The notes under the pieces were generated by a model. It was given only the letters and a program-made list of their open reading frames with translations. It was not told the DNA's origin and searched no databases. From the NCBI GenBank assembly GCA_947503765.1, contig CANNFA010000002.1, forward strand, positions 62,001-126,000: a DNA stretch of 64,000 bases, written 5' to 3'. Below are positions 1 to 64,000 of this stretch, piece by piece. The position numbers and the translations under genes are program-made. This stretch comes from an uncultured Paracoccaceae bacterium (GTDB lineage Bacteria > Pseudomonadota > Alphaproteobacteria > Rhodobacterales > Rhodobacteraceae). Every line of letters begins with the position of its first letter. Within the stretch, counting starts at the first letter, position 1.

Positions 1-595
1 CCATGATGTCGATGCCGAACACGCCGGCCAATGTCTCGGGCACGTGATCCTTCAGCCGCTTCAATTCGGCGATACCGTTCCGCAGGCTCAGCCTGTCGAT
101 GGCGAAGGCCGGCAGCAGGAAATGGTTGACCAGATCCCACACCTCGACGATGCCGCCCAGCAGCAGCGCCATCAGGCCGCCTTCCTTCTTCTTGCGGCTG
201 GCGACCCAGGCACCGGCCATATCCAGCAGGCCAAGAACACGAACCTGCGACCTGAGGCCGGCAATTTCGCGGCGCGCGTCCCGGCGCGTCGGGGTGCCGC
301 CGGAGGCCGTTCCATAGGTCAGCCGGCTGAGCGTCAGTTCGGCGCGGTTGTAGAAGAAGAACTTGTAGATGAACATCACCGCCCCGCCGAGAAGGAACCA
401 GGTGCTGTTGTCGTTTTCGTAGAAGATCAGGAAAAGCCCGGCAAAGAACAGCGCAATCATCACCGCGGCATAGATCCACATGACGAATAGCGGTGCCAGC
501 AACGCCCGGTTGCGACCGACAATGGTAAAGGTGTGCCGGACGAGAAAGCCCAGCTGCGCAAGGCGCGCCTTGCGGTCCGGTTTGGTGAAATCCAT
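1..595 (-). CDS. Integral membrane protein, N-terminal part (runs off the window)
   Basis: The reading frame starts at an ATG at 595 and is open to the window edge, so only about 198 N-terminal residues are visible. Residues ~37-60 and ~68-82 are hydrophobic and look like a pair of membrane segments; they are followed by a basic stretch and a segment with a run of lysines (VASRKKKEGG). I do not recognise the family. It is the last visible gene of a minus-strand run that includes a VWA-domain protein, an SH3-domain protein and another membrane protein, and begins 50 bp after the preceding stop, so it is probably co-transcribed. Coding assignment rests on the long open frame, membrane topology and context. 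Confidence 0.7.
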   Translation of the reverse strand, partial: MDFTKPDRKARLAQLGFLVRHTFTIVGRNRALLAPLFVMWIYAAVMIALFFAGLFLIFYENDNSTWFLLGGAVMFIYKFFFYNRAELTLSRLTYGTASGGTPTRRDARREIAGLRSQVRVLGLLDMAGAWVASRKKKEGGLMALLLGGIVEVWDLVNHFLLPAFAIDRLSLRNGIAELKRLKDHVPETLAGVFGIDIM

Positions 596-645
596 AATGT
601 GTTCCTTATCCTTCGTACTGCCGCCTCAAATCCGCCGGTACCGGC

Positions 646-1599
646 TCAGCGCGCCCGGCCGTCGCTGAGCGGGCCGAATGCCATCCCGTCATCGGCCAGC
701 CGGGCGGCGCCGTCCTGCATTGCCGCGGCGATGGCGGCGCTGTCCGAACCGTGTGCCTCACCTCGGCGTTTCGCGAGGATCCTGCCGGTCTCGATATCGA
801 CGATCTGCGCGAAGACCTCGGCGCGGGGCGGGTTGTCGAGCAGGCCGATCTGGAAGTCGAGCAGCCGGCGGGGCGGGTCCAGCGTGCCTTCTTCGGCGCG
901 GCAGACCTCGCGAAAGCGGGTCTTCGCCCGGGTGGCGGGCAGGATCGCATTGCCCGATCCCAGCAGAAAACGGATATGCCGCGAAGAGGCGGCGCGCGAC
1001 GGATCGGCCACATTCGCCTCGATTTCGGCGGCGCGAAAGAAATCGCGCGGCGCGAAATCGGCGGTGGGCGGGGTCAGCCCGCGCCCTGCCATGAAGGCCC
1101 GCGCGGCCGCGTTTTCGCGTGCGAAGGCCTTGCGGTCGGCGTCGAAAATGCAATTGACGGGCTGGTGTTCGGTCGCCTTCACCAGCGTCAGCTTCATGCC
1201 GCGCTGTACGGTAAGACCGCCGCCGAACGCTTCCATCCAGCTGTCGATCCGGCGCGGCGTCAGCGCGGTGAACCTGAAAACGCGGGTCGCGCCGCCGCCG
1301 GTCAGCGTGCCGGTCCAGCCCGATGTCGCGGAGCGCAGGATGGGCATGCGCATGCCTTGCCCGTCGATGACGATCCGGTCGCAGCCGTCATAGGTCAGAT
1401 CGACCGTGCCCTCGTTGCGATTGCGCGGGTCGACCTGCACCATGCCGCCGCCCGACATGATGACATCGCCCGATATCGCTTGGTACCGCCCCTGGCAGGG
1501 CAGGGGGTCCGCCCCGGCCGGCAGGGGCAGCGATAGTGCGGCAATGGCCAGGGCCTTGCCCGCGCGGTGTCCGAAACATCTCACTGCGGAAAGCTCCAT
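646..1599 (-). CDS. Secreted protein of unknown function in the VWA locus
   Basis: 317 residues. The start is the ATG at 1599, 19 bp inside the end of the SH3-domain gene, because it places a signal peptide (ALAIAALSLPLPAGA) at residues ~13-27; the much longer in-frame extension upstream overlaps that gene and is rejected. The N-terminal half looks beta-rich (motifs GRYQAISGD, TYDGCDRIVIDG). The C-terminal quarter contains AQIVDIETGRILAKRRGEA, a pattern reminiscent of periplasmic CsgG/TolB-like domains in which a protein reports a 'variable x value' strand pair; this is only a resemblance. Translational overlap with the SH3 gene suggests the two products act together in the periplasm. Function unknown. 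Confidence 0.75.
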   Translation of the reverse strand: MELSAVRCFGHRAGKALAIAALSLPLPAGADPLPCQGRYQAISGDVIMSGGGMVQVDPRNRNEGTVDLTYDGCDRIVIDGQGMRMPILRSATSGWTGTLTGGGATRVFRFTALTPRRIDSWMEAFGGGLTVQRGMKLTLVKATEHQPVNCIFDADRKAFARENAAARAFMAGRGLTPPTADFAPRDFFRAAEIEANVADPSRAASSRHIRFLLGSGNAILPATRAKTRFREVCRAEEGTLDPPRRLLDFQIGLLDNPPRAEVFAQIVDIETGRILAKRRGEAHGSDSAAIAAAMQDGAARLADDGMAFGPLSDGRAR

Positions 1600-2399
1600 T
1601 CGTCGTGCTCGATGCGGAAAATCCGGACCGGGCTGCCGGGCTGTCCGGTATCGGCGCGCAGCCGAAAGATGGCGCGATCCGGCCGGTCGAAATTGGTGAA
1701 ATCGACATTGACGGTGATCATGCCGCGAAACATCGGCTGGTCCGGATCGGGCGCAATGCGGGTGATCCGGCCCTGGAAATCCTGTGCATCGTACAGCAGA
1801 TCGCCGCCATGCCCGGCCAGCGCCGGGACGATGCCCGCAAAGAAATAGCGTTCGGCATTGCCGGCCAGAAACGGATAATCCGCCCGGGATTGCGATGCCG
1901 CCTCGGCCGCGTAAAGATCGCGCACCAGCCGAGCCGCGTCGTCGATCAGCGGATCGCCGATGGTCTTCGCCGCGGGAACGGCATCGGACCGGGTATCGGG
2001 CGCCGCCGCCGCGCCGGTATCCTCCATGATGAAACGCTGCGCGACCCAGCCCGCCTTGGCGAAATCGTCGGTCTGCATCAGGCACCAGCGCTGCGGCAGG
2101 CCAGCGCGCTGCGCCTCGGTCAGCCGGTGTTGGATGGACGGGATCAACAGCGGCACGCAGGTGATCTGCCGCAGCCCGCGCGCATCGGGCGCCAGATGGT
2201 CGATCACCAGATATTGCGTGCCCGGCCCCATGCGCATGTTGAGCACATCGTCGGGCGCCACCCCGGTCACGCGCCAAGCATCGGGCCCGTGACCGTCGAT
2301 CTCGGCATTGGCGGCAGATGCGGTCACCGCGGCGGCAAGTGCCGCCGCGATGATCTTCAGCCCGCGCCATTTCCCGTGCTTCCGTCCGGGGCGCATCAT
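1581..2399 (-). CDS. Periplasmic SH3-domain (SH3b) protein
   Basis: 272 residues with an N-terminal signal peptide (hydrophobic residues ~14-32 ending in ASAANA). Residues ~44-126 show the bacterial SH3 pattern: VLNMRMGPGTQY, then a conserved cysteine/tryptophan strand (RWCLMQT) and a closing GWVAQRFI. SH3b domains commonly bind peptidoglycan or other envelope partners. The C-terminal 140 residues (PFLAGNAERYFFAGIVPAL onward) are of unknown fold. Its ATG at 2399 overlaps the stop of the VWA gene by 4 bp and its own end overlaps the next gene by 19 bp, so the three are translationally coupled. A second, unrelated SH3 protein lies at 53971-54810. Confidence 0.8.
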   Translation of the reverse strand: MMRPGRKHGKWRGLKIIAAALAAAVTASAANAEIDGHGPDAWRVTGVAPDDVLNMRMGPGTQYLVIDHLAPDARGLRQITCVPLLIPSIQHRLTEAQRAGLPQRWCLMQTDDFAKAGWVAQRFIMEDTGAAAAPDTRSDAVPAAKTIGDPLIDDAARLVRDLYAAEAASQSRADYPFLAGNAERYFFAGIVPALAGHGGDLLYDAQDFQGRITRIAPDPDQPMFRGMITVNVDFTNFDRPDRAIFRLRADTGQPGSPVRIFRIEHDEWSFPQ

Positions 2400-4681
2400 T
2401 TCACCTCCACCACGGAGCGGCCCAGGATCTCCTGGCCGGAGATATCCAGGAAGCGGACCTCGTAGAGACCCGGCTCCTCGGGCATCTTCAGCTCCATGCT
2501 GTCTGCCTCTCCGACCGGGTGAGCGGAAATCCAGCCGAAGAGCGGCTGGTCCTTGCGCGCCAGCGAAATCCGCTGATCCGCCCCGTCGCCGCCGCCCGTC
2601 CAGGACACGGTGACCGTCTCGCCCGGGGCGGCGGTTTCGGGCACCGACAGACCCGCGCCCTCGTCGAGCGGTGCATCCGCCGCGATCACCTCCAGCGGGA
2701 TGCCGGCGAGCGTCTTGCCGCCCACGTCGAGGATATAGCGGATCTCGTACATGCCGGTCGCGTCGGGGGCTTTCAGTCGTCCCTCGGTCTTGTCGCCGAT
2801 GCGCATATAGGTGCCGCGCGTGCCCTCGTCGGCGCCCATCGGCACGATGGCGATCATGTCCCTTCCATGCACCGTCGAGGACCAGGAGATATCGACATCG
2901 GTGCCCGCGCGCACCGTTCCGGGGCCGGCAATGCCGATCTCTGTCTCCACAACCTCGATGGGGGCGGTGGCCAGTGTCTTGCCGCCCACGTCGAGGATAT
3001 AGCGCAGCTCGTACATGCCCGGCTCGGACGGTGCCTTGAGGCTGCCTTCGGTCTTGTCGCCGACCCGCAGATAGGTGCCGCGCGTGCCCTCATCCGCGCC
3101 CATCGGGACGATGCCGATCATGTCGCGGGAATTGACAGGCTCGCTCCAGCCGATGTCGAAGGCCGCGCCGGTGACCACGGTTTCGGGACCGGTGACGCTC
3201 GCCTCTGCGGCGATCACTTCGATGGACGCGGTGGCCAGCGTCTTGCCGCCCACGTCGAGGATGTAGCGCAGCTCGTAGATGCCCGGCTCGGACGGCGCCT
3301 TGAGGCTTCCGGCGGTCTTGTCGCCGACCCGCAGATAGGTGCCGCGCTTGCCTTCGTCGGTGCCCATCGGGACGATGCCGATCATGTCGCGGGAATTGAC
3401 CGGCTCGCTCCAGCCCACGTCGAAGACCGCGCCGGTGACCACCGTTTCGGGGCCGGTAACGCTGGCCTCAGCCGCAATCACCTCGATGGGCGCGGTGGCA
3501 AGGGTCTTGCCGCCCACGTCAAGGATATAGCGCAGCTCGTACATGCCCGGCTCGGACGGAGCCTTGAGGCTGCCGGCGGTCTTGTCGCCGACCCGCAGGT
3601 AGGTGCCGCGCTTGCCTTCGTCGGTGCCCATCGGGACGATGCCGACCATGTCGCGGGGATTGACAGGCTCGCTCCAGCCGACATCGAAGGCCGCGCCGGT
3701 GACGGCCGTTTCGGGGCCGGTGACGCTGGCCTCGGCGGCGACCACCTCGATGGGGGCGGTGGCGAGTGTCTTGCCGCCCACATCGAGGATGTAGCGCAGC
3801 TCGTACATGCCCGGCTCGGCCGGCGCCTTGAGGCTGCCGCTGGTCTTGTCGCCGACGCGCAGATAGGTGCCGCGCTTGCCGTCATCCGCGCCCATCGGGA
3901 CGATGCCGACCATGTCGCGGGAATTGACGGGATCGCTCCAGCCGACATCGAAGGCCGCGCCGGTGACCACCGTTTCGGGGCCGGTGACGCTTGCCTCGGG
4001 CAGGGCCGGTTCGGGTTCGGTCTGCGGTTCGGGTTCGGCGGCCGGCTCCTGTAGGACCGCGCCCTGCACCTGGGCGAGCGCCGCGTGCAGCTCATCCGCA
4101 TTGCCCGCCGGGACGAACATGCCGCCGGTGTTTTCGGCGATGCAGGACAGGCTGGCATGCGCCGCGTCCTCCAGATCGAAGCCGACGACATGGGCGGTGA
4201 ACTTGACGCCCTGCCGGGCGAGTTCAGCCGACAGCGCGCAGGGATCGGCGTTGCAGGTTTCGACCCCGTCCGAAAGCAGCACGACCGTCGCCGGAGTATC
4301 GCGGTACGACAGCAGTTCGGCCGCCTGCCGGACCGCCTCTGTCAGCGGCGTCTTGCCCACCGGCATGATCGCGTTGACCGTGTCGATGAAACCGGCCTTG
4401 TCCATCGGGCCCGGCGCGACGAGCGTCTCGATATCGGTGCAATCGCCCTTGCGGCGATGGCCATAGGCGATGAGGCCGAGATTCGTATCCGCATCCCAGC
4501 CATTCACCAGGTCGGCCATCACCTCGCGGGCGATCTCGATCTTCGACGTGCCGTCGATCTGGCCCCACATGGACCCCGAGGCATCATAGACGATGACCAC
4601 ATCCTCGGCGGCGGCCGGCGCGGCGCAGGCGATTGCCCCCGCCATCGCCAGGGTTGCCAGTCCCGGTGCCAATCTGTTCAT
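2396..4681 (-). CDS. Secreted VWA-domain protein with five tandem repeats
   Basis: 761 residues. A signal peptide (residues 1-25, ending APAAAE) precedes a von Willebrand factor type A domain (~26-205) with an intact MIDAS start DASGSMWG (33-40), a TPLTEA loop and a LLSDGVETC strand. A short Pro/Glu linker (~211-229) leads to five near-identical 88-residue repeats (230-317, 318-405, 406-493, 494-581, 582-669) and a divergent sixth module (670-761). Each repeat carries RDMVGIVPMG, GTYLRVGDKT and PGMYELRYIL, suggesting an immunoglobulin-like beta sandwich; the 'xxGIxP...PGxYELRY' pattern resembles SKICH-type modules. VWA domains with MIDAS usually bind protein partners through a metal. It is probably an envelope or surface adhesion/assembly protein; the substrate is unknown. 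Confidence 0.9.
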   Translation of the reverse strand: MNRLAPGLATLAMAGAIACAAPAAAEDVVIVYDASGSMWGQIDGTSKIEIAREVMADLVNGWDADTNLGLIAYGHRRKGDCTDIETLVAPGPMDKAGFIDTVNAIMPVGKTPLTEAVRQAAELLSYRDTPATVVLLSDGVETCNADPCALSAELARQGVKFTAHVVGFDLEDAAHASLSCIAENTGGMFVPAGNADELHAALAQVQGAVLQEPAAEPEPQTEPEPALPEASVTGPETVVTGAAFDVGWSDPVNSRDMVGIVPMGADDGKRGTYLRVGDKTSGSLKAPAEPGMYELRYILDVGGKTLATAPIEVVAAEASVTGPETAVTGAAFDVGWSEPVNPRDMVGIVPMGTDEGKRGTYLRVGDKTAGSLKAPSEPGMYELRYILDVGGKTLATAPIEVIAAEASVTGPETVVTGAVFDVGWSEPVNSRDMIGIVPMGTDEGKRGTYLRVGDKTAGSLKAPSEPGIYELRYILDVGGKTLATASIEVIAAEASVTGPETVVTGAAFDIGWSEPVNSRDMIGIVPMGADEGTRGTYLRVGDKTEGSLKAPSEPGMYELRYILDVGGKTLATAPIEVVETEIGIAGPGTVRAGTDVDISWSSTVHGRDMIAIVPMGADEGTRGTYMRIGDKTEGRLKAPDATGMYEIRYILDVGGKTLAGIPLEVIAADAPLDEGAGLSVPETAAPGETVTVSWTGGGDGADQRISLARKDQPLFGWISAHPVGEADSMELKMPEEPGLYEVRFLDISGQEILGRSVVEVK
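2675..3994 (-). repeat. Five in-frame 264-bp tandem repeats inside the VWA gene
   Basis: Five consecutive 264-bp units encode residues 230-669 of the VWA protein. Units 1-4 differ by only a handful of residues each (for example ADDGKR, TDEGKR, TDEGKR, ADEGTR in the same loop), whereas unit 5 is more diverged (IGIAGPGTVRAG). The high nucleotide similarity points to recent expansion or gene conversion, so copy number may vary between strains and assemblies. Confidence 0.95.
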
Positions 4682-4743
4682 CGATCATTCCTTCCATTCA
4701 TTCGCATATCGCCCGAACTGTGCCGCCGGGGCTGCCCTGCCCG

Positions 4744-5730
4744 TCACACGGGGTCAGGGGTGGCGGGCTCGGGCGTCTGTGCCGGTGCCGCGGCACCAAG
4801 CGCGCGGTCCTTCAGCTTGCGGAACTTGCCCGACATCTGTTCAAGCCGCGCGTCCCATTCGGGGTTGGGCTGCTGTCCCTCGATCGTCTTGAAGAAGACC
4901 TGCATCATGCAGGCGAGCGCGAAGGGTTCCAGCAGCGCGGCCTTGACGCTCCAGGCGAAGAGCAGCGCAAAGACCACGCCGCCGGCCGCCCAGGCGCCGG
5001 GCATGAGATAGACGACCAGCGCCGCCGGGGCCAGCATGACCAGGAACACCAGGAAGCCGAGGCCATAGACGAAGATCGCCAGCCACGCCGCATTCTTCAG
5101 CATCACCTTCCAGTTCTGCCCGTAAAGCACCAGCGCCTCGCGCGCCGATCCCCAGGCATTGTCCGAGCGGGTGCGGATGGCATGGGCCAGGATCACCTCG
5201 TCCACGAAGCCCACCGCAACACGCAGGAAGGCCGACAGGATCGCGCCGACCTGCCGTGCGCCGGGCACCGGCAGGACCGTCAGGATGCCGCGCGCCAACC
5301 CGCTGACCGCACGGATCACGCCCCGGATCAGCTGATCCATCACGAACAGCACGCTGGCCTGCGGAAAACGCTGCCGGACAACCGCCGCCGCATGGCCGAT
5401 CTGGCCGCGCCCCTGCGGCATCGGCTTGCCGTCGATCAACTCGACCAGCACGGCGATATGCCCCGCCTTGACGATGTAAAGGATGTATTCACGGGCCCAG
5501 TACATGACGGCGCCGAAGATGCCGAACCCCGCGATGCCGCCCCAGAAGGTCGAACCCGCGCGGAATTCGTCGTTGCCGAAGCCGCCGATGCCCCAGCCGA
5601 TCCCGGCTCCCGTGCCGGTGACCAGGACATAGCCCAGCGTGATCCCGAAATAGACCGCCATGCGCAGCAATATGAAGGGCAGCGTGCGTCCCATCATCCC
5701 CATCGCGCCGCCAAGGCTGAAATCCCACAT
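4744..5730 (-). CDS. Polytopic membrane protein of the VWA locus
   Basis: 328 residues. Hydrophobic segments lie at ~18-40, ~62-80, ~211-245 (long, probably two helices) and ~248-275; the rest is amphipathic, with a cytoplasmic-looking tail rich in Arg/Lys (SGKFRKLKDRA) and Pro at the C-terminus. No enzyme motif is recognised. It lies 62 bp upstream of the VWA gene and 41 bp downstream of a lipoprotein gene on the same strand, so all are likely one operon. A role anchoring or exporting the VWA/SH3 proteins would fit but is inference. Confidence 0.8.
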   Translation of the reverse strand: MWDFSLGGAMGMMGRTLPFILLRMAVYFGITLGYVLVTGTGAGIGWGIGGFGNDEFRAGSTFWGGIAGFGIFGAVMYWAREYILYIVKAGHIAVLVELIDGKPMPQGRGQIGHAAAVVRQRFPQASVLFVMDQLIRGVIRAVSGLARGILTVLPVPGARQVGAILSAFLRVAVGFVDEVILAHAIRTRSDNAWGSAREALVLYGQNWKVMLKNAAWLAIFVYGLGFLVFLVMLAPAALVVYLMPGAWAAGGVVFALLFAWSVKAALLEPFALACMMQVFFKTIEGQQPNPEWDARLEQMSGKFRKLKDRALGAAAPAQTPEPATPDPV

Positions 5731-5771
5731 CGCCTATCTCCCTGCTGCAAGGCCGCCGCCGGGGCGGGCTG

Positions 5772-6155
5772 TCATGTTTCGCATTTCCCGTTGCCGAATT
5801 TCAACGTGCAGGCCCGCGCCGCACAGGCCGATATCTGCGCGTCGCGCTGCGTCTTGCGGATGTCCACGGTCTCGATCGCGGTATAGGGAATCGAGACGGT
5901 TTCCATCACCGGCTGGCAAAGCGTGGTCGCGCCGGTCGTCTCGCACTTCGTCTCGCCCGTCGGACGCCGTTCGCTGCGGTGCTTCGTGACCCGCTCGTCG
6001 CGAAAGACGGGCGGGATCTTGAGCATCCACTCCGCTTCGCATTGCGTCCGTTCGGCGCGATATTCCGGCGTGCCGCAACCGGAAAGAAGCAGCATCCCCG
6101 AGACGCCCGCCAGGCACATGCGTCTTGTGGTTCCAGTCAGGCCGTTCAAGCGCAT
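5772..6155 (-). CDS. Small cysteine-containing lipoprotein
   Basis: 127 residues from the ATG at 6155. A lipoprotein signal ends in the lipobox LLSGC (cysteine at residue 27). The mature part contains seven cysteines (for example TQCEAEW, TKCETTGATTLC, SACAARACTLKF), suggesting disulfides in the periplasm. An in-frame ATG at 6167 gives four extra residues and cannot be excluded; the much longer frame upstream runs antisense over the next gene and is not used. This is the first gene of the minus-strand VWA run and is divergent from the plus-strand gene at 6312, so promoters for both directions should lie in 6156-6311. Family not recognised. Confidence 0.7.
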   Translation of the reverse strand: MRLNGLTGTTRRMCLAGVSGMLLLSGCGTPEYRAERTQCEAEWMLKIPPVFRDERVTKHRSERRPTGETKCETTGATTLCQPVMETVSIPYTAIETVDIRKTQRDAQISACAARACTLKFGNGKCET

Positions 6156-6311
6156 CCTCGCCCCCATGATCGTGATTCGGCGAAACACTCGCAAACCCCG
6201 GACGGCGGCGCCCCGTTCATTCGCAGGGGGCGGCCGGGTTATTTGCATGTTAAAGGGTTTGCGTATTCCGCCGCCGGTTGTTGAACTGGGCCGGATCGGA
6301 GGGAGAGCGGC

Positions 6312-6785
6312 ATGCGAAACGGTGTGACCGGACTTGCAATGTTCATGATGGCGGCAATGCCGGCCGCGGCGGATGACGGCCCGGCCGTGCTGCGTGTCAC
6401 GGGCAATATCGCGGGGGGACCGGCCAGTTTCGCTCTGGACACCCTGCGCGATCTGCCCGAGGCGACGCTCGAGACCTCGACCGTCGTGACCGACGGCACC
6501 CATCGCTTCACCGGCTTTCTGATGCGCGATCTGCTGGACCGGGTCGGGGCGAGCGGAGATCACGTCACCGCCTCCGCCCTCAACGACTATGCCGTGGACA
6601 TACCCGTCAGCGATTTTCGAGACTATGACGTGATCGTTGCCTATGCGATGGACGGCGCCCCGCTTGAACGGGCGGACAAGGGGCCGCTCTGGATCGTCTA
6701 TCCCCGCGACGACCACACCGAGCTTCAGGATATCCGCTTCGATTATCGCTGGGTCTGGCAATTGTCCGGCCTCGAGATCCGATGA
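6312..6785 (+). CDS. Periplasmic molybdopterin-binding-domain-like protein
   Basis: 157 residues with a signal peptide (cleavage near MPAAA/DDG). The mature protein resembles the small 'oxidoreductase molybdopterin-binding' domain: FTGFLMRDLLDRVG, VTASALNDYAVDIPVSD, PLWIVYP and a final RWVWQLSGLEIR are typical of this fold. It contains no cysteine, so the molybdenum-ligating cysteine of sulfite-oxidase-type enzymes is absent and catalysis is unlikely. Its stop overlaps the ATG of a histidine kinase by 4 bp, so it probably acts as the periplasmic ligand-binding partner of that kinase. The ligand is unknown. Confidence 0.8.
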   Translation: MRNGVTGLAMFMMAAMPAAADDGPAVLRVTGNIAGGPASFALDTLRDLPEATLETSTVVTDGTHRFTGFLMRDLLDRVGASGDHVTASALNDYAVDIPVSDFRDYDVIVAYAMDGAPLERADKGPLWIVYPRDDHTELQDIRFDYRWVWQLSGLEIR

Positions 6786-8551
6786 CGGGCCGCTCCGGCG
6801 GCTCCGCCTTCTGGCTTGCCCTGCCGCTTGTCGCGGTGGCTGCATTTGCGGTGCTGCTGACCTTTTCGCTTGTCCGGATGATCCGGGTCGAGGCCGACAT
6901 GCGCGTCGAGGCCGAACAGAACATGCTGTGGGTCATGCACCAGAGCGAGGCGGCGGCGCGGCGGCTGGGCGAAACGGTGCTGCTGGCCGAACTTGGCGAG
7001 GCGGACACGGCCGAGATCGCCCTGCGCCTCGACATCCTGCGCAGCCGGATCGCGCTTCTGAATGACGGCCCGCAACGCCGCTTCGTCGACAGCATCGGGC
7101 TTGGCGGCGACCTGGACAGGCTGACCGGCCTGCTGGGCGCGATCGGCACCCTGCCCGAGGGCGCGGGCGAAATCCGGGCCAGCCGGCTGCGCGCGGCGCT
7201 GGCCCCGTTCCCGACATTTTTCGCCCGGGCCGCCAACAAGGCGATGATCGCCGAATGGGACGAGCTTGGCGGGCGGCTGGAAACCTACCGCGACCAATTG
7301 CGAAAGACCATCGCCGGGCTGATCGGCATAATGGTCGCGGGCGCGATCCTGGCCGCCGCCCTGGTGATTTCACTGCGCAATTCGCGTCGGCGCAACCGGA
7401 TGCTGCGGCGCGCCCGGGATTTTTCCGGGCTGCTGATCGCGTCGAGCGGCGAGGGTATCGCGGCGGTGGACACGGCCGGGCGCTGCACGCTGTGGAACGG
7501 GGCCATGGCGGCGATGATGGGACGACGGGCCGAACAGGCGGTCGGCAGCCCGCTCGCCAAGGTGGCCGGGTTCTTCGATGTCGCCGCGATCCGCGACGGC
7601 GTGACCCGCGCCCTGGCGGGGGAAAGCACGCAATTGCAGCTTCAGCCGCTGTTCCGCGATACGGAAGAGACGCCGGATCATGTCGATCTGCGGTTCTTCC
7701 CGATGCGCGACGAGACCCGCATCGTCGGTGCGATCATCTTCATGCAGGACGCCAGCGACCGGTACGCGGCCGACCGCAAGGATGCCGAAACGCGCGCGCG
7801 GCTCGAACATCTGGTGGCCGAACGCACGCGCAAGCTGGACGACGCGCTGCGCCGTGAAAGCTCGGCCGCCGATCTTTACCGGAACTTCGCGGCGATGATC
7901 TCGCACCAGTTCCGAACGCCGCTTGCGGTGGCCGATTCCGCGCTGCAAAGGCTGATCCGGCGCGGCAGCCGGGCGGACCCGGACGAGGTGGCCGACCGCG
8001 CCGGCCGGGCGCGCGGCGCCATCGCCGGGCTGACACGGCTGGTGGACAGCACGCTTCATGCCGCGCGGATCGAGGCCGGAGAGGTGGGCGCGCGCCGCGA
8101 GCCCTGCGATCTTGTGCCGATCGTGACCGCTGTCTGCGACCAGCAGCGCGCCGCCGTTCCCGAAACGCGGATCAGCATCACCGCGCCGGCCGCGGCGCCG
8201 GTATTGTGCGATCCGGCCCATGCCGAACAGGTGCTGAAGAACATGGTATCGAACGCGGTGAAATACGCGCCCCCCGGCTCCGAGGTGTCGGTGGCACTGC
8301 GTGTGGACGCGCAAGGGGTGCATTGCGACATCGGCAATTCCGGCGCGGGCATCGCACCGCCCGACCGCCCGCGCATCTTCGAGCGCAATTTTCGCGGCGC
8401 CAACAGTGTCGGCTCGCCCGGCACCGGTGTGGGGCTTTTCATTGCGCGGGCGCTGGCGCGGATGCAGGGCGGCGATGTCGCCCTGCTGCCATGCGATGAC
8501 GGCACCGTCTTTCGCCTGTCGCTGCGGCAGCCCGAGGGAGCGGCGCCATGA
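6782..8551 (+). CDS. PAS-containing sensor histidine kinase
   Basis: 589 residues. A first membrane helix (~12-32) and a second (~178-197) bracket a periplasmic, mostly helical sensor of about 145 residues. A PAS-like domain (~211-325) and a short coiled linker (~332-362) lead to the HisKA box with the phospho-accepting His375 in SHQFRTPLAVA, then an HATPase with the N box NMVSNAVKYAPPG and G boxes (NSGAGIAPPDRPRIFE, GTGVGLFIA). The gene overlaps its upstream neighbour and the downstream response regulator by 4 bp each, making a cognate pair. The signal is presumably received with the help of the periplasmic protein encoded just upstream. Confidence 0.92.
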   Translation: MTGRSGGSAFWLALPLVAVAAFAVLLTFSLVRMIRVEADMRVEAEQNMLWVMHQSEAAARRLGETVLLAELGEADTAEIALRLDILRSRIALLNDGPQRRFVDSIGLGGDLDRLTGLLGAIGTLPEGAGEIRASRLRAALAPFPTFFARAANKAMIAEWDELGGRLETYRDQLRKTIAGLIGIMVAGAILAAALVISLRNSRRRNRMLRRARDFSGLLIASSGEGIAAVDTAGRCTLWNGAMAAMMGRRAEQAVGSPLAKVAGFFDVAAIRDGVTRALAGESTQLQLQPLFRDTEETPDHVDLRFFPMRDETRIVGAIIFMQDASDRYAADRKDAETRARLEHLVAERTRKLDDALRRESSAADLYRNFAAMISHQFRTPLAVADSALQRLIRRGSRADPDEVADRAGRARGAIAGLTRLVDSTLHAARIEAGEVGARREPCDLVPIVTAVCDQQRAAVPETRISITAPAAAPVLCDPAHAEQVLKNMVSNAVKYAPPGSEVSVALRVDAQGVHCDIGNSGAGIAPPDRPRIFERNFRGANSVGSPGTGVGLFIARALARMQGGDVALLPCDDGTVFRLSLRQPEGAAP

Positions 8552-9597
8552 AACCGGCCGGTCCTGCCCTGATTCTCGTCGTCGAGGACGAGGCCGCCCT
8601 GCGCGCCGACATCGTCGAGGAATTGCAGGAGGCCGGGTACCGCACGGCGGCGGCCTCCGGCGGGCACGAGGCGCTGGAACTGCTTTCCGGCACCGTGCCC
8701 GACCTGGTGCTTTGCGACATCACCATGCCGGGGCTCGACGGCTACGGCCTGCTGTCGGCCCTGCGAAAGGAGCGCCCCGATCTGGCCGCGACGCCCTTCG
8801 TCTTCCTGACCGCGCTGTCAGAGCCGCGCGACGTGATCGAGGGCAAGCTCATGGGCGCCGACGACTACCTTGTGAAGCCGGTGGATTACGACCTGATGCT
8901 GGCGACCATCGCCGCGCGTCTGCGCCAGGTCGCGCGCATCCGGCACCATCACGGCGACGAGATCGAGACCCTGCGCCAGGCGCTTGCCGGGCTGTCGGCG
9001 GGCGGCGCGGAACGGGCGCTCGACCTCATCGCGCTGGGAATCGTGCTGCTGGACGCGCGCGGCCGGGTGCTTCACGCCAACCGCGCGGCGCGTGCCATGG
9101 CCGCGCAGGGCGACTTCATCATCCTGAGCCAGGGCGCGGTCGGCGCGCCGGAAACGCCGTGCGACCGCATGCTGCAACAAGCGCTGACCGGCGCGCTCGA
9201 GGCCGCGCGGGCCGGGGTCGAAAAGGTGACCGGCGTGCGGCTGCAAGGGCGGGCGGATGCCACGGCCGTCTCGGCGCTGGTCTGTGCCCTGCCGCCAACC
9301 GCCGATCTGCCCGCGCCGCAACCCCGCGCCGCGGTGTTCCTGTCGCCGCCGGCACGCGAAAGGCGGGTATCCGAGCCGCTGCTGATGGAGCTGTTCGGCC
9401 TGACGCCTGCCGAAACCCGCGTCGCCACCGCCCTGGCAGGCGGCGCGCGCCCATCCGACATGGCCGTCGAGCTGGGGGTGTCGCAAACCACCATCGCCTT
9501 CCACATGCGCAACCTGTTCCAGAAGACCGGAACCCACCGCCAGACCGACCTTGTCGCCCTGATCCTTGCCGGACCGATGATGATCGACCCGGTATAG
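8548..9597 (+). CDS. Response regulator with LuxR-type HTH
   Basis: 349 residues. The receiver domain (~8-125) has the acidic pair VVEDE, the phospho-acceptor Asp57 in LCDITMPG, a conserved threonine (FLTAL) and lysine (YLVKP). A middle segment (~150-250) contains IVLLDARGRVLHANRAA, a degenerate PAS-like pattern. The C-terminus (~280-345) is a GerE/LuxR helix-turn-helix (LTPAETRVATALAGG, ELGVSQTTIAFHMRNLFQKTG). The receiver-PAS-LuxR order is longer than NarL-type regulators (~210 residues). It is coupled to the upstream kinase; targets are unknown but may include its own operon or the divergent VWA locus. Confidence 0.9.
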   Translation: MKPAGPALILVVEDEAALRADIVEELQEAGYRTAAASGGHEALELLSGTVPDLVLCDITMPGLDGYGLLSALRKERPDLAATPFVFLTALSEPRDVIEGKLMGADDYLVKPVDYDLMLATIAARLRQVARIRHHHGDEIETLRQALAGLSAGGAERALDLIALGIVLLDARGRVLHANRAARAMAAQGDFIILSQGAVGAPETPCDRMLQQALTGALEAARAGVEKVTGVRLQGRADATAVSALVCALPPTADLPAPQPRAAVFLSPPARERRVSEPLLMELFGLTPAETRVATALAGGARPSDMAVELGVSQTTIAFHMRNLFQKTGTHRQTDLVALILAGPMMIDPV

Positions 9598-9796
9598 ACC
9601 ACCCGAGGCCGGATCCCGATCCTGCATGGCCGAATCCGATGCGAAATCATCAGGAGCGGCCGCGCTTGCGTGTTCCGCGCGACCGGTGAACTACCGGTTT
9701 ACATAGAGTTAGATCGTGGGGGTTCCGCCCGAAACGCTTCTGCCGCTACCAACTTCTAAAATGAAATCCGACACTTCCTCCGAGGCGGGGTGGAGC

Positions 9797-9822
9797 AAGT
9801 TTTCCCGAGAAACCGGGAACTT
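9797..9822. terminator. Hairpin, first of a tandem pair
   Basis: TTCCCG (9802-9807) pairs with CGGGAA (9814-9819) around the loop AGAAAC, and AAG (9797-9799) can extend the stem with CTT (9820-9822) after a TT bulge. There is no T-tract, so termination is inferred from its position between convergent genes. Confidence 0.4.
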
Positions 9823-9829
9823 CTGTCAG

Positions 9830-9857
9830 CCGAGGGAGAAATTGCTTTCGCCCTCGG
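9830..9857. terminator. Strong hairpin between convergent genes
   Basis: CCGAGGG (9830-9836) pairs with CCCTCGG (9851-9857); after one A-G mismatch, GAAA (9838-9841) pairs with TTTC (9846-9849) around the loop TTGC. This is an 11-bp stem with one mismatch. No run of T follows on either strand, so it is either a bidirectional transcription stop or a REP-like palindrome. Confidence 0.5.
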
Positions 9858-9914
9858 GTCTGCATCTCCTGGGCACCATTCCCCGAATAACCCAATTCTC
9901 GACAACCGCTCCGA

Positions 9915-10607
9915 TCAGGTCGCGCCGATGGTCACGCTTGCGGGGTTGAGGCCGGCGATCGAGACCGTGCAGGTGTCGCCCGCGGACAGCGCGCCGACGC
10001 CGGCGGGGGTGCCGGTCAGGATCAGGTCGCCGGGGCGGATTTCGACCGAGCGGGAGAGGAATGCGACGATGTCGGCGACCGGCCAGATCATGTCCGACAG
10101 GTCGGCATCCTGGCGCAATATGCCGTTCACCTCGCAGCGGATCGCGCCGGAGCCCGGATGCCCCGTCTCCGAAACGGGATGGATCGGGCCGATTACCGCA
10201 GAGCGGTCGAACGCCTTGGACCAGTCCCAGGGACGGCGCGTCTGCTTGGCCTGCGCCTGCAGGTCGCGGCGGGTCAGGTCATTGCCGGCCGCATAGCCCC
10301 AGACGTGATCGAGCGCGCTGGCGACGGGAATCTCGGACCCGCCCGTGCCGATGGCAACGACGAGTTCCGCCTCGAAATGCAGATCCCGGGTCAGCGGCGG
10401 ATAGGGAATCGTCGCGCCGCCATCCACAACGGCATCGGCCGGCTTGGTGAAGAAGAACGGCGGCTCCTTGTCGGGGTCGTTGCCCATCTCGCGGGCATGC
10501 TCGGCATAGTTTCGCCCGACGCAGAAGACGCGGCGAACGGGAAACCTGGCGTCCTGGCCGGCGATGGCGACGGACGGGGTCGGGGCGGGATCGAAGACGA
10601 GGGCCAA
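9915..10607 (-). CDS. Fumarylacetoacetate hydrolase (FAH) family protein
   Basis: 230 residues from a TTG start at 10607, chosen because a GAAAGGAAA ribosome-binding site sits 7-8 bp upstream and because the length then matches the small FAH family (about 225-235 residues, such as YcgM or maleylpyruvate hydrolases). A longer ATG start at 10703 adds 32 residues with no family resemblance. Motifs include VFCVGRNYAEHAREMG, FFFTKPADAV, the metal ligands in HFEAELVVAIG, GYAAGNDLTRRDLQ, and GDLILTGTPAGVG. The family hydrolyses or tautomerises beta-diketo acids (fumarylpyruvate, acylpyruvates, oxaloacetate). The substrate cannot be assigned from context; neighbours are transporters. Confidence 0.85.
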   Translation of the reverse strand: MALVFDPAPTPSVAIAGQDARFPVRRVFCVGRNYAEHAREMGNDPDKEPPFFFTKPADAVVDGGATIPYPPLTRDLHFEAELVVAIGTGGSEIPVASALDHVWGYAAGNDLTRRDLQAQAKQTRRPWDWSKAFDRSAVIGPIHPVSETGHPGSGAIRCEVNGILRQDADLSDMIWPVADIVAFLSRSVEIRPGDLILTGTPAGVGALSAGDTCTVSIAGLNPASVTIGAT

Positions 10608-10798
10608 GGGGCGTTTCCTTTCGTGGTGCCGGTTCCGGGCAAGTGGTGCCGGATGCGCGGCGAGACTGCGGCACCCTGCGCGGAAATACCAGAGCCGCGG
10701 CATATTGCTGTGGCCGATCCCGTGGGCCGGTCTATGCTAACCCGGACCGGGGCGGTGCGGGACGCGGCCCTTTTCGGCTGCGGGGATCGGATCGGCGG

Positions 10799-11641
10799 AT
10801 GAACGACAGGAACGGAAGGTCGCGCGAATTGGACGAGGACGCCGACCAGGTCGCCGTCGAAGAGGCGGCGCCGCTTGCGCCGCGCCTGATCTACGAGGTG
10901 ATCCGCCGAAACGGCGAAGAGGAACTGGAGCGGCCGCTCAACTCGCTGGCGTGGTCGGCCGTGGCGGCGGGGGCGCTGATCAGTTTCTCGCTGATCGGCG
11001 AAGCCGTGATTCGCGCGCATCTGCCGGATGTTGCGGGCCGCTACCTGGTCGAGAACCTCGGATATTCGCTTGGTTTCCTTGTCGTCATCATGGGCAAGAT
11101 GCAGCTGTTCACCGAGAACACGATAACGACGGTCATGCCGATCATGGCCGATCCGTGCCGGGCCCATTTCCGGCGGGCGGCGGCGCTTTGGGGGCTTGTT
11201 CTGTCGGCCAATGTGGTCGGGGCGCTGGCGGCGGCGCTGTTCTTTACGTTCACCGCCGCACTGCCGCCCGAGATCTATGCCGCGGCCCTGGAACTGGCGC
11301 AGCACGCGACCGGCTACGATCCGGCGACCGGCTTTGCGCGCGCGATACCCGCCGGGATCCTGATCGCGGCCATCGTCTGGATGCTTCCGCAGGCGGAGTC
11401 GGCGGGGTTCTTCATCGTGCTCGTCTTCACCTGGCTGATTGCGGCGGGCGATTTCGCGCATATCATCGTCGGTGCGGTGGAAATGTGGATGGCGTTGCTG
11501 GCCGGCCTGCTGACGCCAGGCGATGCCCTACTGCACTTTTTCCTGCCGGTGCTGGCGGGGAACGTGGTGGGCGGCACCGCAATCTTCACGCTGCTGGCCT
11601 GGGGGCAGGTCCGCGAGGAAGTCAAACGGCAGGGGAGATAG
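10799..11641 (+). CDS. Formate/nitrite transporter (FNT) family channel
   Basis: 280 residues from the ATG at 10799. An N-terminal cytoplasmic segment of about 55 residues, rich in Asp/Glu/Arg (RNGRSRELDEDADQ), precedes six hydrophobic segments. FNT signatures are seen in the first half (AAGALISFSLIGEA, LGYSLGFLVVIMGKMQLFTENT) and in the later FAHIIVGAVEMWMAL and LAGNVVGGTAIFTLLAWGQV, where the His in AHIIV is the usual pore residue. Family members conduct formate, nitrite or similar monovalent anions; this variant with a charged N-terminal extension resembles the uncharacterised YfdC-like branch. It is followed 4 bp later by an MFS gene and is therefore probably co-transcribed with it. Confidence 0.88.
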   Translation: MNDRNGRSRELDEDADQVAVEEAAPLAPRLIYEVIRRNGEEELERPLNSLAWSAVAAGALISFSLIGEAVIRAHLPDVAGRYLVENLGYSLGFLVVIMGKMQLFTENTITTVMPIMADPCRAHFRRAAALWGLVLSANVVGALAAALFFTFTAALPPEIYAAALELAQHATGYDPATGFARAIPAGILIAAIVWMLPQAESAGFFIVLVFTWLIAAGDFAHIIVGAVEMWMALLAGLLTPGDALLHFFLPVLAGNVVGGTAIFTLLAWGQVREEVKRQGR

Positions 11642-11645
11642 CGGC

Positions 11646-12917
11646 TTGGCTCTTGCGAAATTCTATCGCGCGGTGACGGCGGACAGCGCGCAGGACGACG
11701 AGCGGGCGGCCCGAAATGCCGCCATCCATGTGCTGTCACTTGCGGCGTCGAAATCGGCGGACGGGCTTCTGGACCCGAAACTGGTTCTCGCCTGGCTGCT
11801 GACGGCGGCGGGCGCACCGGGCTACCTGATCGGTGCGCTGGTGCCGGTACGCGAATCCGGCGCGCTGCTGCCGCAACTCGGGCTGGCCGAATGGATCCGG
11901 CGCAGCGCCGAGCGGCGCTGGTTCTGGGCCGCCGGATCGCTGGTGCAGGGGATTTGCGCGCTGGGCATCGCGGTGGTGGCGGTGTTTCTGGACGGGGCGG
12001 CGGCCGGCTGGGCGGTACTGGGATTGCTGGCGGTTCTGGCCGTCGCGCGCTCGGCCTGTTCCGCAAGCTACAAGGACATCCTGGCCCGCACCGTCGCCCG
12101 CGGCGCGCGCGGCACCGTGCCCGGCATCGCCGGCAGCGTGGCCTCGGTGATCGTGCTGGCCTTTGCCCTGCTGGTGGCGATCCGGGTGATCCCGCTGACG
12201 CCGGGCGCCATTGCGCTGGCCGTTGCGGTGGCGGGGCTGCTGTGGCTGCTGGCCGGTGCGGTCTTTTCGCGGCTGGCCGAAACGCCGGCCGACACGGATC
12301 GCGGCAGGGGGTTCGCCATTGCCGACCTTGCCGGGCCGTTGCAGGACAGCGAATTCATCAACTACATCGCCGCGCGGGCCTTGCTGATCGCGACCGCGCT
12401 TGCGCCGCCCTTCATCGTGCTGCTGTCGGCCGATACCGCGGAGGAACGGCAGTTGGGCAGCCTCGGGATCCTGATGATCGGCTCGTCGGCGGCGTCGATC
12501 CTGTCCTCCTATATCTGGGGGCGCCTGTCGGACAGGTCGAGCCGCTGGACGCTGGCGCTGTCGGGGATCGGCGGGGCGGTGACGCTGGGGATCGTGGCAG
12601 CCTACGGCTTTGCGACCGGCGGGATCGGGCAGGGCTGGCTGGCGGCAGCGTTCATCTTCTTTTCCCAGATCACCTATCAGGGCGTGCGCGCGGGGCGCGG
12701 AACGCACCTGGCCGACATGGATACGCGCGGCGAAAAGGCGGTCTATACCGCGCTGTCGAACACGATGATCGGGGTGCTCTTGCTGTTCGGCGGCGGTTTC
12801 GGCCTGCTGGCCGAACTGGCCGGCCCGTCCGCCGTGCTGGCGGTGTTCGCGGCGATGTGCGCACTGGCGGTCCTGCCCGCGTTGCGGCTGAGCGAGGTGC
12901 AGAGGCGCGGCGATTGA
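11646..12917 (+). CDS. MFS transporter
   Basis: 423 residues from a TTG at 11646, four bases after the FNT stop and preceded by GGGGAGA at suitable spacing; the only upstream in-frame alternative (11523) lies inside the FNT gene and has no family resemblance. About 12 hydrophobic segments are visible. The N-terminal half has AGAPGYLIGALVPVRESGALLP, and the central region ILSSYIWGRLSDRSSRW matches the MFS loop 8-9 motif (GxLxDRxxR). The N-terminal ~50 residues are cytoplasmic and charged. The substrate is unknown. Confidence 0.85.
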   Translation: MALAKFYRAVTADSAQDDERAARNAAIHVLSLAASKSADGLLDPKLVLAWLLTAAGAPGYLIGALVPVRESGALLPQLGLAEWIRRSAERRWFWAAGSLVQGICALGIAVVAVFLDGAAAGWAVLGLLAVLAVARSACSASYKDILARTVARGARGTVPGIAGSVASVIVLAFALLVAIRVIPLTPGAIALAVAVAGLLWLLAGAVFSRLAETPADTDRGRGFAIADLAGPLQDSEFINYIAARALLIATALAPPFIVLLSADTAEERQLGSLGILMIGSSAASILSSYIWGRLSDRSSRWTLALSGIGGAVTLGIVAAYGFATGGIGQGWLAAAFIFFSQITYQGVRAGRGTHLADMDTRGEKAVYTALSNTMIGVLLLFGGGFGLLAELAGPSAVLAVFAAMCALAVLPALRLSEVQRRGD

Positions 12918-12973
12918 CCGCATGGGGTCATCCGGCATAAGCACGGTCCGGTCGGCCACTTCGGGAGGGATTG

Positions 12974-14011
12974 ATGAACAAGGCTTCGTTTCTTGCGGCC
13001 GTCGCGGCGGCCGTGTGGGCCGCGCTGCCGGGCGCCGCCGCCGCGCAAGAGCATGTGTTCAAGCTGCACCATTTCCTCGGCGCGCAGGCCACCGCGCAGA
13101 CGGACATGCTGGAGCCTTGGATCCGGCGGGTCGAGGAGAATTCCGGCGGCCGGGTCAAGATCGAGATCTATCCCGCCATGACCCTCGGCGGCACCCCGCC
13201 AGAGCTTGTGCAGCAGGCCCGCGACGGCGTGGTTGACCTGATCTGGACGGTCAACGGCTATACCCCCGGTCAGTTTCCCCGCACCGAGGTCTTCGAATTG
13301 CCCGGCGTGTTCACCAACGACATCGCCGCCACCAACCTTGCGATGCACGACATGTTCGAGAGCGACCTTGCCGACGACTACAAGGGCCTCAAGGTGATGT
13401 GGCTGCACGTTCACGGCGGGCAGGCGATGATGACGGTCGACCGGAACGTGCGCAGCCCCGCCGATGCCGAGGGGCTGAAGATTCGCATCCCCTCGCGCAG
13501 TGGCGCCTGGGTGATCGAGGCGCTGGGCGCCACGCCGATCGCCATGCCGGTGCCCGAGGTACCGGCCGCCCTGTCCAGGAAGGTGGTGGATGCCGCGCTT
13601 CTGCCGTTCGAGATTTCGCCGACGCTGAAATTGCAGAACCAGATCGACTATTACATCGAGGGCGCCGACAAGACCCGGTTCGGCACCACCACCTTTCAGG
13701 TGTCGATGAACCAGGCCCGCTGGGACAGCCTGCCCGACGACATAAAGCAGGCATTCACCGATGCGTCCGGCCGCGACTGGTGGGCCGGCATTGCCGAGCC
13801 CTGGCGCAGGAATGACGATTTCGGGCTGAAGGTCGCGCTGGAGGCGGGCAAGACCCACGTCAAGCTTACGGCGGACGAAATGCGCGCCTTTCTCGACCTG
13901 CTGGAGCCGGTGCAGGAACGCTGGGTCGAGGAAGTGACGGCACGCGGCATCGACGGCGCCGCGCTGATCGGGAAGGCGAAGGAAGCTGTCGCCGCAAACG
14001 CCTCGCGCTGA
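12974..14011 (+). CDS. TRAP transporter substrate-binding protein (DctP family)
   Basis: 345 residues. A signal peptide (cleavage near AAAAQ/EHVF, residue ~24) precedes a DctP-type fold: FKLHHFLGAQATAQTDML, VKIEIYPAMTLGG, VDLIWTVNGYTPGQFPRTEVFELPGVF, and MWLHVHGGQAMM. The conserved binding arginine region is IRIPSRSGAWVIEALGATPIAMPVPEV. It captures an organic acid in the periplasm for the DctQM permease encoded immediately downstream. Sequence type does not fix the ligand. GGGAGGG lies 5 bp before the ATG; a TTG one codon earlier is possible. Its stop abuts the next ATG. Confidence 0.92.
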   Translation: MNKASFLAAVAAAVWAALPGAAAAQEHVFKLHHFLGAQATAQTDMLEPWIRRVEENSGGRVKIEIYPAMTLGGTPPELVQQARDGVVDLIWTVNGYTPGQFPRTEVFELPGVFTNDIAATNLAMHDMFESDLADDYKGLKVMWLHVHGGQAMMTVDRNVRSPADAEGLKIRIPSRSGAWVIEALGATPIAMPVPEVPAALSRKVVDAALLPFEISPTLKLQNQIDYYIEGADKTRFGTTTFQVSMNQARWDSLPDDIKQAFTDASGRDWWAGIAEPWRRNDDFGLKVALEAGKTHVKLTADEMRAFLDLLEPVQERWVEEVTARGIDGAALIGKAKEAVAANASR

Positions 14012-14518
14012 ATGCCGGACGCGTCCGCATCGGCGGCCACATTGCATGGCGTTGTCCTGCGCATCTGCACCGGCTGGGCGATCCTGGGCGGTGCCGTTCT
14101 GCTGGCGGTGGTGGCGATCAACGTGGTGTCGGTCGCCGCGGCGGCCGTTGGCATCGGCCTGCCGGGGGATTTCGAACTGACCGAGATCGGCGTTGCCGTC
14201 GCTGCCTTCGCGTTCCTGCCCTATTGCCAGATCGCGGAAAAGAACGTCACCGCCGACATCTTCACGATGCGCGCGTCGCCTTTCTGGCTGTCGCTGTTCG
14301 CGCTGGCGGGCGCGCTGGTGGCGCTGGGCTTTGGCGCGGTGCTGCTGTGGCGCATGTCCTACGGGATGCTCGACCAGCGCAGCTATGAGACGTCGACGGC
14401 GATCCTGCAGATCCCGCTGTGGTGGGGCTATGCGGCCTGCCTTGCCTCGCTGGCGCTTCTGGTGGTCGCGGCGGCGGCCTCGGCCATCGAGGCGGCGCGC
14501 GGCATGGCCGGAAAGTAG
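14012..14518 (+). CDS. TRAP transporter small permease (DctQ family)
   Basis: 168 residues with four predicted helices (~24-48, ~60-78, ~92-115, ~133-157). The motif ELTEIGVAVAAFAFLPYCQ followed by VTADIF is characteristic of DctQ, as is a WWGYAACLASLALL fourth helix. It lies between and in register with the binding protein (0 bp spacing) and large permease (3 bp spacing). It forms the membrane complex with DctM. Confidence 0.9.
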   Translation: MPDASASAATLHGVVLRICTGWAILGGAVLLAVVAINVVSVAAAAVGIGLPGDFELTEIGVAVAAFAFLPYCQIAEKNVTADIFTMRASPFWLSLFALAGALVALGFGAVLLWRMSYGMLDQRSYETSTAILQIPLWWGYAACLASLALLVVAAAASAIEAARGMAGK

Positions 14519-14521
14519 CGC

Positions 14522-15880
14522 ATGGAGCCGGTCGTGTTGGGGGTGCTGGGACTTGCCCTGCTGGTCGCGCTGATCGTGATCCGCATTCCCATCGCCTATG
14601 CGATGATCCTAGTCGGCGGCGGCGGAACGATGCTGGTCAACGGCGCGCCGCTGGTGCTTAGCCAGCTCAAGACGCTGGGCTGGGGCGTGTTTTCCAATTA
14701 CGGCCTTTCGGTCGTGCCGATGTTCGTGCTGATGGGCGCGCTGGCCTCGCGCACGGGGCTGAGCCAGGCGCTGTTTCGCGGGGCGAATGCCTGGCTCGGC
14801 TGGCTGCGCGGCGGCACGGCGATGGCGGCCATTGCCGGCTGCGCGGGGTTCGGGGCGGTCTGCGGCTCGTCGCTGGCCACGGCATCGACCATGGGCAAGG
14901 TCGCCTTGCCGGAACTGCGCCGTTACGAGTATTCCGGCGCGCTGGCCACGGGCAGCCTTGCGGCGGGCGGCGTGCTGGGCATCCTGATCCCGCCCTCGGT
15001 GGTGCTGATCGTCTACGCGATCATCGTCGAGGCGAACATCGTCACCATGTTCGCCGCCGCGATGATCCCCGGCGCGCTGGCGGTGCTGCTGTTCATCCTG
15101 ACCATCGCCGCCTACGTCGCCATCCGCCCCGAGGCGGGGCCGCGCCAATCGGGCGTGGACGCCCGGGAATGGCGCGCGGCGACGCTGGGCATGGTGCCGG
15201 TCGCGGTGATCTTCGGGCTGGTGCTGGGCGGCATCTATGGCGGCCTGTTCAACCCGACCCCGGCCGCCGCAATCGGCGCGGCGCTGGTCTGGGGCTACGG
15301 CGCGATCACCCGGCGGCTGGACCGGCGGGCCATGTCGGGCGCGCTGCTGGAAACGGCGGGCACAACCGGCATGATCTACCTGATCCTGCTGGGCGCCGAG
15401 CTGATGAAGATCTTCATGTCGCGGATCGGGCTGCCGCAGGCCGCCGCCGACTGGATCGCGCAGTCGGGCATGGCCCCGCTTGCGGTGCTGGCCCTGCTGC
15501 TTCTGGCGCTGATCGCGCTTGGCTGCCTGCTGGATTCGCTGTCGATGATCCTTCTGGTGATCCCCTTCTTCTGGCCGGTACTGGTCGAGATCAACGGCGG
15601 CCTCTACATGCCGGCGGAGGGTGCAGGCTTTGGCATGTCCACCGAGGATCTGAAGATCTGGTTCGGCATCCTCGCGCTGATCGTTGTCGAGCTTGGCCTC
15701 ATCACGCCGCCGGTGGGCATGAACGTCTTCGTCATTTCGGCACTGGCAAAAGACACGCCGATGTCCGACACGTTCAAGGGCGTGCTGCCGTTCATCGCCG
15801 CCGAATTGGTGCGCGTGGCGATCCTGTTCGCGTTCCCCGCCATCACCCTTTGGCTGCCGAAGATCATGGAAGGCTGGTGA
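14522..15880 (+). CDS. TRAP transporter large permease (DctM family)
   Basis: 452 residues and about 12 hydrophobic segments. Family motifs include PIAYAMILVGGGG, GLSVVPMFVLMGALASRTGLS, AIAGCAGFGAVCGSSLATASTMGKVALPELRRYEY (split here: GAVCGSSLATASTMGKVALP), LAAGGVLGILIPPSVVLIVYAI, and a C-terminal GLITPPVGMNVFVIS. DctM carries the sodium-coupled translocation pathway. It ends the three-gene TRAP operon; a c-type cytochrome follows after 134 bp and need not belong to it. Confidence 0.93.
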   Translation: MEPVVLGVLGLALLVALIVIRIPIAYAMILVGGGGTMLVNGAPLVLSQLKTLGWGVFSNYGLSVVPMFVLMGALASRTGLSQALFRGANAWLGWLRGGTAMAAIAGCAGFGAVCGSSLATASTMGKVALPELRRYEYSGALATGSLAAGGVLGILIPPSVVLIVYAIIVEANIVTMFAAAMIPGALAVLLFILTIAAYVAIRPEAGPRQSGVDAREWRAATLGMVPVAVIFGLVLGGIYGGLFNPTPAAAIGAALVWGYGAITRRLDRRAMSGALLETAGTTGMIYLILLGAELMKIFMSRIGLPQAAADWIAQSGMAPLAVLALLLLALIALGCLLDSLSMILLVIPFFWPVLVEINGGLYMPAEGAGFGMSTEDLKIWFGILALIVVELGLITPPVGMNVFVISALAKDTPMSDTFKGVLPFIAAELVRVAILFAFPAITLWLPKIMEGW

Positions 15881-16014
15881 CACATGCGCCGCGCCCGCAG
15901 ATCGCGCCATCGTGAACCGCCGGGGACCGCGCGGGCGGAAAGGTACATTGACCTTCCGCCTGCTGGAACCGCTATCAACTCGCCCACGCTGCCACCCAAA
16001 CCGAAAGGCCCCAG

Positions 16015-16473
16015 ATGAACCCGTACCGCTTTGTTCTAGCAGCTTCGGCCGTGTTGAGCGCCGCCGCCGCCGCCGGCGCCGCGCCCCTTGTACAGCCGGA
16101 CAGTGCCGATCCGGCCAACGGCAAGGCGCTGTATGCCGCCAATTGTGCCTCGTGCCACGGTGCGGATCTGAGCGGAGAGCCGAACTGGCGCGCCGCCAAC
16201 CCGGACGGAACCCTGCCTGCGCCCCCGCATGACGAGACCGGCCACACCTGGCACCACGGCGACGGGCTGCTGTTCTCCTATACCTATCTTGGCGGGCAGG
16301 AGGCGCTGCGCCGGCGCGGCGTCACCGATTTCAATAGCGCGATGCCCGCTTTCGGCGGCGATCTGACCAATGCGGAAATCTGGGACATCCTGGCCTACAT
16401 CAAATCCTCCTGGGATCCCGAGGTGCAGGCGGTGCAGGCCGAACGCACCGAAGCCGAGATCGCGGCGAACTGA
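16015..16473 (+). CDS. Periplasmic mono-haem c-type cytochrome
   Basis: 152 residues. A signal peptide (~1-23) precedes the haem-binding CASCH (Cys44, Cys47, His48) in KALYAANCASCHGADLSG. A likely axial methionine is in NSAMPAFGG, and the protein ends with the typical cytochrome c helix NAEIWDILAYIKSSW. The insertion around DETGHTWHHGDGLLFSYTYLG is seen in small cytochromes near alcohol or thiosulfate oxidising systems, but none is adjacent here. A GAAAGGCCCC ribosome site precedes the ATG. The electron donor is unknown. Confidence 0.9.
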   Translation: MNPYRFVLAASAVLSAAAAAGAAPLVQPDSADPANGKALYAANCASCHGADLSGEPNWRAANPDGTLPAPPHDETGHTWHHGDGLLFSYTYLGGQEALRRRGVTDFNSAMPAFGGDLTNAEIWDILAYIKSSWDPEVQAVQAERTEAEIAAN

Positions 16474-16491
16474 CCCCCGGCACGGCCCGCG

Positions 16492-16707
16492 GGGTTCATC
16501 CCACGGGCCGGAAGCCGCGCCGTGATCGCGCGGCGCTTGGCCGGTCGCAAGGGCCGGTTCATGCCGCTGACGCTGCTCGACAGCCAGTTTGCCGCGCTGG
16601 AGGCGCCGGGGTCCAACGATGCCAGCGTTGCAGTGGATACCGTCCGGCTGCCGGGGGCCGTGGTGGCGCAGATCGTCCGCCGGATCGCGCACCCGGCCAA
16701 CGGCTGA
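16492..16707 (+). pseudogene. C-terminal remnant of a gluconokinase gene
   Basis: The frame downstream of the cytochrome stop encodes about 70 residues that match the C-terminus of the small P-loop gluconokinases (GntK): the stretch AGSRAVIARRLAGRKGRFM followed by PLTLLDSQFAALEAPG, then a valine-rich strand and a final helix AVVAQIVRRI. In intact GntK (about 165-175 residues) this segment follows a P loop and about 100 residues that are missing here. The frame is continuous with the end of the cytochrome gene, has only a GTG (16522) as a possible start, and no Walker A. I interpret it as a decayed remnant. Confidence 0.7.
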
Positions 16708-16773
16708 TGCCCGCGGTTTACACCCGGCCGCGATCCGCCTAAGTGCCTGCAAGCCGTGCAAGGGAGCCTCGCC

Positions 16774-17385
16774 GTGTCCAATCATCTGTACCAGAACGAC
16801 CTGCCCGACGGGCTGAACCTTGGCCCCGTGGTCGCCATCGACTGCGAGACGATGGGGCTGAACCCGCACCGCGACCGGCTTTGCCTTGTGCAGATGTCGG
16901 GCGGCGACGGCGAGGCGCATCTCGTCCAGATCGACAAGGGCCAGACCGAGGCGCCGAACCTGTGCCGGATGCTGGCGGACCCGGACGTGCTCAAGCTGTT
17001 CCATTTCGGGCGTTTCGACATCGCGGCGATGTTCTACGCCTTCGGCACGCTCGCCGCGCCGGTCTATTGCACCAAGATCGCGTCCAAGCTGATCCGCACC
17101 TATACCGACCGTCACGGGCTCAAGATGTTGCTGTCCGAGCTGCTGGATATCGACGTGTCGAAACAGCAGCAGACCAGCGATTGGGGGGCAGGGACACTGA
17201 CCGATGCGCAGCTCGACTATGCCGCCTCGGACGTGCTGTACCTGCACCGGCTCAAACTGGCGCTGGACGAACGCCTTGCGCGCGAGGGGCGCACCGACCT
17301 GGCGCTGGCCTGTTTCGAGTTCCTACCGACCCGCGCGCGCCTCGACCTTGCCGGCTGGCCGGAGATCGACATTTTCGCGCATTGA
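16774..17385 (+). CDS. rnd: RNase D-like 3'-5' exonuclease
   Basis: 203 residues from a GTG at 16774, preceded 7 bp upstream by AAGGGAG; a GTG at 16756 lacks such a site. DEDD exonuclease motifs are intact: VAIDCETMGL (Exo I, Asp and Glu), KLFHFGRFDIAAM (Exo II), and LDYAASDVLYL (Exo III, Tyr/Asp). The protein has only the catalytic domain; the C-terminal HRDC domains of full RNase D (about 375 residues) are absent, as in the short alphaproteobacterial form. It would trim tRNA or other RNA 3' ends in the cytoplasm. It lies 69 bp upstream of lptC. Confidence 0.88.
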   Translation: MSNHLYQNDLPDGLNLGPVVAIDCETMGLNPHRDRLCLVQMSGGDGEAHLVQIDKGQTEAPNLCRMLADPDVLKLFHFGRFDIAAMFYAFGTLAAPVYCTKIASKLIRTYTDRHGLKMLLSELLDIDVSKQQQTSDWGAGTLTDAQLDYAASDVLYLHRLKLALDERLAREGRTDLALACFEFLPTRARLDLAGWPEIDIFAH

Positions 17386-17454
17386 GGCACGGTATGCCGC
17401 CTTAAGTCGCGGCCGGGATTCCAAAACGGTGCGGCAGGGCCTAAGTAATCGGGC

Positions 17455-18111
17455 ATGGCGCGACAGACCGAGAGTTTCAGGGCGCGGCGGCGAAGAATGG
17501 CCGGGGGCGACACCTATTCGCGGGTGATCGGCTGGCTCAAGGTCGTGCTGCCGCTGCTTGCGCTGTGCGGGCTGGCGACGCTTTTCCTGTTCGCGCGCAC
17601 GATCAATCCGGCGCAGAACCTGCCGTTTTCCGACGTGGACATCGACGAGCTGACGCAGGATCAGCGCATCGGCCGGCCCACGTTTTCCGGCGTGACCGGT
17701 GGCGGTGCCGCGTTTTCGCTGTCCGCGCTGCAGGCCCGGCCGGACCCGGACAGCCCCGGCACGATCACCGCCACGGATGTGACCGCCCGGATAGACCTGC
17801 CGGGCGGGCCCGGCATCGACATCACCGCCGACAGCGCGGATGTGCGGAACGCGGACCGGCGTGCGGGGCTGCGCGGTGCGGTCACGCTGCGCACCACCGA
17901 TGGCTACGACCTGGCGGCCCGCGACCTGAACATCGCCTATGATACGATGCACCTGTGGTCGGACAACGAGATCGCGGTGACCGGCCCCGGCCTGCGCCTG
18001 AATGCCGGCCGGTTCGACATGACCGGTGACGGAACCGCCGATGCGCCCTATCTGCTGGTTTTCAAGGACAAGGTGAAGCTGGTATACGAACCGGGGAAAC
18101 AAGGGGATTGA
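17455..18111 (+). CDS. lptC: LPS export protein LptC
   Basis: 218 residues. One membrane helix (~28-47, VVLPLLALCGLATLFLFAR) anchors a periplasmic beta-jellyroll (PTFSGVTGGGAAFSLSALQA, TADSADVRNADRRAGLRGAV, DLAARDLNIAYDTMHLWSDN). LptC links the inner-membrane LptBFG pump to the periplasmic LptA bridge. Its stop overlaps the lptA start by one base (TGATG), and lptA and lptB follow, a conserved operon. Sequence conservation of LptC is low, so the call relies on fold pattern and context. Confidence 0.88.
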   Translation: MARQTESFRARRRRMAGGDTYSRVIGWLKVVLPLLALCGLATLFLFARTINPAQNLPFSDVDIDELTQDQRIGRPTFSGVTGGGAAFSLSALQARPDPDSPGTITATDVTARIDLPGGPGIDITADSADVRNADRRAGLRGAVTLRTTDGYDLAARDLNIAYDTMHLWSDNEIAVTGPGLRLNAGRFDMTGDGTADAPYLLVFKDKVKLVYEPGKQGD

Positions 18112-18617
18112 TGACCGTGATCGCCAGATGTCTTAGCGCCCTGTGGGCGGTGTTGTTGCTTTCCGCCACGGCGGCGCTGGGGCAGGGGGCCGACGTATCG
18201 CTCGGGATCGACAACCATGACGGCGACCAGCCGGTCGAGATCACGTCCGAAGAATTGTCCCTGGACCAGCGCGGCGGCAACGCCACCTTTACCGGCAACG
18301 TGATCGTCGGGCAGGGAGAACTGGTCATGACCTGCGAGCGCATGGTGGTCGAATACGGCCCCGACGAGGCGGGCGATAACGAGATCAAGGTGATCCGCAT
18401 GTATGGCGGTGTCACCTTCGTCGGCCCCGATGAGGCCGCCGAGTCCGACGATGCCGTCTATACGCTTGCCGACGAGGTGATCGTGCTGACCGGCAACGTG
18501 CTGGTGACGCAGGGCAGCACGGCGCTGTCGTCGGAAAAGCTGACCTACAACCTGCAATCCGGGGCCGGCCGGATGGAAGGCAACGTCAAGACCATCCTGA
18601 ATCCGGGCCGGCAATGA
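18111..18617 (+). CDS. lptA: LPS transport periplasmic protein LptA
   Basis: 168 residues with a signal peptide (cleavage near ALG/QGADV, residue ~24). The OstA-like jellyroll shows PVEITSEELSLDQRGGNATFTG, GNVIVGQGELVMTCERMVVEY, and a later repeat VLTGNVLVTQGSTALSSEKLTY, the typical successive beta strands that carry LPS across the periplasm. The ATG at 18111 overlaps the lptC stop; its own stop overlaps lptB by four bases (ATGA). Confidence 0.92.
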   Translation: MTVIARCLSALWAVLLLSATAALGQGADVSLGIDNHDGDQPVEITSEELSLDQRGGNATFTGNVIVGQGELVMTCERMVVEYGPDEAGDNEIKVIRMYGGVTFVGPDEAAESDDAVYTLADEVIVLTGNVLVTQGSTALSSEKLTYNLQSGAGRMEGNVKTILNPGRQ

Positions 18618-19378
18618 GTGTGCCGCACCCGGATTTGCATGTGACCGATGGCGAGGTCGGTCTGCGCGTCGTCAACCTGCGCAAGAGCTATCGCAAGAAG
18701 ACCGTGATCCGCGATGTCAGCCTCGACCTGGGCCGCGGCGAGGTGGTGGCGCTGCTGGGGCCGAACGGTTCGGGCAAGACGACCTGTTTTTACGCCATTG
18801 CCGGGCTGATCAGCCCCGAGGGCGGGCAGGTCATCATCGACGGGCGCGACGTCACCTATCTGCCGATGTACCGCCGCGCCAAGCTGGGAATCGGGTATCT
18901 GCCGCAGGAAGTGTCGATCTTTCGCGGCCTGACGGTCGAAGAGAACATCCTCGCGATCCTCGAGATCTCGATGGACGACAAGACGCGCCGCCGCGAGCGG
19001 CTCGAGGAATTGCTGTCGGAATTCTCGATCACGCATATCCGCCGCGCGTCCGCGCTGTCGCTGTCGGGCGGCGAGCGCCGCCGGGTCGAGATCGCGCGCT
19101 GTCTGGCCGCCGATCCGAAATACCTGCTGCTGGACGAGCCGTTCGCCGGTGTCGATCCGATCGCCGTCGGCGAGATTCGCGGCCTTGTCGCCGATCTCAA
19201 GACCCGCGGCATCGGGGTGCTGATTACCGACCACAATGTTCGGGAGACATTGGAAATCGTGGACCGTGCCTATATCCTGCATGACGGCAAGGTGCTGATG
19301 AGCGGCACCACCGACGAAGTGGTGAAGGACGAGAATGTTCGCCGTGTCTACCTTGGCCAGACCTTCAGAATCACCTGA
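18614..19378 (+). CDS. lptB: LPS export ABC ATPase LptB
   Basis: 254 residues. Walker A GPNGSGKT (~52-59), Q loop in YLPQEVSIFR, signature LSGGERRRVEIAR, Walker B KYLLLDEPFAGVDP and the H-loop ITDHNVRETL are all intact. The phrase LLDEPFAGVDPIAV is diagnostic for LptB. It powers extraction of LPS from the inner membrane with LptF/LptG, which are not in this window. In many other proteobacteria rpoN follows lptB; here hpf follows directly after 116 bp. Confidence 0.96.
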   Translation: MSVPHPDLHVTDGEVGLRVVNLRKSYRKKTVIRDVSLDLGRGEVVALLGPNGSGKTTCFYAIAGLISPEGGQVIIDGRDVTYLPMYRRAKLGIGYLPQEVSIFRGLTVEENILAILEISMDDKTRRRERLEELLSEFSITHIRRASALSLSGGERRRVEIARCLAADPKYLLLDEPFAGVDPIAVGEIRGLVADLKTRGIGVLITDHNVRETLEIVDRAYILHDGKVLMSGTTDEVVKDENVRRVYLGQTFRIT

Positions 19379-19494
19379 CCCGCCCGGCCCGGTGCGCCGC
19401 CGGCCCACCCGACCATCCGACCGCGATTTCCCCGCCGCAACCCCCGTGCGCTTTTCGCGCGGACGGGTGCGGCTTCACTGACCACGGAGGCATT

Positions 19495-20070
19495 ATGCGC
19501 TACCAGATAAGCGGCAAGCAGATCGACATCGGCGAGGCCCTGCAGACCCATGTGCAGAACGAACTCGGCGCGATCATCCAGAAATACGCGCAGCGGCCGA
19601 CCGAGGCGCTGGTGACGTTTTCGCGGATCGCGCACGAATACAGCTGCGAGGCGGTGGTGCACCTGTCCACCGGGCTGGTCGCGCAGGCCAGTGCCCGCGA
19701 GACCGAGATCTACGCCGCCTTCGACAGCTGTGCCGAGAAGATGGACAAGCAACTGCGCCGCTACAAGCGCCGGCTGAAGGACCACCATCGCGACCGTTCA
19801 CAGCCTGTTGAACTTCTGGAGGCGTCCTCTTATATCCTCGCCGGAACGGAGGAGGAGCACGAGCAGGAGCCCGAAAGCCTTCAACCTATAATTGTTGCCG
19901 AGATGGAGATGAAGATTCCGTCCCTCTCGGTCGGCGAAGCGGTGATGCAAATGGAACTCGCCGGCGCGCCTGTACTGGTATTCAGGAACGAGAAACATTC
20001 GGGCGTTAACGTGGTGTATCGCCGCGACGACGGCAATATCGGTTGGGTGGACCCCAGAAATACAGGGTAA
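19495..20070 (+). CDS. hpf: Ribosome hibernation-promoting factor, long form
   Basis: 191 residues. The N-terminal domain (~1-100, ISGKQIDIGEALQTHVQ and a basic RRYKRRLKDHHRD) binds the 30S subunit; the C-terminal domain (~130-188, MKIPSLSVGEAVMQMEL, NVVYRRDDGNIGWVDPR) is the dimerisation module that joins two ribosomes into 100S particles. A near-ideal GGAGG lies 7 bp before the ATG. Clustering with lpt genes and ptsN is conserved in proteobacteria. Expression is likely growth-phase dependent, although no promoter is assigned here. Confidence 0.95.
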   Translation: MRYQISGKQIDIGEALQTHVQNELGAIIQKYAQRPTEALVTFSRIAHEYSCEAVVHLSTGLVAQASARETEIYAAFDSCAEKMDKQLRRYKRRLKDHHRDRSQPVELLEASSYILAGTEEEHEQEPESLQPIIVAEMEMKIPSLSVGEAVMQMELAGAPVLVFRNEKHSGVNVVYRRDDGNIGWVDPRNTG

Positions 20071-20109
20071 TCGGACCGCGCGCGACGGACCGGGAAAAGC
20101 AAGAGGCGC

Positions 20110-20574
20110 ATGGAACTTTCGGGCATATTGCAGCCTTCGGCGGTGCGGTTGGTCAACAGCCTTACCAGCAAGAAGCGGCTTTTTCAGGAACTCGGAGAGA
20201 TCGCATCAAGCGTCTATGACCTGCCTTTGGCGGATGTCGTGGACGCGCTGATGGATCGCGAATCGCTGGGCGCGACAGGCGTGGGGCAGGGCATCGCGCT
20301 GCCCCATGCGCGGCTTCCGCAGCTGAGCAAGGTGGTCGGTGTCTTTCTGCGGCTCGAACGGCCGCTGGAATTCGACGCCGTCGACCGGCAGCCGGTGGAT
20401 CTGGTCTTTGCATTGTTCGCCCCGGCAGAGCCGGGGGTGGATCACTTGCGGGCGCTGGCGCTGGTGTCGCGCCGGATGCGCAATGCCGACAATTGCGCAA
20501 AGCTGCGTGCGAACAGTGATCCGGTGACGCTGCATGCGCTGCTGACGGCCGAAGAGGCCAGTGAAGCGGCGTGA
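20110..20574 (+). CDS. ptsN: Nitrogen PTS EIIA component (EIIA-Ntr)
   Basis: 154 residues. The phospho-acceptor His66 lies in GIALPHARLP, and the family block LSKVVGVFLRLERPLEFDAVD and PVDLVFALFAPA are intact. EIIA-Ntr receives phosphate from EI-Ntr via NPr/HPr and regulates potassium and nitrogen or carbon responses. It connects functionally with the HPr, EIIA(Man) and HprK genes at 43.7-45.8 kb. It lies 40 bp downstream of hpf and is convergent with the sulfotransferase gene, 13 bp away. Confidence 0.94.
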   Translation: MELSGILQPSAVRLVNSLTSKKRLFQELGEIASSVYDLPLADVVDALMDRESLGATGVGQGIALPHARLPQLSKVVGVFLRLERPLEFDAVDRQPVDLVFALFAPAEPGVDHLRALALVSRRMRNADNCAKLRANSDPVTLHALLTAEEASEAA

Positions 20575-20587
20575 TCCAAGCGGCCTT

Positions 20588-22021
20588 TCAGGACCGGCGC
20601 CAGGGCTTGAACCCGAACATCATGTAATCGCGCTGATAGGCGGCGCGCACCGCCGCCTCGACCGAGTCGTCGTAGTAATCGGCCAGCGGCACGGGCGCAT
20701 CGTCTATGAACGGTGGCGGCGCGGGTGCGTCGATGCCGGCCTGTTCGGCGAGCTGCGCCAGTCCGGTCTCCAGCATTTCCTCGCGCAGGATCATGTCGGG
20801 CATCTGCACATCGGCCATCCCGCGCAGGATTTCGAATTGCGAGGCCCAGGATTCGTCCACCCGAAGGCTCGTCTGCCCGGCAAGGTTGCCCGCCACGAAC
20901 CCGGCAAAGCCAAGGAACGCGGCGCGCTGCGCCGCCGCGCCGTGATCGCGGCCCGGCCCGTCCTCGGGGATCGGCAGGCCATAATGACGGCGCAGGGTAT
21001 CGCGCATCTCGTGGAAGACCTCGCTGCCATCGGCCGGCAGGATGTGCCGCGCGAAGGCCGCGTGCAGCCGCAGCACCGGGTGGCGCAGCACGGTGAAGCT
21101 GCGATGCCCCTTGTGCTGGCGTTTCCACTGCCGAAGGCTTTTCTGGAAAAACCCGCGCTGCAACCTCTCCGGTTCGGTTCCGTCAAGCGCGGCCAGCCAG
21201 GGCAGAACCTGTGCATCCGGTCCGCCGGGGATCGGCTGATACAGCACCGGCGCCTCGGCCGCGGCAACGAAGGATGGCACCGCCGGGCCGCGCCGCGGCT
21301 CGAAATTCGGTGTGCGGTTCAGATTGAACCGGTCGAGCCGCGCCAGCGCCGCCTCCATCTCGGGAAAATTCGTGACCTTCTGATCCAGCGGCTTCGGATT
21401 CTGCACCTTGGTCGCCTTCGAGGTCCGTTTCTTCTGATGCTCCACCCCCAGGAAGCGCGCCAGTCCGTCCAGCACCTCGACATCCTGCAGATCCTCGTAG
21501 GCGATCCAGAACGCGGTCTGCCCGGTCACCTGCAACCCGCGCAGCAGCAGCATCTGGAACGCCTGCAGCCTTTCGACATGGGCGGTGAATTCGTCCGCGT
21601 CAAAGCAGGCTTGCGCGGACTTCGCCTTCTTCATGTCGCCCAGCCGCCATTGCCCGGTTTCCTGCGCGATCTTGTGCGACACGTAGCTGTCGACCGGGTT
21701 GCGCGTCAGCACGATCTTGGCGCAGCGCGGATCGGGCAGCGCGTGGTTCAGCACCCGCCGGTCATGGTCGTGGAAGAACCGGAATCCCGGCAAACCCTCT
21801 GTCCGCTCGCGGATACGGCCCAGCAGGTCCAGCGGCGCCGCCTCCCGCGCGGCCATGGTGATGTCCATGAAGTCGAACCGGCCCGCCTTGCCGATGAAAT
21901 GCGGATTGAACAATTCGCCCAGGCACGCGAGGCCCGGATAGTCGTTGATGTTCTCCTCAAGGAAATTGGACCCGGTGCGCATTTCCGCAAACACCACGAA
22001 GTAGTCGAAACGGCCGGTCAT
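20588..22021 (-). CDS. Two-domain sulfotransferase (NodH-like)
   Basis: 477 residues. The N-terminal domain has the 5'-phosphosulfate-binding start FVVFAEMRTGSNFLEENI (~9-26) and a 3'-phosphate motif KIVLTRNPVDSYVSHK, as in NodH/Stf0-type sulfotransferases. The C-terminal half contains a second sulfotransferase-like block, SFTVLRHPVLRLHAAFARHI, resembling the family-2 sulfotransferase 3'-PB region, and ends in YQRDYMMFGFKPW. The protein is therefore about twice the length of a single-domain NodH. It would transfer sulfate from PAPS to a glycan or lipid. The start abuts the end of the upstream glycosyltransferase (22022), indicating an operon with the glycan genes. Confidence 0.82.
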   Translation of the reverse strand: MTGRFDYFVVFAEMRTGSNFLEENINDYPGLACLGELFNPHFIGKAGRFDFMDITMAAREAAPLDLLGRIRERTEGLPGFRFFHDHDRRVLNHALPDPRCAKIVLTRNPVDSYVSHKIAQETGQWRLGDMKKAKSAQACFDADEFTAHVERLQAFQMLLLRGLQVTGQTAFWIAYEDLQDVEVLDGLARFLGVEHQKKRTSKATKVQNPKPLDQKVTNFPEMEAALARLDRFNLNRTPNFEPRRGPAVPSFVAAAEAPVLYQPIPGGPDAQVLPWLAALDGTEPERLQRGFFQKSLRQWKRQHKGHRSFTVLRHPVLRLHAAFARHILPADGSEVFHEMRDTLRRHYGLPIPEDGPGRDHGAAAQRAAFLGFAGFVAGNLAGQTSLRVDESWASQFEILRGMADVQMPDMILREEMLETGLAQLAEQAGIDAPAPPPFIDDAPVPLADYYDDSVEAAVRAAYQRDYMMFGFKPWRRS

Positions 22022-23722
22022 CTATCGGGTCACCAGGTAGGGTTTGCGCGGGCTTTCGGGGGCGTCGGCGGGGCGGTCCGACGCCGGGAAGTCGCCCATG
22101 AGGTGCGGATGCATCCCCTGATTCTTGAGGTTTTGCAGGAACTGTCCGAACCCTTGCAGGTCGACCATTCTTGGCACCTCGGTCAGGCGACGGTGATGGC
22201 GCAGGCCGATCTCGTCGATGATGGTCTGAAGCGGCTCCATCGGGCTTTCGACGAAATCCGCCATCGACCAGACCCGTACCCGCGCCTTGATATGCGGAGA
22301 GCGGATGATCTCAAGAAACTCCGCCTCGATCTTCTGCAGTCTTGCCGCTTCCTTGCGCAATTCGGTGAAATTGCTGCTGGAATGGAACAGCGGCACCGCC
22401 CAGGCGCCGGTGATGACCGAGATCTGCGCGTTCGAATCGCGCGCGATGAACCAGGCCGGTTCCTGGTTGTCGCGCGGCCCGTACTGGAAACACTGCCGCT
22501 CGCCCCGGGTGTTCCAGATCAGGTTGGTCAGGAACGCCACCGGGTTGTAGTCGCGCAGCGCCCCGCTGGCGGAAAGCGCACCGGCATAGACCGCGGCATT
22601 GCCGGCGAATTCGGCCCGCTTCGGCGCATAAAGCGCGCCGTGGACCCGCGCGCCGACCATCTTGCCCAGCCAGCTTTCGAAATCCTCGAACAGGTCGGAA
22701 AAGCCGGAAAACACCGAATAGGGCGCGCAGGTCTTGCCGTTTTCCCAGTCCGGGTTCGGAAACCGGCTTTGCATGTAAAGGCCGGCACGGCCCCGTGTCC
22801 GCCGTTCCACCGCCTTGGCGAATATCCGGTCGATCTTGCCCGGATTGGGCTCTGCCCCGCCCATGCCGTCGCCGCCGATGGCAAGAAACGTGTCGTAAAG
22901 GCGGTTCGCCCTGGGCCAGATCTTGCGCGCCACGAAACAGTTGGACCGGCGCAGAAGTTGCAGGTGATCGTCGTAGAAGATGTGCGGCTTGCCCTGGAAA
23001 TCGAATTTGGACAGGGTCAGCGAGCGGCTTTCGACATTGCTGGAATAGAGCCGCACGAGCGTCTGGTAATAACTTTCGTCGGGGATCCACACCTTCTTGA
23101 AGTAGGCGTCGTAGATCGGCCGGTCCGGGTCTTCGAGGATCGCGGCCAGTGTCTGACGGGTCAGGCACCACCATTGGCTGCCCAGATGCGGCTCCAGCCC
23201 GATGGGAACCTTGCGCCGGTAGCCGGCCCGCCGTTGCAGCCGCACGTAGCCGTCGAACAGCTTGCGCTGTTTCTTCCACGAAAACGGGAAACGCAGGGTG
23301 AACCGCTCAAGGCTCAGCCCGCCGACCGTCCACGGTACATCCTCGGTGGTGACGGATTCGATGAAATTCGTCAGCGGCCGCTCCGCGAGATAGGTCTGCA
23401 ATTCCTCCACCGGCCGCAGCGGCAGGCAGGAGCCGGAGGCCAGATAGACGTGCCGCACATCGGGAAATTCGCGCAGCATCACCTCTGACGCGGTCTGCGA
23501 CGCGGCAACGAGCGACCATGTGCCCCATTCGCATTGATGGCGCCGCGAAAAGCGCACGTTGTCCAGTTTCGACAGGCTCTTGACGAAGCCGGCATGGTCG
23601 GCCGGTTTCACCTTGCGGTCGACATGGAGCACGACCGGGCAGCCATGGCGGGACCAGTGCCGCGCCACCTGTTCCGCCCGGTCCAGCGCGTCGTGAACCA
23701 GCATGACGATCCCGACGGTCAT
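22022..23722 (-). CDS. Core-2/I-branching-type glycosyltransferase with C-terminal extra domain
   Basis: 566 residues. The N-terminal ~260 residues resemble GT14 beta-1,6-N-acetylglucosaminyltransferases: VGIVMLVHDALDRAEQVARHW, VVLHVDRKV, HVYLASGSCLPLRPVEEL, HLGSQWWCLTR and WIPDESYYQTL. The remaining ~300 residues (from about AIGGDGMGGAEPNPGKIDRIF) form an additional domain of the type annotated DUF5928 in Rhodobacteraceae, where the whole two-domain architecture is common. The end of the next upstream gene overlaps the ATG by 4 bp. It probably adds GlcNAc branches to a cell-surface polysaccharide. Confidence 0.85.
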   Translation of the reverse strand: MTVGIVMLVHDALDRAEQVARHWSRHGCPVVLHVDRKVKPADHAGFVKSLSKLDNVRFSRRHQCEWGTWSLVAASQTASEVMLREFPDVRHVYLASGSCLPLRPVEELQTYLAERPLTNFIESVTTEDVPWTVGGLSLERFTLRFPFSWKKQRKLFDGYVRLQRRAGYRRKVPIGLEPHLGSQWWCLTRQTLAAILEDPDRPIYDAYFKKVWIPDESYYQTLVRLYSSNVESRSLTLSKFDFQGKPHIFYDDHLQLLRRSNCFVARKIWPRANRLYDTFLAIGGDGMGGAEPNPGKIDRIFAKAVERRTRGRAGLYMQSRFPNPDWENGKTCAPYSVFSGFSDLFEDFESWLGKMVGARVHGALYAPKRAEFAGNAAVYAGALSASGALRDYNPVAFLTNLIWNTRGERQCFQYGPRDNQEPAWFIARDSNAQISVITGAWAVPLFHSSSNFTELRKEAARLQKIEAEFLEIIRSPHIKARVRVWSMADFVESPMEPLQTIIDEIGLRHHRRLTEVPRMVDLQGFGQFLQNLKNQGMHPHLMGDFPASDRPADAPESPRKPYLVTR

Positions 23723-24729
23723 GCCCAGTTGCCCTTGGACATGAGGCCCAGAATCTCAAGCTGGCGCCAGTTGATGTACTTCTCGGACCATTTGCACCAC
23801 AGGTCCGGGTTGTCCTTCAGCCGCTTGGCATAGGCGCGGTATTCGTGGCTGTTGGCATAGTGCTGACGCCGCTCCAGCTCTTCGGCGGATTTCGCGCCGA
23901 ACGTGTCGAGGAACTTGGCATGCAGCAGGATGCCCGACGCCTTTTCGCCGCCCCATTCGTCGAACACCGCATTCAGCCCGCGCGGCAGCAGCATGTGGGT
24001 CGAACTGACATAGGCGTAGGAGCGGTGCCATTTGACCAGCGGGATCTTGTTGAGTGCCGGGGCGCGTTCGGGCCGGTCGGGGAAGAACGCACGCGCGCGC
24101 GGGCCGCCCTGGATCCACAGGTTGCCGAACTTGTGGTTCTTCATGATCGTGTAGTTGCCGCTGTCGAACCAGTTGGCGATCTCCAGCGGATCCTGGCCTT
24201 CGTGATAGGGGAAGCCGTCGATCGGTCCCTTGGGATACATGTCCAGCAGCATCGCGCTGAACGACTTGATCGACGACGCATCCAGCCAGTCGGTCAGTGC
24301 CCGGATCGGCCGCGTGTCGCAGAACGGGTAGACGAGGAATTCGTCGGGATCGACGGTCAGGCACCAATGCCCGTGCCCGTGCTGCCATTGCAGCCAGTTG
24401 AGCCAGTCGACCCCGAACCGCGACCGCTTGTAGCTGGCCGGCGAGGTCCACAGCGACACGTCGCGCTGATCGGCCAGGTATTCGCGGCTGCCGTCGTCAG
24501 AATCGTTGTCGACGATGATGAAATGATCGACGCCGAGCCGGCGGTAGTATTTCAGGAAATAGTCGAGGCGGATCCGCTCGTTCCGCAGCGTGGTGAAGGC
24601 CAGAACGTCATCCGGCCGGATCTGCGCCGTGCGGTCGGCACTCGCCGAAAGCTCCCGGCGCTTGCGAAAGGCCCGGATTCGCCAGCGCTTGCGCTGCAAT
24701 CGCAGCCGATATGACATCCAGGCGCCCAA
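23719..24729 (-). CDS. Glycosyltransferase family 2-like (GT92-type) protein
   Basis: 336 residues from a TTG at 24729, chosen because AAGGGGAC lies 8 bp upstream; TTG at 24771 and ATG at 24717 are alternatives. The motifs AFTTLRNERIRLDYFLKYY, HFIIVDNDSDDGSREYL and CLTVDPDEFLVYP (the DxD-like metal site) place it in the 'glycosyltransferase family 2' group with a GT92-like fold. Downstream NYTIMKNHKFGNLWIQGGPRAR is typical of that group. The stop overlaps the next gene by four bases. Donor and acceptor are unknown. Confidence 0.82.
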   Translation of the reverse strand: MGAWMSYRLRLQRKRWRIRAFRKRRELSASADRTAQIRPDDVLAFTTLRNERIRLDYFLKYYRRLGVDHFIIVDNDSDDGSREYLADQRDVSLWTSPASYKRSRFGVDWLNWLQWQHGHGHWCLTVDPDEFLVYPFCDTRPIRALTDWLDASSIKSFSAMLLDMYPKGPIDGFPYHEGQDPLEIANWFDSGNYTIMKNHKFGNLWIQGGPRARAFFPDRPERAPALNKIPLVKWHRSYAYVSSTHMLLPRGLNAVFDEWGGEKASGILLHAKFLDTFGAKSAEELERRQHYANSHEYRAYAKRLKDNPDLWCKWSEKYINWRQLEILGLMSKGNWA

Positions 24730-24777
24730 TCTGTCGTCCCCTTCGGCAGAGGCATCGCCGATCCGCGGCAAGCGGTA

Positions 24778-25995
24778 TCATGTCAGTCTTAACACCTGGT
24801 TGAAGTGATCCGCCCAGGTGGGAACCCGAAACGCCGCGCCCTTGTCGGTGTGTTCTGCCCGTTCTGTTGCCGCCATCTTTATTATGGTTTGTGTCCATGA
24901 ATACACATCCGCCGAGTCGAGGTAAACGGCGTTGTCGCCCAACAACTCGCGGAATACCGGCAAATCCGAGCAGATGACCGGCACATTCTGCGCCGCGGCC
25001 TCCAGCGCGGGCAATCCGTACCCTTCGGCAAGGCTCGGGAACAGAAGGCCGCGCGATCCGGCCAGCAATGCCGCCAGCGCAGCGTCGTCAAGATCGGCCC
25101 GTTCGATCACGGTGCGACCCGCCATCGGGTTGGCGTCGAGGCGGGCAAACACCTGCTCGTTCCGCCAGCCGCGCCGCCCCGCCACGATCAGCCTGGGGGC
25201 GACCGTGCCCAAGGCGCCCCAGACGTCCAGCAGCAGCGCATGGTTCTTGCGCGGCTCTATCGTGCCCACGGTGACGAAATAGGGCTGTGTCAGGTCCAGA
25301 TCCGGCGGCAGGTGCGACGCGTCCGGCGCTGCCGGCGACACCCCCAGATGCGCGGTGATCGTGTCGGGCATGCGGCCCGGCGGCGCCAACCAGCGGCGCG
25401 CATCGGCTTGTGTCGCGGCCGAGTTGCAGATCAGCAGATCGGCGTGATCGGCCAGCGCCCGCATCTTGCGCCGGAACGCCTCGGCGGTGCCGGGGCGCTG
25501 GAAATGCGGGAAATCCAGCGGGATCGTGTCGTGCACCATCGCGGTTACCTGCGCGCCGGGCACGTTGCGCCAGGCGGCAAGGCTGGCATCGGTCAGGTTG
25601 CTGTGGCCCACATTCAGGTATGCGGCTCCCGCCGGCAGCCGCGCCCGCAGCATCGCTGGCAGCGCGCGCGTGCGGCAACGCGCCAGCGACCAGCGCCGCA
25701 GATCGGCCTCGGCCCGCCGTTTCAGCGGGTGCGCCTGGCGCAGGATGCGGCCCAACGGGTCCAGCGGCCCCCAGGGCATGCGGCCGTCGAAACGGTCCAA
25801 AGCCTTGCGCGCGCCCTCAGGGCCGACCAGCACATAGCCAAGCGCCGTGCGCGCCAGAAGGTACAGCGGCACCGCATCGGCGGAGAGATGGCCCAGATAG
25901 GCCAGTTCGACCCGGTCGATGCCGGTCAACGCGCCGCGCCCCTGCCGGGAAACCAGCCGGGTCACATCGAGGCATCGTGCGGAAGGTGCGGGCAT
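24778..25995 (-). CDS. GT4-family glycosyltransferase
   Basis: 405 residues. The N-terminal domain starts with LDVTRLVSRQGRGALTGIDRVE, found in a Rhodobacteraceae-type subgroup. The C-terminal GT-B domain has VTVGTIEPRKNHALLLDVW and the nucleotide-sugar-binding block FPSLAEGYGLPALEAAAQNVPVICS (key residues E in AEGYG and E in ALEAA). It retains the donor from UDP- or GDP-sugars. It precedes the GT92-like gene by 6 bp or more in the same direction. The product joins the putative exported glycan pathway. Confidence 0.87.
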   Translation of the reverse strand: MPAPSARCLDVTRLVSRQGRGALTGIDRVELAYLGHLSADAVPLYLLARTALGYVLVGPEGARKALDRFDGRMPWGPLDPLGRILRQAHPLKRRAEADLRRWSLARCRTRALPAMLRARLPAGAAYLNVGHSNLTDASLAAWRNVPGAQVTAMVHDTIPLDFPHFQRPGTAEAFRRKMRALADHADLLICNSAATQADARRWLAPPGRMPDTITAHLGVSPAAPDASHLPPDLDLTQPYFVTVGTIEPRKNHALLLDVWGALGTVAPRLIVAGRRGWRNEQVFARLDANPMAGRTVIERADLDDAALAALLAGSRGLLFPSLAEGYGLPALEAAAQNVPVICSDLPVFRELLGDNAVYLDSADVYSWTQTIIKMAATERAEHTDKGAAFRVPTWADHFNQVLRLT

Positions 25996-26061
25996 GTCTG
26001 GCCTGTCGGGAAATCGCTGTTTCTTCCTACCGCCGCCGCCCGCCCCGGGAAAGCGCGCCGT

Positions 26062-27045
26062 TCAGCGGTCGTAATGCCCGTTCTGGTGCCAGCGCCACGC
26101 ATCGGCGACCATGCGGTCAAGCGTCGAGCGTTCCGGCACCCAGCCCAGTTCGCGCTCGGCCCGCACACTGCCCGAGACCAGCTTGACGCAATCGCCGGGT
26201 CGGCGCGGGCCGATCTCGTGCGGCACCTCGCGGTTGGTGACGGCGCGGCTATGCGCGATCACTTCGAGCACCGAGAACCCCTTGCCCGTGCCCAGGTTGA
26301 ACACCCGGCTGTCATTGCCCTTTTCCAGCCAGTGCAGCCCGGCGACATGCGCCTCGACCAGGTCCATGACATGCACGTAATCGCGGATGCAGGTGCCGTC
26401 CGGCGTGTCGTAATCGGTGCCGAACACGGTCAGCGCGCCATGCTTGCCGTCGACCGCATCCAGCATCAGCGGGATCAGATGCGTCTCGGGCTGGTGAAAT
26501 TCGCCGACCTGCGCCTCGGGATCGGCGCCGGCGACGTTGAAATAGCGAAAGATCACCGAGCGCAGCCCGTGGCTTTCGCCGAAATTGGCAAGGATGTCCT
26601 CAATCGCGCGTTTCGTGGCGCCGTAAGCGTTGATCGGCTGCTGCGGCGTCTCCTCGTCCAGCACCACGCCGTCATGGTCGCCATAGGTCGCGCAGGTGGA
26701 CGAGAACACGAAATCGAGGCACCCGGCCGCCACCGCCGCCTCGATCAGCGTCAGCGACCCGCCGACATTGTTCTGCCAGTATAGCCCCGGCGCGCGCATC
26801 GATTCGCCCACCTGGCTGAGGGCGGCGAAATGCATCACCGCGACAGGCTGATACTGCGCGAAGATGCGGTCGAGATTGGCGCGGTCGGACAATTCGCCCT
26901 GCTCGAACGGGCCGAACTTCACCGCGTCGGCCCAGCCGGTGGACAGGTTGTCGTATGTCACCGGCACATATCCGGCCGCGTTCAGAACCTTGCAGGCATG
27001 CGAGCCGATATACCCCGCGCCGCCCGTCACCAGTACGTGTTTCAT
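26062..27045 (-). CDS. galE: UDP-glucose 4-epimerase
   Basis: 327 residues. NAD-binding VTGGAGYIGSHACKVL at the N-terminus, the catalytic SSTCATYG (Ser/Thr) and NAYGATK (Tyr-xxx-Lys), plus FRYFNVAGADPEAQVGE and TPDGTCIRDYVHVMDL are all typical of GalE. It interconverts UDP-glucose and UDP-galactose. Only 18 bp separate its ATG from the galU stop, so the two genes supply activated sugars together to the adjacent glycosyltransferases. Confidence 0.95.
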   Translation of the reverse strand: MKHVLVTGGAGYIGSHACKVLNAAGYVPVTYDNLSTGWADAVKFGPFEQGELSDRANLDRIFAQYQPVAVMHFAALSQVGESMRAPGLYWQNNVGGSLTLIEAAVAAGCLDFVFSSTCATYGDHDGVVLDEETPQQPINAYGATKRAIEDILANFGESHGLRSVIFRYFNVAGADPEAQVGEFHQPETHLIPLMLDAVDGKHGALTVFGTDYDTPDGTCIRDYVHVMDLVEAHVAGLHWLEKGNDSRVFNLGTGKGFSVLEVIAHSRAVTNREVPHEIGPRRPGDCVKLVSGSVRAERELGWVPERSTLDRMVADAWRWHQNGHYDR

Positions 27046-27063
27046 AAGGCTGGCCGGTCCCGT

Positions 27064-27960
27064 CTATTGCGCGGCCTTCTGCAGCGACACCATCTGTTTG
27101 AGATAGTCGCCGAACTCGTCGCGCAATTCCTCCCGCGCCAGGCCGAAGGCGACGGTTGCCTGAAGGAATCCCGCCTTTGAGCCGCAGTCGAACCGCTGGC
27201 CGCGGAACCGGAAGCCGTAGACGTCGCGTTCCTGGTCGATCTCGTTGGCGATGGCATCGGTCAGCTGAATCTCGCCCCCGGCGCCGCTTTTCATGCGGTT
27301 GAGGTTCTGCAGCACCCTGTTGTTCAGGATATACCGCCCGATCACCGCAAGGTTCGACGGCGCGGTGCCCTGTTCGGGTTTCTCGACCATGCCTCTGACC
27401 GACACGATGGAGCCCATATCCTCCTTGACGTCGAGAACGCCGTAGGCAGAGGCCTTGTCCGGCGGCACTTCCATCGCGGCGACCATGCAGCCGCCGGTTT
27501 CCTCGTAGGCTTCGGTCATCTGTTGCAGGCATGGCTTTTCCGCGGCGATCACGTCGTCGGGCAACAGCACCGCAAACGGCTCGTTCGGGGAAATCAGCCG
27601 CCGTGCGCACCATACGGCGTGGCCCAGGCCAAGCGCCTTGTGCTGGCGGATATAGGCGATTGCGCCGCTGTCCATGTTGGTGGATTTCAGCTCTTCCAGC
27701 AGCGCGTCCTTGCCCTTCTTGCGAAGCGCGGTTTCCAGTTCGGGGGCGTGATCGAAGTAATCTTCCAGCGCGCTCTTGCCGCGCGAGGTGACGAAGATGA
27801 ATTCCTTGATCCCGGCGGCGCGCGCCTCGTCGATGGCGTATTGAATCAGCGGCCGGTCGACCAGCGTCATGATCTCCTTCGGGATCGACTTGGTCGCCGG
27901 AAGGAAGCGCGTTCCAAGACCTGCGACCGGAAATACGGCCTTCGTAACCTTGCGTGCCAT
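27064..27960 (-). CDS. galU: UTP-glucose-1-phosphate uridylyltransferase
   Basis: 298 residues. The nucleotidyl-transfer loop FPVAGLGTRFLPATKSIPKE, the UTP site LPDDVIAAEKPCLQQM, and the glucose-phosphate region VEKPEQGTAPSNLAVIGRYIL are intact. It makes UDP-glucose, the substrate for GalE immediately downstream and for surface polysaccharides. The gene is preceded by a 134-bp, comparatively AT-rich region (27961-28094) that probably carries the galU-galE promoter. Confidence 0.95.
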   Translation of the reverse strand: MARKVTKAVFPVAGLGTRFLPATKSIPKEIMTLVDRPLIQYAIDEARAAGIKEFIFVTSRGKSALEDYFDHAPELETALRKKGKDALLEELKSTNMDSGAIAYIRQHKALGLGHAVWCARRLISPNEPFAVLLPDDVIAAEKPCLQQMTEAYEETGGCMVAAMEVPPDKASAYGVLDVKEDMGSIVSVRGMVEKPEQGTAPSNLAVIGRYILNNRVLQNLNRMKSGAGGEIQLTDAIANEIDQERDVYGFRFRGQRFDCGSKAGFLQATVAFGLAREELRDEFGDYLKQMVSLQKAAQ

Positions 27961-28094
27961 TGGATTACCTCAATGCGTTTTTCGGACCCCTAGCATGGGG
28001 CCGGGGCGGTGTCTCGTCTCCTCTTTCCATGGAATAGAGGAAAATTGATGACATTGTGCATTATCTGGCCTGCAAAGTAGCAAATACGCAAGCC

Positions 28095-29327
28095 TCATCG
28101 GCCAATCCGCACCGGTGCGACGCGCGAAACCTCTGCGCGCAGCCTTTTGCCGAACGTCGTCAGCCGGAATGCGGGCGCGCCGCGGTCGGAGCGCCCGAAC
28201 AGACCGCCGCGCTGTTCCCAGTAGCCTTCGGGCCGAAACGTGACCGAATGATAGAGCGCGGTGGGGCTGAACAGGAACAGGCTGACACGCTCTCCGCCGC
28301 GCAGCAGGTGTTCTGCATCGCGCCGCAGGGTGCGCCGGCTCCAGAACCGGCCGGCCAGGATCTTCATCCCGGTGACGGGATGCCTTGGCTGAAAGAGCCG
28401 GAATTCCGTCTGGGGCGGGGAAAGCGGCGGCAAATCCGCGAGGCCGCGTCTGGTGCCCTCGGCGATGCCGGCGTCCAGCGTGGCCATCAGGCGGCGCACG
28501 TCGCGCGGCTCGCACAGCCCGGCAACCATGTAGCGCAGCAGCCGGCGCCGCTGGGCCGCGCGGAACCGCGCCAGCGTCGGCGCGAATGCGTCCTGCGGCG
28601 CGTGGCGGCGCAGCAGCACCGCCTGGCTGGCGCCCACTTCGTGCAGGTCGCGCGGCATCCGCGACGCGCGGCGGCGCTCGGAGGCGGCGAAACCGTGATG
28701 CACCTGCGCCAGCGGCACGATCGCGGTGCGCGCGCCTGCCCTGGCCAGCCGCAGGTTCACGTCGGTCTCGTCGAGGTAGAACCGGAACGCCGGGTCGAAC
28801 CCGCCCCGCGCGCGCAGCACATCGGACCGGAAGGCGCAATTCGTCCCCTCGGTCTTGATCGCGCGGCCCGGGGCACCGCCAAAGACCTGCGCCGTGTCGC
28901 CCGCAAGGTCCAGCGGTGCGTGATCGCCCAGGGCATCCACCTGCCGGCCGCGATGCTGAAAGCTGATCCCGTTGCGCCCGCGCACATAGCCGCCCGCCGC
29001 CGCGACGTCCGCTTCGGTGAAGGGCGCACAGAGATGCCGCAGCCATGTCGGCTCGGGCACGGCGTCATCGTCGATGAAGGCCGCGACATCGCCTGCCGCC
29101 TGCGCCAGCCCCTCATTGCGCGCGGCAGAGATGTTGGGCGTGTCGAACGGCACCGCCTTTATCCGCCCGTCAAAGCCGGCCTCGGTAAGCGCCGCCAGCC
29201 CCGCCGGATCGGCCACGACCACGACTTCGAAAGCGGGGTGATCCAGCTGCTCGATCCCGGTCAGGCACCGCAACAGGGCCTGAGGGCGGCCGCGGCTGAC
29301 CACGATGACGCTGGCGGGTGCCGTCAC
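28095..29327 (-). CDS. Glycosyltransferase family 2 protein
   Basis: 410 residues. The GT-A fold begins SVIVVSRGRPQALLRCLTGIEQ, with the nucleotide-binding DNA of PNISAARNEGLAQAAGDVAAFIDDDAVPEP (the DDD metal site is within AFIDDDAVP), and FYLDETDVNLRLARAG, the catalytic ED/TD region. About 160 C-terminal residues of unknown role follow (FRPEGYWEQRGGLFG). It belongs to the same minus-strand glycan run and lies 28 bp downstream of cysQ. Confidence 0.85.
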   Translation of the reverse strand: MTAPASVIVVSRGRPQALLRCLTGIEQLDHPAFEVVVVADPAGLAALTEAGFDGRIKAVPFDTPNISAARNEGLAQAAGDVAAFIDDDAVPEPTWLRHLCAPFTEADVAAAGGYVRGRNGISFQHRGRQVDALGDHAPLDLAGDTAQVFGGAPGRAIKTEGTNCAFRSDVLRARGGFDPAFRFYLDETDVNLRLARAGARTAIVPLAQVHHGFAASERRRASRMPRDLHEVGASQAVLLRRHAPQDAFAPTLARFRAAQRRRLLRYMVAGLCEPRDVRRLMATLDAGIAEGTRRGLADLPPLSPPQTEFRLFQPRHPVTGMKILAGRFWSRRTLRRDAEHLLRGGERVSLFLFSPTALYHSVTFRPEGYWEQRGGLFGRSDRGAPAFRLTTFGKRLRAEVSRVAPVRIGR

Positions 29328-29355
29328 CGGGCGGTTCCGCCGCGCGGCGTTGCGA

Positions 29356-30156
29356 TCATTGCCCCGGCTTCAGGTCCACGCCCGGCGCATGGGCGATGAA
29401 GAACGGGTTCTCGAACCCCGGCTTGCCGTAGGTCAGCGGGCTGTGGTCGTCGAACCGCACCACGCGTCCGCCGGCGCCGCGCAGCACCGCGTCGCCTGCC
29501 GCCGTGTCCCATTCCATCGTCCGGCCGAGGCGCGGATAAAGATCGGCCTCGCCCGTCGCCACGAGGCAGAATTTCAACGACGAGCCTGCGCCGGTCATGT
29601 CGTCCACGGCGTAGCGCGCGATGTAGTCGTCGGTGGCCGCGTCGCGGTGCGATTTCGACGCCACCACGACCAGCGCCGCATTGTCCGGCCGGGACACCGT
29701 GACGGGGCGCACCGGGCCGGGTTCAGCGCGGGGGAATGCGCCCTTCTCCTCGACCGATGCGCCGGTCGCGTCGGTGTAGAACAGCCTTGCCTTCGCAGGT
29801 GCATAAACCACGCCGCGCAACGGTACCCCGTCCTTCACATAGGCGATGTTCACCGTGAAATCGCCGCGCCGCTTGACGAATTCCTTGGTTCCGTCCAGCG
29901 GGTCCACGATCAGGAAGGTCGACACGGTCTGCGTGTGCGATGCCGCCTGTTCCTCGGTCACCAGCGCCACGTCCGGGAACGCCGCGCGCAAACCTGCCGA
30001 AATCAGCGCATCGGCGGCCTCGTCCGCCGCCGTCACCGGGCTGTCGTCGGATTTGGCGCGCACGTCGAAATCGTCCGTCCCGTAGATCCGCATGATCGCA
30101 TCGCCGGCCTCGAGCGCCAGCCGCCGGGTCACGGTGGCGAGTTTTTCGAAATCCAA
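29356..30156 (-). CDS. cysQ: 3'(2'),5'-bisphosphate nucleotidase (PAP phosphatase) CysQ
   Basis: 266 residues from a TTG at 30156, chosen for the AAGGAG 7 bp upstream and family length (about 250-270); no ATG gives a sensible start. Metal and phosphatase motifs are intact: DDSPVTAADEAAD, VTEEQ, DPLDGTKEFVKRRGDFTVNIA and EWDTAAGDAVLRGAGG. CysQ dephosphorylates PAP, the by-product of PAPS-dependent sulfation. Its presence next to a sulfotransferase gene 8 kb away in the same cluster fits a sulfated glycan. It is divergent from the permease gene at 30302. Confidence 0.92.
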   Translation of the reverse strand: MDFEKLATVTRRLALEAGDAIMRIYGTDDFDVRAKSDDSPVTAADEAADALISAGLRAAFPDVALVTEEQAASHTQTVSTFLIVDPLDGTKEFVKRRGDFTVNIAYVKDGVPLRGVVYAPAKARLFYTDATGASVEEKGAFPRAEPGPVRPVTVSRPDNAALVVVASKSHRDAATDDYIARYAVDDMTGAGSSLKFCLVATGEADLYPRLGRTMEWDTAAGDAVLRGAGGRVVRFDDHSPLTYGKPGFENPFFIAHAPGVDLKPGQ

Positions 30157-30301
30157 GATCCGCTCCTTCCGCGCGGGTGCGCGCAGCTTGAGATTGATAA
30201 TTCCACTGCGCCCACTTATGCTTCGCCGGTAAAGGAACGGCAACAATTCCCTGCGACAATGACCGGGAAGGTGCCGTCGGGCAGGCAGGAAAAGGGCCGC
30301 G

Positions 30302-31123
30302 ATGTTCCAGTACCAGGCCAGGCAATCGTCCATCCAGTCGGCGCTGGCGATCCTCGAGCTGATTTATCACGCCACCGTCCGCAGCGTGCGCAAGTCGCAT
30401 GGCAACGCGGTGATCGGCCTGCTTTTGAGCATCGTGCAGACGGTGATCCTGGTCGGCGTGTTCTGGGTGATGTATTCTGTGCTCGGCCTGCGCGGAAGCG
30501 CGATCCGCGGCGATTTCATGCTGTACATCATGTCGGGGATTTTCCTGTTCCTGACCCATAACAAGGCCGTCGGCGCGGTCATGGGGTCGGAGGGGCCGAC
30601 ATCCCCTATGATGCACCATGCGCCGATGAACACCACCATCGCCATCGCCTCGGCGGCGCTGGGCACGCTGTATATCCAGACGCTGGCGCTGTTCGTGGTG
30701 CTGTTCGTCTATCACGTCGCCTTCACCCCGGTCGACATCCTGCACCCGGTGGCGGCTTACGGGATGGTGCTTCTGGCGTGGTTTTCGGGCTGCGCGATCG
30801 GGCTGGTGTTCCTGGCGATCAAGCCCTGGGCACCTTCCTTCGTGCAGATCGCGTCGCAAATCTACCTGCGCGCCAACATGGTCGCGTCCGGCAAGATGTT
30901 CGTGGCCAACACGCTGCCGGGCTACATGCTGGCGATGTTCGACTGGAACCCGCTGTTCCATTGCATCGACCAGGCGCGCGGCTTCGTGTTCATCAACTAC
31001 AACCCGCATTTCAGCAGCGTGACCTACCCGGTGGTCCTGTCGCTGAGCCTGATCATGGTCGGCATGATGGGGGAATTCTATACCCGCAAACACGCCTCGC
31101 GCAGTTGGGGCGCAGGAAGGTAG
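30302..31123 (+). CDS. Polysaccharide export ABC permease (KpsM/ABC-2 type)
   Basis: 273 residues with six hydrophobic segments. The order and length fit ABC-2-type capsule/O-antigen permeases: HATVRSVRKSHGNAVIGLLLSIV at the N-terminus, GDFMLYIMSGIFLFLTHN, and a C-terminal MLAMFDWNPLFHCIDQARGF, the latter typical of KpsM/Wzm-like proteins. It would export an assembled glycan. No ATP-binding (KpsT/Wzt) gene is adjacent; alkB follows on the other strand. It is divergent from cysQ with a 145-bp shared upstream region. Confidence 0.82.
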   Translation: MFQYQARQSSIQSALAILELIYHATVRSVRKSHGNAVIGLLLSIVQTVILVGVFWVMYSVLGLRGSAIRGDFMLYIMSGIFLFLTHNKAVGAVMGSEGPTSPMMHHAPMNTTIAIASAALGTLYIQTLALFVVLFVYHVAFTPVDILHPVAAYGMVLLAWFSGCAIGLVFLAIKPWAPSFVQIASQIYLRANMVASGKMFVANTLPGYMLAMFDWNPLFHCIDQARGFVFINYNPHFSSVTYPVVLSLSLIMVGMMGEFYTRKHASRSWGAGR

Positions 31124-31163
31124 GGGCCTGAAGGCAGGGGCCCGGCGGCGATGATGCCCGGCC

Positions 31164-31784
31164 TCAGTCGACCACCCGCAACGTCAGGTTCACCCGCCCG
31201 CCATCCTTCAGCAGGCGCGAGCTGCCCGGCCGGATGCGGTCGATCCCGTGATGTTTCAGCCGCGCCTCGCCGCCCATCACCACCACGTCGCCCGATGACA
31301 GCCAGACGGACTCGGTCGACCCGCCCCGCTCGGTGTTGCCGATGCGCAGCAGCCCGTCATCGCCCAGAGACACCGACACGACCGGCCAGGAGAAATCGGC
31401 CTCGTCGCGGTCCTGGTGCAGGCCCATCCGCGCGCCGTCGCCGTAATAGTTCAGCAGGCAGCAATCGGGCGCCCGGCTCAGCCCCGTCACCTCGTGCCAC
31501 AGCTTGAGGACCGTCGCCGGGATCGGCGGCCACGGCGTTCCCTCGGGATGCGTTTCGATATAGCGATAGCCGCGCCGGTCGGTGAACCAGCCGTATTTTC
31601 CGGCCGAGGTCATGCGCACCGACATCGGCTTGCCCCAGCGCGTCACCGGCGAGAACAGCGGCGCCGCGCGGATCACGTCGCGCAAATCCGCCAGCATCCG
31701 GTTCTGGCCCGCGGACTCCAGGTAGCCCTTGAAAATCAGGAACCCCCGCATATTCAGCGGCGGAACGGTCACATCTTCGGCCAC
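31164..31784 (-). CDS. alkB: AlkB-family 2OG-Fe(II) dioxygenase
   Basis: 206 residues from the GTG at 31784. Other possible starts are GTG 31772 and ATG 31751; the family normally has about ten residues before RGFLIFKGYLE, which argues against 31751. The iron and 2-oxoglutarate residues are present: LHQDRDEADFSW (HxD), RLKHHGIDRI (distal His) and RVNLTLR (RxNxTxR). AlkB removes methyl groups from N1-methyladenine and N3-methylcytosine in DNA or RNA. It is convergent with the ABC permease and divergent from dnaK. Confidence 0.87.
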   Translation of the reverse strand: MAEDVTVPPLNMRGFLIFKGYLESAGQNRMLADLRDVIRAAPLFSPVTRWGKPMSVRMTSAGKYGWFTDRRGYRYIETHPEGTPWPPIPATVLKLWHEVTGLSRAPDCCLLNYYGDGARMGLHQDRDEADFSWPVVSVSLGDDGLLRIGNTERGGSTESVWLSSGDVVVMGGEARLKHHGIDRIRPGSSRLLKDGGRVNLTLRVVD

Positions 31785-31831
31785 GGCGCCCCACAACAAC
31801 TGCAAACCGTCACTTTTCACCCTCCGAGTCG

Positions 31832-31861
31832 CTTGCAGGCAAAAACACCCCTCCCTATATA
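31832..31861 (+). promoter_or_regulatory. Probable RpoH (heat-shock) promoter of dnaK
   Basis: CTTG at 31832-31835 (context GCTTGCAGGC) and CCCTATATA at 31853-31861 are separated by 18 bp measured to CCTATA. This matches the alphaproteobacterial sigma-32 pattern of CTTG followed by a C-rich CCTAT-type -10. The predicted transcript would begin near 31870, about 105 bases before the dnaK ATG. Confidence 0.65.
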
Positions 31862-31974
31862 GCCTCTGAAGCCGCAAGGGGGAGGCCAAGCCCCCAAGCA
31901 GATCCATGGGATAGGGGCCCGGCGCCTCACTGGGCCGCGCCCCGCAACATCGCCGAATAGAGAGGATATTGAGC

Positions 31975-33900
31975 ATGGCCAAAGTCATCGGTATCGACCT
32001 CGGGACCACCAACAGCTGCGTTTCCATCATGGATGGCAGCCAGGCCCGCGTGATCGAGAACTCCGAAGGCGCACGGACGACACCGTCCATCGTCGGGTTC
32101 ACCGACGACGAGCGTCTCGTCGGACAGCCCGCCAAACGTCAGGCGGTCACCAACCCCAGCAACACCGTCTTCGCGGTCAAGCGCCTTGTCGGCCGCCGCC
32201 TCGGCGATGCCGAGGTCGAAAAGGACCGCAAGCTGGTTCCCTACGAAATCGTCGACGGCGGCAATGGCGACGCCTGGGTCGAGGTGCGCGGCGAGAAATA
32301 CTCGCCCTCGCAGATCTCGGCCTTCATCCTTCAGAAGATGAAGGAAACCGCCGAATCGTATCTCGGCGAAGGGGTGACGCAGGCCGTCATCACCGTGCCC
32401 GCCTATTTCAACGACCAGCAGCGTCAGGCGACCAAGGATGCCGGCAAGATCGCCGGTCTCGAGGTGCTGCGCATCATCAACGAGCCGACGGCGGCCGCGC
32501 TGGCCTACGGGCTCGACAAGAAAGAGGCCCGCACGATCGCGGTCTACGACCTTGGCGGCGGCACGTTCGACATCACCATTCTTGAAATCGACGACGGCCT
32601 GTTCGAGGTGAAATCCACGAATGGCGACACGTTCCTTGGCGGCGAAGACTTCGACATGAAGATCGTCAACTACCTCGCCGACGAGTTCAAGAAAGAGAAC
32701 GGCGTCGACCTGACCAAGGACAAGATGGCGCTTCAGCGTCTGAAAGAGGCGGCGGAGAAGGCCAAGATCGAGCTGTCCAGCTCGTCCCAGACCGAGATCA
32801 ACCAGCCGTTCATCTCGATGGGCAAGGACGGAACGCCCCTGCACATGGTCATGAAGCTGACCCGCGCCAAGCTGGAAAGCCTTGTGGGCGAGCTGATCCG
32901 CAAGTCGATCAAGCCGTGCAAGGACGCGCTCAAGGATGCGGGCCTGTCCACCTCCGACATCGACGAGGTGGTGCTGGTCGGCGGCATGACGCGGATGCCC
33001 AAGGTGATCGAGGAGGTGACGAACTTCTTCGGCAAGGAGCCGCACAAGGGCGTCAACCCGGACGAGGTGGTGGCCATGGGCGCCGCCATTCAGGCCGGGG
33101 TGCTTCAGGGCGACGTCAAGGATGTCGTGCTGCTCGACGTGACCCCGCTGAGCCTCGGGATCGAGACGCTGGGCGGCGTGTTCACCCGGCTGATCGACCG
33201 CAACACCACGATCCCGACCAAGAAGTCGCAGATCTTCTCGACCGCCGAGGACAACCAGAACGCGGTGACGATCCGCGTGTTCCAGGGCGAACGGGAAATG
33301 GCGGCCGACAACAAGATGCTGGGCCAGTTCAACCTCGAGGACATTCCACCCGCCCCGCGCGGCCTGCCGCAGATCGAGGTGACCTTCGACATCGACGCCA
33401 ACGGCATCGTCCACGTTGCTGCCAAGGACAAGGGCACCAACAAGGAACAGAAGATCACGATCCAGGCGTCGGGCGGGCTGTCCGACGACGAGATCGACTC
33501 GATGGTCAAGGACGCCGAGGCGAATGCCGACGCGGACAAGTCGCGCCGCGAGCTGGTCGAGGCCCGCAACCAGGCCGAATCGCTGATCCACTCCACCGAG
33601 AAGTCGATGGAAGAGCATAGCGACAAGGTCGACCCGACCACGATCGAGGCCATCGAACTCGCCATCGCCAACCTCAAGGAGCAGATGGAGACCGAGGATG
33701 CAGGCAAGATCAAGTCCGGCATCCAGAACGTCACCGAAGCGGCGATGAAACTGGGCGAGGCGATCTACAAGGCCCAGCAGGAGCAGAGTTCGGGCGGCGA
33801 CGATGCCGCAGAGGGCGGCGAGGACGGCCCGCGCGGTGTCGATGACGACATCGTCGATGCCGACTTCGAGGACCTGGACGACAACAAGCGCGCCTCGTAA
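31975..33900 (+). CDS. dnaK: Chaperone Hsp70 (DnaK)
   Basis: 641 residues. The ATG at 31975 is preceded by GAGAGGAT; a TTG two codons earlier is unlikely. Signatures include [38 protein letters not shown], the linker and substrate domain ([14 protein letters not shown]), and a C-terminal tail ([16 protein letters not shown]) ending near the usual EEVD-like acidic motif. ATP-dependent protein folding chaperone. Followed after 75 bp by dnaJ. Upstream promoter resembles the heat-shock type. Confidence 0.98.
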
Positions 33901-33975
33901 GCGGTGCCAGATGCTTTAGGGGCCGGCCTCGGAACGTGACGGGGCCGGTTCCTGCATTCCAGGAGACAGCTATCC

Positions 33976-35118
33976 ATGGCAAAGCGCGATTACTACGAGG
34001 TTCTGGGTGTCGCCAGGGGCGCATCGGCCGACGACCTGAAAAAGGCGTACCGCACCAAGGCCAAGGCGCTTCACCCGGACCGGAACAAGGACGACCCGAA
34101 CGCCGAGAGCCAGTTCAAGGAAGTGAACGAGGCCTACGAGGCGCTGAAGGATCCCCAGAAGAAGGCCGCATATGACCGGTTCGGCCATGCCGCCTTCGAT
34201 GGCGGAATGGGCGGCGGGCCACGGCCCGGCGCGGGCGGTCAGGGCGATTTCGCCAGCGCCTTTTCCGATGTGTTCGACGATCTGTTCGGCGATTTCATGG
34301 GCGGCCGGGCCGGCGGCGGGCGCCAGCGGGCGACTCGCGGCTCCGACCTTCGCTACAACCTGCGCGTGTCTCTCGAGGACGCGCATCAGGGCCTGCAAAA
34401 AACCATCAACGTGCCGACATCGGTCGCCTGCTCCACCTGTTCAGGAACGGGTGCCGAGGGCGGGGCCGAACCCACGACCTGCCCGACCTGTTCGGGCATG
34501 GGCAAAGTGCGCGCACAGCAGGGTTTTTTCACGGTCGAGCGGACCTGCCCCACCTGTTCGGGGATCGGCCAGATCGTCAAGAACCCCTGCCATTCCTGCG
34601 GCGGCGCCGGACGGGTCGAGAAGGATCGCTCGCTGTCCGTCAACATTCCCGCAGGGGTTGAAACCGGCACCCGCATCCGTCTAGCGGGCGAGGGCGAGGC
34701 CGGGCTTCGCGGCGGGCCGACGGGCGATCTCTACATCTTCATCGACGTCGAGGAGCATCCCCTGTTCCAGCGCGACGGGCAGAACCTGTTCTGCCTGGTG
34801 CCGGTGTCGATGACCGCCGCGGCGCTTGGCGGCGACATCGAGGTTCCGACGATCGACGGCGGCCGCAGCCGGGTGAAGATCCCCGGCGGCAGCCAGTCGG
34901 GCCGCCAGATGCGCCTGCGCTCGAAGGGCATGCCATCGCTACGCGGCGGCGGCCACGGCGACATGTTCATCGAACTGGCGGTGGAAACCCCGGTGAACCT
35001 GACCGCGCGGCAAAAGGAATTGCTGCGCGAATTCGAAAAGCTGGGCGAGGATAACAACCCCGAAAGCTCCAGCTTCTTTTCGAAGGTCAAACATTTCTGG
35101 GACGGCATGACCGGCTGA
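33976..35118 (+). CDS. dnaJ: Chaperone DnaJ (Hsp40)
   Basis: 380 residues. J domain with the HPD motif ([13 protein letters not shown]), a Gly-rich stretch ([15 protein letters not shown]), four CxxCxGxG zinc modules ([32 protein letters not shown]), and two C-terminal beta domains. It activates DnaK's ATPase and delivers substrates. Full-length family size. It lies directly downstream of dnaK and likely shares its transcript. Confidence 0.98.
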
Positions 35119-35203
35119 TACGAGCCTCGGGGCGCGCGCCGGCATCCGCAAACCGGGTGCGCCCGCGCGTGTTCCTCATCTTGCGCCAAGTACCTTGGGG
35201 AGC

Positions 35204-35224
35204 GCGAGGGGCAAAGCCCTTCGC
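35204..35224. terminator. Hairpin after dnaJ
   Basis: GCGAGGGGC (35204-35212) pairs with GCCCTTCGC (35216-35224) across an AAA loop: nine base pairs with one G-T wobble. Located 86 bp after the dnaJ stop, between convergent dnaJ and mcd. No T-tract; acts as terminator by position, or is a REP-like unit. Confidence 0.5.
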
Positions 35225-35255
35225 CGGATCGGATCGCCAACGGCGATTCGATCCG
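35225..35255. terminator. Long hairpin after dnaJ
   Basis: CGGATCG (35225-35231) plus G35232 plus ATCGCC (35233-35238) pair with GGCGAT, T35248 and CGATCCG (to 35255) around the loop AAC: 14 pairs including one G-T. It directly follows the previous hairpin. Probable bidirectional terminator of dnaJ and mcd. Confidence 0.55.
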
Positions 35256-35260
35256 TCACG

Positions 35261-36946
35261 TCACGCCAGCAGCCGCCGCGCGATCACCTGCGCCTGGATT
35301 TCCGCCGCCCCTTCGAAAATGCTCAGGATTCGCGCATCGCACAGGATCCGGCTGACCGGGTATTCCAGCGCAAAGCCGTTGCCGCCGTGGATCTGCACGG
35401 CGTTGTCCGCCGCGGCCCAGGCGACGCGCGCGCCCAGCAGCTTTGCCATCCCGGCCTCCAGGTCGCAGCGCCGGCCGCCATCCTTTTCGCGGGCCGCGTG
35501 ATAGGTCAACTGGCGCGCCACGGTGATCTCCACCGCCATCATCGCCAGTTTGGATGCAACGCGGGGAAAGGCGATCAGCGGCTTGCCGAACTGCCGCCGC
35601 TCCTGCGCATAGCGCAGCCCGACGTCCAATGCGTTCTGCGCGACGCCGATCGCGCGTGCCGCGGTCTGGATGCGGGCGCTTTCGAAGGTCTGCATGAGTT
35701 GCCGAAAGCCCTGGTCTTCCGCGCCGCCCAGAAGGTTCGCTTCGGGCACCTCGAACGCGTCGAAGCCAAGCTCGTATTCCTTCATTCCCCGATAGCCGAG
35801 CACCTCGATCTCGCCGCCGGTCATGCCGGGTGCGGGAAACGGGTCCGCCTCCGTGCCGGCGGGCTTTTCGGCGAGGAACATCGACAGGCCGCGGTGGTCG
35901 GTGCTGTCCGGGTCGGTGCGCGCCAGCAGGGTCATCAGGTGCGCGCGCGCCGCATGGGTGATCCATGTCTTGTTGCCGGTGATCCGGTAGGCCGCGCCCG
36001 TGCGGGTCGCGCGGGTGCGCAGGCTGCCAAGGTCCGATCCGGTTCCCGGTTCCGTGAATACGGCCGTCGGCAGGATCGCGCCGCTGGCCAGGTCGGGCAG
36101 CCATTGCGCCTTTTGCGCATCGGTGCCGCCGCCAAGGATCAGCTCTGCCGCGATCTCCGACCGGGTGCCCAGGCTGCCGACACCGATATAGCCGCGCGAC
36201 AATTCCTCGGACACCACGACCATGGCGGTCTTGGACAGGCCAAGACCGCCATGCGCCTCGGGGATGGTCAGGCCGAACACGCCCATTTCGGCCAGCGCCT
36301 CGATGATTTCCATCGGGATCAGCGTGTCGTTCAGGTGCCAGTCATGGGCATGGGGCGCGATGCGCTCGTCGGAAAACCGGCGGAACTGATCGCGGATCAT
36401 CTCCTGTTCGTCGTCCAGACCGGTCGCGCCGAAGGTCGCGTGGCCGGACATGTCCTGCATCAGCACGGCCAGCCGCATTCGCGCGGCCTGGCTGTTGCCG
36501 TGGTCCATCAGCGCGGCGCCCTCGGGTGTTCGCAGCCGCTGCGCGGCCTCCGCCGGCAGCGACACGTCCTGCGGCCGCGCGATCTCTCCCTGGCTCATGG
36601 GGATGCCGCCGGCGATCTGCGACAGGTACTCGCCAAAGGCGATCTGGTGGATCAGTGCCTCGATCTCGCCGAACGCGCCGTCCTCCTCCAGCCGTTCGGC
36701 CCAGTTCTGCATCTCGCGCAGGGCCTGCACATAGGTCGCCAGCCATGCCAGCGCGTGGGTGGCGGTCTGGTGCTGCTCCAGCAGGGCAGGGGACGGCGTG
36801 CCGGTCTCGCCGGCCACCATGCCGCGGACCTGCTGGCGGGCACCCTCCAGAAGCGCCTCGGCCGGGGCAAGGGCGGCGCGGCTAAGCGCCGTCAGATCCG
36901 CCATGGGAAGGGTGGTCATGTTCATGTCCTGGCCATCATGCGGCAT
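35261..36946 (-). CDS. mcd: (2S)-methylsuccinyl-CoA dehydrogenase
   Basis: 561 residues, longer than ordinary acyl-CoA dehydrogenases (about 380) because of an N-terminal region of roughly 165 residues, the length expected for Mcd (about 550). Acyl-CoA dehydrogenase motifs are clear in the C-terminal part: TEPGTGSDLGSLRTRA, NKTWITHAARAH, GYRGMKEYELGFDAF, and the C-terminal QIHGGNGFALEYPVSRILCDARILSIFEGAAEIQ (split: QIHGGNGFALEYPVS; IFEGAAEIQAQVIARRLL). It oxidises methylsuccinyl-CoA to mesaconyl-CoA in the ethylmalonyl-CoA pathway, passing electrons to ETF. The ATG at 36946 has GAAGGA 8 bp upstream. Confidence 0.9.
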   Translation of the reverse strand: MPHDGQDMNMTTLPMADLTALSRAALAPAEALLEGARQQVRGMVAGETGTPSPALLEQHQTATHALAWLATYVQALREMQNWAERLEEDGAFGEIEALIHQIAFGEYLSQIAGGIPMSQGEIARPQDVSLPAEAAQRLRTPEGAALMDHGNSQAARMRLAVLMQDMSGHATFGATGLDDEQEMIRDQFRRFSDERIAPHAHDWHLNDTLIPMEIIEALAEMGVFGLTIPEAHGGLGLSKTAMVVVSEELSRGYIGVGSLGTRSEIAAELILGGGTDAQKAQWLPDLASGAILPTAVFTEPGTGSDLGSLRTRATRTGAAYRITGNKTWITHAARAHLMTLLARTDPDSTDHRGLSMFLAEKPAGTEADPFPAPGMTGGEIEVLGYRGMKEYELGFDAFEVPEANLLGGAEDQGFRQLMQTFESARIQTAARAIGVAQNALDVGLRYAQERRQFGKPLIAFPRVASKLAMMAVEITVARQLTYHAAREKDGGRRCDLEAGMAKLLGARVAWAAADNAVQIHGGNGFALEYPVSRILCDARILSIFEGAAEIQAQVIARRLLA

Positions 36947-37141
36947 CGGGCGCGTCCTTCAAGTGGGCGTGCAGGTGGGGCGGCGGGTTGTGTTCGGCCG
37001 GGATAGCGGGCTTAGAACGCCTGCGCAACATTAAGTCGTTAAAAGATGTGAAAAAGACTAAAAATGTCGCACCCAATTGACGGGATGCGTCCGTGGAAAG
37101 AAGCGGCTATCACCCCGGAAACCACACTGACGAGAGGCGCC

Positions 37142-37918
37142 ATGCCGGAGATTTTCACCGTGATCGGGCCGGTTTTCCTGGCGCTCGCCTTCGGCGTGAC
37201 GCTGTTCGCCGGGTTCGTGAAGGGCGCGGTAGGGTTCGCACTGCCGATGATCATGATCTCGGGGATGGGGTCGTTCCTTGCGCCCGATATCACGCTGGCC
37301 GCATTGATCGTGCCCACCGTGGTGGCGAATGTCTGGCAGGCGATGCGCGGCGGGCTGGCGGCGGCCCTGGGGGCGGTGCGGGTCTTCTGGGTGTATATCC
37401 TGATCGTCCTGATCTTCATCGCCGGCAGCGCGCAGCTTGTGCGTATCCTGCCCGACTGGGTGTTCTATCTGGTGCTCGGCGTGCCGGTGACGGGATTCGC
37501 GCTGATGCAGATCGCGGGATGGAAGCTGCATATCCGCCCCGAACATCGCCGCCGCGCCGAGGTTCTGATCGGCGCGGGCGCAGGGTTCGTCGGCGGGCTG
37601 TCCGGGGTCTGGGGGCCGCCGACCGTGGCCTATCTGACGGCGATCGAGGCGCCCAAGGGCGAATCGATGCGCATCCAGGGCGTGGTCTATGGTGCCGGGG
37701 CGGTCGTGCTGATGGCCTCGCACCTGCGGTCGGGCGTGCTGAACGCGCAGACGCTGCCGCTATCGGCGCTGATGCTGGTGCCGTGCCTGATCGGCATGGC
37801 GATCGGGTACCGTATGCACGACAAGCTCGACCCGGCGCGGTTCCGCCGGGCGATGCTGTTCGTGCTGGTGGTGGCCGGGCTCAACCTGATCCGGCGCGGG
37901 ATCGTCGGGCTGATCTGA
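37142..37918 (+). CDS. TauE/SafE-type permease (TSUP family)
   Basis: 258 residues from the ATG at 37142, preceded by GAGAGG. About eight hydrophobic segments. The N-terminal half-repeat FGVTLFAGFVKGAVGFALPMIMI and second half GAGFVGGLSGVWGPPTVAYL are the family signature. TSUP proteins export sulfite, taurine-derived sulfonates or other anions. It is divergent from mcd across an AT-rich region (36947-37141) and convergent, five bases away, with the RraA-like gene. Substrate unknown. Confidence 0.86.
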   Translation: MPEIFTVIGPVFLALAFGVTLFAGFVKGAVGFALPMIMISGMGSFLAPDITLAALIVPTVVANVWQAMRGGLAAALGAVRVFWVYILIVLIFIAGSAQLVRILPDWVFYLVLGVPVTGFALMQIAGWKLHIRPEHRRRAEVLIGAGAGFVGGLSGVWGPPTVAYLTAIEAPKGESMRIQGVVYGAGAVVLMASHLRSGVLNAQTLPLSALMLVPCLIGMAIGYRMHDKLDPARFRRAMLFVLVVAGLNLIRRGIVGLI

Positions 37919-37923
37919 GCGGC

Positions 37924-38619
37924 CTATTCGTAGCGCACCTTGTCGCTGTCCAGCAATTCGCGGATGTCCGGCGGAACGGTCAGGCCGCCGCGCAGATCGG
38001 CGTCCAGCGCGGTTTCCATCTCGGCCACGCGGGCCATCATCGCGATCACGTCGTCGATCCGATCGAACGGGACGACCACGACACCGTCGCGGTCCGCCAC
38101 CACCATGTCGCCCGGCGCCACGGCGCAGCCGGCAATCTGCACCGGATAGCCGATGCGCCCCGGCCCGGTGCCGAAGGGCGATCCCGGCGTCAGCCCGTCG
38201 CACCAGACCGGCAGCCCGGTTTCGACCACCCCGGCATAGTCGCGCATCGGCCCGTCGGTGACGAAACCGGCCGCCCCGCAATTGCGCATCATCGCCGACA
38301 CGCGGTCGCCCGCGGCTGCGCCGCGCTGATGGCCGGCAAAGGCCGACACGACGACGTCGCCCTTGCGGATCTCGGACAGGGCGGCCAGCAGCGCGAGGAT
38401 GTCGCCCGGCCCGGTATCGACCGTCAGCGCGGGCCCGGCGGCGCGGCAATCGTAATCGCGCCCGTCGCCCAGCGCCCGGATATTGGCCGGAAGCGCACCG
38501 CCACCATACATCGCATCGACGACAAAGCTGGTCGGCACGTTCTGGAACGCGGCGATCTGTGCGTCGGTGGGGCGGCGTTCGGCGCGTTTGATGGTCAACA
38601 GCGGCGGTTCTTCGATCAT
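37924..38619 (-). CDS. RraA-like / hydroxy-oxoadipate aldolase family protein
   Basis: 231 residues, longer than E. coli RraA (about 160). The motif block GAAGFVTDGPMRDYAGVV (Asp, Arg and Asp of the divalent-metal aldolase site) and GRIGYPVQIAGCAVAPGDMVVADRDGVVVVP (split into two motifs) are typical of the HMG/CHA aldolase-RraA superfamily. The retained Arg/Asp suggests an aldolase rather than only an RNase E regulator. Substrate unknown. It ends five bases from the convergent TSUP gene. Confidence 0.8.
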   Translation of the reverse strand: MIEEPPLLTIKRAERRPTDAQIAAFQNVPTSFVVDAMYGGGALPANIRALGDGRDYDCRAAGPALTVDTGPGDILALLAALSEIRKGDVVVSAFAGHQRGAAAGDRVSAMMRNCGAAGFVTDGPMRDYAGVVETGLPVWCDGLTPGSPFGTGPGRIGYPVQIAGCAVAPGDMVVADRDGVVVVPFDRIDDVIAMMARVAEMETALDADLRGGLTVPPDIRELLDSDKVRYE

Positions 38620-38714
38620 GGCAATTCTCCTTGTCGGCGCTCGTTAAACCCCGGATCGCATTCGGGGTCCATGGCCGTCTTGCGGCGCCGGCACGCGCGC
38701 CGGTCGGGGCATGC

Positions 38715-39254
38715 TCAGGAGAGCGGGACCGGGCCGCAGGAAACCGCCGGCAGCAGGTCGGCCCGCATCACGGTGAACCCGGCGCGGTAGACCAGCCGTC
38801 CCGCCGCCTCGGCTGTGAAGATCCACTCGCCGGGGACCAGTTCGTAGGGCTCGTCGAAGGAATAACCAAGGTAGTCGGGATCGTCCGCGCGCAGCTCGGT
38901 CGTCCAGGTCTGCCGCGTCACCTTGTCCGGCCCCATCGGCGGGTGTTCGATGGTCAGATCCACAAGCCCGGCATGTGCCGGGTCGACCAGGATATGAACC
39001 CCGAACCCCACGCCGACCTGCGCCGGAACCACCGTGCCGCGCGCGATGAAGGCGGGGATCCCGTCCACGAGGTTCACCACGCCGGCAATGGTCCCTTCGG
39101 CCACGCCGATCTCGGCCGGCTCCCGGGCGCAGAAATAGCCATAGTCGAAATCCACGGCGCCGGGGCTGACAGGCTCTTCGGCAAGGGCAGGCGGTGCGGC
39201 CAGCGAGGCGCAAAGCAGCAGCAGCGCGGACAGGAGGCGGGCAGGGCGCGTCAT
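38715..39254 (-). CDS. DUF3859-like periplasmic protein
   Basis: 179 residues from the ATG at 39254. A signal peptide (LLSALLLLCASLAAPPALA, ~6-24) precedes a single domain with VDFDYGYFCAREP, GTVVPAQVGVGFGVHI, YSFDEPYELVPGEW and GRLVYRAGFTV. I recognise the last block as the DUF3859 pattern seen in proteobacteria; function is not known. It lies 40 bp downstream of pckA, in the same direction, so read-through is possible. The longer in-frame upstream region overlaps pckA and is not used. Confidence 0.75.
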   Translation of the reverse strand: MTRPARLLSALLLLCASLAAPPALAEEPVSPGAVDFDYGYFCAREPAEIGVAEGTIAGVVNLVDGIPAFIARGTVVPAQVGVGFGVHILVDPAHAGLVDLTIEHPPMGPDKVTRQTWTTELRADDPDYLGYSFDEPYELVPGEWIFTAEAAGRLVYRAGFTVMRADLLPAVSCGPVPLS

Positions 39255-39294
39255 GCGGCCCACCCTACCCAACGCGCGCCTTGCAGGAAAGCCG

Positions 39295-40893
39295 TCAGCC
39301 GATGGCGACGGCCCGCACGTCTTCGTGAATGAAATTCTCGTACTGCACGAAGTTCTCGGCGAACATGCCCGCAAGCTTTGCCGCCTGCCGGTCGTAAGCC
39401 TCGGGATTGTCCCAGGTGCGCCGCGGGTCGAGCAGGATCGACGCGACGCCTTCGACCTCTTCGGGCACCTCGAAGCCGAAATGCGGATCCTTGCGAAACT
39501 CGGCATCGGCGAGGCTGCCGTCCAGCGCCGCGGACAGAAGCGCGCGGGTCGCCTTGATCGGCATCCGGCTGCCGGTGCCGTAGGCGCCGCCGGTCCAGCC
39601 GGTATTCACCAGCCAGCAGGTCGCGCCATGCTTGGCGATCTTCTCGCGCAGCAGGGCGCCGTAGACTTCGGGGCGGCGCGGCATGAAGGGGGCGCCGAAA
39701 CAGGTGGAAAAGGTCGGCTCGGGTTCCGTCACGCCCTTTTCGGTGCCCGCCACCTTGGAGGTGAAGCCGGACAGGAAGTGGTATTCCGCCTGCGCCGGCG
39801 ACAGCCGCGCGATCGGCGGCAGCACCCCGAAGGCGTCGCAGGTCAGCATGATGACGTTCTTGGGATGCCCGCCAAGCGCCGAGTCCGACGCGTTCGAGAT
39901 GTAGTGCAGCGGATAGGCGCAGCGCATGTTCGCCGTTAGGCTGTCATCCTCGAAATCCAGCTCCAGCGTGTCCTTGTCGAACACCATGTTCTCGATCACC
40001 GTGCCGAACATCGAACAGGTGGCGTAGATTTCCGGCTCTGCCTCGGCCGACAGGTTGATGGTCTTGGCATAACATCCGCCTTCGAAGTTGAAGGTGCCGC
40101 GCGGCGACCAGCCATGTTCGTCGTCGCCGATCAGAACGCGGGTCGGGTCGGCCGACAGCGTGGTCTTTCCCGTGCCCGACAGGCCAAAGAAGATCGCCGT
40201 GTCCACCGGGTTGCCCGGCGCGTGGTTGGCCGAACAATGCATCGCCATAACACCCTTGCCCGGCAGGATGTAGTTCAGCAGCGTGAACACCGATTTCTTG
40301 TTCTCGCCGGCATATTCGGTGCCGCCGATCAGGATCAGCTTCTTGTCGAAGTTCAGCACGATCACGGTTTCCGACCGGCAGCCGTGCCGCTCCGGGTCCG
40401 CCTTGAAGGTCGGGCAGTTGATGATCGTGTAGTCGGGGATGTAGTCCTCCAGCTCGGCGGACGAAGGGCGGCGCAGCAGGTGGCGGACAAACAGGTTGTG
40501 CCATGCCAGCTCGTTGATCACCCGCACGTCCAGCCGGTGCTGCGGATCGGCGCCGCCGTACAGATCCTGCACGAAATAGTCGCCGCCCTTCATGTGCGCC
40601 AGCATGTCCGTATGCAGCCTGTCGAACGCATCGGGCCGCATCGGCTTGTTGTTGTCCCACCAGATCGTGCCCTCGACCGACGGGGTGCGCACCACGAACT
40701 TGTCCTGCGGCGAGCGGCCCGTGTGCTTGCCGGTATCGACCAGCAGCGCGCCGCCCCGGCCCAGCGTTCCCTCGCCCCGCCTCAGCGCCTGTTCGACAAG
40801 CGCAGGCTCGATCAGGTTGTAATGGACATGGCCCAGATCCGTGATGCCCTGATCCTGCAAGCGTTGGTTCGGGTTGACCCGTCCGGTTTCCAT
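39295..40893 (-). CDS. pckA: Phosphoenolpyruvate carboxykinase (ATP)
   Basis: 532 residues. The P loop [14 protein letters not shown], the kinase-2 region [20 protein letters not shown], and the substrate block [12 protein letters not shown] are present, as is [20 protein letters not shown]. It decarboxylates oxaloacetate to PEP in gluconeogenesis. GGAGAGG lies 8 bp before the ATG. It is divergent from chvI across 355 bp; two TTGCGCTAAC repeats upstream are likely operators. In alphaproteobacteria ChvI and LacI-type regulators control pckA. Confidence 0.96.
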
Positions 40894-41033
40894 GCCGTGC
40901 CTCTCCCCGCCGATCTTTCGGCGTCTGTGCTGTTCGTCCGGCGCGGAATGATATTGCGCCGCGTGGCCCCTCGCGGGTCACTTCCTGCGCTATAGCATGG
41001 GGTTTTCAGCGCGGAACAGGACGGAAACGTGAA

Positions 41034-41063
41034 GTTAGCGCAACCAGATGCGGGTTAGCGCAA
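41034..41063 (-). promoter_or_regulatory. Tandem TTGCGCTAAC operator-like repeats upstream of pckA
   Basis: TTGCGCTAAC occurs on the pckA strand at 41063-41054 and again at 41043-41034, exactly 20 bp apart (two helical turns). The half-palindromic form GTTAGCGC with a central CG resembles LacI-family operators. The sites lie 141-170 bp upstream of the pckA ATG. Function inferred from spacing, identity and position. Confidence 0.55.
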
Positions 41064-41173
41064 TCATCTTCCGGATCGGCGAAACGGTGCCGGAATGTGA
41101 GACATATTAGCAATTGGTTACGGAATTTCGTGTCCGAATAGGGGCAGCGGGCCTGCTGATTCGCAGATAGCGG

Positions 41174-41202
41174 TTGATTTGGCGGCATGGACTGGGAAAC
41201 AT
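41174..41202 (+). promoter_or_regulatory. Candidate chvI promoter
   Basis: TTGATT (41174-41179), a 17-bp spacer, and AAACAT (41197-41202) lie about 46 bp before the chvI ATG. The -35 matches the hexamer seen before tuf and tRNA-Trp, but the -10 is weak. Confidence 0.3.
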
Positions 41203-41248
41203 GGCGGAAAAAGCAGGCAAAAATTAGAGCAGTATAGGGAATCTCTCC

Positions 41249-41950
41249 ATGTCGAGGATTGCTTTGGTGGACGACGACAGGAACATCCTGACGTCCGTTT
41301 CCATGACGCTCGAGGCCGAGGGCTTCGAGGTTGAGACCTACAATGATGGCCAGGCCGCGCTGGACGCGTTCAATACGCGGCTGCCCGACATGGCCGTTTT
41401 CGACATCAAGATGCCCCGGATGGACGGCATGGACCTGCTTCAGCGGGTGCGCCAGAAGACAGCGATGCCGGTGATCTTCCTGACCTCCAAGGATGACGAG
41501 ATCGACGAGGTTCTGGGTCTGCGAATGGGTGCCGACGACTATGTGAAAAAGCCGTTCAGCCAGCGGCTGCTGGTCGAGCGTATCCGCGCGCTGCTGCGCC
41601 GGCAGGAGGCGATCGCATCCGGCGAAAAGGGCGAGCCGGAAACCGGCAAGATCATGACCCGCGGCCAGCTGACGATGGACCCGCTGCGCCACGCGGTGAA
41701 ATGGAAGGACCAGGACGTGTCGCTGACGGTGACCGAATTCCTGCTGCTTCAGGCGCTGGCCCAGCGTCCCGGCTTCGTCAAGAGCCGCGATCAGCTGATG
41801 GACGTGGCCTATGACGATCAGGTCTATGTCGACGATCGGACGATCGACAGCCACATCAAGCGGCTGCGCAAGAAGATGCGCATGGCCGACCCGGAATTTT
41901 CCGCGATCGAGACCCTTTATGGCATCGGATACCGGTACAACGAGGAATAA
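41249..41950 (+). CDS. chvI: Response regulator ChvI
   Basis: 233 residues. Receiver with [10 protein letters not shown], phospho-acceptor Asp52 ([12 protein letters not shown]) and a C-terminal winged-helix DNA-binding domain of OmpR/PhoB type ([39 protein letters not shown]). The ChvG-ChvI pair controls envelope, exopolysaccharide and carbon metabolism genes in alphaproteobacteria. It overlaps chvG by one base. Divergent from pckA, a known relative of the regulon in this class. Confidence 0.96.
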
Positions 41951-43692
41951 TGAACGCCGCGTCGGACATAGACGTGCAGAACGCCCGGAAAGCGCATGAT
42001 GCGGATCTGGACGATCTGGTCCTCGGCGAGGACTGGGTCACGCCGGAATCCGAACTGAACGCCGACGTGCGCGAACGCCGGCGACGGCGGGGCTTCATTT
42101 CGATCAACCGCTCGCCGCTGGCACGCAAGATCATCACCTTCAATCTGCTGGCGATGCTGATGCTGGTGGCCGGGGTGCTGTACCTGAACCCGGTGCGCGA
42201 CAACCTGGTGCTGCAACGCGAAAGCGGCCTGGTCGCCGAGGCGCATCTTGTCGCCGACGTGTTCGAGGCCGGGCTTGACGCCACCGGCGCCAGCCTGGTC
42301 GAGGACGGGGCCGAGGGCGCGCTCGACGTCGCGGCGCTGCTTGCCGGCCTGCGCCTGTCGCCGGGGATCGAGGTCTATGTCTTCGCGCCGGACGGCGCCG
42401 TGCTGGCCAGCAATGCCGGCAGCGACCGGGCGCCACTCGACGGGTTGCCCGACGCCGCGGATGAACGGTCGACCTTTCTCACCGATTCCCTGAACCGGGT
42501 CTGGGACGGGCTTTCAAGCCTGTCCCGCACCGGTGACGAGACGGTGTCGGATGTCGATATCGAACAGGGCCTGCGGGCCATGGTCGACGATGCCGCGGGC
42601 GGCGCCACCACCGTCGAAAGCGACATCTACCGTGACGGCGGCACGATCTTTTCCGTGGCCACGCCGATCTTCCAGGGCGGTGTGCCCGTCGGGATCGTCG
42701 CCCTGAGCAGCGCCGCCGGAGAGATCGACCGGCTGGTCCGGTCCGAGCGCGAGCAGGTGCTTCAGATGTTCGTCATCGCCATTCTGGTGTCGATCGGGCT
42801 TAGCCTGGTGCTGGCCTCGACAATCGCCAACCCGCTGTCCGATCTCGCCGCCGCGGCGGAAATCGGGCAGGACCGGGGAACCCGCCGCAAATCCCCGGCG
42901 CGGGTGCGCATCCCCGACCTGAGCGGCCGCCCAGACGAGATCGGACGCCTCAGCGCGGCGCTGCGCGGCATGGTCGGCGCCCTCTACGAGCGGATCGACG
43001 CGAACGAGCAGTTTGCGGCCGATGTCGCGCACGAGATCAAGAACCCGCTCGCCTCGCTCCGCTCCGCCATCGGCACGATGCGCGTTGCCAAGCGCGAGGA
43101 CCAGCGCGAGCGTCTGCTGGAGGTGATCGAGCATGACGTGCGCCGGCTGGACCGGCTGGTCAGCGACATTTCCAACGCCTCGCGGCTCGACAGCGAACTG
43201 GTCAAGGAAGAGGAAGAGAGCTTCGATCTTCTGGCGATGCTGCGCAACCTGACCGATTATCTCGGCAACGAGGCGCGCGAAAAAGGGGTCGAGTTCATCA
43301 CCGACATGCCCGGCGGCAAGATCGAGATTCACGGCCTGGAGGCGCGGCTTGCCCAGGTCTTCGTCAATCTGATCTCGAACGCGATTTCCTTTTGCGAGGA
43401 TGGCGATGCGATCCGCGTATGGGTGCGCCGCCGCGATAACCGCGTGCTGATCGTGGTCGAGGATACCGGCCCCGGCATCCCCGAAGAGGCGTTGACCAAG
43501 ATTTTCACCCGGTTCTATTCCGAACGTCCCGCCGGGCAGTTCGGCAACAATTCCGGCCTTGGCCTGGCGATTTCCAAGCAGATCGTCGAGGCGCATTCCG
43601 GTGTCGTCTGGGCCGAGAACATCCGCCCGACCGATGCGGATGTCACCTCGGACCCGCTGGGCGCCCGGTTCGTGGTCGGCCTGCCGGTCTGA
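41950..43692 (+). CDS. chvG: Sensor histidine kinase ChvG
   Basis: 580 residues. A long N-terminal cytoplasmic segment leads to TM1 (~61-80), a periplasmic sensor of about 190 residues, and TM2 (~272-292); a HAMP (STIANPLSDLAAAAE) precedes HisKA with His361 in FAADVAHEIKNPLASL and an HATPase (FVNLISNAISFCEDGD, EDTGPGIPEE, GLGLAISKQIVEAHSG). Its cognate regulator is the immediately upstream chvI. Start ATG at 41950 shares the last base of the chvI stop (TAATG). Confidence 0.95.
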   Translation: MNAASDIDVQNARKAHDADLDDLVLGEDWVTPESELNADVRERRRRRGFISINRSPLARKIITFNLLAMLMLVAGVLYLNPVRDNLVLQRESGLVAEAHLVADVFEAGLDATGASLVEDGAEGALDVAALLAGLRLSPGIEVYVFAPDGAVLASNAGSDRAPLDGLPDAADERSTFLTDSLNRVWDGLSSLSRTGDETVSDVDIEQGLRAMVDDAAGGATTVESDIYRDGGTIFSVATPIFQGGVPVGIVALSSAAGEIDRLVRSEREQVLQMFVIAILVSIGLSLVLASTIANPLSDLAAAAEIGQDRGTRRKSPARVRIPDLSGRPDEIGRLSAALRGMVGALYERIDANEQFAADVAHEIKNPLASLRSAIGTMRVAKREDQRERLLEVIEHDVRRLDRLVSDISNASRLDSELVKEEEESFDLLAMLRNLTDYLGNEAREKGVEFITDMPGGKIEIHGLEARLAQVFVNLISNAISFCEDGDAIRVWVRRRDNRVLIVVEDTGPGIPEEALTKIFTRFYSERPAGQFGNNSGLGLAISKQIVEAHSGVVWAENIRPTDADVTSDPLGARFVVGLPV

Positions 43693-43726
43693 CCTTGCGC
43701 GGCCGGCCCGGCATTCCGGCCAAGCC

Positions 43727-44140
43727 GTGCTGATCCACGCCACCAGCATCGCGTGGGACGGCCGGGCCGTCCTGATCCGGGGCGCCGCCGGAAGCGGGAA
43801 ATCCTCGCTGGCGCTGCAACTGATGGCGCATGGTGCCGGGCTGATTTCCGACGACCGCACGCACCTTGCGACGCGGGATGGCTGGCCATACGCCTCGGCG
43901 CCGGACACGATCCGCGGCCGAATCGAGGCGCGCGGCGTCGGGATCCTTGCCGCCGCCCCGGCCGCTTCCGCCCCGGTCGTGCTGGTCGTCGATCTGGACC
44001 ATACCGAAACGGACCGCATCCCGCCGCCGCGCGAAGCCGTGGTGCTGAATTGTTCCATCGCGCTGCTTCACAAGGCCGAGAGCCTTCATTTCGCGGCGGC
44101 AATCCTGCAATATCTGAAAGGCGGACGCGCAAGCATGTGA
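43727..44140 (+). CDS. hprK: HPr kinase/phosphorylase, short alphaproteobacterial form
   Basis: 137 residues from the GTG at 43727; no ATG gives a family-like start. Walker A is GAAGSGKSS, followed by [14 protein letters not shown]. The short form lacks the N-terminal domain of Firmicutes HprK (about 310 residues). It phosphorylates HPr on serine and signals carbon status. Gene order chvG-hprK-rapZ-EIIA(Man)-ptsH is diagnostic. The next gene begins 23 bp after its stop. Confidence 0.9.
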
Positions 44141-44163
44141 GGCGCGGCGACGAAAGGCGAGAT

Positions 44164-45084
44164 GTGACGAAACCCGATGGCAGTTCCCGGCAGGACCGGC
44201 TGGTCCTGGTGACCGGGCCTTCCGGCGCTGGCCGCTCGACGGCGATCAACGTGCTCGAGGATCTGGGCTTCGAGGCGATCGACAACATGCCGATGCGCCT
44301 TTTGCCCCGGTTGCTGGACGGCGACGCGGCGGATTGCCCGCTGGCGCTGGGACTTGACGTGCGCAACCGCGATTTCAGCGTCGAGGCGATCCTCGATCTC
44401 GTGCGCGGCGCCCGTGGCGGGCCCGGTGCGGGAATGGAGCTGCTGTATCTCGATTGCAGCACCGAGGTTCTGCTGCGCCGCTATTCGGAAACCCGCCGCC
44501 GCCACCCGCTGGCCGGCCAGGCCCAGCCGCTGCTGGGCATCGAGCGCGAGGCCGAGCTTCTGGCGCCGATCCGCGCCATCGCCGACATCCTGATCGACAC
44601 GTCCGAGCTGTCGCCGCACGACCTGCGGGACGAGTTGCAGGGCTGGTTCGACCCCGACCCGCAATCGCGCATGGCCGTGTCGATCCAGAGCTTTTCGTAC
44701 AAGCGCGGGGTGCCGCGCGGGGTCGACATGGTGTTTGACTGCCGGTTCCTGCGCAACCCGCACTGGCAGCCCGAGTTGCGGGCGCTGGACGGCACCGATG
44801 CGGCGGTCGCCGCGCATGTCGCCGGCGATGCCCGGTTCGACGCGTTCTTTGCCAAGGTGCTGGACATGGCCGACCTGCTGCTGCCCGCCTACCGCGAGGA
44901 AGGCAAGACGCATCTGACCATCGGTTTCGGCTGTACCGGCGGGCAGCACCGGTCCGTTGCCCTCACGGAAGGGCTGGCAAACGCTCTTGCAAACCGGGGG
45001 TGGCAGGTCTCTAAGAGGCACAGGGAATTGGAGCGGCGGGCCAGACACGTCCCGCCGGCATCCGTTGGGGTGGGCGTTTCGTGA
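44164..45084 (+). CDS. rapZ: RNase adapter protein RapZ
   Basis: 306 residues from a GTG at 44164 preceded by GAAAGGCGAG; GTG 44137 is an alternative. N-terminal Walker [13 protein letters not shown], and the C-terminal signature [27 protein letters not shown] (split: [25 protein letters not shown]) followed by [19 protein letters not shown] are diagnostic. RapZ guides RNase E to small RNAs controlling GlmS in enterobacteria and binds UDP-GlcNAc; here it bridges PTS status and envelope control. Overlaps the next gene by four bases. Confidence 0.96.
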
Positions 45085-45467
45085 TTGGCATCGTCATCGT
45101 TGCACATGGCGGACTGGCGCGGGAATATCTTGGCGCCGTCGAGCACGTGGTCGGACGTCAGAACGGGATCCGCGCGATCTCCATCGAACCCGACCACGAC
45201 CGCAGCCTGAAGCAGACCGAGATTTGCGCCGCTGCCGACAGCGTGGATTCCGGCAATGGCGTGGTGGTCGTCACCGACATGTTCGGCGGCTCTCCGAGCA
45301 ATCTGAGCCTGCGGGCCTGCGCCGTGAAGGACCGCAAGATCATGTACGGCGCGAACCTGCCGATGCTGATCAAACTGGCGAAGTCCCGCCACCTTGCGCT
45401 GGGCGACGCGGTGGACGGTGCGCTGCGGGCGGGCCGGAAATATATCGACAGCTACGACGTGGCGTGA
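45081..45467 (+). CDS. PTS EIIA component, mannose type
   Basis: 128 residues from a GTG that overlaps the rapZ stop (GTGA). Phospho-acceptor His9 in [26 protein letters not shown] (the family motif), and a final helix [15 protein letters not shown]. Only the IIA domain is present; no IIB, IIC or IID for sugar transport is nearby, so it is regulatory. It would exchange phosphate with HPr (17 bp downstream). Confidence 0.92.
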
Positions 45468-45483
45468 CATAGCCGGGCGGGTG

Positions 45484-45762
45484 ATGAGCAGCACCAACAA
45501 ACGTACCTTGTTGATCGTCAACGAAAAGGGGCTGCATGCCCGCGCCTCGGCCAAGCTGGTCGAGGTGGTGGAGGATCATTCCGCCCAGGCCGTCGTGTCG
45601 AAGGATGGCCAGAGCGCGAGCGGCGACAGCATCATGGGGCTTTTGATGTTGGCAGCCGCAAGGGGAACCACTATTGAGATCGAGACCAGCGGGCCGGAGG
45701 CTGAAAAGCTTGCCGACGCGCTGGAGGCACTTGTGGCCGACCGGTTCGGCGAAGACATGTAA
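45484..45762 (+). CDS. ptsH: HPr phosphocarrier
   Basis: 92 residues. The phospho-acceptor His18 lies in KGLHARASAKLV, and the serine of the HprK target region (SGDSIMGLLML, Ser49) is conserved. It is NPr/HPr-like and receives phosphate from EI (PtsP or PtsI), which is not in this window. The presence of an intact serine agrees with the nearby hprK. The start ATG follows GTG at 45481; the ATG is preferred. Confidence 0.95.
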   Translation: MSSTNKRTLLIVNEKGLHARASAKLVEVVEDHSAQAVVSKDGQSASGDSIMGLLMLAAARGTTIEIETSGPEAEKLADALEALVADRFGEDM

Positions 45763-45822
45763 TCCGGTCCCTCGAGGAGGCAGCTTGGCTGGTCAGACCC
45801 CCTTTTCCCGAGGTTGCCGCTG

Positions 45823-46713
45823 ATGCGCGCCGGGCCGACATCGCGGGCGCGCCGGGGAATGGATGCGACCAAGCCGCCCGGCGAGCAGGGATATGACCGG
45901 CGCCGCCTGACCTATGCAAACACGTTCGATTCGCCGCTGAAAGGGCTGACGATCCGCGCGATCGAATGGCTGACGGGCAAGGTGTCGATCATCCGCATGC
46001 TGCGCGAGTTTGCCCGCCGCGGACCGCATGAACGCGAAGCGTTCTGGACCCAGGCGCTGGACGTGATGCAGATCGACATCCGCACGCCGGACGATCAGCT
46101 TGCCAGGGTGCCCGCCGACGGGCCGGTCGTCGTGGTGGCGAACCATCCGCACGGTCTGGTCGACGGCATGGTGATCGCCCAGATCCTCAGCCGCAAGCGG
46201 CCCGATTTCAAGGTGCTGGTGCGCGGGTTCCTGACCGGTATCGACGAGATGGCGGCGAGTTTCCTGATCTCGGTGCCGTTCCCGCACGAGGACGACGCAC
46301 AGCGCAAGGGCATGAAGATGCGCGCCGAGGCGATGCAGCATCTCAAGAATGACGGGGTCATCGCTCTGTTCCCGTCCGGCGTCGTCGCCCATTCCGAGAC
46401 GATGATGGGGCCGGCGATAGAGGCCGAATGGAACGTGTTCACCGCCAAGATGATCCGCGAATCCGGCGCCACGATCCTGCCGGTCCATTTCCGCGGCGCG
46501 AATTCGCGCTGGTACCAGATTGCGAACCGGCTGTCGCCGACCCTGCGCCAGGGCCTGCTGCTGCACGAAATCGTCGCGGCCTGCAAACGGCCACAGGCGC
46601 CGGTGATCGGCCGCCCGATCCCGCCTGACGAATGGGCCGAGCCGATCCGCGAGCCGCGCGCCTACATGGCATGGCTGCGCGCGCATGTCCTTGCGTTGGG
46701 GGACGGCGGCTGA
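45823..46713 (+). CDS. Lysophospholipid acyltransferase family protein
   Basis: 296 residues from the ATG at 45823 (CGAGG 9 bp upstream); a TTG three codons earlier is possible. The PlsC-type block ANHPHGLVDGMVIAQ is of the NHPxGxxDG variant, with a central FPHEDDAQRKGMKMRAEAM and a later LFPSGVVAHSETMMG (FPxG). Hydrophobic segments are short. Probably acylates a lyso-phospholipid or ornithine lipid precursor; exact substrate is not shown. It lies 60 bp after ptsH in the same direction. Confidence 0.8.
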   Translation: MRAGPTSRARRGMDATKPPGEQGYDRRRLTYANTFDSPLKGLTIRAIEWLTGKVSIIRMLREFARRGPHEREAFWTQALDVMQIDIRTPDDQLARVPADGPVVVVANHPHGLVDGMVIAQILSRKRPDFKVLVRGFLTGIDEMAASFLISVPFPHEDDAQRKGMKMRAEAMQHLKNDGVIALFPSGVVAHSETMMGPAIEAEWNVFTAKMIRESGATILPVHFRGANSRWYQIANRLSPTLRQGLLLHEIVAACKRPQAPVIGRPIPPDEWAEPIREPRAYMAWLRAHVLALGDGG

Positions 46714-46810
46714 GCGGCGCAGGCGGCGGCGTTCGTTCACATCTTCGAATATGACAGGAACCTTCGTGCAAAGCGCCGTGTTGACTTGGCGAACCGAGGA
46801 AATGTCAGCG

Positions 46811-47146
46811 ATGCACCTGTCCGCGATATACGCCAATCTGAACTGCACCGACCTGCACCGCAGCGAGCGGTGGTTCCGGCGCATGTTCGGTCGCCGCTGC
46901 GACCGAAGGCCGATGCCCGGCCTGGTCGAGTGGCGCTACCAAGGCGGCTGCGGCTTTCAGCTGTTCGAGAACCCGGACGACGCCGGAAAGGGCACGCTCA
47001 CCCTGCTGGTGCAGGATGTGCGCAAGGAACACGAACGCCTGTCGAAGATCGCCCCCGGCCAGCTTGAGATCGGGAACGGCGCACCGATATTGCGGCTGCA
47101 CGATCCCGATGGAAACCTTGTCGTTCTGGCCGAATCCGGGGATTGA
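46811..47146 (+). CDS. VOC (glyoxalase-like) family protein
   Basis: 111 residues from the ATG at 46811, whose GAGG site lies 10 bp upstream; ATG 46802 is closer to the site. Motifs: SAIYANLNCTDLHRSERWFRRMF, RPMPGLVEWRYQGGCGFQLFEN, and a final LRLHDPDGNLVVLAE with the usual DPDGN turn of the vicinal-oxygen-chelate fold. A single small domain, likely acting as a dimer. Substrate unknown. Confidence 0.82.
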   Translation: MHLSAIYANLNCTDLHRSERWFRRMFGRRCDRRPMPGLVEWRYQGGCGFQLFENPDDAGKGTLTLLVQDVRKEHERLSKIAPGQLEIGNGAPILRLHDPDGNLVVLAESGD

Positions 47147-48022
47147 TCAGCGCGTCGGCACAGGCTCGTCGCCCCGATAGTCGTAAAAGCCCCGGCCCGC
47201 CTTTCGGCCAAGCCAACCGGCCTCTACATATTTCACCAGAAGCGGGCAGGGCCGGTACTTGGTGTCGGCCAGCCCGTCATGCAGCACGTTCATGATCGCC
47301 AGGCAGATGTCGAGACCGATGAAATCGGCCAGCTCCAGCGGCCCCATCGGGTGGTTCGCCCCGAGTTTCAGCGACTCGTCGATCGAGCGCACGCTGCCAA
47401 CCCCTTCGTACAGGGTATAGACGGCCTCGTTGATCATCGGCACGAGGATGCGGTTGACGATGAAGGCGGGGAAATCCTCGGCGCTGGCGGCGGTCTTTCC
47501 CAGCCGTTCCACGACGCCCAGGCAGGCATTGTAGGTCGGCTCGTCCGTGGCGATGCCGCGGATCAGTTCCACCAGCTTCATCACCGGCACCGGGTTCATG
47601 AAGTGGAAGCCCATGAAACGCTCGGGCCGGTCGGTCCGGCTGGCAAGCCGGGTGATCGAGATCGACGACGTGTTGGATGTCAGGATCGTGTGCGGCTGCA
47701 GATGCGGCACCAGGTCTTCGAAGATCGCGGTCTTGACCGTCTCGCGTTCGGTCGCGGCCTCGATCACCAGATCGGTCGCGCCGAGATCCGAAAGTTTCAT
47801 CGTCGTGTCGATCCGGGCGAGCGCGCTTGCCTTGTCGTCATCCGATATGCTGCCCTTCGACACCTGCCGGTTCAGGTTCTTGTCCACCAGCGCGAGGGCC
47901 TTGGTCAGCGCATCGTCGCTGATATCGTTCAGCAGAACCTCGTACCCGGCAACCGCCAGGACATGCGCAATCCCGTTGCCCATCTGGCCCGCGCCGACAA
48001 CCCCGATCCGCTTGATTTCCAT
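47147..48022 (-). CDS. hbd: 3-hydroxybutyryl-CoA dehydrogenase
   Basis: 291 residues from the ATG at 48022. NAD-binding RIGVVGAGQMGNGIAHVLAVAGYEV, catalytic His in FMGFHFMNPVPVMKLVE and the C-terminal helical domain (NHPMGPLELADFIGLDICL) are intact. It interconverts acetoacetyl-CoA and 3-hydroxybutyryl-CoA, a branch entering PHB and the ethylmalonyl-CoA pathway. The upstream in-frame region adds nothing recognisable. Confidence 0.93.
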   Translation of the reverse strand: MEIKRIGVVGAGQMGNGIAHVLAVAGYEVLLNDISDDALTKALALVDKNLNRQVSKGSISDDDKASALARIDTTMKLSDLGATDLVIEAATERETVKTAIFEDLVPHLQPHTILTSNTSSISITRLASRTDRPERFMGFHFMNPVPVMKLVELIRGIATDEPTYNACLGVVERLGKTAASAEDFPAFIVNRILVPMINEAVYTLYEGVGSVRSIDESLKLGANHPMGPLELADFIGLDICLAIMNVLHDGLADTKYRPCPLLVKYVEAGWLGRKAGRGFYDYRGDEPVPTR

Positions 48023-48191
48023 GTCCGTCCCCTTCGGCCTGATTGCGCGCGACCATATGCGCCGCCTCTCCCGGCTTGCAAGGCCGAAAGGTCCGCACAA
48101 TTCGCCTCGAATGCCCAGGTTAGCGGCTTGGCAAGACATCGGTGCGAATCTGGGGGCAGGGTGGACTTTGACAGCGAAGTGAGTGGGTGGA

Positions 48192-49019
48192 ATGAACCAT
48201 GTGAACATGCGCCAAACGGGGCTCGACTACTTTCCCTGCCGGTACGGAACCTCGAAGCAGCTGTTTCGCGGCCCGCGCCGGCGGATCGAAGGGGATTTCA
48301 TCGCCTTTCTGGGCGGGACCGAGACCTACGGCAAATTCATCGAGACACCGTATCCCGCATTGATCGAGCACGGCACCGGCATCCGTTCGGTCAATCTGGG
48401 CTGCATGAATGCCGGGGTCGACGTCTATTGCCATGACAAGAGCCTTCTGGACATCTGCACCAAGGCGCGCGTCACGGTGATCCAGGCGATGGGCGCGCAG
48501 AACATGTCGAACCGGTTCTACGCGGTGCACCCGCGCCGCAACGACCGGTTCCTGAAGGCCTCGACGCTTCTGCAGAAGATTTTCCCAGAGGTGGACTTTA
48601 CCGAGTTCAGCTTTACCCGGCATCTGCTGTCGCGACTCAAGCAGATCTCGCCGGAGAAATTCACCATGCTCCGCCACGAGCTGAAAGAGGCGTGGCTGGC
48701 CCGGATGCGGATGCTGCTGTCGCAGATCGACGGCAAGGTCGTGCTGCTCTGGCTGGCCGATCATGCCCCGTCGAAGCGGGAGCGAAACGAATTCGCGATG
48801 GGCGATCCGTTATTCGTGGATCGCGCGATGCTCGACTCACTGACGGGGGCCGTCACCCGCACGGTCGAAATCGTCGCAACGCCGGAGGAACGTGCGGCAG
48901 GGCTGGAGCGCATGTCTTTCGGCGAACTGGAACGCCCCGCCGCAGAGGAAATGCTGGGCCCCGTCCTGCATGAGCGGTTGGCGGCGGCGCTGGTGCCGGT
49001 GCTGAAAACGATGTTGTAG
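48192..49019 (+). CDS. DUF6473-like hypothetical protein
   Basis: 275 residues from the ATG at 48192 (GGTGG just upstream); ATG 48207 and GTG 48183 are alternatives. Motifs YFPCRYGTSKQLFRGPRR, FIAFLGGTETYGKFIETPYPALIE, and VVLLWLADHAPSKRERNEF recall the family annotated DUF6473 in Rhodobacteraceae. The pattern of GGTETYG and catalytic-looking residues suggests an SGNH-like fold, but no function is known. It is divergent from hbd (169 bp apart). Confidence 0.7.
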   Translation: MNHVNMRQTGLDYFPCRYGTSKQLFRGPRRRIEGDFIAFLGGTETYGKFIETPYPALIEHGTGIRSVNLGCMNAGVDVYCHDKSLLDICTKARVTVIQAMGAQNMSNRFYAVHPRRNDRFLKASTLLQKIFPEVDFTEFSFTRHLLSRLKQISPEKFTMLRHELKEAWLARMRMLLSQIDGKVVLLWLADHAPSKRERNEFAMGDPLFVDRAMLDSLTGAVTRTVEIVATPEERAAGLERMSFGELERPAAEEMLGPVLHERLAAALVPVLKTML

Positions 49020-49078
49020 CCTGAAGACAGGGGTGCCCTCCGGCAAGGCCGAGCGCCCCATCCCGCGCCTTCGCAATG

Positions 49079-49107
49079 AAAAAACCGCCGACCCGAAGGC
49101 CGGCGGT
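49079..49107 (-). terminator. Rho-independent terminator of the cytochrome c gene
   Basis: Read on the minus strand, ACCGCCGGCC pairs with GGTCGGCGGT around a short loop and is followed by six T residues (complement of A 49079-49084). It lies 30 bp after the cytochrome stop at 49137. Strong GC stem and T-tract are classic. Confidence 0.85.
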
Positions 49108-49136
49108 CGATCATCTGCCGCGTGCCGGCGCAGTGC

Positions 49137-49592
49137 CTACTCGTCGGGGCAGGTCTCGTCGAGAAAGGCGGCAAAGGCGGCGGCAACTTCGTCGGCGGAC
49201 TTATCGCCATCCTTGCGGACCTTGTGGGTCATCTTGCTGCGCGCTTTCTTGTCGTCGAGGTAGTCGCGCAGGAAGGCGCGCGGATCCTCGAGATAGGGCA
49301 CGAGGTTCTCGTGATCCCAGACGAGCCCTTCTTCACCGGCCTCGACGATATGCCGTCCATAGCGGAAATCCTCGGACGTGCCGGCCTGCCGGCCGACGAC
49401 GCAATACAGGTTCGGGCCGGTCCGGGCCCGGCCGCCGGCGATCGTGTTGCCGTCCTCGTCGGCGACCATGTGGCAGGTGGCGCATTGGCCGAATTCGTCG
49501 GCGGCATAGGCGGCCTCGTCGGACAGGTCCTGCGCAAATGCCGGCGCGGCCGTTATCGCGGCGGCGGCGAGGGTTGTGGCGAATAGCTTCAT
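49137..49592 (-). CDS. Cytochrome c, class I (c2-like)
   Basis: 151 residues. Signal peptide (AAAAITAAPAFA, cleaved near residue 20). Haem-binding CATCH at Cys37, Cys40 and His41, and GRARTGPNLYCVVGRQAG, the pattern of class I cytochrome c2 but with a Cys instead of the usual Gly after Tyr. The likely methionine ligand is in KARSKMTHKVR. Soluble periplasmic electron carrier. The gene has a clear terminator downstream. It is convergent with the DUF6473-like gene. Confidence 0.88.
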   Translation of the reverse strand: MKLFATTLAAAAITAAPAFAQDLSDEAAYAADEFGQCATCHMVADEDGNTIAGGRARTGPNLYCVVGRQAGTSEDFRYGRHIVEAGEEGLVWDHENLVPYLEDPRAFLRDYLDDKKARSKMTHKVRKDGDKSADEVAAAFAAFLDETCPDE

Positions 49593-49824
49593 GTGGTCCT
49601 CACTGGTCGGTGTCGGGCCGAACCGGCCCCGATATTGCCCCGCGGCTGCCATTGGGCAACTCGGCCGGGGCGATGAAAGTCGGTGTTCGCGTGCCAAGCC
49701 AATATGAAGTGCGATTCGCGGTGGGATCAAGCAGATACTCGGCCAATGATGCCGCGGCCAAGTGCCCGATGGGCGTCTGCCGGGGGCTGGCGCAGCGGCT
49801 GTATCTGGCCTATTTGCCGGGCCG

Positions 49825-50352
49825 ATGCAGGACAGGATCCCGGCCTGGGTAAAAGGCGATCTCGTGCCGGTCGACAAGCTGGCAGTGCACCGGCAGGGGC
49901 TGCGGCACAAGGCGGTGTCGGTATTCGTGATGGACGGGCCGCGCGTGCTGATCCAGCGGCGGGCGGCGGGCAAGTATCATACGCCCGGCCTCTGGGCGAA
50001 CACCTGCTGCACGCATCCACTGTGGGGCGAGGCCGATGCCGATTGCGCGATCCGCAGGCTGCGGCAGGAGCTGGGGATCACCGGGCTGGTCCCGGTCCAT
50101 CGCGGCGAGGTGCAATACCGTGCCGATGTCGGCGGCGGGCTGATCGAGGACGAGGTGGTCCAGGTTTTCACCTGCACGGCGGATGCCGATCTGCCGATCG
50201 CACCCGACCCCGACGAAGTGGCCGAGACGCGCTGGATCGACCGCGCCGCGCTGCTGGCAGAGATCGCGGCCGATCCCGCCCGCTTCACCCCGTGGATGCG
50301 CATCTACATGGCCGACCATGCGGCGCGCATTTTCGGTGCGGATCCGGGGTGA
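49825..50352 (+). CDS. idi: Isopentenyl-diphosphate delta-isomerase, type 1
   Basis: 175 residues from the ATG at 49825. Signature GLRHKAVSVFVMDG, KYHTPGLWANTCCTHP (active-site cysteine), and the Nudix-like AIRRLRQELGITGL and GGLIEDEVVQVF. It converts IPP to DMAPP for isoprenoids (carotenoids, quinones). Longer in-frame starts add unrelated residues. Convergent with etfA. Confidence 0.93.
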   Translation: MQDRIPAWVKGDLVPVDKLAVHRQGLRHKAVSVFVMDGPRVLIQRRAAGKYHTPGLWANTCCTHPLWGEADADCAIRRLRQELGITGLVPVHRGEVQYRADVGGGLIEDEVVQVFTCTADADLPIAPDPDEVAETRWIDRAALLAEIAADPARFTPWMRIYMADHAARIFGADPG

Positions 50353-50358
50353 GGGCGC

Positions 50359-50381
50359 GGCGGGGGCAGGAATCCCCCGCC
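50359..50381. terminator. Bidirectional hairpin between idi and etfA
   Basis: GGCGGGGG (50359-50366) pairs with CCCCCGCC (50374-50381) around CAGGAAT: an 8-bp GC stem with a 7-base loop, positioned in the 40 bp between convergent idi and etfA. No T-tract. Confidence 0.5.
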
Positions 50382-50392
50382 CCCTGATATGA

Positions 50393-51319
50393 TCAAAGCT
50401 TTTCAGTCAGTTCCGGCACGATGTCGAACAGATCGCCCACCAGCCCGTAATCGGCGACCTGGAAGATCGGGGCCTCGTCGTCCTTGTTGATCGCGACGAT
50501 CACCTTGCTGTCCTTCATGCCCGCAAGATGCTGGATCGCGCCGGAAATGCCGACCGCGACATACAGCTCGGGCGCGACGACCTTGCCGGTCTGGCCCACC
50601 TGCCAGTCATTCGGGGCATAGCCCGAATCCACCGCCGCACGAGAGGCACCCACCGCGGCCCCCAGCTTGTCTGCCAGTTTTTCGATCAGGGCAAAGTCGT
50701 CCTCCGATCCGACGCCGCGCCCGCCGGACACGACACGGCCCGCCGAGGTCAGCTCGGGCCGGTCGCTTTCGGCCACCTTGTCCTCGACCCATTCCGACAG
50801 GCCGGGATCCGTGGCCGCACCGACAGACTCGACCGGTGCCGCATCCTGTTCGCCCGCCGCTTCGAAGGTCGAGGTTCGGATCGTGACCACCTTCTTGTCG
50901 TCGCCCGACTTTACCGTCTGGACGGCGTTGCCGGCATAGACCGGCCGCTGATAGGTGTCGGCGTCGACGATGCCGGACACGTCGGAAATCACCATCACGT
51001 CCAGCAGTGCGGCCACCCGGGGCATCACGTTCTTGGCATCGGTCGTGGCCGGCGCGACGATATGGTCGTAATCGCCGGCCAGCGACACGATCAGCGCCGC
51101 GGTCGATTCGGCCAGCCGGTGACCCAGGCTGTCATCCTCGGCGACCAGCACCTTTGCCACGCCGTCGACCCTTGCCGCGGCCTCGCCCGCCGCTGCCGCA
51201 GAGGCGCCGGCGCACAGGGCCGTCACTTCGCCAAGTTGTTTCGCCGCCGTCACCGCCTTGGCGGTTGCGTCAAGTTGCAGCTCGCCGCCGCTCACCTCGG
51301 CCAGAAGAAGAACCGCCAT
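50393..51319 (-). CDS. etfA: Electron transfer flavoprotein subunit alpha
   Basis: 308 residues from the ATG at 51319, overlapping the etfB stop by one base. FAD-binding C-terminal domain: [45 protein letters not shown] in short motifs VVSGGRGVG and [11 protein letters not shown], then [20 protein letters not shown]. It forms the ETF dimer with EtfB, accepting electrons from acyl-CoA dehydrogenases including Mcd. Full length for the family. Confidence 0.96.
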
Positions 51320-52080
51320 CACAGAACTCCCGCTTCGTTCTTGAGTTTCTCGATCAGCTCGTCCACCGAGCCCACGATTTCGCCGGCCTTGCGCTCTGCC
51401 GGTTCCTCGGTCCTGAGCACTTCGAGGCGCGGCGCGACGTCGACGCCGTAATCCTCGGGCGTCTTTTCATCGAGCGGCTTCTTCTTGGCCTTCATGATGT
51501 TCGGAAGGCTGGCATAGCGCGGCTCGTTCAGGCGCAGATCGACGGTCACGATCGTCGGCAGCTTGACCTTGATGGTCTGCAAGCCGCCATCGACCTCGCG
51601 CGTCACCTTTGCGCTGTCGCCGTCGATCTCGATCCCCGAGGCGAAGGTGGCCTGCGACCAGCCGAGCAGCGCCGCCAGCATCTGCCCCGTCGCGTTCATG
51701 TCGTTGTCGATCGCCTGCTTGCCGGCGAGCACCAGCTGCGGCTGTTCCTCGTCGATCACGGCCTTGAGGATCTTGGCCACGGCCAGCGGTTCGATATCGG
51801 TATGCACATCGTCCGTGGCCACGATCAGGATCGCCCGGTCGGCGCCCATCGCCAGCGCGGTGCGCAGGGTTTCCTGCGCCTGCTTGACGCCGATCGACAC
51901 GGCCACGACCTCTTCGGCCTTGCCCGCTTCCTTGAGGCGGATCGCCTCTTCCACCGCGATTTCGTCGAACGGGTTCATCGACATCTTGACGTTGGCCAGA
52001 TCGACGCCCGATCCGTCCGCCTTGACGCGGACCTTCACGTTGTAGTCGATCACCCGCTTGACCGGCACAAGCACCTTCAT
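51319..52080 (-). CDS. etfB: Electron transfer flavoprotein subunit beta
   Basis: 253 residues. Adenine-nucleotide-binding ETF domain: [45 protein letters not shown] and QVLAG-like [21 protein letters not shown]. Translationally coupled to etfA. An untranslated 147 bp (52081-52227) lies before it, up to the end of the cobalamin adenosyltransferase gene. Confidence 0.96.
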
Positions 52081-52227
52081 GCGTGTTCTCCCTCGGTTTT
52101 CCAGATTGCCCGAACGGACAGGACAGACGTTGTCGCGCAGAGTGTTAGCCGCTCTGCCGTGCGGGAAACAGGGGAAAAACGCCCCCCTGCGGGCAATCGC
52201 CGCCCCCTGCCCGCGGTGCGAGCGCTA

Positions 52228-52800
52228 TCAGCGATTCGCGCCCGGCTGCCACAGCACATCCGCCTTGCCGCCGTCATTGGCGATGCGGGCGGCGACGAAC
52301 AGCCAGTCGGACAGCCGGTTCAGGTATTTCACGGCGGCGGGATTCACCGGCTCGGCTTCGGCCAGTTCGACGGTCGCGCGCTCGGCGCGGCGGGCGACGG
52401 TGCGGCACAGGTGCAGATGCGCGGCCAGCGCGCTGCCGCCGGGCAGGATGAAGCTGCGCAGCGGCTCCAGCACCGAGGTCATCGCGTCGATTTCCGATTC
52501 GAGCCACGCGACCTGCTCGTCGGTGACGCGCAGGGGCGGATACTCGGCCTCGGCGTCCTTTTCCATCTCGGGGCGGCACAGATCGGCGCCCACGTCGAAC
52601 AGGTCGTTCTGGATCCGCGAGAGCTGTGCCTCGACCTCGCCATCCGCGTGCAGGCGCGCAAGGCCCAGCGTCGCGTTCACCTCGTCCACCGTGCCGTAGG
52701 CGGCAACGCGCGGCGAATGCTTGGCGACGCGCACGCCATTGCCCAGCGCGGTGTCGCCGCCATCGCCGGTGCGGGTGTAAATCTTGTTCAGAACGATCAT
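52228..52800 (-). CDS. ATP:cob(I)alamin adenosyltransferase (PduO type)
   Basis: 190 residues from the ATG at 52800. KIYTRTGDGGDTALGNGVRVAKHSPRV (ATP-binding RTGDGG), TVDEVNATLGLAR, FILPGGSALAAHLHLCRTVARRAERA and the C-terminal YLNRLSDWLFVAARI are the family. It makes adenosylcobalamin for methylmalonyl-CoA and ethylmalonyl-CoA mutases. The stop of the preceding membrane-protein gene overlaps its start by one base. Confidence 0.93.
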   Translation of the reverse strand: MIVLNKIYTRTGDGGDTALGNGVRVAKHSPRVAAYGTVDEVNATLGLARLHADGEVEAQLSRIQNDLFDVGADLCRPEMEKDAEAEYPPLRVTDEQVAWLESEIDAMTSVLEPLRSFILPGGSALAAHLHLCRTVARRAERATVELAEAEPVNPAAVKYLNRLSDWLFVAARIANDGGKADVLWQPGANR

Positions 52801-53009
52801 CAGTTGCCTCCCATGCGCCGGACCACCACGAACAGAAGGATCAGCAGCACCGCCACGGCCTGCGCGGCGATCCGGTAGCGCATCAGGCGGTTGGCGTTGC
52901 GGCGATGGAACTCGCCCCCCTTGCCGAAGCTGCCGACGCCGATCATCAGGATGACCAATACCCCGAGGCAGGCCGCGATGACGAGGATGAATAGCGGGTC
53001 GCGCCACAT
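52800..53009 (-). CDS. Small twin-helix membrane protein
   Basis: 69 residues from the ATG at 53009, with AAGGACAG as ribosome site. Two hydrophobic helices (~6-26 and ~50-65) separated by a basic loop (GKGGEFHRRNANRLMRYR), the HIG1-like pattern of twin-transmembrane proteins. In alphaproteobacteria such a gene commonly precedes the cobalamin adenosyltransferase, as here. Function unknown. A longer start at 53063 adds residues of no resemblance. Confidence 0.8.
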   Translation of the reverse strand: MWRDPLFILVIAACLGVLVILMIGVGSFGKGGEFHRRNANRLMRYRIAAQAVAVLLILLFVVVRRMGGN

Positions 53010-53081
53010 GGGCTGTCCTTTCTGTCCTTTGCGCCGATGTAGCGGGGGATCGGGGAAAACCAAACCGGCAATTTGGCGCGG

Positions 53082-53909
53082 TCAGGCAATACGGCGGGTG
53101 ATCCAGTCGATGGCGCGGGTCGGCAGGATGCGGATCAGCAGCCGCACCAGATGCGCCGCGCGCGTGACCATGTAGCGCGGGCGTGGGCGGCGCGCCTCCA
53201 GCGCGTGGATCAGCTTGGCGGTGACGGCGGATGCCGGGGCCTCCAGCCGGGCGGCGTTGTTCGGGCCGCGCCATTTGCGCATCAGGCCCGAGGTATATCT
53301 GTCCGCCTGGGCCGAGGCCCGCCAGTCGATCCACTTTTCGAATTGCAGGCGCCCGTTCTCGCCGAACCTCGTGTCGATCAGGCCCGGCTCGATCAGAACG
53401 ACATGGATCGGCTCGCCGTGCATCTCCATTCGCAGGGCGTCGGTCAGCCCTTCGAGTGCGTATTTCGTCGCCACATAGGCGCCGCGCCACGGTGCGCTGA
53501 CATAGCCCAGAACCGACGAGCAATTGACGATTCGCCCGCCGCCTTGCGCGCGCATCACCGGGATCACCCGGCGGGTCAGGTCGTGATAGCCGACGAGGTT
53601 CGCCTCGAGGATGGTGCGCAGCGCGTCGGTCGGGAGATCCTCGACCAGGCCGGGAATGCCGTAGGCGCCGTTGTTGTAAAGCGCATCGAGCGTGCCGCCG
53701 GTGGCATCCAGTACCTCGGCCAGCGCCCGTTCGATGCTGGCCGGGTCTTCATAGTCGAGCCGGGGGCTGTCGAACCCCTCGGCGCGCAGCCGTGTGCAAT
53801 CCTCGGCCTTGCGGCAGGCGGCAAAGACCCGCCAGCCGCGCGCCCTGAGCGTGCGCGCGGCGTCAAGCCCGATACCCGACGAACAGCCGGTGATGAGGAT
53901 GGATTTCAT
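53082..53909 (-). CDS. Short-chain dehydrogenase/reductase
   Basis: 275 residues from the ATG at 53909. Cofactor-binding TGCSSGIGLDAARTL, NNGAYG (NNAG variant), catalytic Ser and YxxxK (NCSSVLGYVSAPWRGAYVATKYALEGL in short motifs SSVLGYVS and YVATK). The C-terminus has hydrophobic basic residues (LVRLLIRILPTRAIDW). Substrate unknown. The long in-frame extension upstream is not used because it overlaps the SH3 gene's downstream region. Confidence 0.9.
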   Translation of the reverse strand: MKSILITGCSSGIGLDAARTLRARGWRVFAACRKAEDCTRLRAEGFDSPRLDYEDPASIERALAEVLDATGGTLDALYNNGAYGIPGLVEDLPTDALRTILEANLVGYHDLTRRVIPVMRAQGGGRIVNCSSVLGYVSAPWRGAYVATKYALEGLTDALRMEMHGEPIHVVLIEPGLIDTRFGENGRLQFEKWIDWRASAQADRYTSGLMRKWRGPNNAARLEAPASAVTAKLIHALEARRPRPRYMVTRAAHLVRLLIRILPTRAIDWITRRIA

Positions 53910-53970
53910 GCCGCGATGCCCCCTGCGCCCGGCTTCGCAATAGGCCAGCGGGGCGGCCGGATCAATCGCG

Positions 53971-54810
53971 TCAGCGGGGGCTTGCGTCGGACAGGAATAT
54001 CTCGGCCATGAAGCCTTCGTCGCCGCTCGATACGTCGCGCACATGCAGCCAGCCGTCGCCGGTATCGTCAAGCACCTGTGCGGCGTCGCCCTTGAGCAGC
54101 CGGCTCACGACCGCCGCGCCGATCGATGGCTGCGCCCGGAGGTTGACCTTGGTGCCGCTGACGTAAAGCAGGTCGTCCGAAATCGCCTCTGCCAGCGCGC
54201 GGGTGACCGGCTCCGGCTCGACCGCCTGCATGGCCTCGGCGACTGCCTGGCTGACGGCGGTCGGCGTGACGGCGGCGCGCGCCGGCTCCGGGGCGGGAGC
54301 GTCGGGTATCGGCGGTGAAACCGGGGCGGGGGCAGCCTCGGAGGCGGGGGCAGGCCGGCGCAAGGATGCCGGCCGCGCGACCGGCAGGCGCGAGCGGGCG
54401 ACGGCAAGACTTGCGGCGGGTGCCTCGAATCGCGCGGCGACGAATTCCGCGTCAAGCGCCGCGTCGCTGGTTTCGATCGGCGCGGGTTCCGGTGCCGCAG
54501 GCGTCGCGGCGAGGTTCACGGCGACCAGCGCGGGTTCGACGATGTCGGCGTCTGCCGCCGCGACCTCGTTTTCCGGCGCCGCCGTTTCAACGTCGGAATT
54601 GCTGGCAAGCACCGGTGGCGGTGCCTTGAATTCCGCGATGATCGCGGCGATCTCGGCCGCGGTTTTCGGCCCGTCCTGCATGTCCGCGACCGGCACCGGA
54701 TCGAGCGTCGTTCGCGTAATCTCCGTTGCCCGCTGCGGTGAGCCCGATCCCCAATGCAACATTGCCGCCACGATGGCCGTGACCAGCCCAATCGTCAAAA
54801 ATCTCAACAT
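53971..54810 (-). CDS. Membrane-anchored SH3-domain protein
   Basis: 279 residues. One N-terminal helix (FLTIGLVTAIVAAMLHW, ~4-20) and a long Ala/Pro/Glu-rich linker (~40-205, for example PAPEPARAAVTPTAVSQAVA) end in a C-terminal SH3b domain (~213-275): SGTKVNLRAQPSIGAAVVSRL and DDTGDGWLHVRDVSSGDEGFMAE. It probably tethers to the envelope and binds peptidoglycan through the SH3 domain. It is divergent from parC (200 bp). Low-complexity linker only; not related in sequence to the SH3 protein at 1581-2399 outside the SH3 fold. Confidence 0.82.
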   Translation of the reverse strand: MLRFLTIGLVTAIVAAMLHWGSGSPQRATEITRTTLDPVPVADMQDGPKTAAEIAAIIAEFKAPPPVLASNSDVETAAPENEVAAADADIVEPALVAVNLAATPAAPEPAPIETSDAALDAEFVAARFEAPAASLAVARSRLPVARPASLRRPAPASEAAPAPVSPPIPDAPAPEPARAAVTPTAVSQAVAEAMQAVEPEPVTRALAEAISDDLLYVSGTKVNLRAQPSIGAAVVSRLLKGDAAQVLDDTGDGWLHVRDVSSGDEGFMAEIFLSDASPR

Positions 54811-55010
54811 CTGCCCGTACTCTTGCTGTCTTCGGCGCTTGTTTCCGCGCCATTACGTCGCAGGACGTTACCAAAACCGAATGCCATTCGCAGACGGAAA
54901 ATCCCGCGATTCCCGACTTTTGCCGCGATTGATGCAGCTTTGCACGATTTCTGCCACAGCGTGGCCGCATGTTCTTGTCGCCCCGAAACCGGGCGCGTAT
55001 CACATCATCT

Positions 55011-57323
55011 ATGAGCGACGCCCCCGACGACCCCAATATCGACCTTCCCGATCTGGCAGAACCGCTGCGCCGTGCGATCGGAGAGCGCTATCTGACCTAT
55101 GCGCTGTCCACGATCATGCACCGTGCCCTGCCGGATGCGCGCGACGGCCTGAAACCGGTTCACCGGCGGATCCTGTATGCGATGCGCGAATTGCGGCTGG
55201 CCCCGGATGGCCGGTTTCGCAAGTCGTCGAAGATCTCGGGCGACGTGATGGGCAACTACCACCCGCACGGCGATACCGCGATCTACGACGCGATGGCCCG
55301 GCTGGCACAGGATTTCAACGTCCGCTACCCGCTGGTCGACGGGCAGGGCAATTTCGGCAATATCGACGGCGACAACCCGGCCGCCAGCCGCTATACCGAG
55401 GCGCGCCTGACCGCCGCGGCAGAGGCCCTGATGGAAGGGCTGACCGAGGACGCGGTCGATTTTCGGGACAATTACGACGGCACCCTGACCGAGCCGGTTG
55501 TGCTGCCGGCCGCGTTCCCGAACCTGCTGGCCAACGGGTCGAGCGGGATCGCGGTGGGCATGGCCACGAACATCCCGCCGCACAATATCGAAGAGCTGTG
55601 CAATGCCTGCCTGCACCTGATCAAGACGCCGGACGCGCGCGACGACACGCTGCTGAACTTCGTCCAGGGGCCGGATTTTCCCACCGGCGGCGTGATCGTC
55701 GAGCCGCGCGAGAGCATGGCGCAGACCTATCGCACGGGGCGCGGCGCGTTCCGTCTGCGCGCGCTGCACGAGACCGAGGATCTGGGGCGCGGACAGTGGC
55801 AGATCGTGGTGACGGAGATCCCGTACCAGGTGCCAAAATCCAAGCTGATCGAACGCATCGCCGAACTGATCCAGACCAAGAAGGTGCCGATCCTTGCCGA
55901 TGTCCGCGACGAAAGCGCCGAGGATATCCGCATCGTGCTGGAGCCGCGATCCAAGAACGTGGATGCGGATGTTCTGATGAACATGCTTTATCGCAACTGC
56001 GATCTGGAGGTGCGGTTCAGCCTGAACATGAACGTGCTGATCGACGGGCGCACGCCCAGGGTGTGCAGTCTGAAAGAGGTTCTGCGCGCCTTTCTCGATC
56101 ACCGCCGCGAGGTTCTGTTGCGCCGGTCGCGCCACCGGCTGGCCAGGATCGACCACCGGCTTGAGGTTCTGGAAGGGTTCATCACCGCGTTCCTGCATCT
56201 CGACCGGCTGATCGACATCATCCGCTACGACGACGACCCCAAGGCCGCGCTGATGCGCGAGGATTGGGCGCGCGACTTCGTGCGCGCCACGTCCGAGGCG
56301 GATTATGTCTCGCCGCCCCCCGCGAGTTCGGATTTCGACGGCCTGACCGAGGTGCAGACCGACGCGATCCTGAACATGCGGCTGCGCAGCCTGCGGCGGC
56401 TGGAAGAGATCGAGCTTCGGCGCGAGCGTGACGCGCTGATGCGCGAGCGTGCCGAGCTGGAGGATCTGCTGGAGGACGAGGGCCTGCAATGGAGCCGCAT
56501 CTCGGCGCAGATCCGCGACACCCGCAAGCAGTTCGGCCAGACCTCCGAAGGCGGCGCGCGCCGCAGCCGGTTCGCCGAGGCGACCGAAGCCCCCGATGTG
56601 CCGCTGGAGGCGATGATCGAACGCGAGCCGGTCACCGTCGTTTGTTCCAAGATGGGCTGGATCCGGGCGATGAAGGGCCATATCGCGCTGGACCAGGAGC
56701 TGAAATACAAGGACGGCGACGAGGGGCGCTACATCTTTCACGCCGAGACGACCGACAGGCTTCTGGTGTTCGGCTCCAACGGGCGGTTCTACACGCTGTC
56801 GGCGTCCAACCTGCCCGGCGGGCGCGGCATGGGAGAGCCGGTGCGCCTGATGGTCGACCTGCCGAACGAGGCCGAGATCGTGGCGCTGTTCATCCACGAT
56901 CCCGCCGCCCGGCTTCTGGTCGCGTCCAGCGCCGGCGACGGCTTTGTCGTGCCCGAATCCGATGTCGCGGCGCAGACCCGGTCGGGCAAGCAGGTGCTGA
57001 ACGTGCGCGGCGACGTGAAGGCCAGGGTGTGCCGCCGGGTTGCGGGCGATCACGTCGCCTGCGTCGGCGAGAACCGCAAGGTGCTGGTCTTTCCCGTGGC
57101 CGAGCTGCCCGAGATGGGGCGCGGCAAGGGGGTCCGGCTTCAGAAATACAAGGATGGCGGCCTGTCGGACGCCGCGACCTTCACCCTTGCGGACGGGCTC
57201 AGCTGGCTCGATCCGGCGGGCCGCACCCGGACCGAAACCGACCTTACCGAATGGCTGGGGCGGCGGGCCAGCTCCGGGCGCATGGCGCCGCGCGGCTTTC
57301 CGCGTGACAACCGGTTCACCTGA
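55011..57323 (+). CDS. parC: DNA topoisomerase IV subunit A
   Basis: 770 residues from the ATG at 55011; the ORF extends 14 residues upstream to 54969 without resemblance. The catalytic Tyr lies in the region [14 protein letters not shown], the QRDR region ([19 protein letters not shown]), [17 protein letters not shown] and C-terminal blades [25 protein letters not shown] in short motifs. Decatenates chromosomes after replication with ParE, which is not in the window. The C-terminal half has the ParC-type [19 protein letters not shown] strand. Confidence 0.95.
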
Positions 57324-57401
57324 ACGGGATTGCCCGGCGGGCGCGTTGCACTGGCTCGCCGGCTGCGATAATCGGGGAAAACCACGCCACAAGGGGCAGC
57401 G

Positions 57402-57941
57402 ATGAGCCATCTATTCAAGTGCCTGGCCGGGCTGACCCTGGCCGTTCTGCTGGCCGGGTGCGACCCCGAGGCCGACCTGGCGAACCGCCCTGTCGACCTG
57501 GGCCAGTTCAAGCTGGGCCACAACCTGGCCATCGCGCGAAAGCCCGCCGTTCTGCCCGGATCCATCAAGGTGACGGAAGCCGAATGGAAGCAGGCCGTCG
57601 AGGGCGCGATGGAGGCCCGGTTCGGCCGCTACAAGGGCGATCGGCTCTATCATTTCGGGATGAGCGTGGACGGCTATTTCCTGACCAGCCTCGATGCCGG
57701 CATCCCCGGCGTTCCGTCCCCGAAATCGGTGCTGCTGATGACCGTCACGATCTGGGACGACGCGCTGGGCCGCAAGCTGAACGAGGAGGTCAAGGAGATC
57801 TCGGTGGTTTCCGCGTTTGGCGATGCCGGCCCGTTCCCCAGCAAGAAAGACTTGCTGGAAACCCTGTCGGCGCAGGCCGCCAAGTCGATCGAGGTGTGGC
57901 TGGTCAAGAACCCGCAATGGTTCACGCCGCCCTTCGAATGA
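57402..57941 (+). CDS. Lipoprotein of unknown function
   Basis: 179 residues. Lipoprotein signal ending AVLLAGC (Cys20). The mature protein has [38 protein letters not shown] and a [25 protein letters not shown] block. Family not recognised. Lies 78 bp after parC and 125 bp before tuf. Confidence 0.72.
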
Positions 57942-57980
57942 CGCCGGCCCCGCCTTATGGCAAACCGGCCCAAGAGTCGC

Positions 57981-58009
57981 TTGATTTTCCCGGGTTCTGC
58001 CAATAAGCC
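57981..58009 (+). promoter_or_regulatory. Candidate promoter of tuf
   Basis: TTGATT (57981-57986), 17 bp, TAAGCC (58004-58009); the transcript would start about 50 bp before the tuf ATG. The same -35 hexamer and spacing precede tRNA-Trp. Confidence 0.4.
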
Positions 58010-58066
58010 GTCGCGCGTACTGGACCGGGGCATGTTCGCCCCCTTTGACAACGAGGCGCCCTGAGG

Positions 58067-59242
<1,176 letters not shown>

Positions 59243-59277
59243 GGCCGGCATTCGCCATTGGCGACGGCTGGATACGG

Positions 59278-59299
59278 GGGGCTGCCTGCGGGCGGCCCC
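59278..59299 (+). terminator. Terminator hairpin of tuf
   Basis: GGGGCTGCC (59278-59286) pairs with GGCGGCCCC (59291-59299) around the loop TGCG: nine base pairs with one T-G. The tail TCTTGCG is only weakly T-rich. Lies 36 bp after the tuf stop. Confidence 0.65.
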
Positions 59300-59429
59300 T
59301 CTTGCGTTCCGGGCGCGATGTTGCGCGGACCCGGCCAACGCGGTAGAGCGATGGGAAAAGTAAGGGAGGGTGACATGGACCGCGCCGCGATCTGATCCGC
59401 TGCACGAAACTCAGACCGAAAGGCCCCCC

Positions 59430-60086
59430 ATGTCCCGCGATTTTCCCGCACCCGATACCATTCATCCCGTGCGCCTGCCGGGTGGCAGCCGCCATGAGGG
59501 CACCGTTTTCCTGAAAGCCGCGATCGCGCATCCCCGCTGGCAGGTCGGTGCGTATTCCTATGCCAGCGCGCATGTCCCGCCGGCGGATTGGGCGTTCCGT
59601 CTTGCGCCGTACCTGTACGATTTTTCGCCCGAACGGCTGATCATCGGCCGGTTCTGCCAGATCGCGGACGGCGTGCAGTTCATCACAGCCTCCGCCAATC
59701 ACCGCCGTGACGGGCTGTCGAGCTTTCCGTTCGCGATCTTCGGCGGCGGCCCGGCAGAGTCGCGCCCGTCGATGCCGCCGCCCGGCCCCGATACGGTGAT
59801 CGGCAATGACGTGTGGATCGGGCAGGGCGCGCGGATCCTGCCCGGCGCGGTGATCGGCGATGGCTGCATCATCGGCGCCGGCGCCGTCGTCGCGGGGCAT
59901 ATGCCGGCCTATTCGGTGATCGCCGGCAATCCCGGCCGTGTACGCCGCGCCAGGTTCGCGCCAGAGGTTGTCGCGCGGATGCAGGCCCTGTGCTGGTGGG
60001 ACTGGCCGATCGACGCGATCCTTGCCGCCGAGGCGGAAATCTGCGGCGCCGACATCGATGCGCTGGAGCGGCGCGCACAGGCCTGA
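59430..60086 (+). CDS. CatB-like hexapeptide acyltransferase
   Basis: 218 residues from the ATG at 59430 (AAAGGCC upstream). Left-handed beta-helix repeats (VIGNDVWIGQGARILPGAVIGDGCIIGAGAVVAGH in shorter motifs) with a conserved His in TASANHRRDG and PEVVARMQALCWWDWP typical of xenobiotic acyltransferases (CatB/Vat). Such enzymes acetylate small hydroxyl substrates, including some antibiotics. It separates tuf from tRNA-Trp; the substrate is not known. Confidence 0.85.
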   Translation: MSRDFPAPDTIHPVRLPGGSRHEGTVFLKAAIAHPRWQVGAYSYASAHVPPADWAFRLAPYLYDFSPERLIIGRFCQIADGVQFITASANHRRDGLSSFPFAIFGGGPAESRPSMPPPGPDTVIGNDVWIGQGARILPGAVIGDGCIIGAGAVVAGHMPAYSVIAGNPGRVRRARFAPEVVARMQALCWWDWPIDAILAAEAEICGADIDALERRAQA

Positions 60087-60140
60087 CCGGCAAAGCGCCA
60101 AGAAATCCGCCGCGCGGGGCGCGCGCCCGTGCTTTCCGGC

Positions 60141-60169
60141 TTGATTTCAGCGGGCGGTTTTCGTACCCA
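60141..60169 (+). promoter_or_regulatory. Candidate promoter of tRNA-Trp
   Basis: TTGATT (60141-60146), a 17-bp spacer, and TACCCA (60164-60169); the tRNA begins 14 bp later, at 60183. Same -35 hexamer as the tuf candidate. Confidence 0.45.
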
Positions 60170-60182
60170 GCAGACCGGCCAC

Positions 60183-60258
60183 AGGGGTATAGCTCAGTTG
60201 GTAGAGCGACGGTCTCCAAAACCGTAGGTCGCGGGTTCGAGCCCTGCTGCCCCTGCCA
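60183..60258 (+). tRNA. tRNA-Trp (CCA)
   Basis: 76-base cloverleaf. Acceptor AGGGGTA/TGCCCCT, anticodon arm ACGGT-CTCCAAA-ACCGT with anticodon CCA, T arm GCGGGTTCGAGCCCTGC, and a genomically encoded CCA 3' end. The promoter candidate precedes it. secE and nusG, which often follow this tRNA in the class, do not follow here. Confidence 0.96.
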
Positions 60259-60303
60259 GGCCAGTCCATCCGGTGACATTCGCCCCCGACGCGCGCAGGC
60301 TTT

Positions 60304-61230
60304 TCATGCCTGATCGCGCAGAAGCGCGTCGATTTCCGCGCGCGGCGGCATCGACGGCGCGGTGCCGGGCCGCGTTACCGAGATCGCCGCACAGGCACAG
60401 CCGAATCGCACCGCCTCGACAGGGTCCATGCCCTCGGCCAGCGCGGTGGCGAAGGCGCCGTTGAAGGCGTCCCCCGCGCCTGTCGTTTCGACGACGGCGC
60501 CGGCGGACAGGGCGGGGACATGCTCGGACCGTGTCGCATCGTGGTACAGCGCGCCCTTGTCGCCCAGCGTGATGATCGCCGCGCCGGCCCCCTTGGCCAG
60601 CAGCAGCTCTGCCGCTTCGCGCGCCTGGTCCAGTGTCTCGACCGGCAGGCCGGTGATGCCCTCGGTCTCCGATTCGTTGGGCGTCACGAAATCGCACAAT
60701 GCCAGCATGCCATCCGGCAGTTCGGCCGCGGGGGCAGGGTTCAGGATGGTCCGGGCGCCGCCCTTGCGGGCGATTGAAAGCGCGCGATGCGCCGCTTCCA
60801 TGGGCTGTTCAAGCTGGGTCATGAACACGGCCGCGCCGCCGATCAGGTCGGCCTTTTCCTCGACGAAGCCGGCGGAAATCGTGCCCGCCGCGCCGGGGGC
60901 GATGATGATCGCGTTGTCGCCCGTCGCCTCCTCGATGAAGATGTAGGCGGCGCCGGTATAGCTGTCGCCGGTCTGGGCGATCTGCGGCGTGACGCCGGCC
61001 TCCTTCCACGTCGCCAGCGCCATGTCGGCGAAGGTGTCCTGCCCCAGCTTCGAGATGAAATGCACCGCGCCGCCCGCCCGCGCCGCCGCGACCGCCTGGT
61101 TGGACCCCTTGCCGCCGGGTCCAAGCGCGAAACTGTTGCCGAGGATGGTTTCCCCCATGCGCGGCATCCGTTCGGCGCGATAGGCGGTATCGGCGACGAA
61201 CACGCCCAGAATGACGATCTTTCCGGTCAT
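60304..61230 (-). CDS. rbsK: PfkB-family sugar kinase (ribokinase-like)
   Basis: 308 residues. Ribokinase signatures: ALGPGGKGSNQAVAAARAGG (sugar/phosphate), TILNPAPAAELP, and the ATP/anion hole TTGAGDAFNGAFATALAEG. The stop of the upstream SGNH gene overlaps its ATG by one base. Likely phosphorylates ribose or a ribose-like sugar released nearby; ribose specificity is not shown by sequence alone. No rbs transporter is adjacent. Confidence 0.85.
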   Translation of the reverse strand: MTGKIVILGVFVADTAYRAERMPRMGETILGNSFALGPGGKGSNQAVAAARAGGAVHFISKLGQDTFADMALATWKEAGVTPQIAQTGDSYTGAAYIFIEEATGDNAIIIAPGAAGTISAGFVEEKADLIGGAAVFMTQLEQPMEAAHRALSIARKGGARTILNPAPAAELPDGMLALCDFVTPNESETEGITGLPVETLDQAREAAELLLAKGAGAAIITLGDKGALYHDATRSEHVPALSAGAVVETTGAGDAFNGAFATALAEGMDPVEAVRFGCACAAISVTRPGTAPSMPPRAEIDALLRDQA

Positions 61231-61895
61231 CACGAGTCTCCCTGTCCCAATAGCCTGCCGACCGCCTTCGCCATCGCGATGCCGATTGCCTGATGCGCCT
61301 CGGGCGTGAGGTGAATGCCGTCCGTCGGGTCGACCGAGGCCACCTTGCCGAGATCGACGAACCCCGCCTGCTGCCGGACGGCGACCTGTTCGATCAGCGG
61401 CGCCAACTCGCGCGAGGTGCGCTCCGCGCCTTCGAAGAGCGGTGCGAGAAAGCCGGCCTCCAGCACCGGAACCGGCGCCGCCAGCAGAAGCGCGGGTGCC
61501 GACTTGTCGGGGCCGGCCTGCGACTGGCGGATGAAGGCGGCAATGTTCTCTACCCCCAGCGCGATGTCGAAGGCGGACAGACCGAAACGCTTCTTGGTAT
61601 CGTTCGTGCCGAGCATCACGATCACCAGATCGATGGGCCGGTGCGTGGCGAGCAGCGCCGGCAGAACGGTCATCCCGTTCATATGCGCGCCCTCGACCGG
61701 GTCCGAGAATACGGTGGTGCGGCCGGGCAGCCCTTCGGGGATCACGTTGAAGGCGCCGCCAAGCTCTGCCGCCATGATCGACGGCCAGCGATCCGCGTGG
61801 GCAAACCGCGCCTGATCGCCGATCCTCTGCAAGGCAACGGTGCCGTGCGTGTTGCTGTCGCCAAAGCACATGATGGTGCGGTCGGTCTGCGCCAT
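61230..61895 (-). CDS. SGNH/GDSL hydrolase
   Basis: 221 residues from the ATG at 61895, with GGGGGAAGAT just upstream. The GDSL block IMCFGDSNTHGTVA, the Gly oxyanion region (VIVMLGTNDTKKRF, the GxND motif), and a catalytic DGIHLTPEAH (Asp-x-x-His). Esterase/lipase/arylesterase type. Cytoplasmic (no signal peptide). Overlaps the downstream kinase gene, a coupling that suggests the esterase and the kinase act on a related sugar ester. Confidence 0.86.
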   Translation of the reverse strand: MAQTDRTIMCFGDSNTHGTVALQRIGDQARFAHADRWPSIMAAELGGAFNVIPEGLPGRTTVFSDPVEGAHMNGMTVLPALLATHRPIDLVIVMLGTNDTKKRFGLSAFDIALGVENIAAFIRQSQAGPDKSAPALLLAAPVPVLEAGFLAPLFEGAERTSRELAPLIEQVAVRQQAGFVDLGKVASVDPTDGIHLTPEAHQAIGIAMAKAVGRLLGQGDS

Positions 61896-61976
61896 ATCTT
61901 CCCCCTGGTCGCCTGCACTTGCGGGCAAGGTAGCCCCGTTCCGCCGCGACTGTCCACGTGTCCACGCGCGAACGGA

Positions 61977-62723
61977 TCAGGTTTCCAGAAATGTCACGCC
62001 GTCCGCGGCGATCCGCGCGGCGGTCAGGCGGCCGGTCGCATAGGCGCCCGTGTCGATCGAAATCGTGCCCGTTCCGATCCGCGGCTTGGGGACGATCGTA
62101 TGGCCGTGCACCACCCAGACCCCGTCAGGGCGGGGCATGCGGCCGAAATCGGCATGCCCCCAGATCAGATCGTGCGGGCGCTGCGCCTCTAGTGGCAGGC
62201 GGGGGTCGGCGCCGGCATGGACAACCGCCACATTGCCCGACCGCCAGCAGGGGTTCAGGCCGCGCAACCAGTCGAGCGCGGCGCCGCCCATCGCGCCCAG
62301 CAACGCATCGCGCAGCCGCTCGTTCCGGGCAGGCGCGGTTTTCTCCGGCAGGCCGACGCCGAAACTCGCCAGGGTCTGAAGCCCGCCATGGCGCAGCCAC
62401 CTGTCGGTGCGGCCTGAAGGATCGGCGAGGAAATCGAGCAGCATCTGTTCGTGGTTGCCGGCAAGACAGATGAAGTCCCCCGGCCGCGCGGCGGTTTGAT
62501 CCATGAGAAAAGCCAATGCCTCGCGCGAATGCTCGCCGCGGTCCACGTAATCGCCGACGCAGACGATCGGCGCGTCCGGTGCCGCGGCGCGCGCCCGCTC
62601 CACCAGCGCCCGAAGCTGACGCGCGCAGCCATGCACGTCGCCGATGGCATGGAACGGCGCGTCCGGCTTGGGCGGCGGAAACGCGGAGGATCGCGCGGGA
62701 AACAGGCGGCGCAGAAGCTTCAT
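61977..62723 (-). CDS. Metallophosphoesterase (PPP-family phosphatase)
   Basis: 248 residues. Motifs: HAIGDVHG (Asp, His), VGDYVDRGEHSREAL, and LAGNHEQM, with AVVHAG and VHGHT later. These are the calcineurin-like PPP signatures of bacterial protein phosphatases (PrpA-like) or symmetrical diadenosine tetraphosphatases (ApaH). Length fits a single catalytic domain; specificity cannot be decided. The N-terminal KLLRRLF is basic. Confidence 0.85.
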   Translation of the reverse strand: MKLLRRLFPARSSAFPPPKPDAPFHAIGDVHGCARQLRALVERARAAAPDAPIVCVGDYVDRGEHSREALAFLMDQTAARPGDFICLAGNHEQMLLDFLADPSGRTDRWLRHGGLQTLASFGVGLPEKTAPARNERLRDALLGAMGGAALDWLRGLNPCWRSGNVAVVHAGADPRLPLEAQRPHDLIWGHADFGRMPRPDGVWVVHGHTIVPKPRIGTGTISIDTGAYATGRLTAARIAADGVTFLET

Positions 62724-62820
62724 CGCGCGATACTAGCGGGCGGCGCTCGGCGGTACAGGCCGGAAACGGGCGATTTCGGGATGACATGCGCCGGGTGCCG
62801 GATTATCACCGACGCAGCGC

Positions 62821-62897
62821 GGCCCCGTAGCTCAGCAGGATAGAGCGACCGCCTCCTAAGCGGTAGGTCACAGGTTCGAATCCTGTCGGGGTCGCCA
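62821..62897 (+). tRNA. tRNA-Arg (CCT)
   Basis: 77-base cloverleaf. Acceptor GGCCCCG/CGGGGTC with one wobble, D arm with AGCAGGATA, anticodon arm ACCGC-CTCCTAA-GCGGT giving anticodon CCT, T arm ACAGGTTCGAATCCTGT, and encoded CCA. Decodes AGG. Confidence 0.96.
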
Positions 62898-63024
62898 TTG
62901 ATGGCCCGATTTCCCGGCTTTTCATGCTTTCGGTTCGCGGCTGCGCGGAACCGGCCGTGCGGCGGCGTGTTGGGTTGCGAGGACGGCGCAGCCCGGCCCA
63001 TCGCGATGACGGGAATGGACGCAA

Positions 63025-63642
63025 ATGGAACAGGCAGGCACCGAAGCGGCGGCGGACAGGGGCGGCGATCTGTCGTCGGTCCTGTCGGTGGTCGAGGCGA
63101 TGGAAAGCGCCGCCACGGGCGAGACGACGACGATGCGGCGCGCCGTTCAGGCACTGGGCGAGGCGTCGTTCGTGCCGGTCCTGATGGCGCCGGCGTTGGC
63201 GGTCGTGACACCGCTGTCGGGCATTCCGCTTTTTTCAAGCCTGTGCGGCATCCTGATCGCCCTGGTCTCACTGCAATTGCTAGTCAACCGCAGCCATATC
63301 TGGCTTCCCGACTGGCTCTTGCGGCGGAAGATCTCGTCGCGGCGGTTGCGCGAGGCGACGGGAAAGATGAAGGCACCGGCGCGATGGCTGGACACGCATT
63401 CCCGCGAAAGGCTGGGCTTTCTGGTTCACCGGCCGTTCAATTGGATCACCGAGGTGGCCTGCCTGCTATGCGGCGCGTCGATGCCATTCCTGGAACTGGT
63501 GCCGTTCAGCTCGTCGATTCTCGGGGCGGCGGTGGTCTTGTTCTCGATGGCGCTGCTGGTTCGTGACGGGCTTTTCGCGCTGTTCGCGTTCCTGTTCGTC
63601 GGGGGGGCGTTCTTCGTCGTCTATTCCGTGGTGCTGAGCTGA
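63025..63642 (+). CDS. exoD: Exopolysaccharide synthesis ExoD-family protein
   Basis: 205 residues. A cytoplasmic N-terminal segment leads to ALGEASFVPVLMAPALAVVTPLSGIPLFSSLCGILI, then WLPDWLLRRKISSRRLREA and a C-terminal hydrophobic tail (LFALFAFLFVGGAFFVV). This is the ExoD family of alphaproteobacteria, named from rhizobial exopolysaccharide mutants; the biochemical role remains unclear. It follows tRNA-Arg by 127 bp. Confidence 0.87.
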   Translation: MEQAGTEAAADRGGDLSSVLSVVEAMESAATGETTTMRRAVQALGEASFVPVLMAPALAVVTPLSGIPLFSSLCGILIALVSLQLLVNRSHIWLPDWLLRRKISSRRLREATGKMKAPARWLDTHSRERLGFLVHRPFNWITEVACLLCGASMPFLELVPFSSSILGAAVVLFSMALLVRDGLFALFAFLFVGGAFFVVYSVVLS

Positions 63643-63980
63643 CGGCCACCGACAACGCCCCCGGCGATGATTCGCCGCCCGATATCCGCCAAACCGGATG
63701 CAGGGGCTGCCGGTTGCGGCGGGCGGCAACGCGCGACCGGCGGGTCCGGATGACGGTTTCAGCCGCGCCGGGCCGGCCCCCGAGATTCCGAAATACACCA
63801 ATCGCAAACGCAGGATTATGATGCATTCCGGGTGGTTTATGCTGCGCCGCAGCACGGCGCCGGCATCGGCAATCCGTCTTTCGCGCTGCCCCGCCGGATA
63901 ATCGCCGGAGCAGTCTTCGGGCGGAAACCCGCGCACATGGTTTACGCAAACTTGACTATAGGCGCCTAAAACCGCCTTTT
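63643..63980 (+). other. Intergenic region at the end of the window
   Basis: About 338 bp after exoD in which I see no convincing gene. It contains the 10-bp palindrome TAGGCGCCTA at 63959-63968 just after TTGACT (63952-63957) and only 12 bp before the next ATG, perhaps a regulator site. Confidence 0.6.
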
Positions 63981-64000
63981 ATGAGCATACGGAACGAGGC
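63981..64000 (+). CDS. Possible start of a gene cut by the window end
   Basis: ATG AGC ATA CGG AAC GAG GC opens a frame (MSIRNE...) that continues beyond the window. No Shine-Dalgarno is clear. It is only a candidate; the region upstream has palindromic structure. Confidence 0.3.

Follow-up and report, generated by a model that had tools for sequence, protein, structure and literature searches.

A predicted pterin-responsive two-component system and its probable output operon for envelope proteins in an uncultured Paracoccaceae bacterium

In this study, the question was raised by six same-strand genes at one end of a 64,000-nucleotide stretch of DNA (the window) from an uncultured Paracoccaceae bacterium: what do the encoded envelope proteins do, and what controls them? 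A first-pass annotation had taken them for an envelope assembly outside any known system that could be named. This claim held for the output operon, for which no name was found, but not for the regulatory half, which fits published PruR-DTB (DcpA-TorS-BaeS) sensors and lies in divergent genes that the annotation missed. Window positions 1-9597, together with 386 bases beyond the window edge, probably form one unit, in which a PruR-DTB-type two-component system would respond to pterins and control a dedicated output operon.

Layout of the locus

All coordinates given are window positions; the minus strand carries the output operon and the plus strand the divergent sensor genes. The features are as follows.

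1..595, minus strand: memB, optional membrane protein; runs 386 bases past the window edge
646..1599, minus strand: P5, optional secreted protein
1581..2399, minus strand: secreted SH3-like protein, 272 aa, with an SH3b-like N-terminal part and an unclassified C-terminal half
2396..4681, minus strand: secreted VWA protein, 761 aa, with signal peptide (by eye), VWA domain and modules
4744..5730, minus strand: memA, polytopic membrane protein, 328 aa
5772..6155, minus strand: small lipoprotein, 127 aa, first gene of the operon
6211..6230, minus strand: predicted operator CCCCCTGCGAATGAACGGGG in the divergent intergenic region
6312..6785, plus strand: predicted PruR-type periplasmic pterin-binding protein, 157 aa, Oxidored_molyb fold without cysteine
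6782..8551, plus strand: predicted DTB-type sensor histidine kinase, 589 aa, with periplasmic region, PAS, HisKA and HATPase
8548..9597, plus strand: response regulator, 349 aa, with REC, weak PAS and LuxR-type HTH

All six genes of the operon were indeed present on the minus strand, and the overlaps by which three of them had been regarded as coupled were confirmed (4 bp between the VWA and SH3-like genes, 19 bp between the SH3-like gene and P5). The memB gene is cut at the window edge; complete in the genome, it encodes 326 aa (L004:12595-11615). The genes for PruR, kinase and response regulator (6312-9597) are divergent from the envelope operon, with overlaps of 4 bp between pruR and the kinase gene and of 4 bp between the kinase and response regulator genes. 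Genes were called with a simple codon-bias script; some starts were missed or misplaced, and the coordinates of relatives are approximate.

Proteins of the output operon

The VWA protein matched Pfam VWA (E 1.5e-9), and the MIDAS, previously described as intact, was located in three motifs, DASGS at residue 33, GKTP at 109 and LSDG at 136. A loose MIDAS motif set was found in 81 of 81 VWA family members, including this protein and its paralogue, a count that leaves out one of the 82 sequences (L018), the start of which is missing. A strict regular expression demanding SGS was matched by only 50 of 82, because the N variant (DxSNS) falls outside it. The five 88-residue modules of the first-pass annotation were found, four of them with 89–93% protein identity and the fifth with 62–66%, together with a divergent sixth that it had not counted. 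The modules are Ig/FnIII-like as judged from a structural model; a comparison with PDB sequences gave one match at E 0.2, which was taken as chance, and the fold was assigned from the model instead.

The SH3b assignment is weak: the family profile of the SH3-like protein reached the solved SH3b domain 2krs (E 0.0078 over 28 residues), but no Pfam family was matched at E ≤ 1. Peptidoglycan binding by this protein and metal-dependent partner binding, as presumed in the first-pass annotation, are putative. The lipoprotein has a lipobox (...LLLSGC, by eye) and, in keeping with its description as cysteine-bearing, six further cysteines invariant in 17 aligned sequences. Profile-library searches found no family for P5. 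Its possible homology to the secreted protein 'c11' of relatives was unsupported (single comparison, E 0.17).

A possible but less probable function is that of a periplasmic stress or quality-control module under control of the sensor, in which memA and the VWA protein would guard the integrity of the envelope under oxidative stress, with the pterin redox state as the signal. Export signals or membrane segments were seen by eye in the output proteins, no sorting motif was seen in the VWA protein, and secreted zincin-like accessory proteins (HExxH by eye) occur in the relatives L011, L017, L019 and L049, one kind recurring with 43% identity beside L187, a locus of the second PruR kind described below; all of these would suit such a module. 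However, profile-library searches matched no protease or chaperone family in the own operon, and Ig-like stalks of variable length are a more usual feature of adhesive or spacer proteins.

The membrane protein memA

The most conserved of the four families aligned was memA (84% mean column identity). Its structural model matched CysZ 3tx3 (Z 15.4, rmsd 3.7 over 220 residues) and CTL1 7wwb (Z 13.6, rmsd 5.8 over 242 residues), and the six best structural matches were all CysZ, CTL1 or PNS1 (Z 12.8–15.4, up to 242 aligned residues, rmsd 3.7–5.8), the row after them having Z 6.7. The model is of moderate confidence (pLDDT 71.3), and high Z values are easily reached by helical folds. Foldseek with this model gave nothing at E ≤ 0.001 (best E 0.026), and no Pfam or NCBIfam transporter family was matched at E ≤ 1. 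A CysZ/CTL-like overall fold is predicted for memA from the model; this fold would be common to memA, the sulfate permease CysZ and CTL/PNS1, with no detectable sequence relation, and the gene context of CysZ/CTL/PNS1 proteins is other than that of memA. Kinship of memA and memB as paralogues was unsupported (profile comparison probability 0.3 of 100, E 0.21).

These six matches, the high conservation of memA and the statement in one review that a pterin efflux system has not been identified so far (PMC13259868) would agree with memA being a CysZ/CTL-type transporter and with the operon serving transport of a solute or signal, in which the VWA protein and lipoprotein would be periplasmic accessories. 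This is unlikely, given the moderate model confidence, the ease with which helical folds reach high Z, and the Foldseek and sequence-family searches without a match; moreover, likeness of fold shows no function.

The memA gene was present in 44 of 394 genomes of the family and 4 of 385 of the class, most of the 44 being other memA relatives. These relatives, mostly 55–66% identical, sit in varied contexts without the genes described here, indicating that memA also serves some purpose outside the pterin system. No operator was found at L155, where a VWA match lies near a memA of 55% identity, or at L161, whose memA is 76% identical.

PruR and the sensor kinase

A PruR family profile (18 sequences) matched the PDB chains 7kos/7kou (E 2.7e-37), 7rkb (6e-33), 7kom (2.1e-22) and 7kp2 (1.4e-19), and the window PruR matched Pfam Oxidored_molyb (E 1.3e-11). 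The pterin-contact residues of Agrobacterium tumefaciens PruR are given as N102, Y104 and W160 in PMC13259868. Residues N91, Y93 and W149 of the window PruR, placed by spacing in a profile-versus-structure alignment, align with these and are invariant in 18 of 18 sequences. The tryptophan of A. tumefaciens PruR in TTPW is mostly valine in the window PruR family, so the ligand preference may differ from that of the A. tumefaciens protein. Having no cysteine at all, the window PruR lacks a molybdenum-ligating one; 1–2 cysteines were counted in 11 of 29 family reading frames, many in the leader (by eye) and one near the C-terminus in L019. At the sequence level, the window PruR belongs with the PruR branch of SUOX-type folds and is predicted to bind pterin in the periplasm. 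The own genome has one PruR, and a scan of viral contigs with the PruR profile found no relative.

Directly downstream of pruR, and coupled to it, is the histidine kinase gene with PAS, HisKA and HATPase_c. The WX7E motif described for PruR-DTB sensors (PMC13259868) is present as W160-x7-E168. In an alignment of 25 kinases, which leaves out three more distant ones (L010, L012 and L041), 16 have E and 7 have D as the final residue; the remaining two have G (L020) and A (L062).

Also encoded in the own genome is a reductase in which two pteridine-reductase motifs, TGAAKRLG and (by eye) YTLAK, were found. The call of a pteridine reductase was made from these two motifs alone because TIGR02685 matches were unspecific, occurring at 26 places in the own genome and in 13 of 14 control genomes, all below the cut-off.

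Gene linkage and the predicted operator

PruR and the kinase are kept in 29 of the 31 loci carrying memA and VWA, and no PruR match was found in 51 loci with VWA but without memA, several of which are cut by contig ends. The suggestion of a coherent envelope operon was upheld by its conservation: the order lipoprotein-memA-VWA-SH3 recurs, and these core genes were not found scattered independently, although P5 and memB are optional (3/31 and 7/31 of the memA-VWA loci; lipoprotein, 19/31) and relatives of VWA and memA also occur alone elsewhere.

Between the divergent transcription units lies a conserved 20-bp inverted repeat (CCCCCTGCGAATGAACGGGG, 6211-6230), the predicted operator, at distances of 55 bp from the lipoprotein gene and 81 bp from pruR, upstream of both. 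It was found by regular expression in 22 of 26 intergenic regions, and the other four contained close variants. A matrix was built from 22 of the sites in the 31 linked loci, 9 loci giving no training site. The best matrix site scored at least 21.2 in 31 of 31 memA-VWA loci, versus a best score of 8.3 across 36 loci of other memA relatives. Reversed sequence gave no match, and one exact match was present in the own 4-Mb genome. A scan of 5600-6800 for sigma-70-type promoters found none, the same as with shuffles.

PruR also occurs in a second, diverged kind of locus. In 6 of 7 such loci the matrix, trained only on memA-VWA loci, detected a site ahead of pruR (scores 25.6–32.4); two of the six, L166 and L183, had been identified beforehand through the site. 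At L189, the seventh, PruR, kinase and LuxR-type regulator were present with no site. Four second-kind loci have a VWA-module protein of their own, and in G733, with a contig equal in length to that of L021, a second-kind PruR system is located about 12 kb from the operator. For the next 9 PruR loci in rank order, which are more distant, no site reached a score of 15 (0/9). Among ten accessory or second-kind proteins searched against Pfam, seven had no match at E ≤ 0.05; the other three gave SH3_3, VWA_2 and a sub-threshold bacterial PH domain.

Away from memA, the site was found directly upstream of a VWA gene in L056, L030 and L182. G536, with one site ahead of the VWA gene (L182) and another beside memA (L126), is not an independent case, because the VWA gene leaves its contig and probably continues on the PruR contig. 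Two sites were not counted as support: one in L055 (score 19.9), which lies on the strand opposite to the VWA gene and 1.3 kb away from it, and a degenerate one in L033 (score 12.7). It is very improbable that sensor and operon simply share a mobile block, as the patchy memA distribution might suggest, with the site serving just the sensor's own promoter, since the site lies directly upstream of VWA genes in L056 and L030 with no PruR in the examined DNA, and is kept upstream of the VWA operons of the memA-VWA loci L021 and L050 with no adjacent PruR or kinase. At the sequence level, the regulatory link between the sensor genes and the operon is well supported; the conserved site could instead be recognised by a different regulator or act as a structured element in RNA.

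Pattern matches were also seen at G462:C39 and, as a pair, in G159:C25 near sugar-nucleotide genes; they may be due to chance or may represent a regulon.

Proposed mechanism

For the favored reading, a pterin-responsive system with its own output operon, the following steps are proposed. Reduced pterin in the periplasm would be bound by PruR, and loaded PruR would contact the periplasmic domain of the kinase, altering phosphorylation of the LuxR-type regulator. The regulator would bind the 20-bp inverted repeat between the divergent units and, in a direction that is itself inferred, control expression of the lipoprotein, memA, VWA and SH3-like genes, of P5 and memB where present, and probably of its own genes. 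The products would form an envelope assembly in which the VWA protein may act as a secreted binding or scaffold protein with a MIDAS head and an Ig-like stalk of variable length, and memA as its partner in the membrane. Envelope anchoring would fall to the lipoprotein and the SH3-like protein. By analogy with PruR-DcpA, and from the fold, the job of this assembly is likely attachment or surface adaptation to redox state.

A wider reading, speculative and quite unlikely, is that of a class of pterin-gated envelope machines, in which PruR-DTB, a LuxR-type regulator and a shared operator would control Ig-stalked secreted VWA proteins in at least two operon kinds. External pterins would then be a redox or community signal switching a surface structure on or off, and memA would be the channel through which this signal, or some related solute, crosses the inner membrane.

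Comparison with known systems and significance

Bacterial VWA-MoxR/CoxE-type and Bat proteins contain a VWA domain with MIDAS, and in profile searches the window VWA protein weakly matched CoxE-type and BatA models. It differs in being secreted, in its tandem Ig-like modules and in having no AAA+ partner in the nine core genes; searches for AAA+ matches found none at E ≤ 1 in the operon's six genes, memB being covered by the 198 aa encoded in the window, and none at E ≤ 0.01 in the three divergent genes.

PruR-DTB as described in PMC13259868 is alike in a PruR of similar size with the contact residues, in the coupled two-gene order and in a PAS kinase with WX7E. The present locus differs in that a coupled LuxR-type regulator gene comes next, and in having a conserved operator and a defined envelope operon as apparent target. 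PruR-DcpA of A. tumefaciens likewise combines a PruR-type protein with a periplasmic sensor containing WX7E and has attachment control as known output (PMC13259868), but that system acts on c-di-GMP synthesis and breakdown, whereas here the output would be a phosphorelay to a DNA-binding regulator. The kind of sensor is already known. For DTB, no output is named in the available part of PMC13259868 and none was found in open-licence PMC literature, nor was the output system described here.

PruR-DTB sensors are reported to be widespread in Proteobacteria (PMC13259868). If the proposed reading is true, this locus would provide the first candidate target for a class of pterin-sensing kinases, and with sensor, regulator, predicted operator and a single adjacent operon in one place, the targets of such kinases become directly testable. 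It would also give first functional leads for an unnamed membrane protein of predicted CysZ/CTL fold and for a family of VWA proteins with Ig-like modules in tandem. Pterins, which are small redox-active molecules, would here be detected outside the cell membrane.

Envelope operon and VWA protein

The six minus-strand envelope genes reported in the first-pass annotation are all present as it described them, and the motifs of the intact MIDAS claimed for the VWA protein were found by pattern search. Its five 88-residue modules were also recovered (four at 89–93% identity, the fifth at 62–66%), together with a divergent sixth that had been left uncounted. As an account of the locus, the six genes were incomplete, since three coupled divergent genes upstream had been overlooked. 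The locus comprises the following features.

6155-1 and beyond the window edge, minus strand: genes for a lipoprotein, memA (membrane), the VWA protein (secreted, with modules), an SH3-like protein, P5 (secreted) and memB (membrane)
6211-6230, between the two gene sets: predicted operator, an inverted repeat of 20 bp found in the intergenic alignment, with 55 bp separating it from the lipoprotein gene and 81 bp separating it from pruR
6312-9597, plus strand: pruR, a sensor kinase gene and a response regulator gene

The window edge truncates memB, whose full-length gene is present in the genome; the operon ends after it, because the next gene, a sugar-transport ATPase by eye, is convergent. An apparent ectoine synthesis cluster was seen by eye about 8 kb past the edge (L004:334-4190; window -11666 to -7810), followed by a sugar ABC transporter. 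The same genome encodes a second VWA-module protein of this family (L005:10060-12636, contig C3), with ABC-transporter binding proteins as neighbours by eye; a matrix scan of the surrounding 20 kb found no operator-like site scoring above 12. Complete relatives have 4 to 6 modules beside memA and 4 to 9 elsewhere, the divergent last one included.

Three C-terminal modules modelled together (49 sequences, pLDDT 91.2) matched Ig/FnIII tandem domains (Foldseek E 3.3e-9), and one module matched the biofilm-associated protein 7c7u (Z 9.5, rmsd 2.8 over 84 residues). Such broad matches to the model indicate a fold but no function. For the memA model (28 sequences, pLDDT 71.3), a search by Foldseek alone yielded nothing at E<=0.001; in a second structural comparison the six best matches were all CysZ, CTL1 or PNS1 (Z 12.8–15.4), the next scoring 6.7.

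Divergent sensor genes

The first divergent gene has a Pfam match to a molybdopterin-binding oxidoreductase domain, and its product lacks a cysteine to hold molybdenum. Searched against solved structures, its family profile matched PruR-type pterin-binding proteins (E down to 2.7e-37), and residues corresponding to the PruR pterin contacts given in the consulted part of a review (PMC13259868) are invariant in 18/18 family sequences. The second gene encodes a PAS histidine kinase with W-x7-E in its periplasmic region, described in that part of the review as the motif of DcpA and DTB sensors; its final position across 25 aligned kinases is E in 16, D in 7 and neither in 2. The third encodes a REC-LuxR regulator. 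By sequence, the three genes fit a PruR-DTB system. Such systems are broadly represented in Proteobacteria according to the same text, which names no target for them.

Conservation and distribution

The best 80 of 319 VWA relatives in named genomes, with the window locus and its paralogue, gave 82 loci, of which 31 contain memA and 51 lack it. Among the 31, PruR and the kinase are present in 29, the regulator in 26 (the window locus is uncounted, its compared stretch stopping inside the kinase gene), the lipoprotein in 19, memB in seven and P5 in three. The SH3-like gene occurs in 21, a count lowered by eight loci in which the contig ends inside the VWA gene, as expected from near-identical repeats. 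No PruR match at E<=1e-5 was found in the 51 loci without memA, some of which are cut by contig ends; among them, L018 begins within the VWA gene and carries the SH3-like gene. The gene order is rearranged in L010, L012 and L041. By record title, the set was seen in Rhodobacterales, Rhizobiales and one Vreelandella (Halomonas-group) record, L062.

Relatives of memA occur in 4/385 class genomes and 44/394 family genomes. In 29 of 40 fetched family regions (L127-L155), memA is 55–66% identical and nearly always without the other genes; some 20-odd such neighbourhoods, by eye, are varied and housekeeping-like. Signs of decay were a split memA match with a stop in G397 (L160), a stop-containing memA remnant in G400 (L189) and a stop in the lipoprotein frame of L021.

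Large secreted proteins lie in or beside several loci (L011:3412-5928, L017:11936-14230, L049:9965-12085, L187:576-2522). The first three show HExxH by eye, the L017 kind recurs beside L187 at 43% identity, and neither of two tested gave a Pfam match.

Predicted operator

Alignment of 26 divergent intergenic regions showed a single conserved block, CCCYVTBYRAAYRVABGGGG (IUPAC), found by regular expression in 22 and as close variants in L049, L062, L073 and L081. A weight matrix built from the 22 sites scored at least 21.2 in 31/31 linked loci, nine of which contributed no training site. Across 36 loci holding other relatives of memA (27–76% identical), the top score was 8.3, and reversed locus sequence (about 2.1 Mb) gave no match at 23.9. 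The 4-Mb source genome has one exact pattern match, one PruR and one memA. Nine other genomes gave 0 to 3 matches each (12 in total) and none in the backward control; G653 and G669 gave zero because their sites are variants.

PruR relatives occur in at least 208/394 family genomes and fall into score groups: seven at 236–267 bits (the window kind), seven at 180–202 bits (a second kind) and the rest at 152 bits or lower. Six of the seven second-kind loci, none used in training, have a site upstream of pruR (L166, L183, L185, L186, L187, L188; scores 25.6–32.4). Two of them, L166 and L183, had come to light earlier through the site itself, which leaves 4/5 among loci not previously encountered. 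No site was found in the seventh, L189, and none scoring 15 or more in the next nine ranked loci (L190-L198), also outside training. In L166, L186, L187 and L188 the site is accompanied by a divergent operon that includes a VWA-family match; profiles identified the same modules in 3/3 tested (L166, L187, L188), and Pfam confirmed the VWA domain in L187, the one protein tested. In L185 the DNA stops 69 bases beyond the site, and L183 has no VWA gene within 14 kb. Regulators of both PruR kinds share a LuxR-type DNA-binding end, which is lacking from the regulator-like matches close to six less related PruR genes (L193-L198) and present in L189, where the site is absent.

Three of the 51 VWA-only loci scored above 19 (L056, 28.6; L030, 23.0; L055, 19.9). 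The site directly precedes the VWA gene in L056 (181 bp) and L030 (99 bp), with no PruR in the locus DNA searched. In G536 it is located some 87 bp upstream of a VWA gene that runs off its contig (L182) and probably continues on the contig carrying PruR and memA (L126). G733 has the site at a VWA operon without an adjoining sensor, and a second-kind PruR system with the same site about 12 kb off. Two exact matches 2.7 kb apart (L181:5967 and L181:8621; G159:C25), beside dTDP-sugar synthesis genes by eye, are possibly further regulon members. A second copy in L015 (300-319) lies at the start of a secreted-protein gene beyond the sensor genes; the N-terminal part of that protein resembles, by eye, a gene within the L019 operon.

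Proposed mechanism

The sensor genes match a type of system already described in print. Searches of the open-licence PMC literature turned up no account of the output operon, of the operator or of a link between them and pterin sensing. Everything past the operator is what we infer. Pterin would arrive in the periplasm and be taken by PruR to the kinase, the regulator would then act at the operator, and the envelope operon would respond. The genome encodes a reductase with pteridine-reductase motifs, so the cell itself may be able to produce reduced pterin. Pterin-responsive regulation of the operon is proposed with good confidence. The VWA protein may be secreted, its binding head carried on an Ig-like stalk, with memA as membrane partner and the lipoprotein and SH3-like protein as anchors; a regulated envelope assembly, whatever its exact job, is the reading we moderately favour. 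Attachment is the most likely job, because PruR-DcpA controls attachment in Agrobacterium, and by this analogy the operon may, tentatively, serve attachment in these bacteria.
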